DNA of 18,871 nucleotides, from the NCBI GenBank assembly GCA_021785795.1, contig JAJYEK010000063.1, positions 1 through 18,871 of the forward strand. The letters are read 5' to 3'. Source of the stretch: Pseudomonadota bacterium. GTDB lineage: Bacteria > Pseudomonadota > Gammaproteobacteria > Acidiferrobacterales > UBA6901. Numbering within the stretch: position 1 is the stretch's first letter; each line of letters opens with the position of its first letter. The notes below the pieces were generated by a model, which had not been told where the DNA came from, did not search any database, and was given only the letters and a program-made list of their open reading frames with translations. The translations under genes and the position numbers were made by a program. This document shows positions 1 to 18,871 of the stretch, piece by piece.

Positions 1-522
1 GGACACCGGATCCACCCCGGTGGTGGGTTCATCAAGCAGCAGAATGCGCGGGGTGTGGATCAGCGCGCACACAAGGCCAAGTTTTTGCTTCATGCCGCCG
101 GAGAGCTGGCCTGCCAGCCGATCCTGGAAGGGCGTCAATCCGGCGGCCGTGAGCAGTTCGCGGCTGCGCGCCAGGCGCTTCTGGCGGGTGATTCCAAACA
201 GCTCTCCGTAGAAAAAGATGTTTTCCGTGACGGTCAGGTCTTCGTACAGGCCGAACCGCTGAGGCATGTAGCTTAAATGCCGTTTGGCCCCTTCGGCGTC
301 TCCTATCACATCGACGCCATCGACCGAAATGGTGCCCGTGTCCGGTGGCAGGATCCCCGCGAGCATGCGCATGATGGTCGTCTTGCCAGCGCCATCCGGG
401 CCGACGAGACCGAAGATCTCTCCGCGCGCAATCGCCATGTCGGCCTGGCGCACCGCCAGCGTGGATCCGAAGCTGCGGGTGAGTCCCTCGGTGTGAACCG
501 CAAATTCCGAAGCGCTACTCAT
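1..522 (-). CDS. ABC transporter ATP-binding protein (partial, C-terminus beyond left edge)
   Basis: This is the ATPase subunit of an export-type ABC transporter. It should hydrolyse ATP on the cytoplasmic face to drive a permease that is not in the window. The visible 174 residues contain the Walker A GPDGAGKT (41-48), a Q-loop glutamine in YMPQRFGLYEDLT (near 88), the signature LSGGMKQK (140-147) and the Walker B ILLLDEP (160-166). The sequence runs off the window just after TTGVDPVS, so it lacks the H-loop and whatever follows. The ATG at 522 overlaps the stop of the upstream HlyD-type gene as ATGA, which indicates translational coupling. The pairing resembles the YbhG-YbhF order (adaptor then ATPase), where permease genes follow; here they would lie left of the window. 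It could be a single- or double-domain ATPase, which cannot be decided here. Confidence 0.95.
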   Translation of the reverse strand, partial: MSSASEFAVHTEGLTRSFGSTLAVRQADMAIARGEIFGLVGPDGAGKTTIMRMLAGILPPDTGTISVDGVDVIGDAEGAKRHLSYMPQRFGLYEDLTVTENIFFYGELFGITRQKRLARSRELLTAAGLTPFQDRLAGQLSGGMKQKLGLVCALIHTPRILLLDEPTTGVDPVS

Positions 523-1514
523 GGGCCGGGGGGCAGCAGCGCAATCCTGGCATCGGCGGGCATGCCCGGGAGCAGCTCGTGTGTCGGGTTGTCGATGTCG
601 ATGCGGATACGATAAACGAGCGTTACGCGCTCGGCGTGGGTCTCGACCGTTTTGGGCGTGAATTGCGCTTCCGATGAGATGAAGCTGATGCGGCCGTGGT
701 ATTTCTTTCCGGGATAGGTGTCGGTGGTGACCGTGGCCGGCTCGCCCAGCCGCACCGCGCCGAGATCCCGTTCATTGACGTAGGCGCGCAGCCACACATG
801 ATCGAGATCATCAAGCGTAAAGATGGCCACCCCGGGTCCCGCCAGCTCACCCAGCTCCGCCTCGCGAACCCCCAGTACCCCACTGAAGGGCGCGCGCAGC
901 GTGGTGTAGGACAGCGTCACCCGATCAAGGCCCACCCGCGCCTTTGCCGTGACAAGCCCGGCGCGCGCAAGGGACACGTTGTCGCGGGCGACTTGCAGGA
1001 GGGCCTGGTCGCGGGCCAGCGCCGCGGAGGCCTGTGCCGCAGTCGTATAGGCCTGGTCATAGGCCTGCCGCGATATCGCGCCCGCCTTTATGAGGCGCGT
1101 TGCGCGGATATAGTCGCGGCGGGTCTGCGTGACGTTGAACCGGTCGCTCAGGACAGTCTTCTGGGCGGCACGGTAGTTGCTCTGATCGACTAGTACTTGC
1201 GCGCGCGCAACCTGCAGGTTGCCGCGATCGATTCGCAGCTGTTGGCGGTAAAGGCGTGCCTCCACGCGCGCCAGCACGGTACCGGCCCGGACGAAGCGGC
1301 CTTCATCGAACGGGAGATAGACGATGGGCGCTTCGACATCGGTGAAGCTCAGGATACTTTGGTGGGCTTCGATGTTACCCGAAACGAGAATGGTGCGGGG
1401 TCCGGCCGGCGGACCGAAAAGAAAGCGTCGAACGGCGGGTAAAAGCAAAAGTAGACAAGCGAGCGCCAGCACGGTGCCGGCGGCCAGAGCCATGCGGGGG
1501 CGCGGTATTTTCAT
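519..1514 (-). CDS. HlyD-family periplasmic adaptor (membrane fusion) protein
   Basis: Residues 1-35 hold a short basic start and one hydrophobic segment (about 8-28), so this is an inner-membrane anchored or secreted adaptor. A lipoyl-like half motif (about 60-85, ending in GTVLARVEARLY) is followed by a long Ala/Arg/Gln-rich coiled-coil hairpin (about 88-195). The second lipoyl half has RAPFSGVLG (207-215), and a beta-barrel region runs to the C-terminus with the family ending LLPGMPADARIAL. At 331 residues it is close to YbhG-type adaptors. It should link the ABC transporter encoded just downstream (4-base overlap) to an outer-membrane channel, for efflux of unknown hydrophobic or cationic compounds. 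The start has only a weak G-rich ribosome site. Family assignment is secure; the substrate is unknown. Confidence 0.93.
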   Translation of the reverse strand: MKIPRPRMALAAGTVLALACLLLLLPAVRRFLFGPPAGPRTILVSGNIEAHQSILSFTDVEAPIVYLPFDEGRFVRAGTVLARVEARLYRQQLRIDRGNLQVARAQVLVDQSNYRAAQKTVLSDRFNVTQTRRDYIRATRLIKAGAISRQAYDQAYTTAAQASAALARDQALLQVARDNVSLARAGLVTAKARVGLDRVTLSYTTLRAPFSGVLGVREAELGELAGPGVAIFTLDDLDHVWLRAYVNERDLGAVRLGEPATVTTDTYPGKKYHGRISFISSEAQFTPKTVETHAERVTLVYRIRIDIDNPTHELLPGMPADARIALLPPGP

Positions 1515-2049
1515 GGCGGACCCGCCCGTCCCGCACAGTCCGATGTCGGGTTTTTGTGCATCGCACCCGCAGTCGTACGTCCTCCCTTTCCAGCCTTGTC
1601 CTGTCCAGGGCCGACCGGCCTGTCCGTTGCCTCGTCAACCATCCACCGCCTGGGATGGCGCTGCAGGCAGGGCATTCCCGACCCTTCCCGTACCGCCGCG
1701 AATCGGCCGGTTTCCCGTCCCGCCTTGCACGCAGGGACGTCTGGCCGGTGTCCTGCGCGCCTGCGACAACTCCCAAGACGGCACCTGTATCCTATGCCTC
1801 CTTTCTGGCGGATGCCAGTGGCGCCCGGGGCCGTTTTCCTTTCTGTTGCGCCGCTGTTGCGGGGCCGGGCGGCGGATTTCCTCACGCGACGCACCGGGGC
1901 CTGTCCGAAGGCGTTTTGCGTCCTTTGCGGGCGAGGCGACTGGTGCCGCGAAGACCGCCCGTTCAGAAGGGATGTCGGGTGGCGTCCTGCGCCTGGCGCG
2001 CCAACCGGGCGGGCAGCAAAAGGATGCAGACTGCGGCCGGCTCCTTCTT
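1515..2049. other. Intergenic stretch, no gene recognised
   Basis: This 535-base gap lies between the MIP channel stop and the adaptor start. Several open frames cross it on both strands, but none shows a family motif, signal peptide or good ribosome site, and their composition is the Arg/Pro/Ala-rich pattern of G+C-rich shadow frames. It must hold the promoter of the adaptor-ABC operon on the minus strand, but I see no convincing consensus and no strong terminator after the channel gene. Confidence 0.5.
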
Positions 2050-2859
2050 TCAACCCGGCGCACGTGGTTCGTCGACCTCCAGGGAGCCTTGGGCCGCGAT
2101 GTCGCCGGCAACGGTCGGCGGGCCCTTGAGTATCCATTCGAATATGACTCCGATCAGGGCACCCACTGTCGGTCCGATCACGTAAATCCAGGTCGTGTGC
2201 AGGTCTCCCCGCAACAAATCCGGCGCCAGCGAACGCACCGGATTCATCGACGCGCCACTGACAGGTCCTGCCCACAGTCCCGCGAGCGCAATGTAGCCCC
2301 CCACCGCGATGGCGCCATTGGTGCCGATGTTGCGGGCCCCCGAGGCGGTTCCCAATATGGTGTTGACAAGCCCTGCGGTCAGCACGATCTCCATGGCCAG
2401 CGCCGCGCCGGCGCTGATCCCGCGCCCGGGCACCGTGGCGCCAATGGCTGCGGCTGCGCCGAACAGGGCCCGCAGGAAGAGAGCCGCCCCGAGGCCCCCG
2501 GTCACCTGGGCCAGCATGTAACCGGGCACGCGCCGCCACGGGAAATTCCGGCGCACGGCAAACGCGAGGGTCACGGCCGGATTGAGATGCGCGCCGCTTA
2601 CCGCGCCCATGAAATAGATGATCGCCATCACCATGAGACCGGGCGCCACGGCGATGTCCGCGACATCCAGTGTCCCCGCGCTGCGGGCCGCAACAATCTC
2701 TCCGCCGGCTGCAACCAGCACCAGGAGAAACGTCCCCCAGGTCTCCGCGAACAGCCGCCGCCACTCGAGCGCGGGATCAAGGAAATCGGGGGCTACCTGC
2801 TTTAAGACCATGTGTCTGCGCAGGGCCGCTGTCTTCAGTTCTTTGCGATGCGATGCCAT
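2050..2859 (-). CDS. MIP-family channel (aquaporin/aquaglyceroporin-like) with an open selectivity filter
   Basis: This is an integral inner-membrane channel of 269 residues. The first pore half-helix has SGAHLNPAVT (NPA at 93-95) and the second has SGASMNPVRS (NPV at 206-208, then Arg209), with the usual six hydrophobic spans around them. The 30-residue N-terminal extension is hydrophilic and basic, unlike the short tail of AqpZ. A manual alignment to AqpZ gives the aromatic/arginine positions as Pro73, Gly194, Ala203 and Arg209. This is much wider than the Phe/His/Thr/Arg of AqpZ and lacks the aromatics of GlpF, so small uncharged solutes or metalloids are as likely as water. The gene starts 64 bases after the PPK2 stop on the same strand and may be co-transcribed. 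A GGGGGAAAG ribosome site precedes the ATG. Confidence 0.9.
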   Translation of the reverse strand: MASHRKELKTAALRRHMVLKQVAPDFLDPALEWRRLFAETWGTFLLVLVAAGGEIVAARSAGTLDVADIAVAPGLMVMAIIYFMGAVSGAHLNPAVTLAFAVRRNFPWRRVPGYMLAQVTGGLGAALFLRALFGAAAAIGATVPGRGISAGAALAMEIVLTAGLVNTILGTASGARNIGTNGAIAVGGYIALAGLWAGPVSGASMNPVRSLAPDLLRGDLHTTWIYVIGPTVGALIGVIFEWILKGPPTVAGDIAAQGSLEVDEPRAPG

Positions 2860-2923
2860 GTCTTTCCCCCGTCAGCCTTTCGGAACCTGGGTCTGCCCGC
2901 AGGATGCGTCCTGGCGTTCCGTC

Positions 2924-3793
2924 CTAGCGGGCGAGCTGTTTGCGTATCGAGAGCAGCTCGCGCTTTCGTTTTGGGCCAAGCCGCGGATAGCTCATGTTCA
3001 ATGTTTCCAGCGTGTCCAGTATGATCCGCGAAATGAGGAGCCGGGCATTTTCCTTGTCGTCTGCCGGCACTACATACCAGGGCGCCTCGCGGGTGCTGGT
3101 AGCCCCCAGGCAATCCTCGTAGGCTTGCATGTACTCCCCCCAGAATTTCCTTTCATGGGCGTCCGACAGGCTGAATTTCCAGTTCTTCTGCGGATCATCG
3201 ATGCGTTCAAGCAGGCGTCTTCGCTGCTCTTCCGGTGACAAATGCAGAAAAAATTTGACGACCCGGGTCCCGTTGCGGGTCAGGTGTTTCTCAAAATCCC
3301 GGATCGAGCGGTAGCGCTGTTGCCAGACGGTGTCTTTCCCGAGAAGTTCCGGCGGAAGCTGCTCGCTGCGGAGAAGCTCCGGATGGACGCGAACGATGAG
3401 GACTTCCTCATAATAAGACCGGTTGAAGATGCCGATGCGGCCACGCTCAGGCAGGCAGCGCGTCGTGCGCCACATGAAGTCATGTTCAAGCTCGGTCTCG
3501 CTTGGATGTTTGAAGCTGAACACCTGGCAGCCCTGCGGGTTTACGCCAGACATCACATGGCGGATGGCGCCGTCTTTGCCGGCGGCGTCCATCGCCTGAA
3601 AAATCAGCAGCAAAGAGTATTGGTGCGACGCGTAGAGTAACTGCTGGAGCGCGCTCAGCCGCGCGATGTCCGCGTCCAGGTATTCACGGTATTGGCTCTT
3701 GGATCGGTAAAGCGGTTTTGTGACCGTCGGCCACGCCTCGAGCCTGACGCGTGTCCCGGCCGGTACGCGGAATTTTTTCGGCTGGATTTTCAT
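2924..3793 (-). CDS. ppk2: Polyphosphate kinase 2 family protein (class III-like polyphosphate:AMP/ADP phosphotransferase)
   Basis: This soluble kinase should move phosphate between polyphosphate and nucleotides. The start chosen is the ATG at 3793 ([13 protein letters not shown]), preceded by AGGGGGTGGA; the frame stays open upstream to 4144, but that stretch is Arg/Pro-rich and unlike the family. The resulting 289 residues match the usual single-domain length. Visible motifs are the Walker A-like [10 protein letters not shown], the lid-side [20 protein letters not shown], the Walker B-like [10 protein letters not shown], and the basic [14 protein letters not shown] followed by [16 protein letters not shown]. 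The SGVNPQG and HDFMWR block is typical of PPK2 class III enzymes, which accept both AMP and ADP; substrate preference is inferred. The MIP channel gene follows closely, so the pair may be one transcription unit. Confidence 0.94.
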
Positions 3794-4350
3794 TCCACCC
3801 CCTGTCGTGGTCCCTACCTGTCGATTGTAGTACCGGATCCTCTTGCGCGCGCCTTCCCGACGGCCGAACCCGCAAACCGCGCCGGCCCGCGGCGCTACAG
3901 AGGGCTCAACCGCGGATTTGGCCGCGCGGGGGGTGTTCCGCAGGTCCCCGGGGGTGCACGGGATCCCCGCGCCCCGCACAAGCCGGCAGAACACCCTGGC
4001 TTGGGTGGTGCCGCCACCTCGTGATCGATCGGCGAACCTCCCGGATGCGAGACCGGCGGGGCGTGGCGCGCCACCGTGCGCCGCTTGCGTGGGGGCAGGG
4101 ACGTCTGCCCGCGATGTTCTCCGCGGTGCTTTTCCGGGACGCATGTCGCCGGTCCGGGCCGACGGACTTTCTGCCAGGGCGTGCGTGATCCAGAGAGGCT
4201 TCAGTGCGACTGAAAGGATGCGGCTTGGCCGATGGCGTTGCGGAAAGTCCTGGATCCGCGAGCCTGACGAAAAAAGAAGCGTGGTGTATCATGGGCGACC
4301 TCATGCACGCGCTTTGCATCCATTCGCCACGCGATCTTCCGGAGACAACC
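3794..4350. other. Divergent intergenic region between ppk2 and the first DUF302-like gene
   Basis: About 557 bases with no supported gene. It should carry the promoters for ppk2 (minus) and for the exported protein starting at 4351 (plus). A CGACTGA at 4207-4213 resembles the -10 element of the ECF promoters found elsewhere in this window, but no GTAAG-type -35 lies 14 bases upstream of it. Open frames here lack family motifs. Confidence 0.45.
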
Positions 4351-4827
4351 ATGCTGAAGAAGATTTTCTCTGTATCCGCCCTGATCGGTCTGTCCGTAGG
4401 CACCGCAGTTGCCTCGCCGACCATCGTTGCCGAACATTTCACCATGCCCGCTGCGATGGCCGCCACGCGCATCAGTCAGCAACTGGCTCAACACCGGTTC
4501 AAGGTGATCGATAATCTCAACGTGATCCCCACTATCCGCAAACACGCGCCCAAGCTGGCAGCCAGGATTCCTGCGAGGATTCAGGCGGAACGTTTGCTCG
4601 TGGCCTGTAATGCGCCTGCCATCGTCGGCTACATGCGCACCAACCTGGCCGCGACCAGTCTGTGCCCGCTGACCATTTCCCTGGTTCAGGAGAACGGGCA
4701 GACGACCGCCTATTATCTGGAGCGCAGTGCGGTCCGCCCGGGCGCTCCCGCCCGCGCAGTCGACCGCGCGGTGCTGGCCTCTTTGCACGCCGCGCAGGTC
4801 GCCGGCCCGAGCAGACTGCGCCCATAG
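4351..4827 (+). CDS. Exported DUF302-like protein
   Basis: This is a 158-residue secreted or periplasmic protein of unknown activity. I start it at MLKKIFSVS, where GGAGA sits at 4341-4345, rather than at the in-frame ATG at 4204, because this start gives a clean signal peptide (about 22 residues, cleavage near AVASPT). The mature part shows the DUF302 pattern: an N-terminal segment with HRFKVIDNLNV, then LLVACNAPAIVGYM, a central CPLTISLVQENG and a YYLERSAV strand. Two cysteines in these segments are not part of the general family signature. It is a likely distant paralogue of the DUF302 protein at 9706-10185, but its upstream region lacks the shared ECF promoter. Family call is moderately sure; function is unknown. 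Confidence 0.75.
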   Translation: MLKKIFSVSALIGLSVGTAVASPTIVAEHFTMPAAMAATRISQQLAQHRFKVIDNLNVIPTIRKHAPKLAARIPARIQAERLLVACNAPAIVGYMRTNLAATSLCPLTISLVQENGQTTAYYLERSAVRPGAPARAVDRAVLASLHAAQVAGPSRLRP

Positions 4828-4850
4828 CCAAACCCGGGAACGGCGGTTCC

Positions 4851-4880
4851 GTCCGGTTGTTCCGGGCGGGACCACCGGAC
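4851..4880 (+). terminator. Hairpin after the DUF302-like gene
   Basis: Twenty-three bases after the stop, GTCCGGT (4851-4857) pairs with ACCGGAC (4874-4880). After a single mismatch, GTTCC (4859-4863) pairs with GGGAC (4868-4872) around a GGGC loop, with one G-U pair. This gives a 12-pair stem followed by TGGTTGTCTG. The U tract is weak, so it may be a partial intrinsic terminator or a 3' stabiliser. Confidence 0.55.
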
Positions 4881-5170
4881 TGGTTGTCTGACGGCGCGGA
4901 CAGTGGTGCATCGGGGCCCCGTGTCGGGGTGCTGGCGTATGCGCCAGAAGGGGTGCGGGCGGGCACTAGGTGTCCTGCGGGGTGGTGGCTCCATCTGCGG
5001 GACACGGATCCTGGCGAGGGAATGCGGGGGCCTTCCCCGTGCCGGCCGATCGTCTCACGGCCGGTCCATACCCTTTCGTGCCCATCGGCGGACCGTCCTC
5101 GTCGCCGGCTGGGCGACCGGACCCGCAGGCCGGGCGCTGCGACCGGCGGGAGGCCGGACGGGGGCGGTCG
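4881..5170. other. Convergent intergenic region between the DUF302-like gene and rhlE
   Basis: No gene is supported. It contains a perfect 6-bp hairpin CTGGCG-TATG-CGCCAG (4932-4947) and several G+C-rich partial inverted repeats close to the rhlE stop. The region is likely just 3' untranslated sequence of the two converging genes. Confidence 0.4.
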
Positions 5171-6433
5171 TTACGCCCTCGATATTCCGCCCGGCCGCGA
5201 TCGGGGAGAAGCCCGTTTGCCACTTTGTCCCTGCGCAGGACGCCTCTGATCCCTGCGGCTGTCCATGCGCGGTTGCGCGATTGGTTCTGCCGGCCGGGAA
5301 GAGCTTGGCGCGTAGCCGGGGATCACGACTTGCGGAATCTCCCGTTTGAGCATTTTCTGAATGTCGGCGAGCAGCCTGTGCTCATCTGCGCATACCAGCG
5401 AGACCGCCGCGCCCTCGTTGCCGGCCCGTCCGGTACGACCGATGCGGTGCACATAGTCCTCTGGTACATGGGGCAGCTCGAAATTCACGACATGCGGCAG
5501 CTGGTCGATGTCCAGTCCCCGGGCGGCCAGATCGGTGGCCACCAGTACGCGCACCGCACCCTGCTTGAAGTCGGCCAGTGCGCGGGTACGCGCTGTCTGA
5601 CTCTTGTTGCCGTGAATGGCGGCTGCGCTGATGCCGTCGCGTTCCAGCTGCTGGGCCAGGCGGTTGGCTCCATGTTTGGTGCGGGTGAACACCAGCACCT
5701 GCCCCCAGTCACGGGTGCCGATCAGAAACGACAGAAGTTCCCGTTTGCGCTCGCGCTCCACCGGATGAACGGTGTGCGTTACACATTCAGATGCCATGTT
5801 ACGGCGGGCAACCTCGATCACCTCGGGCGAATCAAGGAGGCCGCCGGCCAGTTTCCTGATCTCGTCGGAGAAGGTCGCTGAAAAAAGCAGGTTCTGCCGC
5901 TGTTTGGGCAGGGCCGCCAATACACGACGGATGTCGCGGATGAACCCCATGTCGAGCATGCGGTCTGCTTCATCGAGTACCAGGATCTCGATATGCGACA
6001 GATCCACGGTCTTTTGCCCCATGTGGTCGAGCAGACGGCCCGGTGTCGCCACAAGAATATCCACGCCGTCCCGCAGTGTCTCGATCTGCGGCTTTATGTT
6101 GACGCCACCGAACACCACGCCTGAGCGTAGCGGCAAATGCCTGCCGTATGTCTTTACGCTTTCTGCCACCTGAGCGGCCAGCTCGCGGGTGGGCGTCAAG
6201 ACCAGTGCGCGGAGCAGGTGCCGTCCGCTCCCGGAATCGGCGCTTAGCCGTTGCAGCAGCGGCAACGTGAATGCCGCGGTTTTGCCGGTGCCCGTTTGTG
6301 CGCTGGCCATGATGTCGCGTTTATCGAGTATCGTGGGAATGGCTTGCCGTTGTATGGGCGTGGGTTCCGTGTATCCCTGTTCCGAGAGGGCGCGAAGTAA
6401 TGCAGACGAGAGTCCGAGTGTAGCAAATGACAT
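5171..6433 (-). CDS. rhlE: DEAD-box ATP-dependent RNA helicase, RhlE type
   Basis: This cytoplasmic helicase remodels RNA duplexes, acting in ribosome assembly or RNA decay. Domain 1 has the Q motif ([11 protein letters not shown], 20-30), motif I AQTGTGKT (45-52), PTRELA (81-86), TPGR (130-133), DEAD (154-157) and SAT (185-187). Domain 2 has [28 protein letters not shown] and [10 protein letters not shown] (329-338). The basic, Arg/Ser/Pro-rich tail (about 385-420) is the RNA-binding extension normal for RhlE. At 420 residues it is full length. The start ATG has GGAGC nine bases upstream. It stands alone, convergent with the DUF302-like gene. Many rhlE genes are cold-regulated; nothing in the upstream sequence proves it here. 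Confidence 0.96.
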
Positions 6434-6624
6434 AGTGGGTGCTGCTCCGAAACCGGCCTGCCCGCGGCTTGTGCCTTGGGTCGGTGTAGGCAGGAAATGT
6501 TGTTGAGTTCGAGGCTAACCGGTTGGGATGACCGCGAAGAGCTGAGGCGACATACCGAAATGCGCCAGATTTCCCGCCATGGTAACAAAATAGCCAGACG
6601 AATGCTGCAAATCTTTTCCTGGCA

Positions 6625-6647
6625 CTACCCCGTGCGGTGAGGGGTAG
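6625..6647 (-). other. 7-bp hairpin upstream of rhlE
   Basis: CTACCCC (6625-6631) and GGGGTAG (6641-6647) form a perfect stem with a 9-base loop, about 190 bases before the rhlE start. The surrounding 6434-6900 holds no supported gene. The hairpin could be a 5' leader element or an unrelated structure; the strand is a guess. Confidence 0.3.
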
Positions 6648-6924
6648 CCCGCTTCCGCCGGTTGTCCGGCAAGCCGACGGGGCGGTCCCCGCGGCCGGGC
6701 TTGCACGCACCCCCCCGATGTGTATTCGGGCCGCTCTTGTGCTGTTCGTTACTGCCGGCCAATCCTATCTGGGCGCGGGATGGCACACGCGATCGGCGTA
6801 TGACAGCTGCGGATCTTCAGGTTCCGCGAACACGGGCGCCTCGTTTGCGTGCCACCGGGGCCGGGCGTGGCGTTTATCCCCGGGGGTGCTGCCCCGCGGA
6901 TGTTTCCGGGCACGGCGGCCGATC

Positions 6925-6952
6925 GTAAGAAATTCCCGCCCGCAGCGACTAA
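6925..6952 (+). promoter_or_regulatory. ECF-type promoter of the Spy/CpxP-like gene
   Basis: GTAAGAA (6925-6931), 14 bases, then CGACTAA (6946-6952), ending 65 bases before the ATG at 7018. The same two boxes with the same 14-base gap occur upstream of the Cys-rich peptide gene and of the DUF302 gene at 9706. I infer recognition by the ECF sigma factor encoded at 7766. Confidence 0.75.
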
Positions 6953-7017
6953 ACCCCTGCCTGGCGCGGTTTTGGTGAAACCTGGGCAATGCACACAATA
7001 CAACGAGGAGATACACG

Positions 7018-7527
7018 ATGAGAAAAGCAGGGCTTGTGGTGATGGCGGCGGCGATAGCTGTCGGGGGTCTCGGGCTAGGGCGTGCCCAGGCGGCCGATGG
7101 CGCTGCCATGGCCAAAATGCACAGGTATTTCGTCCATCACTCTTTCGGCTTTCCGATGAACTTCTATCGGTTTCACCCTGGGCCACACTGGGATCTCATG
7201 CATGCTTCCGCGCTGGGGCTGACCCCAACCCAGATGCAGGAGGAGAGGCGGCTTACGATGGCCATGATGCGGGATACGATGCGGGGGGTTGCCCGCCTCA
7301 GGCAAGCCTATAGGCGCTATCGGGTCGAGGCACGCCTGCCCAATCCGTCTATCCGGGTGCTTGTCCGGGACGTACGCTCGGTGGGGCGCGCCCAAGCGTA
7401 TCTAGGCTATGAGATGATCCCCTATCATCTAAAAGGCTATCGTGTGCTCGACGCGGCGCAACGGCATGTGTATCACCGCCTTGCGCGCGAAAACTGGATG
7501 CACAGGATGCGCGGTATGCACGGGTAA
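7018..7527 (+). CDS. Exported Spy/CpxP-like His/Met-rich periplasmic protein
   Basis: This 169-residue protein has a signal peptide (cleavage near AQA-AD, residues 25-26). The mature chain has the LTxxQ signature of the Spy/CpxP family as LTPTQ (68-72), followed by long amphipathic helices rich in Arg and Met, including RRLTMAMMRDTMRGV. Histidines and methionines are frequent at both ends (MHRYFVHHSFGFPMNFYRFH near the N-terminus, MHRMRGMHG at the C-terminus), suggesting metal binding or chaperone action on the periplasmic side. CpxP, Spy and the CnrX metal sensor share this fold class. GAGGAG ends eight bases before the ATG. It is preceded by the ECF-type promoter and followed by the sigma-factor gene, so a stress-responsive or sensory role in the same regulon is likely. 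The fold is inferred from LTxxQ and helix pattern only. Confidence 0.75.
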   Translation: MRKAGLVVMAAAIAVGGLGLGRAQAADGAAMAKMHRYFVHHSFGFPMNFYRFHPGPHWDLMHASALGLTPTQMQEERRLTMAMMRDTMRGVARLRQAYRRYRVEARLPNPSIRVLVRDVRSVGRAQAYLGYEMIPYHLKGYRVLDAAQRHVYHRLARENWMHRMRGMHG

Positions 7528-7552
7528 AGGCGCGCCGCGCTACCAGACACAG

Positions 7553-7580
7553 GATGACGCGGGCATTTTCCCGCGTCATC
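7553..7580 (+). terminator. Strong hairpin between the Spy-like gene and the sigma gene
   Basis: GATGACGCGGG (7553-7563) pairs perfectly with CCCGCGTCATC (7570-7580) around a 6-base CATTTT loop, 25 bases after the Spy-like stop. There is no U run after it, so it may reduce rather than stop transcription into the sigma-factor gene 185 bases further on. Confidence 0.65.
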
Positions 7581-7601
7581 ACTGTTCCGGGTGGTCGTGG
7601 T

Positions 7602-7613
7602 GTCACCGGTGAC
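7602..7613. promoter_or_regulatory. 12-bp palindrome upstream of the sigma gene
   Basis: GTCACCGGTGAC is a perfect palindrome about 150 bases before the sigma-factor start, right after the hairpin. It could be an operator for a dimeric regulator. No matching second copy was noticed, so its role is unproven. Confidence 0.3.
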
Positions 7614-7765
7614 TCAGCGGTACTTGCTGTTCCTCTGGCGGCAGCGCGTCCCGGTGGGCGGGTCCCTTGCGTTCGCCGCGATGCATCCCGATAACGCGTC
7701 GCCGTTGCGGGTGCGTGACCCGGTGCCCGCCCTTTAGCCTGACGCTATCCCGATGCAGGACATTC

Positions 7766-8347
7766 ATGCGCCAAGAAACCGATCATGTCGTTGTTTGCGA
7801 ACCCGAAAAATGGCTGGACCGTCACGGCGACGAGCTGTATCGCCATGCTTATTTCCGGATCCGTGACGCGACGGCAGCAGAGGATCTTGTTCAGGAGACC
7901 CTTCTTGCCGCCTGGCGTGCTCGCGCCGGCTTTCGGGGCGCATCCCAGGAGCGGACGTGGCTCTACGGCATTCTGGAGCACAAGATCCAGGACCACAATC
8001 GCCGCAAGGCGCGAACCCCGATTCTGATCGACATCGACACGGACGCCGGGGACGTGAGTACCGACGAAGCCGCCTTCGCGGCAGATGGTTCGTGGGCTGT
8101 CGAACAGAAGTCCTGGGGATGTGATCCACAGGATGCCGTGGAGCGCACGGAATTTCACCGCGCCCTGCAAGATTGTCTCGAGGGGCTGCCCGAGAACCAA
8201 CGAACCGCTTTCGTCTTGCGTGAGTGGCACGGCGAGGACATGTCCGCCTGCGCCACCGTTCTGGCCGTGACACTAAACCATCTTTCTGTGTTATTGCACC
8301 GCGCCCGATTGCAGCTTGCCCTCTGTCTTGGGCGCCGCTTCGCCTAA
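7766..8347 (+). CDS. ECF-family RNA polymerase sigma factor
   Basis: This 193-residue sigma factor should direct RNA polymerase to a small set of promoters. Region 2 is clear: DELYRHAYFRIRDATAAEDLVQETLLAAWR, then the promoter-melting FRGASQERTWLYGILEHKI. A variable acidic linker rich in Asp and Ala follows, then region 4 with ALQDCLEGLPENQRTAFVLREWHGE and a recognition helix near LAVTLNHLSVLLHRARLQL. I chose the ATG at 7766 with AGGA five bases upstream; the frame is open back to 7667, but that part does not resemble the family. The stop is 14 bases from the anti-sigma gene. The type with a short cytoplasmic zinc-finger partner resembles the sigma-E/MseR pair of Neisseria. No copy of the GTAAGRA-N14-CGACTAA promoter precedes it. 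Confidence 0.93.
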   Translation: MRQETDHVVVCEPEKWLDRHGDELYRHAYFRIRDATAAEDLVQETLLAAWRARAGFRGASQERTWLYGILEHKIQDHNRRKARTPILIDIDTDAGDVSTDEAAFAADGSWAVEQKSWGCDPQDAVERTEFHRALQDCLEGLPENQRTAFVLREWHGEDMSACATVLAVTLNHLSVLLHRARLQLALCLGRRFA

Positions 8348-8361
8348 AGGGACCCTCTTTT

Positions 8362-8637
8362 ATGATGAAGCACATTATGCCGTCTTGTTCTGACATTGCG
8401 CGACTGCTGTCTGCGGGATGCGAACGACCCCTTTCCTTCAGGGAACGCGTGGCCCTCAGGGTCCATGTTTTTTTCTGTGTGTCCTGTCGACGTTACGCCA
8501 GCCACCTGCGCTGGATGAAAGGCGCTTTTCGTCTTCTCCACCACAGAGAGAATGCGTTCTCTTTAAACGATGCGGCCAGGGCGCGCATACGCGATACCCT
8601 GAAAAACGCAGCTTCCCGCCTGAGCGACCACGATTAG
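8362..8637 (+). CDS. Short zf-HC2 anti-sigma factor
   Basis: This 91-residue protein has the zinc-binding anti-sigma layout: Cys9, then His35, Cys39 and Cys42 in HVFFCVSC, plus an extra Cys20. The segment ERPLSFRERVALRVHVFFC is typical of zf-HC2 partners of ECF factors. There is no membrane segment, so it should hold the sigma factor in the cytoplasm and release it when the zinc-thiol site is oxidised or metallated. It starts 14 bases after the sigma stop with AAGGGA upstream, so the two genes form an operon. Its soluble nature argues for sensing cytoplasmic redox or metal status rather than direct envelope proteolysis. Confidence 0.88.
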   Translation: MMKHIMPSCSDIARLLSAGCERPLSFRERVALRVHVFFCVSCRRYASHLRWMKGAFRLLHHRENAFSLNDAARARIRDTLKNAASRLSDHD

Positions 8638-8661
8638 CGGCGCCCCGGGCCGCACCCCGTG

Positions 8662-8681
8662 CTGCCGGGCAGGCCCGGCAG
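8662..8681 (+). terminator. Hairpin ending the sigma/anti-sigma operon
   Basis: CTGCCGGG (8662-8669) and CCCGGCAG (8674-8681) form a perfect 8-bp stem with a CAGG loop, 24 bases after the anti-sigma stop. The following bases are not U-rich. A second inverted repeat, CAGGCC-GG-GGCCTG (8724-8737), lies just below the stop of the minus-strand peptide gene and could serve that transcript. Confidence 0.55.
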
Positions 8682-8744
8682 ACCGGTTTGCCACACTCAG
8701 ACAGGACCCCGGCGCAGCGAATCCAGGCCGGGGCCTGCTACACC

Positions 8745-8876
8745 TCAGAACCAGTGCAGACCCCAGTGACCGGCTGCCACGAGCATCAGTATGATCAGCG
8801 CCATCATCATTTTCTCATGAACACACAAGCCTCTGGTGGCACAGCACGACCCCTTTTTCTTGCACATCACCGACAT
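8745..8876 (-). CDS. Cys-rich 43-residue single-span membrane peptide
   Basis: This small ORF encodes a peptide with four cysteines near the start (Cys5, Cys11, Cys12, Cys18, in the MCKKKGSCC region), His20, then a hydrophobic span MMMALIILMLVAAG (23-36) and a short His/Trp-rich tail ending HWGLHWF. It is supported by AAGGAG at 8883-8888, six bases before the ATG, and by an ECF-type promoter 48 bases upstream. The Cys/His cluster suggests a metal or thiol site on one membrane face, with a second possible site at the His-rich tail. It is divergent from the DUF302 gene at 9706 and convergent with the sigma operon. I do not recognise a named family. The combination of promoter, ribosome site and peptide layout makes it a convincing gene. 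Confidence 0.8.
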   Translation of the reverse strand: MSVMCKKKGSCCATRGLCVHEKMMMALIILMLVAAGHWGLHWF

Positions 8877-8924
8877 GACAATCTCCTTGTAAGCGAAAAA
8901 ACCCAAAACCGTTCTTCCGCCCCT

Positions 8925-8952
8925 TTAGTCGCCGCAACACCGCATTCCTTAC
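8925..8952 (-). promoter_or_regulatory. ECF-type promoter of the Cys-rich peptide gene
   Basis: On the minus strand, GTAAGGA (8952-8946), 14 bases, then CGACTAA (8931-8925), with the start codon 48 bases downstream. Box sequences and spacing match the other two promoters except for one A-to-G change in the -35 box. Confidence 0.75.
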
Positions 8953-9159
8953 ACAAGCTCCCGTTCCCCGTACCGTGTTATGAAAGAAATGGTCCCGGCA
9001 CATTGCATATGGGTTGCCCGCAGATGGTTGGTGAAGATTTCACTGGCCCGCAGGCCGGGGGCCAGGACGAACGCCGAATGCATTCTCAGACAGCCGGCAT
9101 ACTGTGCCCGGCCAGAAGACGCTGTTGCCGCGCAAAGCACCGCGCCCTGTAGCCCTGGC

Positions 9160-9189
9160 CCCCTCATCACGTCTCGGCGTGATGAGGGG
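9160..9189. terminator. 12-bp perfect hairpin in a gene-poor stretch
   Basis: CCCCTCATCACG (9160-9171) and CGTGATGAGGGG (9178-9189) pair perfectly around a TCTCGG loop. There is no T run on either side. It lies in 8953-9576, where no protein gene is convincing: an open frame at 9009-9152 ends just before it but lacks a ribosome site and family likeness. It may be the 3' end of a small RNA or a bidirectional terminator. Confidence 0.45.
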
Positions 9190-9576
9190 CCGGCATGCGG
9201 ACGGGCTCCCGCGGCCTGCGTTAGGGCCTTGTCCCTGATATCGCCTCTCGCATCCCTGAATGCGCGCTTGCGCGCCTCCCTGGGTCTTGTCCGGATCTGC
9301 GCGGGGGTCAGTCAGACGACTTTTTTCTTATGAAGGGCGGTGGTTCCCGGTCCAGCCCCTGCCGGTCGCGATGTCCACCGAAGTGCCTTCTGGCGCCCGC
9401 AGCCGGCCACGGCCTTCTCCGTAAAGCCGTCGTGCGCCGCTACCTTCGGCCGCTTACCCCGCCCCCAGGATTGCCGCCAAAGGGAGGCGGCGACTATTGT
9501 CATAGGGGTGGCCGCGCCGTCCTCCGCAGAAAAACCCCGGGGTGCGACGTCCATGATGGCAAATCGCCGCACCTTT
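9190..9576. other. Intergenic region before the second DUF302 gene
   Basis: Apart from the 9160-9189 hairpin at its left side, I see no supported gene here. Open frames on both strands are short, lack ribosome sites and show no family motif. A CTTAC at 9447-9451 on the plus strand gives a GTAAGCG on the minus strand, but no CGACTAA follows at the right distance. Confidence 0.4.
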
Positions 9577-9604
9577 GTAAGAATCCGTCGTGCGTTTCGA
9601 CTAA
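9577..9604 (+). promoter_or_regulatory. ECF-type promoter of the DUF302 gene
   Basis: GTAAGAA (9577-9583), 14 bases, then CGACTAA (9598-9604), 101 bases before the ATG at 9706. It is identical in both boxes to the promoter at 6925, while the 14-base spacers differ, as expected for a sigma-specific promoter rather than a duplicated segment. Confidence 0.75.
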
Positions 9605-9705
9605 CATGACGGATCCCCTCAAGGGGCCTCGCCAAAGCGGCCGTGCTCGGCCCGGCCAAAGCTGCTTAGCGAAAAGCTTCCACTACGACAAACAGGATAA
9701 TAAAC

Positions 9706-10185
9706 ATGACTATTCGCACCACACACACTAACAGCTGGATTCACCGCGCGGCTCTCGGCGTCCTGGTTATAAGTTCAGTGTTGGCGCCGCCGACCTTCGC
9801 GGGCGAGGGACATTTCGTGCGGGTCGTTTCACGCCATCCGTTCGCGGGCACCGTCGGCGCCCTGAAGAAGGCCGTGGCGCGCAATCACATGATGGTGATG
9901 GGGCAGGTCAATCAGAGCAAGGTTCTTGCCATGACGGGCCTGCGCCTTCAGGGCGAGGCCTTTCTCGTAGGAAACCCTGTAATGGGCAAAAACGCGTTCC
10001 GCGTGGATCCTGCAGCGGGCGCGGTGTTGCCGGCGCGAATCTATGTCTGGACACAGGGTGCCAACACCTACATTGGCTACTTCGAGCCATCCTCTCTCCT
10101 CACGCAAATTTCACCCCGCCTCGGCATGATGGGTGGCTTGCTGAACAAGAAGTTTGCCAGGGTTGCCCGCGAGGCGGCGCGGTAA
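9706..10185 (+). CDS. Exported DUF302 family protein
   Basis: This 159-residue protein has a signal peptide (hydrophobic core ALGVLVISSVLAPP, cleavage near TFAGE). The mature part carries the DUF302 pattern: FVRVVSRHPFAGTVGALKKAV, MVMGQVNQS, then EAFLVGNPVMGKNAFRVDP, ARIYVWTQG and YIGYFEPSSL. A C-terminal helix ends KKFARVAREAAR. It should act in the periplasm; DUF302 proteins have no settled biochemical role but often sit beside stress or metal genes. AGGA lies eight bases before the ATG. The upstream promoter matches those of the Spy-like and Cys-rich peptide genes, which places it in the proposed ECF regulon. Confidence 0.85.
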   Translation: MTIRTTHTNSWIHRAALGVLVISSVLAPPTFAGEGHFVRVVSRHPFAGTVGALKKAVARNHMMVMGQVNQSKVLAMTGLRLQGEAFLVGNPVMGKNAFRVDPAAGAVLPARIYVWTQGANTYIGYFEPSSLLTQISPRLGMMGGLLNKKFARVAREAAR

Positions 10186-10224
10186 AAGCCCAAGAAACAC
10201 AGGCTGGGACGCGCGACGCCGCTT

Positions 10225-10780
10225 GCCTTCAGGGTATCGGCAACTGGCATCATCGGCCTGCGCACCCGGGGCGACATCGCCGTCGGGCCGGCAGTTGCCA
10301 TCCGGCTTGCGATTGCGGCCATCGCGCGCGGGGCCGGCCGGCACAACCTCGGCGCCACCGTGCGGCTGGCTCCCTTCGCCGGCATCGCCGGTACGGTGGT
10401 CATGGAGGTGGTGGGAATAACCGGCTTTCGTGTCGCCCCTGGCATGCCTGGTTCTTTACCGATGCCGCTTGGCGTGCTGCTGACAAACCGGTTCATGGCA
10501 GGGCCGAACCGGGTCTTGAACCTGATAGGCCGGGAAGATCATTTCGGGAACGGCATCGGTCTTGCGTTCATCGACTTCGCCGCCTCGGGCCGCCAACGCT
10601 GGTGGGCAGGTTTTCTCTGCGCCCTGAGTGTCGCCACCCTCTTCATGCTGCGCCCCGAGATGATGTTCCGGGCATCAACCTCTTTGATGCAGGATTGCCG
10701 GCCGGTGAAAGTTCCCGTGACGGGACTGCGCATTGCTTCCTGACCATGGTCGAAACCCTGGCTAGAAGCCGGCTGCTTTG
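10225..10780 (+). pseudogene. Frameshifted membrane protein relic (DUF6789/YagU-like)
   Basis: The frame continuing from the DUF302 stop reads a hydrophobic, family-like protein: ATGIIGLRTRG, LAPFAGIAGTVVMEVVG, FRVAPGMPGSLPMPLG, REDHFGNGIGLAFIDF, WWAGFLCALSVATLFMLRPEMM. There is no ATG, GTG or TTG before 10360, so the natural start is lost. Near 10660 the likeness moves to the next frame, which reads DVPGINLFDAGLPAG and continues past the first frame's stop. The layout (methionine-rich first span, HFGNGI central helix, WW-G third span, G-LFDAG-P loop) resembles small four-span membrane proteins of the DUF6789/YagU type. Family identity is tentative; the decay is better supported. It could once have been part of the DUF302 transcript. 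Confidence 0.5.
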
Positions 10781-11211
10781 CGCGACGCAGGTGTCGCGCG
10801 CCGGCGCTGTGGCATCGGATCTTGCTCTCGCCCCCTGCGCCCAGTCGTCATGGCTTATAACGCGGAAGATCCTTAAAAGAACATGATCGCCCCTGTTGAT
10901 CACCGATCCGGCAGGATGTGTACGGATCCCGCATGGCGTTGGGCGATGTGTATATAAAAATCACCCTGACCGGCGACGTGTTGACCGTGTCGTTCAAGGG
11001 CCGGACCATGCAGCGTCCCGTACGTCGCAGTACGGCTGGATTTCTGTCTCGCGCCGATCAAATCGGGTGATTGCCCCCTCAGTTGTCGTCTCTGCTGAAA
11101 CTCGCCAGACAACACCGCACAACACCTTCGCGCATCACCTCCCGGCCGGCATAGCCCGCCGATAGCTCCGTCGCTGCCGCCGCCTCGCGCTCGCCAATCA
11201 GGGCGCAGCCT
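10781..11211. other. Intergenic region downstream of zwf
   Basis: No supported gene. A perfect 6-bp inverted repeat CCGTAC-GTCGCA-GTACGG (11018-11035) lies about 180 bases after the zwf stop and may help end the gnd-zwf transcript. Short open frames on both strands have no recognisable features. Confidence 0.4.
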
Positions 11212-12663
11212 TCAGGCGGAAGTGGCACCGGCACGTCGCGGGTTGTGCCAGGAACCGTCTCCCACAATCAGTGTGTCCGCCTGTTTTGGCCCCCAGGTGC
11301 CCGGCTTGTAGGGGTGCGCGGGATAGTGCGTTTTCAAGACCGGCTCTACCACCGCCCAGGCAGCTTCTATCGCATCCTCACGGGTGAAGAGTGCGCCATT
11401 ACCGGCCATCGCATCCCCCAGAAGCCGCTCATAGGGTGTTTCTTTGTTCGACTGCTCGTTCAACAGGTACAGTTCCCGCTGGTCGCCGACGAACTCCTTG
11501 CCGGCACGCTTGACCCGTGCCGCAATGGCGACTTCCGCGTTCGGGGAAAGCCGGAAACGCAGGTAATTGGCATGTCCATCCACCGGCGCAGAATCATCGA
11601 ACAACCTTTGCGGAGGTGGCTTCAACTCCACCAGCACCTCGGCCGCCGAAGTCGCCAGGCACTTGCCGGAACGCAGATACCACGGCACGCCCTGCCATCG
11701 CCAGGAATCGATAAACAGTCGCAGGGCACAGAACGTCTCGACGTCCGATCCGCTTGCCACTCCCGGCTCTTTCCGGTAGCCCACGTACTGGCCGCGCACC
11801 AGGTCCTCTGGCTGCAAGGGGCGCATGGCCCGGAACACCTTGGCCTTTTCGCTCTGAACGGCCCCATAGCCCTGGTAGGCCGGCGGCTCCATCGCCAACA
11901 ACGCGGTAACCTGGAACATATGATTCTGAATAACATCGCGCAGACAACCGGCGCTTTCGTAAAACCTTCCGCGACCCTTTACACCGAAATCCTCCGCCAG
12001 GGTAATCTGGATGCTGGCCACATAATTACGGTTCCAGATCGGCTCGAGAAACGAGTTGGCGAAGCGGAAATAGAGGATATTCATGATCGCCTCTTTCCCG
12101 AGATAGTGATCAATACGGAAAATCGAGTCTTCTTCAAACGCCGATCGCGCAATACGATTGAGCGCCCGCGCCGAAGCCAGATCGCGCCCGAACGGCTTTT
12201 CTATGATAACCCGCGCCTGCTCCGACAGCCCGGAAGAGCCAAGCCCTTCGATGACCTTCGGGAAAAGTGCGGGGGGAATGGCCAGATAATGCGCGGGACG
12301 CCGCGCAGTACCAAGCGCCTGTTTCAGGGCCTTGAATGTCTCGGGGTCGTTGTAATCACCCCCCACGTACTGCAGCAGGGAAAGAAGGCGGTCGAAAGCG
12401 GCGCGGTCATCGATCTTGCCTGCTTGTCTGATGCTGTCCCTCGCCCGTTTCCGCAGTTGCGGCAGACTCAGCTGCGAGCCCGCCACGCCCACCACCGGTA
12501 CGCTGAGCGCACCCCTTCTGACCATCGCATAGAGCGCAGGAAAGATCATTTTGTGCACAAGATCACCCGTTACACCAAAGATCACCAGTGCATCCGCCGG
12601 CGTCCTGCGGTCAAGGACAGGGGCCACCTCAGGGCTTGCCTTTCTTTTCTTCGTGTCCACCAA
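11212..12663 (-). CDS. zwf: Glucose-6-phosphate 1-dehydrogenase
   Basis: This cytoplasmic enzyme oxidises glucose 6-phosphate to 6-phosphogluconolactone with reduction of NAD(P)+, the entry step of the oxidative pentose phosphate pathway. At 483 residues it is the usual length. The nucleotide-binding GVTGDLVHK (30-38), EKPFGRD (155-161) and the active-site RIDHYLGKE (183-191, with the catalytic His in DHY) are intact, as are WYLRSGK and the C-terminal [18 protein letters not shown]. The start at 12663 lies inside the end of gnd, with a 35-base overlap, so the two are co-translated. No 6-phosphogluconolactonase gene is next to them. Coenzyme preference cannot be read with certainty. Confidence 0.97.
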
Positions 12664-13648
12664 ATTGTTTCCTCATTGCAGACAGGACCCGGTTGGCATA
12701 ATCGGCATCGCCGCGCGAAGAAAAACGCTCAAACAGCGCCGCGCTGATAACTGGCGCCGGCACGCCCTCGTCGATGGCGGCCAGTGCCGTCCAGCGTCCT
12801 TCGCCCGAATCCGACACACGCCCCGAAAACCCGGCGAGACCAGCATCCTTGACCAGTGCGGCTGCAGTCAGGTCGAGCAGCCAGGACGCCACGACGCTCC
12901 CACGTCGCCAGACTTCCGTAATCTCGGGCAGATCCAGATCATACTGATAAAATTCCGCGTTGCGCATGGGCGCGGTCTCGGCATCGCCATCGCGCGAGCG
13001 CTTGCCGACATTGGCATTGCGGAGAATATTCAGGCCCTCCGCATACGCGGCCATCAGCCCATATTCGATTCCGTTGTGAACCATCTTGACGAAATGTCCG
13101 GCACCGTGCGGACCGCAGTGCAGATAGCCCTGATCTGCGGTGCCTGCAGGCTTTTCCCGACCCGGCGTCGGAGTTGCCGCGCCAACACCCGGAGCAAGCG
13201 TGGCGAAAATTGGATCAAGGTACTGAACGATGTCCTTCTCGCCGCCGATCATCAGGCAATAGCCGCGCTCGAGTCCCGCGATGCCACCGCTGGTACCCAC
13301 GTCCACATAATGCAGCGCGCGCTTTTGCAATTCATAAGCCCGGCCAATATCGTCGCGGTAGTAGGAATTGCCACCGTCGATGACGATGTCTCCTGCTTCG
13401 AGCAGCGGCACGAGCTCTGCTAGCACCTCATCTACAACCGTCGCCGGCACCATCACCCAGACCACACGTGGCTTGGTCAGACGAGCGACAAACTCGTCAA
13501 GAGAGTTTGTGCCAACGGCACCTTCGCTGCTGAGCGCCTTGATGGCATCGGGATGACGGTTGTAGACCACGCATTGGTGTGCCCCCCGCATCAGTCGCCG
13601 CGCCATATTACTGCCCATACGCCCTAAACCCATCATGCCAATCTGCAT
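12629..13648 (-). CDS. gnd: 6-phosphogluconate dehydrogenase, decarboxylating (short GndA/YqeC type)
   Basis: This enzyme converts 6-phosphogluconate to ribulose 5-phosphate and CO2. At 339 residues it is the short type, lacking the large C-terminal domain of the E. coli enzyme. The Rossmann GLGRMG (7-12), [10 protein letters not shown] (91-100), [21 protein letters not shown] (substrate loop, about 116-136) and [14 protein letters not shown] with the catalytic Lys188 are all present. Short types are often NAD-dependent and carry an acidic residue at the end of the second strand; here the position reads YNRHPD (Asn30-Arg31), the pattern of NADP-specific forms. AAGGAAG lies upstream of the ATG. 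The gene heads the gnd-zwf operon. Confidence 0.95.
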
Positions 13649-14050
13649 CTCTAGGCTTCCTTGTTTGACGTGGGTAAGTCCGACCCCGCCCGCTACCGCG
13701 CTGCTGCCGCTAGAGCCGATACCGAGGGCAGGGTCCTACGAAAACACAGTTTCCGGCGTCATGCCCATGATCGATCGTGAGGCATCGCACGATATCCACT
13801 CCGCCCACGTGAGCCTGGTCCGCATCGGTAACAGGGCATGTGGAGTCCTGGTCATGCGCGGCCCGCCTTGTTCAGGGGTGCCATCGGCTATTCCGGATTG
13901 GCTGTCACGTGTTCTAAACCGCAGGCGGCAGCTTGTCCATCCGCTTCAGGGAGAGCACTAGTGTAGCCCTCCGTTCTGTTTGGCACCAAACCGCCGATCG
14001 GCCGGGATTATCTTGCGTGGGACGCTGCCCGTCCCGGCAGCCCGGATGAG
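13649..14050. other. Intergenic region upstream of gnd, with a short palindrome
   Basis: No gene is supported. It should hold the minus-strand promoter of gnd-zwf, which I could not identify. GTTTGG-CA-CCAAAC (13978-13991) is an inverted repeat whose core, TTTGGCACCAAA, reappears in reverse complement at 14578-14589 before the RHH antitoxin relic. Confidence 0.4.
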
Positions 14051-14059
14051 CGGCCTTGG

Positions 14060-14500
14060 GTTTCGTTGTGCGCGGCTGTGTATTCTTCAATGGGGGTCGT
14101 GAGTTGGGGCACGCTCACCGACACCCGCACAATGAGCGGTGGCGCCGGTGGCAATACGAACTGGAATTTCCTGGGCGACGGAGACGGCATCGTCGTGGCG
14201 GCGGGGGCGCCACGATTGATAACACGACGACCGCCTGATCAAAGGCGGCCCCCGGCTGCTTGTCACCGGCGCGGGCGATCAGGGCACCACCGGCGGATCG
14301 GCGATTGGCGACGCGGTCGCCCCGGCCGACGCGGTCGGTTTCTCGGGGGCGGCAACTCCCTGAAACTGCTGGCGGGTTCCACGCTGACTGCCAACGTGGC
14401 CAGCACCTCAGGGTGCCGCGAATGGGGGTGACACCTTACAAGATGTCGCCCGGATTTGTCTGTTACCCATAACGGGGCCGGCTTTTCTTCAACCCGAGCG
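14060..14500 (+). pseudogene. Autotransporter/adhesin-like passenger relic
   Basis: Fragments typical of repetitive autotransporter passengers appear in three different plus frames in order: WGTLTDTRTMSGGAGGNTNWNF and GDGDGIV, then GGATIDNTTT, then LLVTGAGDQGTTGGSAIGDAV, then GGNSLKLLAGSTLTANV, then GAANGGDTLQ, then DLSVTHNGAGF. Their order and spacing suit one ancestral protein broken by several frameshifts and stops. No signal peptide or beta-barrel domain remains. The identification rests on composition and the GNSLKLLAGSTLT/GGDTLQL-like repeats. Confidence 0.5.
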
Positions 14501-14573
14501 TGGCGGCCGCACCCAATGGCGAGGTGGTTAATATGCGGGTTGGCACGCAGGCCGGATACGCCGCATCCTGAAC

Positions 14574-14593
14574 CCATTTTGGTGCCAAAATGG
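14574..14593. promoter_or_regulatory. Palindromic operator before the RHH antitoxin relic
   Basis: CCATTTTGG-TG-CCAAAATGG is a perfect 9-bp inverted repeat with a 2-base centre. It ends 11 bases before the ATG at 14605. Ribbon-helix-helix antitoxins bind such palindromes to repress their own operon. Confidence 0.55.
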
Positions 14594-14604
14594 TCGGACA
14601 TACA

Positions 14605-14709
14605 ATGCCCGCCACGCTAACCTCGAAAAACATCCCCGACGAGGTCTACAAGCGCCTGAAAGCAGCGGCAGAGGCACATCGTCGTAGCGTGAACAGCGAG
14701 GCCATCGTC
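14605..14709 (+). pseudogene. FitA-like ribbon-helix-helix antitoxin, truncated
   Basis: The first 35 residues (MPATLTSKNIPDEVYKRLK, then AEAHRRSVNSEAIV) match the N-terminal DNA-binding part of FitA/VapB-type RHH antitoxins, usually about 75-80 residues. Beyond codon 35 the likeness stops abruptly where a TGTCA-beginning element end starts (14710); the frame runs on without meaning to 14805. The toxin-neutralising C-terminus and any downstream PIN toxin are gone. A palindromic operator remains upstream. The remnant could still bind DNA, but no function as an antitoxin is expected. Confidence 0.65.
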
Positions 14710-14766
14710 TGTCATGCCCCGATGGCCAGGTCAAACTGCCCCACTTGTGGCCGGGCAAACTGCTCC
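14710..14766. repeat. Terminal end of a TniB-type element with direct repeats
   Basis: The element seems to begin with TGTCATGCCCC at 14710. Two direct repeats follow, GGCCAGGTCAAACTGCCCC (14724-14742) and GGCCGGGCAAACTGCTCC (14749-14766), 25 bases apart. Multiple short repeats inside a TGT...ACA end are typical transposase-binding sites of Tn7/Tn5053-like and related ATPase-assisted elements. The other end was not found. Confidence 0.55.
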
Positions 14767-14782
14767 AGGCAGGACAATGGAA

Positions 14783-14914
14783 TTATGACGCCTGTTTGGG
14801 CGTGAATGCTATACGGGCTGCGGCCTCCTTCAGCTCAAGGAATTCGCTCAGGGCGATCACCGCCTCGTCGGGCAGATCGCGGAAATCGATGAAGCCCGGT
14901 TCTTCGCCATGCAT
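14783..14914 (-). CDS. Small 43-residue accessory ORF of the TniB-type element
   Basis: The protein starts MHGEEPGFIDFRDLPDEAV, continues as an acidic helix with ALSEFLELKEAAARI and ends FTPKQAS. AAGGAG lies seven bases before the ATG at 14914, so it looks translated. It overlaps the end of the ATPase frame and lies just inside the element end with the direct repeats, which makes it the last gene of the element. I do not recognise a function. It may be an intact passenger of an otherwise broken element. Confidence 0.55.
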   Translation of the reverse strand: MHGEEPGFIDFRDLPDEAVIALSEFLELKEAAARIAFTPKQAS

Positions 14915-15610
14915 GGTGGCACTCCTTTGGGCTTCAGGTCAGTGGGCAGCCCGCGCACGGCGCGGATGGGCCGGCCGTAGACCTCGAGGTAGAGTTTCTC
15001 GTCCAGGGTCATGATCTCCTGGCGCGCGGCGCTCATCAAAAGCTCCGAGCCCATGCTGGCGAGGATGCGGTAATTGCCGGCGGCATGATCGACGAGGGTT
15101 GCGCGCAGCCCCTCTGTCATGAGGCCGCCGTTGCCGGCGCAGGCGAGCAGATGGTCGAGGGCCGCCGAGAGTTCCTCGCGGGTGGCCGCCTCCAGGCCCA
15201 GGCGCGTCCTGATGCGCGAACCCAGGGGAACGAGCTCCTCGCGCTTGAGCTTCTCCAGAAGCCTTCCGTCGCCCGCGAGCACGACGGTAAGCCACGACTG
15301 GGACTCGAAGCGGGCGCTGGCGAGCAGCCGCAGCTCGTTTAGCACCGCAGGACTCATCTCCTGGGCTTCGTCGATCAATAACACCGAGCGTCTTATGGTC
15401 GATCCCAGGTGATCGAGCCAACGGCTGCGCAGCGCCTGGAAACCGCCCCACCGGTTTGAGATACGAATGGCGACACCGAAGATGTCGCCGGGCTCGCGAT
15501 ACCGGAGGTCCCCTGCGGGGAGAAGTCCGAGAGGTTGCTGCTCGGATGGTGGACGACGCCGACGGCGAGATCGGCCAACCGAGAGTATGCACTCCATAAA
15601 CCGCACCCTC
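14857..15610 (-). pseudogene. TniB/ExeA-like AAA ATPase of a transposable element, frameshifted and truncated
   Basis: These ATPases help a DDE transposase choose its target. From about 15500 down, one frame reads GDIFGVAIRISNRWGGFQ, the Walker B VLLIDEAQEM, a sensor-like LTVVLAGDGRLLEKL, and the lid with GSRIRTRLGLEAATREEL and AGNYRILASMGSELL. Upstream, the likeness is in another frame: ADLAVGVVHHPSSNLSDF, directly before a 20-base insertion-like stretch (about 15504-15523) containing CCCC-GCA-GGGG. Removing it would join SDF to YREPGDIFGV. No Walker A remains further upstream. The gene is therefore broken twice: a frameshift and loss of the nucleotide-binding loop. Family likeness is good; the 20-base event is inferred by reading frames. 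Confidence 0.7.
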
Positions 15611-15702
15611 CCCACGGTCGCTTTCGCTCTGTAGTCTCTTTCTTTAGGAGGGCGGCAAGATCGAGCCAGACGGGACGATGCAGGAGACGGCAGGTGGAGC
15701 GT

Positions 15703-15815
15703 TTACGTGGCGGATCGGCGAAGTGTCGGATCGGAGGCACGCTTCAGGGGCAGCAAGGCCTCGAGGTCGTCGATGGTCCGGGCCCCGGGAAGATCGGTGA
15801 AGATAAGGTTCACGG
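15703..15815 (-). pseudogene. Possible C-terminal scrap of the element's transposase
   Basis: On the minus strand the frame reads NLIFTDLPGARTIDDLEALLPL and then KRASDPTLRRSAT before a TAA at 15705-15703. It lies immediately upstream of the ATPase relic, where the DDE transposase gene of such elements sits. The acidic ARTIDDLEALLP ending looks protein-like but no catalytic motif is left, so the call is weak. It abuts the IS66 scrap on the other strand. Confidence 0.3.
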
Positions 15816-15954
15816 CGTCTTGGCCGCCGACCCCTTCTGTGGTTACGCTTTCGTGTTTCGCAACAAGCGCGGCGATCGTTTAAAGCTCCTGCTCTGGGAT
15901 GGTCTGGGATTCTGGCTTTTGTATCGGCATCTCGATTCCTCGCAACAAGAAAAA
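15808..15954 (+). pseudogene. IS66 family TnpB (Orf2) fragment
   Basis: The plus frame contains VLAADPFCGYAFVFRNKRGD followed by RLKLLLWDGLGFWLLYRHLD, matching the central core of the IS66 accessory protein TnpB (usual length about 115 residues). Its N-terminal and C-terminal thirds are missing. The frame is open on both sides, but those parts show no likeness. No IS66 TnpC or inverted repeat was seen, so this is a scrap left by a past insertion and deletion. Confidence 0.7.
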
Positions 15955-16322
15955 GTGAGCGCTGTACCATGTGTAGACATGCGATTTCGTTGCGGGCGGC
16001 CGTGGAGTTTCACCCCGAATGCCCGCAGCTACATCGGTGTGAGCAAAGCGCTCGGGAGGACCACCGTCGTGCGAAGGCAACTCCGCGCCCAACCCGATCA
16101 CGGAAGTCACCTAGCCTCTTTGGTGTTCCGTCCGGTCTGCCTCGCCCTTCGTGCTGGTAGCGCTGGTACGCGATACGGCGGGGCTTTCATTCCGGATGAC
16201 AAGCAAAGCGTCCTGGAGTATCCGCTGGGTACACCAACGAATAGCTGGACAGTTCCCCGCAGAGAGACGCCTGATGCCCAAGACGTTACCTCGCAAATCG
16301 AAATCATATATTTCATAATGCA
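15955..16322. other. Scrambled region between the IS66 scrap and the DUF4143 ATPase
   Basis: No supported gene. Open frames exist on both strands, for example 16111-16323 on the minus strand starting MHYEIYDFDLRG, without ribosome site or known family. It likely contains more insertion debris and the promoter of the next gene. Confidence 0.35.
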
Positions 16323-17501
16323 ATGATGAGTAGGCGTCGAATCAAACCGCATGGTACGGAGGCACTGGACCGCCAAGCGGCGGTGGCATTGATCGGGTCG
16401 CGGCAGGTTGGTAAGACCACGCTGGCGCGGGATATCGCGGAAGAACGGGGAGCGTTGTAACTCGACCTGGAGGATACGGACGATCGGGAGAAACTGGCCA
16501 GTCCGGCGCTGTTTCTCAGGCAGTATGAGGATCGGTTGGTCGTGCTCGACGAAATCCACCGGGTGTCAGAGCTGTTCCAGACGTTGCGGGGCCTGATCGA
16601 CCAGGGTCGCCGAAAGGACAAGCGGACGGGGCGGTTTCTGATCTTGGGGTCGGCTTCTATTCATTTGTTGCGCCAGTCTGGCGAGAGCTTGGCCGGGCGG
16701 ATTGAATATATAGAAATGGAGCCGCTCGACGTTACGGAAGTCGGAGGAAAGGGGGGCGTCTGCGATCAGTTATGGGTTCGCGGTGGCTTTCCCGACAGCT
16801 ATTTGGCAAAGTCCAACCCGGACAGCCTGAAACTACGCAAAAGTTTCATCCGGACCTACCTGGAGCGGGACGTGCCCCAGTTCGGTCCCCGCATCCCAGC
16901 CGAAACGCTGGGGCGCCTGTGGACGATGCTGGCGCACGAACAGGGCACGCTGTTGAACGCCTCGCGGTTCGCGGCGGGGTTATCCCTGACCGCACCGACG
17001 GTGACGAAGTACATCGATCTGTTGGTGGGTCTGCTATTGGTGCGGCGGCTGCAGCCCTTGCACGCAAATATCGGAAAGCGCTTGGTGAAGTCACCCAAGG
17101 TCTATGTGCGGGACAGTGGTGTCGCGCACGCGTTGCTCGGGATTGGGGATTACAATGAACTGGCCGGTCATCCGGTAATCGGGCCGAGCCGGGAGGGGTT
17201 TGTGATTGAAAATCTGCTTTCGGTCGCACGAGATCGGACAAGCGCCAGCTTTTACCGAACTTCGGCGGGCGCCGAGATCGACCTGGTCCTGGATTTGCCC
17301 GGCCGCGCCGGACGCTGGGCGATCGAGATCAAGCGTGTGCTGTCGGCCAAACCGGGTAAGGGGTTTTACGAGGGTCGCAAAGACATCCATCCGAACAGAA
17401 GTTTCGTTGTCTATGCCGGCACAGAGCGTTACCCAGTTTCGGAGGAAGTACAGGCAATCGGCGTCCTCGACATGGCGGAGATGCTTCTCGATCTGAGTTA
17501 A
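16323..17501 (+). pseudogene. AAA ATPase with DUF4143, interrupted by one in-frame stop
   Basis: Read from the ATG at 16323, the protein would have 392 codons and keep one frame throughout. It has the Walker A GSRQVGKT (25-32), then ERGAL followed by TAA at 16458-16460 where the family has an aromatic residue before LDLED. After the stop come the Walker B LVVLDEIHRV, LILGSASIHLL, LWVRGGFPDSYLA, an HTH-like region with LSLTAPTVTKYIDLLVGLLLVRRL, and the DUF4143 nuclease-like end with FYRTSAGAEIDLVLDL and WAIEIKRV. The 321-residue part after the stop is intact but lacks the P-loop. It may be dead, read through, or re-initiated at GTG/TTG near 16536. The family is widespread and its role is poorly known, often near toxin-antitoxin loci. 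Confidence 0.8.
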
Positions 17502-17824
17502 GAAGGGCGCTCCGCCATCCGGATCTGCCTCTACCTTGCGGTGTCCGGGCGTCATGAACGGGCATTTCGGCCGACGCTCAAACGTAGCCACCCCCCCACC
17601 CACATCGCGGCTGATTCGGTTGCCCCTTTGGGTTGGGGGGCGTGTCGATGTCCTTGCACGTGGCCTGCCCCCGCAAACGGGGTTATTCACGGCCACCCGC
17701 CCGGACCTGCGCTTCCCGCGGACTACGCGCTCTCGCTACGCTCTCCATGGCGCATAGCGATTAAGCGGGATCGCTGTATATGTCCCGCTGGGGTTGCCGA
17801 CGTTGACAGCCACATGGCCACTGC
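17502..17824. other. Intergenic region upstream of the toxin-antitoxin operon
   Basis: No supported gene and no clear terminator after the ATPase relic. Open frames on the plus strand (17536-17828) have no ribosome site or family motif. The promoter of the antitoxin operon should be at the right end of this stretch, overlapping or close to the inverted repeat at 17825. Confidence 0.4.
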
Positions 17825-17849
17825 ATAAACTAGTCAACAACTAGTTTAT
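17825..17849. promoter_or_regulatory. Perfect inverted repeat, antitoxin operator
   Basis: ATAAACTAGT (17825-17834), five bases (CAACA), ACTAGTTTAT (17840-17849): a perfect 10-bp inverted repeat 20 bases before the antitoxin ATG. It is A+T-rich in a G+C-rich neighbourhood and probably overlaps the promoter, as expected for a site bound by the antitoxin and toxin-antitoxin complex. Confidence 0.75.
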
Positions 17850-17869
17850 GGCGTAGCAGGAGGTGCGCA

Positions 17870-18112
17870 ATGCCCGAAATCGGCGCTTATGAGGCGAAGA
17901 CGCATTTGTCCGAGATCCTAGATCGGGTGCGCAAAGGGGAGCGGTTCATTATCACCAAGCATGGGCAGGCGGTGGCGGAGTTACGATCGGTGGCGACCCA
18001 GGGCTTGGAAGAGCGGCGCGCGGTTGTGGCCCGCATGAAGGCATTTCAGGCCACCCATGACCTAGGGGATGTCTCTTTGCGCGAATTAATCGACGCAGGG
18101 CGTAAATACTGA
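17870..18112 (+). CDS. Phd/YefM family antitoxin
   Basis: This 80-residue antitoxin should bind and neutralise the PIN toxin encoded next to it and repress the operon. The N-terminal part has the family pattern: IGAYEAKTHLSEILDRVRKGE, then FIITKHGQAVAELRSV. The C-terminal half, ending SLRELIDAGRKY, is the flexible toxin-binding part. AGGAGGTG ends four bases before the ATG at 17870. Its TGA overlaps the toxin ATG by one base (TGATG), which couples translation and favours antitoxin excess. Intact and full length. Confidence 0.93.
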   Translation: MPEIGAYEAKTHLSEILDRVRKGERFIITKHGQAVAELRSVATQGLEERRAVVARMKAFQATHDLGDVSLRELIDAGRKY

Positions 18113-18540
18113 TGGCCTTTGTCGCCGATGCCTCTATGACACTGGCCTGGTATCTGCGCGATGAAGACGCTGAATCCGCCAATCGGGTACGTGAGCGATT
18201 GTTGGGGGAGGGTATTTGTGTCCCCGCCCATTGGGCGCTGGAGGTCTGCAATGCCCTGCTTGTCGCCACGCGGCGTGGTCGCATCACTATCCAGGAAATG
18301 GGTGAACTTCTACCGGACTTGCGTCTGTTGCCGGAGGCCGTTGACCATCAGACCGACGCGGTTGCCTGGTCGACCACGTTAGATATTGCAAAGGTCCATG
18401 GGCTGACGTTGTACGACGCGGCCTACCTCGAGCTTGCGCTAAGGCGCGACCTGCCACTTGCCACGTTAGACAAAAGGCTTCATGACGCCGCCATTGCCGC
18501 GGGCGCCGCCATCGTGCCTGAGATGCAAAAAAGATCATAA
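18112..18540 (+). CDS. vapC: VapC-type PIN-domain toxin (ribonuclease)
   Basis: This 142-residue protein is a Mg2+-dependent RNase toxin. The four acidic positions of the PIN active site are visible: Asp6 in FVADASMTLAWYL, Glu44 in ALEVCNALL, Asp102 in LYDAAYLELALR and Asp120 in LATLDKRL. The length is normal for the family and the reading frame is intact, so the toxin should be active. It is translationally coupled to the antitoxin. Targets of such VapC enzymes are usually tRNA or rRNA; the target here is unknown. No terminator is obvious after the stop. Confidence 0.93.
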   Translation: MAFVADASMTLAWYLRDEDAESANRVRERLLGEGICVPAHWALEVCNALLVATRRGRITIQEMGELLPDLRLLPEAVDHQTDAVAWSTTLDIAKVHGLTLYDAAYLELALRRDLPLATLDKRLHDAAIAAGAAIVPEMQKRS

Positions 18541-18871
18541 AACCTTAAGCGACGGCAATGGTTTCCCGTCCGCGTCCGGGTTCCTATGGCTCACGTCTTC
18601 GTAAGGGTGGGCCATGTGCTGAGTATTTGCCCGCGCAATCCCTCTCAAGATCTTGCTGCTGATTTGCTGGTTAGAACGGCTCGGCAGCTCAGTGAAGCGA
18701 CCAAAGACGGTTCGCTGCAGGAGATTTGTCATGACAACCAAACCTAAGGCACGTCTGAACTAACATCCCATTTCGACAAGTGCAGGATGCCGAAGCGAGG
18801 TTTTGCCAGGGCGGGAAGGCAAAACGCACCATTCCGCACTCCGATGGGCTTTGTTTGGTCGTTCGCGAGGC
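18541..18871. other. Right-end region, no gene assigned
   Basis: Two overlapping small frames exist: 18586-18747 on the plus strand (53 residues, starting MAHVFVRVGHVLSICPR) and 18535-18741 on the minus strand (68 residues, containing TNLLQRTVFGRF). Neither has a convincing ribosome site or a family I recognise, and they cannot both be genes. One may be a remnant continuing the decayed accessory region. Confidence 0.35.

Follow-up and report, generated by a model that had tools for sequence, protein, structure and literature searches.

A putative ECF sigma factor regulon with three shared promoter-like boxes in an Acidiferrobacterales genome

Genes and promoter-like sites of the locus

The window is the whole 18,871-nucleotide stretch of contig JAJYEK010000063.1 (assembly GCA_021785795.1) that was analysed. 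It contains a block of five genes, including an ECF sigma factor gene, and exactly three exact matches to GTAAGRA-N14-CGACTAA (Table 1); no further site appears in the window with up to three mismatches allowed. All three sites lie outside the five genes, and each faces and precedes one of them. The N14 spacers and the flanks differ among the sites, which rules out a copied segment as their source. The shared boxes around the ECF locus, their noncoding placement facing genes, and their differing spacers had been claimed by the sequence-only reading, and all are confirmed. No motif lies directly upstream of the ECF gene in the window. A sigma-70 scan gave no more hits than shuffles did: one promoter-like site and four terminator-like ones.

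Table 1. Features of the ECF locus, in window coordinates.
Feature	Position	Strand	Basis
ECF-type promoter 1, GTAAGAA-N14-CGACTAA	6925..6952	+	exact match; upstream of Spy-like gene (start 7018)
Small secreted helical protein, weakly Spy-like, 169 aa, His/Met-rich	7018..7527	+	Sec-type signal sequence by eye
ECF sigma factor, 193 aa	7766..8347	+	Sigma70_r2 and Sigma70_r4_2 over Pfam cut-offs
Soluble zinc-finger (ZAS) anti-sigma factor, 91 aa	8362..8637	+	zf-HC2 and NF052368 over cut-off
Cys-rich micro-protein, 43 aa, one hydrophobic stretch	8745..8876	-	sequence
ECF-type promoter 2, GTAAGGA-N14-CGACTAA	8925..8952	-	exact match; upstream of Cys-rich peptide gene (start 8876)
ECF-type promoter 3, GTAAGAA-N14-CGACTAA	9577..9604	+	exact match; upstream of DUF302 gene (start 9706)
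Secreted DUF302 protein, 159 aa	9706..10185	+	PF03625 over cut-off

The best NCBIfam match of the ECF factor is TIGR02943, at 144.9 bits and below its curated cut-off of 162.2. The anti-sigma gene starts 14 bases after the ECF stop, and its product, which shows no hydrophobic span by eye, scores 28.7 bits against zf-HC2 (Pfam cut-off 22.2) and 62.8 bits against NF052368 (cut-off 50). Both proteins pass Pfam cut-offs, and the claim that the block encloses an ECF sigma factor and a soluble zinc-finger anti-sigma factor stands. The Cys/His pattern of the anti-sigma factor is C9-x25-H35-x3-C39-x2-C42, a spacing kept in 63 of 64 relatives. A Pfam search gives no DUF1109/NrsF match in this protein at E<=1, and no solved structure is found by sequence at E<=1 for either the anti-sigma factor or the Spy-like protein.

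Signal sequences and the membrane span of the target proteins were judged by eye. The product of the first target gene has no Pfam match at E<=1 and reaches 14.9 bits against the NCBIfam Spy model NF007769 (cut-off 174). Its predicted model is all-helical and of low confidence (mean pLDDT 46), too poor for a structure search that could bear on a Spy fold. The earlier label "Spy/CpxP-like" is weak, and the protein passes no curated Spy/CpxP model. The micro-protein carries C5, C11, C12, C18, and H20. The DUF302 protein scores 35.3 bits against PF03625 (cut-off 23), and its model (pLDDT 83) best matches PDB entry 1q9u, also DUF302, with a TM-score of 0.70 by query length.

Recurrence of the motif with the ECF sigma factor

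The window by itself proves little, because shuffled sequence readily yields comparable patterns. In a free-motif test that accepted any 7-N(10-20)-7 motif with one wildcard and required a triple, 15 of 17 whole-window shuffles held such a triple, and window-only statistics were therefore rejected as proof of the motif; among shuffles of the 2.7 kb block, the count was 3 of 137. Base composition predicts 0.009 exact sites in the window's own assembly (1,829,257 bases, 117 contigs, 80% complete), a figure that leaves aside that the motif was picked after being seen. With up to one mismatch, that assembly holds three sites, all exact and all those of the window, while the reversed-pattern control gives two sites, none exact. 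The looser core GTAAG-N16/17-CGACT finds four sites against four for its control, so it is the full motif that carries the signal. One extra looser-core site (C57:11487) was not taken as a regulon member, its surroundings holding no envelope gene recognisable by eye.

Comparison among genomes is what decides. In a sample of the order, the exact motif occurs in 10 of 57 genomes and the ECF factor in 18, and all 10 motif genomes carry the factor (p=1e-6). In the class sample, which shares genome G000 with the first, ECF factors were called at E<=1e-30 with up to 8 candidates scored per genome; 13 of 15 motif genomes have the factor, compared with at least 48 of 369 overall (p=5e-11). The sole exact site of G345 (G345:C159:15696) lies inside the ECF gene, as does the exact site G017:C52:5380. 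Leaving out G345 gives 12 of 14 (p=5e-10), and leaving out the window's order as well gives 11 of 13 (p=3e-9). Reversing the motif as a control leaves no link to the factor (3 of 19). Raw exact counts in the class are nearly equal for motif and reversed control (21 and 20 sites), so only placement and co-occurrence are informative. The two class motif genomes with no ECF match at E<=1e-30 are G112 and G174. Conversely, the exact motif is absent from 8 of the 18 ECF genomes of the order and from 35 of the 48 of the class, where 48 is a lower bound. Site and factor can lie far apart: they occupy separate contigs in G033, G039, and G050 and stand about 756 kb apart in G031. Among class genomes, the site of G261 and one site of G211 are off the ECF contig, and those of G191 and G317 are more than 100 kb from the factor.

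The sites also recur before homologous genes, with gene order changed in G052. G010 holds a 67% identical homologue of the Spy-like protein (locus L044), and translated genome searches find the Cys-rich peptide in G010, G052, and G188; the peptide and a close DUF302 protein occur in the same 3 of 57 order genomes, all with the ECF factor. Five promoters of G010 (Spy-like, peptide, DUF302) and G052 (peptide, DUF302) correspond to those of the window, and four are exact; the fifth, before the peptide of G010, has one mismatch. In these homologous promoters, the boxes are retained and the spacers have diverged. The peptide promoter of G188 has two mismatches, and the same changed -10, AGACTAA, precedes its DUF2282-like gene (recognised by eye). 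More distant Spy-like homologues in G004, G007, and G014 have no same-strand motif upstream of the start in the 1.5 kb examined, and a single GTAAG-N18-CGACT in L150 lies downstream. A 5.8-billion protein set returned only the window's own Cys-rich peptide, perhaps since such tiny genes go uncalled.

Loci of the factor's relatives display the same code. Across 86 ECF loci, GTAAG is followed by CGACT 51 times at N16 and 33 times at N17, compared with zero at either spacing for a scrambled -35 control and 0-3 at each remaining spacing from 12 to 20. The -10 at N16/N17 reads CGACT in 84 cases versus CGTCT in 4. When the N16 sites that fall outside the ECF gene are taken, 44 of them distinct, T precedes GTAAG in 90% and A fills the last position in 93%, both positions being unused in the search. 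Some ECF genes of this family themselves have the motif (L108) or a near variant of it (L075, L087, L098) upstream. Several ECF genomes that lack the exact motif have a near match within the ECF gene (L029, L033, L034, L036, and L041), which could reflect coding constraint. At the level of sequence, these data establish a putative promoter code, its link to the ECF family, and the set of genes that goes with it, and recurrence with the same sigma factor in other bacteria makes the promoter signals very probably real. Both expectations attached to the motif, that it occurs where the sigma factor is present and lies upstream of homologous genes, are largely borne out.

Proposed regulon, alternatives, and wider targets

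With good confidence, the locus can be read as a small regulon whose ECF factor works in the manner of sigmaE-MseR and RpoE2-HrsE, with three envelope targets that probably serve defence against soft metals or oxidants; the earlier interpretation as one local ECF regulon is thereby supported as a prediction. The cytoplasmic zinc-finger anti-sigma factor would hold the ECF factor and release it once the anti-sigma cysteines become oxidised or take up a thiol-reactive metal or oxidant. Freed sigma factor would then bind the three sites and drive transcription from GTAAGRA-N14-CGACTAA. The envelope products, namely the secreted helical protein, the Cys-rich membrane micro-protein, and the secreted DUF302 protein, together probably buffer or repair soft-metal or oxidant damage. 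Transcription running on from the Spy-like promoter may also provide feedback to the sigma and anti-sigma genes.

The most serious alternative concerns the signal: the regulon may be real and answer something other than soft metals or thiol/oxidant stress, such as acid or general envelope protein misfolding, which is possible although the less likely case. Metal or thiol chemistry is unproven for the window's targets, envelope misfolding would suit a Spy-like protein, and meningococcal sigmaE is reported as uninduced by H2O2, diamide, and singlet oxygen (PMC2893595). However, the anti-sigma factor is cytoplasmic and Cys-rich, the family-wide targets listed below point to metals and thiols, and H. 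influenzae RpoE2 answers HOCl (PMC7907618). It is improbable that the sites are read by some other ECF factor of the same genome or by several in common. G112 and G174 carry the motif without a match to the window's ECF type at E<=1e-30, and Caulobacter sigmaF, a different type with similar targets, uses a related -35 (PMC3511200); yet the motif co-occurs strongly with the window's ECF family, it or near variants precede ECF genes of that family, and the altered -10 of G188 is identical before two target genes.

Marginally less probable still is that the motif is all or part of a repressor or activator operator beside which the ECF factor is merely a neighbour. Another regulator could bind a two-box pattern, and the promoter role is here read from sequence, but the two boxes lack palindromic symmetry and agree with the neisserial sigmaE promoter in the -35 core, the spacing, and six of the seven -10 letters, and the exact motif follows the ECF factor in trans in the genomes named above. 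Chance, meaning three near-repeats spotted post hoc in one window, is scarcely credible. Full-window shuffles favour it, whereas the block shuffles, the recurrence of the motif with altered spacers ahead of the G010 and G052 homologues, and the co-occurrence tests oppose it; the comparative tests already refute it, barring systematic error in them.

Beyond the window, bufferin-type, ArsS, MsrP, and DsbG-like genes lie behind the motif or a near variant of it, and the family-wide targets also include arsenite methyltransferase-like and AhpC-type genes. The products of such genes often bind metals, handle thiols, or repair oxidative damage. DUF2282 genes of the bufferin type follow such sites in L018 and L045 by Pfam and in others by eye, as do EGKCG-type genes in ECF relatives (by eye). 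None of the three window sites has a bufferin gene behind it. The same genome carries a DUF2282/MNIO cluster with a DUF692 gene on C69, and the 7 kb stretch examined there holds no motif. A tentative and rather doubtful wider reading is that this ECF family, with its near-fixed TGTAAGR-N15/16-CGACTRA promoter, acts as a plug-in thiol/soft-metal switch in Gammaproteobacteria, Zetaproteobacteria, and Planctomycetes, with MNIO-made bufferins as usual targets that are exchanged, in the window's lineage, for an unmodified, metal-binding 43-aa Cys-rich membrane peptide with DUF302 and Spy-like proteins. G010 and G052 have the peptide and DUF302 genes and no MNIO match, so whether such a module replaces bufferins can be asked directly.

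For an ECF family whose anti-sigma factors are soluble zinc-finger proteins, the analysis thus yields a putative promoter code that can be put to the test. Through its placement, this code joins bufferin-type DUF2282 proteins, EGKCG/oxazolin-like peptides, the arsenosugar enzyme ArsS, MsrP, and DsbG-like and AhpC-type proteins, all usually studied separately. Three uncharacterised families gain a setting as well, namely those of the window's DUF302 subfamily, its small helical secreted protein, and its Cys-rich micro-protein.

Comparison with known ECF systems

The sequence-only reading presented the set as not known to be described as a system, an idea that calls for correction. Searches of open-licence PMC found nothing on a target set of Spy-like, Cys-rich peptide, and DUF302 genes, or on TIGR02943 as a sigma factor; the target set appears new, whereas the predicted sigma/anti-sigma pair and promoter closely resemble published systems.

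Bufferin clusters are a partial parallel, in that relatives of the window's ECF factor carry the motif or near variants before DUF2282 genes, and NrsF, rather than a ZAS protein, is named as the anti-sigma factor of Buf1 bufferin (MNIO-modified RiPP) clusters (PMC12452194). The small Caulobacter sigmaF regulon (DUF2282, DUF692, DUF2063, DoxX, YedY) responds to heavy metals and shares a GTAA-type -35, but its described promoter is GTAACC-N16-CGAA and NrsF is a six-span membrane protein (DUF1109), unlike the soluble zf-HC2 protein here (PMC3511200). In Cupriavidus, the ECF factor RpoQ lies next to the copper/gold-induced gig genes, but RsqA is predicted to be membrane-bound, and the account in PMC10304878 gives no identified promoter upstream of gig.

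Two systems come closer. By published description, H. influenzae RpoE2 is co-transcribed with HrsE, a small cytoplasmic ZAS anti-sigma factor like that of the window, whereas its regulon comprises other genes, for periplasmic repair, and a DoxX/UPF0276/DUF2063 cluster (PMC7907618). Meningococcal sigmaE (NMB2144) and MseR (NMB2145) share with the window the placement of a small zinc-finger anti-sigma gene after the ECF gene, and MseR's Cys4/His30/Cys34/Cys37 are spaced identically to the window's residues (PMC2893595). The sigmaE promoter (-35 GTMAGBWTT, spacer 12-13 nt, -10 CGTCTAAH; PMC2893595) has the same GTAAG-type -35, and the spacer here is 12 by the count that gives 12-13 there; the -10 differs by one letter, CGACTAA in all three window sites. 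As described, sigmaE controls msrAB and NMB2140-2143, which encode a DoxX-like protein and hypotheticals (PMC2893595), whereas no msrAB or DoxX/DUF692 operon lies behind the three window sites; sigmaE also sits in its own autoregulated operon, whereas the ECF gene here has no motif directly upstream. The MseR-like Cys/His spacing and neisserial-like promoter together point to a variant of the sigmaE-MseR / RpoE2-HrsE kind.

Probable promoter sites and genes of the block

The sequence-only reading described three GTAAGRA-N14-CGACTAA boxes around an ECF sigma factor gene and a zinc-finger anti-sigma gene, and all three boxes are present as stated. The ECF, anti-sigma and DUF302 genes are borne out by their Pfam models, whereas the Spy/CpxP-like gene retains a weak likeness that falls far below the score its model requires. 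An AAGGAG sequence resembling a ribosome-binding site lies upstream of the peptide gene.

Coordinates of promoter sites and genes (L numbers are loci in the genomes compared, the source genome among them; other positions are in the window)
Feature	Position	Strand	Remark
Promoter site 1	6925-6952	+	28 bases, exact match to motif
Promoter site 2	8925-8952	-	28 bases, exact match to motif
Promoter site 3	9577-9604	+	28 bases, exact match to motif
Weakly Spy-like gene	7018-7527	+	14.9 bits vs 174 required by Spy model
ECF sigma factor	7766-8347		above Pfam cut-off
zf-HC2 anti-sigma	8362-8637		above Pfam cut-off
43-residue Cys-rich peptide	8745-8876	-	Cys 5, 11, 12, 18 and His 20, then one hydrophobic stretch
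DUF302	9706-10185	+	above Pfam cut-off
Variant-box sites in genome G188	L179:4400-4427, L180:8959-8986, L181:13542-13569	-	AGACTAA for two genes, CGTCTAA at other ECF locus
ArsS-type radical SAM genes behind motif or near variant	L141:497-1468, L052:2847-3932	-	by eye also in L124, L065, L069

The DUF302 protein model (pLDDT 83) matches structures 1q9u (DUF302), 1j3m and 7tj1, the last titled as a putative CrcB fluoride transporter. The Spy-like model, built from two sequences, reaches pLDDT 46. A second DUF302-like protein is encoded at 4204-4827 (+; 21.7 bits, slightly under the Pfam cut-off of 23), and the window scan finds no motif ahead of it. A Phd/YefM antitoxin and PIN-domain pair occupies 17870-18109 and 18112-18537 (+).

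Allowing up to three mismatches reveals no fourth site in the window. The source assembly, in which contig C43 carries the window, totals 1.83 Mb and is 80% complete; at up to one mismatch it contains these three sites only, against two for the reversed pattern, and the looser core GTAAG-N16/17-CGACT shows no enrichment (4 vs 4 for the control). From base composition, 0.009 exact matches would be expected in the assembly, a figure that ignores the post hoc choice of the motif. When the motif is free (two seven-letter boxes separated by 10-20 bases, one letter left open), a triple turns up after dinucleotide shuffling in 15 of 17 versions of the full window and in 3 of 137 versions of the 2.7 kb block. 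Evidence from the window alone is therefore only suggestive, and the decision rests on comparative tests.

Association of the motif with the ECF family

The ECF family is present in 18 of 57 genomes of the order (profile A1, E<=1e-30), and the exact motif in 10, with 16 sites; the reversed control has 2 sites in 2 genomes. All 10 motif genomes carry the ECF (hypergeometric p=1.0e-6). One site (G017:C52:5380) lies inside the ECF gene, and each of the 10 genomes has at least one site outside it. In G000 (the source genome), G010, G013, G014, G017 and G052, the motif is found no more than 3.3 kb from the ECF. Site and ECF are on separate contigs in G033, G039 and G050 and about 756 kb apart in G031, so shared synteny by itself does not account for the association. 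The distant site is directly upstream of a DUF2282-like gene (by eye) adjoining an MNIO gene in G031 and G039, and upstream of an MsrP gene in G033; in G050 it sits at the edge of a contig, where no gene is visible.

Across 369 genomes of the class, the exact motif occurs in 15 (21 sites) and the ECF in at least 48, from a search that scored up to 8 candidates per genome. At least 13 of the 15 carry both (p=5e-11, computed with 48/369); G112 and G174 have no ECF among the matches listed. The single site of G345 is inside its ECF gene; excluding this genome leaves at least 12 of 14 (p=5e-10), and excluding the window's order as well leaves at least 11 of 13 (p=3e-9). Of the 19 genomes that carry the reversed control (20 sites), 3 have the ECF (p=0.46). 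The motif thus goes with the sigma factor, as proposed, and since its site total is close to that of the control (21 vs 20), its meaning lies in placement.

The surroundings of ECF relatives were compared in 86 loci, with some duplication left (L032 and L084 are one stretch, as are L031 and L063); GTAAG precedes CGACT at N16 in 51 cases, at N17 in 33, and 0-3 times at each remaining spacing within 12-20. A scrambled -35 box gives 0 at both N16 and N17. Outside the ECF gene lie 77 of these 84 sites, spread over 49 of the 86 loci (44 different sequences at N16, 32 at N17). Flanks not used in the search are also conserved in the 44 N16 sites: T before GTAAG in 90% and the final A of CGACTRA in 93%. 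The other 7 sites are inside the ECF gene; those with position checked (e.g. L029, L033, L070, L071) are in its 3' part, upstream of the anti-sigma gene. Exact or near matches within the 3' portion of an ECF gene, upstream of the anti-sigma gene, include L066:5455, L071:5455, L029:1958, L033:1571, G017:C52:5380 and G345:C159:15696. Such sites may be coding coincidence or anti-sigma gene promoters.

Genes behind the sites

Within the order, the Cys-rich peptide (E<=1e-12) and a close DUF302 protein (E<=1e-66; next best genome 2e-12) are both found in G000, G010 and G052. Two further peptide matches at E 0.01-0.05 look like chance. Close Spy-like proteins occur in G000 and G010; G004, G007 and G014 encode remoter homologues, with no motif found upstream. 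The expectation that the motif precedes homologues of the targets holds in two relatives. G010 has the window's layout, with exact sites at the Spy-like and DUF302 genes and one mismatch (GTAATAA) at the peptide; G052 has a rearranged gene order and retains exact sites at the peptide and DUF302. Boxes are conserved between homologous promoters, and spacers are not. A third exact site in G052 (L021:8146-8173, +) points away from the peptide promoter; a 341-aa open frame begins at 8903. The same-genus genomes G015 and G016 lack the ECF, peptide, close DUF302 and Spy-like proteins at the thresholds used, so the module is patchy, as expected of an exchanged one.

Of the 369 class genomes, two encode the peptide: the source genome and G188. 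The latter also contains the motif and two copies of the ECF gene. The G188 peptide promoter reads GTAGGGA-N14-AGACTAA; a DUF2282-like gene (by eye), located 3 kb away from one of the ECF copies, is preceded by GTAAGAA-N14-AGACTAA, and the other ECF locus has GTAAGGA-N14-CGTCTAA. The C-to-A change shared by the two genes is what co-regulation would give, in a single case. AGACTAA at these genes and CGTCTAA at the other ECF locus hint that -10 recognition shifts between the ECF copies.

The target survey covered first genes behind exact or near sites in relatives. DUF2282 (bufferin-type) proteins score above the Pfam cut-off in L018 and L045, ArsS (TIGR04167) is over its cut-off in L141 and L052, and MsrP reaches 491.9 bits against a cut-off of 207. 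An arsenite methyltransferase-like protein stays below the cut-offs of the ArsM models shown, and a DsbG-like one scores 80.1 bits where 124 is required. EGKCG-repeat peptides, named by eye, have no family match. Further first genes encode DoxX, AhpC/TSA, a PHO4 transporter, or the ECF or anti-sigma itself. Read from these names, the common theme is thiol, soft metal or oxidant at the envelope, to which DUF6789, HD and CMD proteins, also among the scanned targets, are a poor obvious fit; 7 of 20 scanned first-gene proteins (L137, L079, L105, L064, L095, L127, L114) have no Pfam match at E<=0.001. The ArsS genes suggest arsenic handling under control of this ECF family. A Zetaproteobacteria record (L114:8900-9160, -) has a small secreted-looking NPCNPC-repeat peptide without Pfam match behind GTAAG-N17-CGACT, and a second such peptide nearby.

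The source genome has a DUF2282 and MNIO (bufferin-type) cluster on contig C69 (L176:1811-2242), and the 7 kb examined there contain no GTAAG-N16/17-CGA site. An MNIO gene is also present in same-genus relatives that lack the ECF, and none was matched in G010 or G052, which together argue that the switch is uncoupled from bufferins here.

Anti-sigma factor and known systems

The window anti-sigma has the pattern Cys9-x25-His35-x3-Cys39-x2-Cys42, and 63 of 64 relatives share this spacing. It equals that of meningococcal MseR (Cys4, His30, Cys34, Cys37), for which PMC2893595 reports that Cys34 is essential for activity, Cys4 and Cys37 matter, and His30 is dispensable in that assay. The neisserial consensus there (GTMAGBWTT, 12-13, CGTCTAAH) has the same -35 core and spacing as the window sites; its -10 box, CGTCTAA, differs by one letter. 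In Haemophilus influenzae, HOCl induces RpoE2, whose partner is the 67-aa HrsE, and RpoE2 in turn activates msrAB together with a DoxX cluster (PMC7907618). PMC2893595 describes no response of meningococcal sigmaE to H2O2, diamide or singlet oxygen. Given the resemblance to features of MseR/sigmaE and RpoE2-HrsE, oxidation or metal binding of the anti-sigma cysteines would be expected to set the ECF free.

No motif stands directly ahead of the ECF gene in the window. Transcription from the Spy-like promoter may run on to it across 238 bases, a reading qualified by an intervening hairpin (7553-7580; perfect 11 pairs, no T run) directly after the Spy-like gene.

The suggestion that the set had not been described as a system appears to stand for the targets: the combination of Spy-like protein, Cys-rich peptide and DUF302 was not found in open-licence papers, where absence is weak evidence. 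It does not stand for the working type, which is already known from sigmaE-MseR and RpoE2-HrsE.
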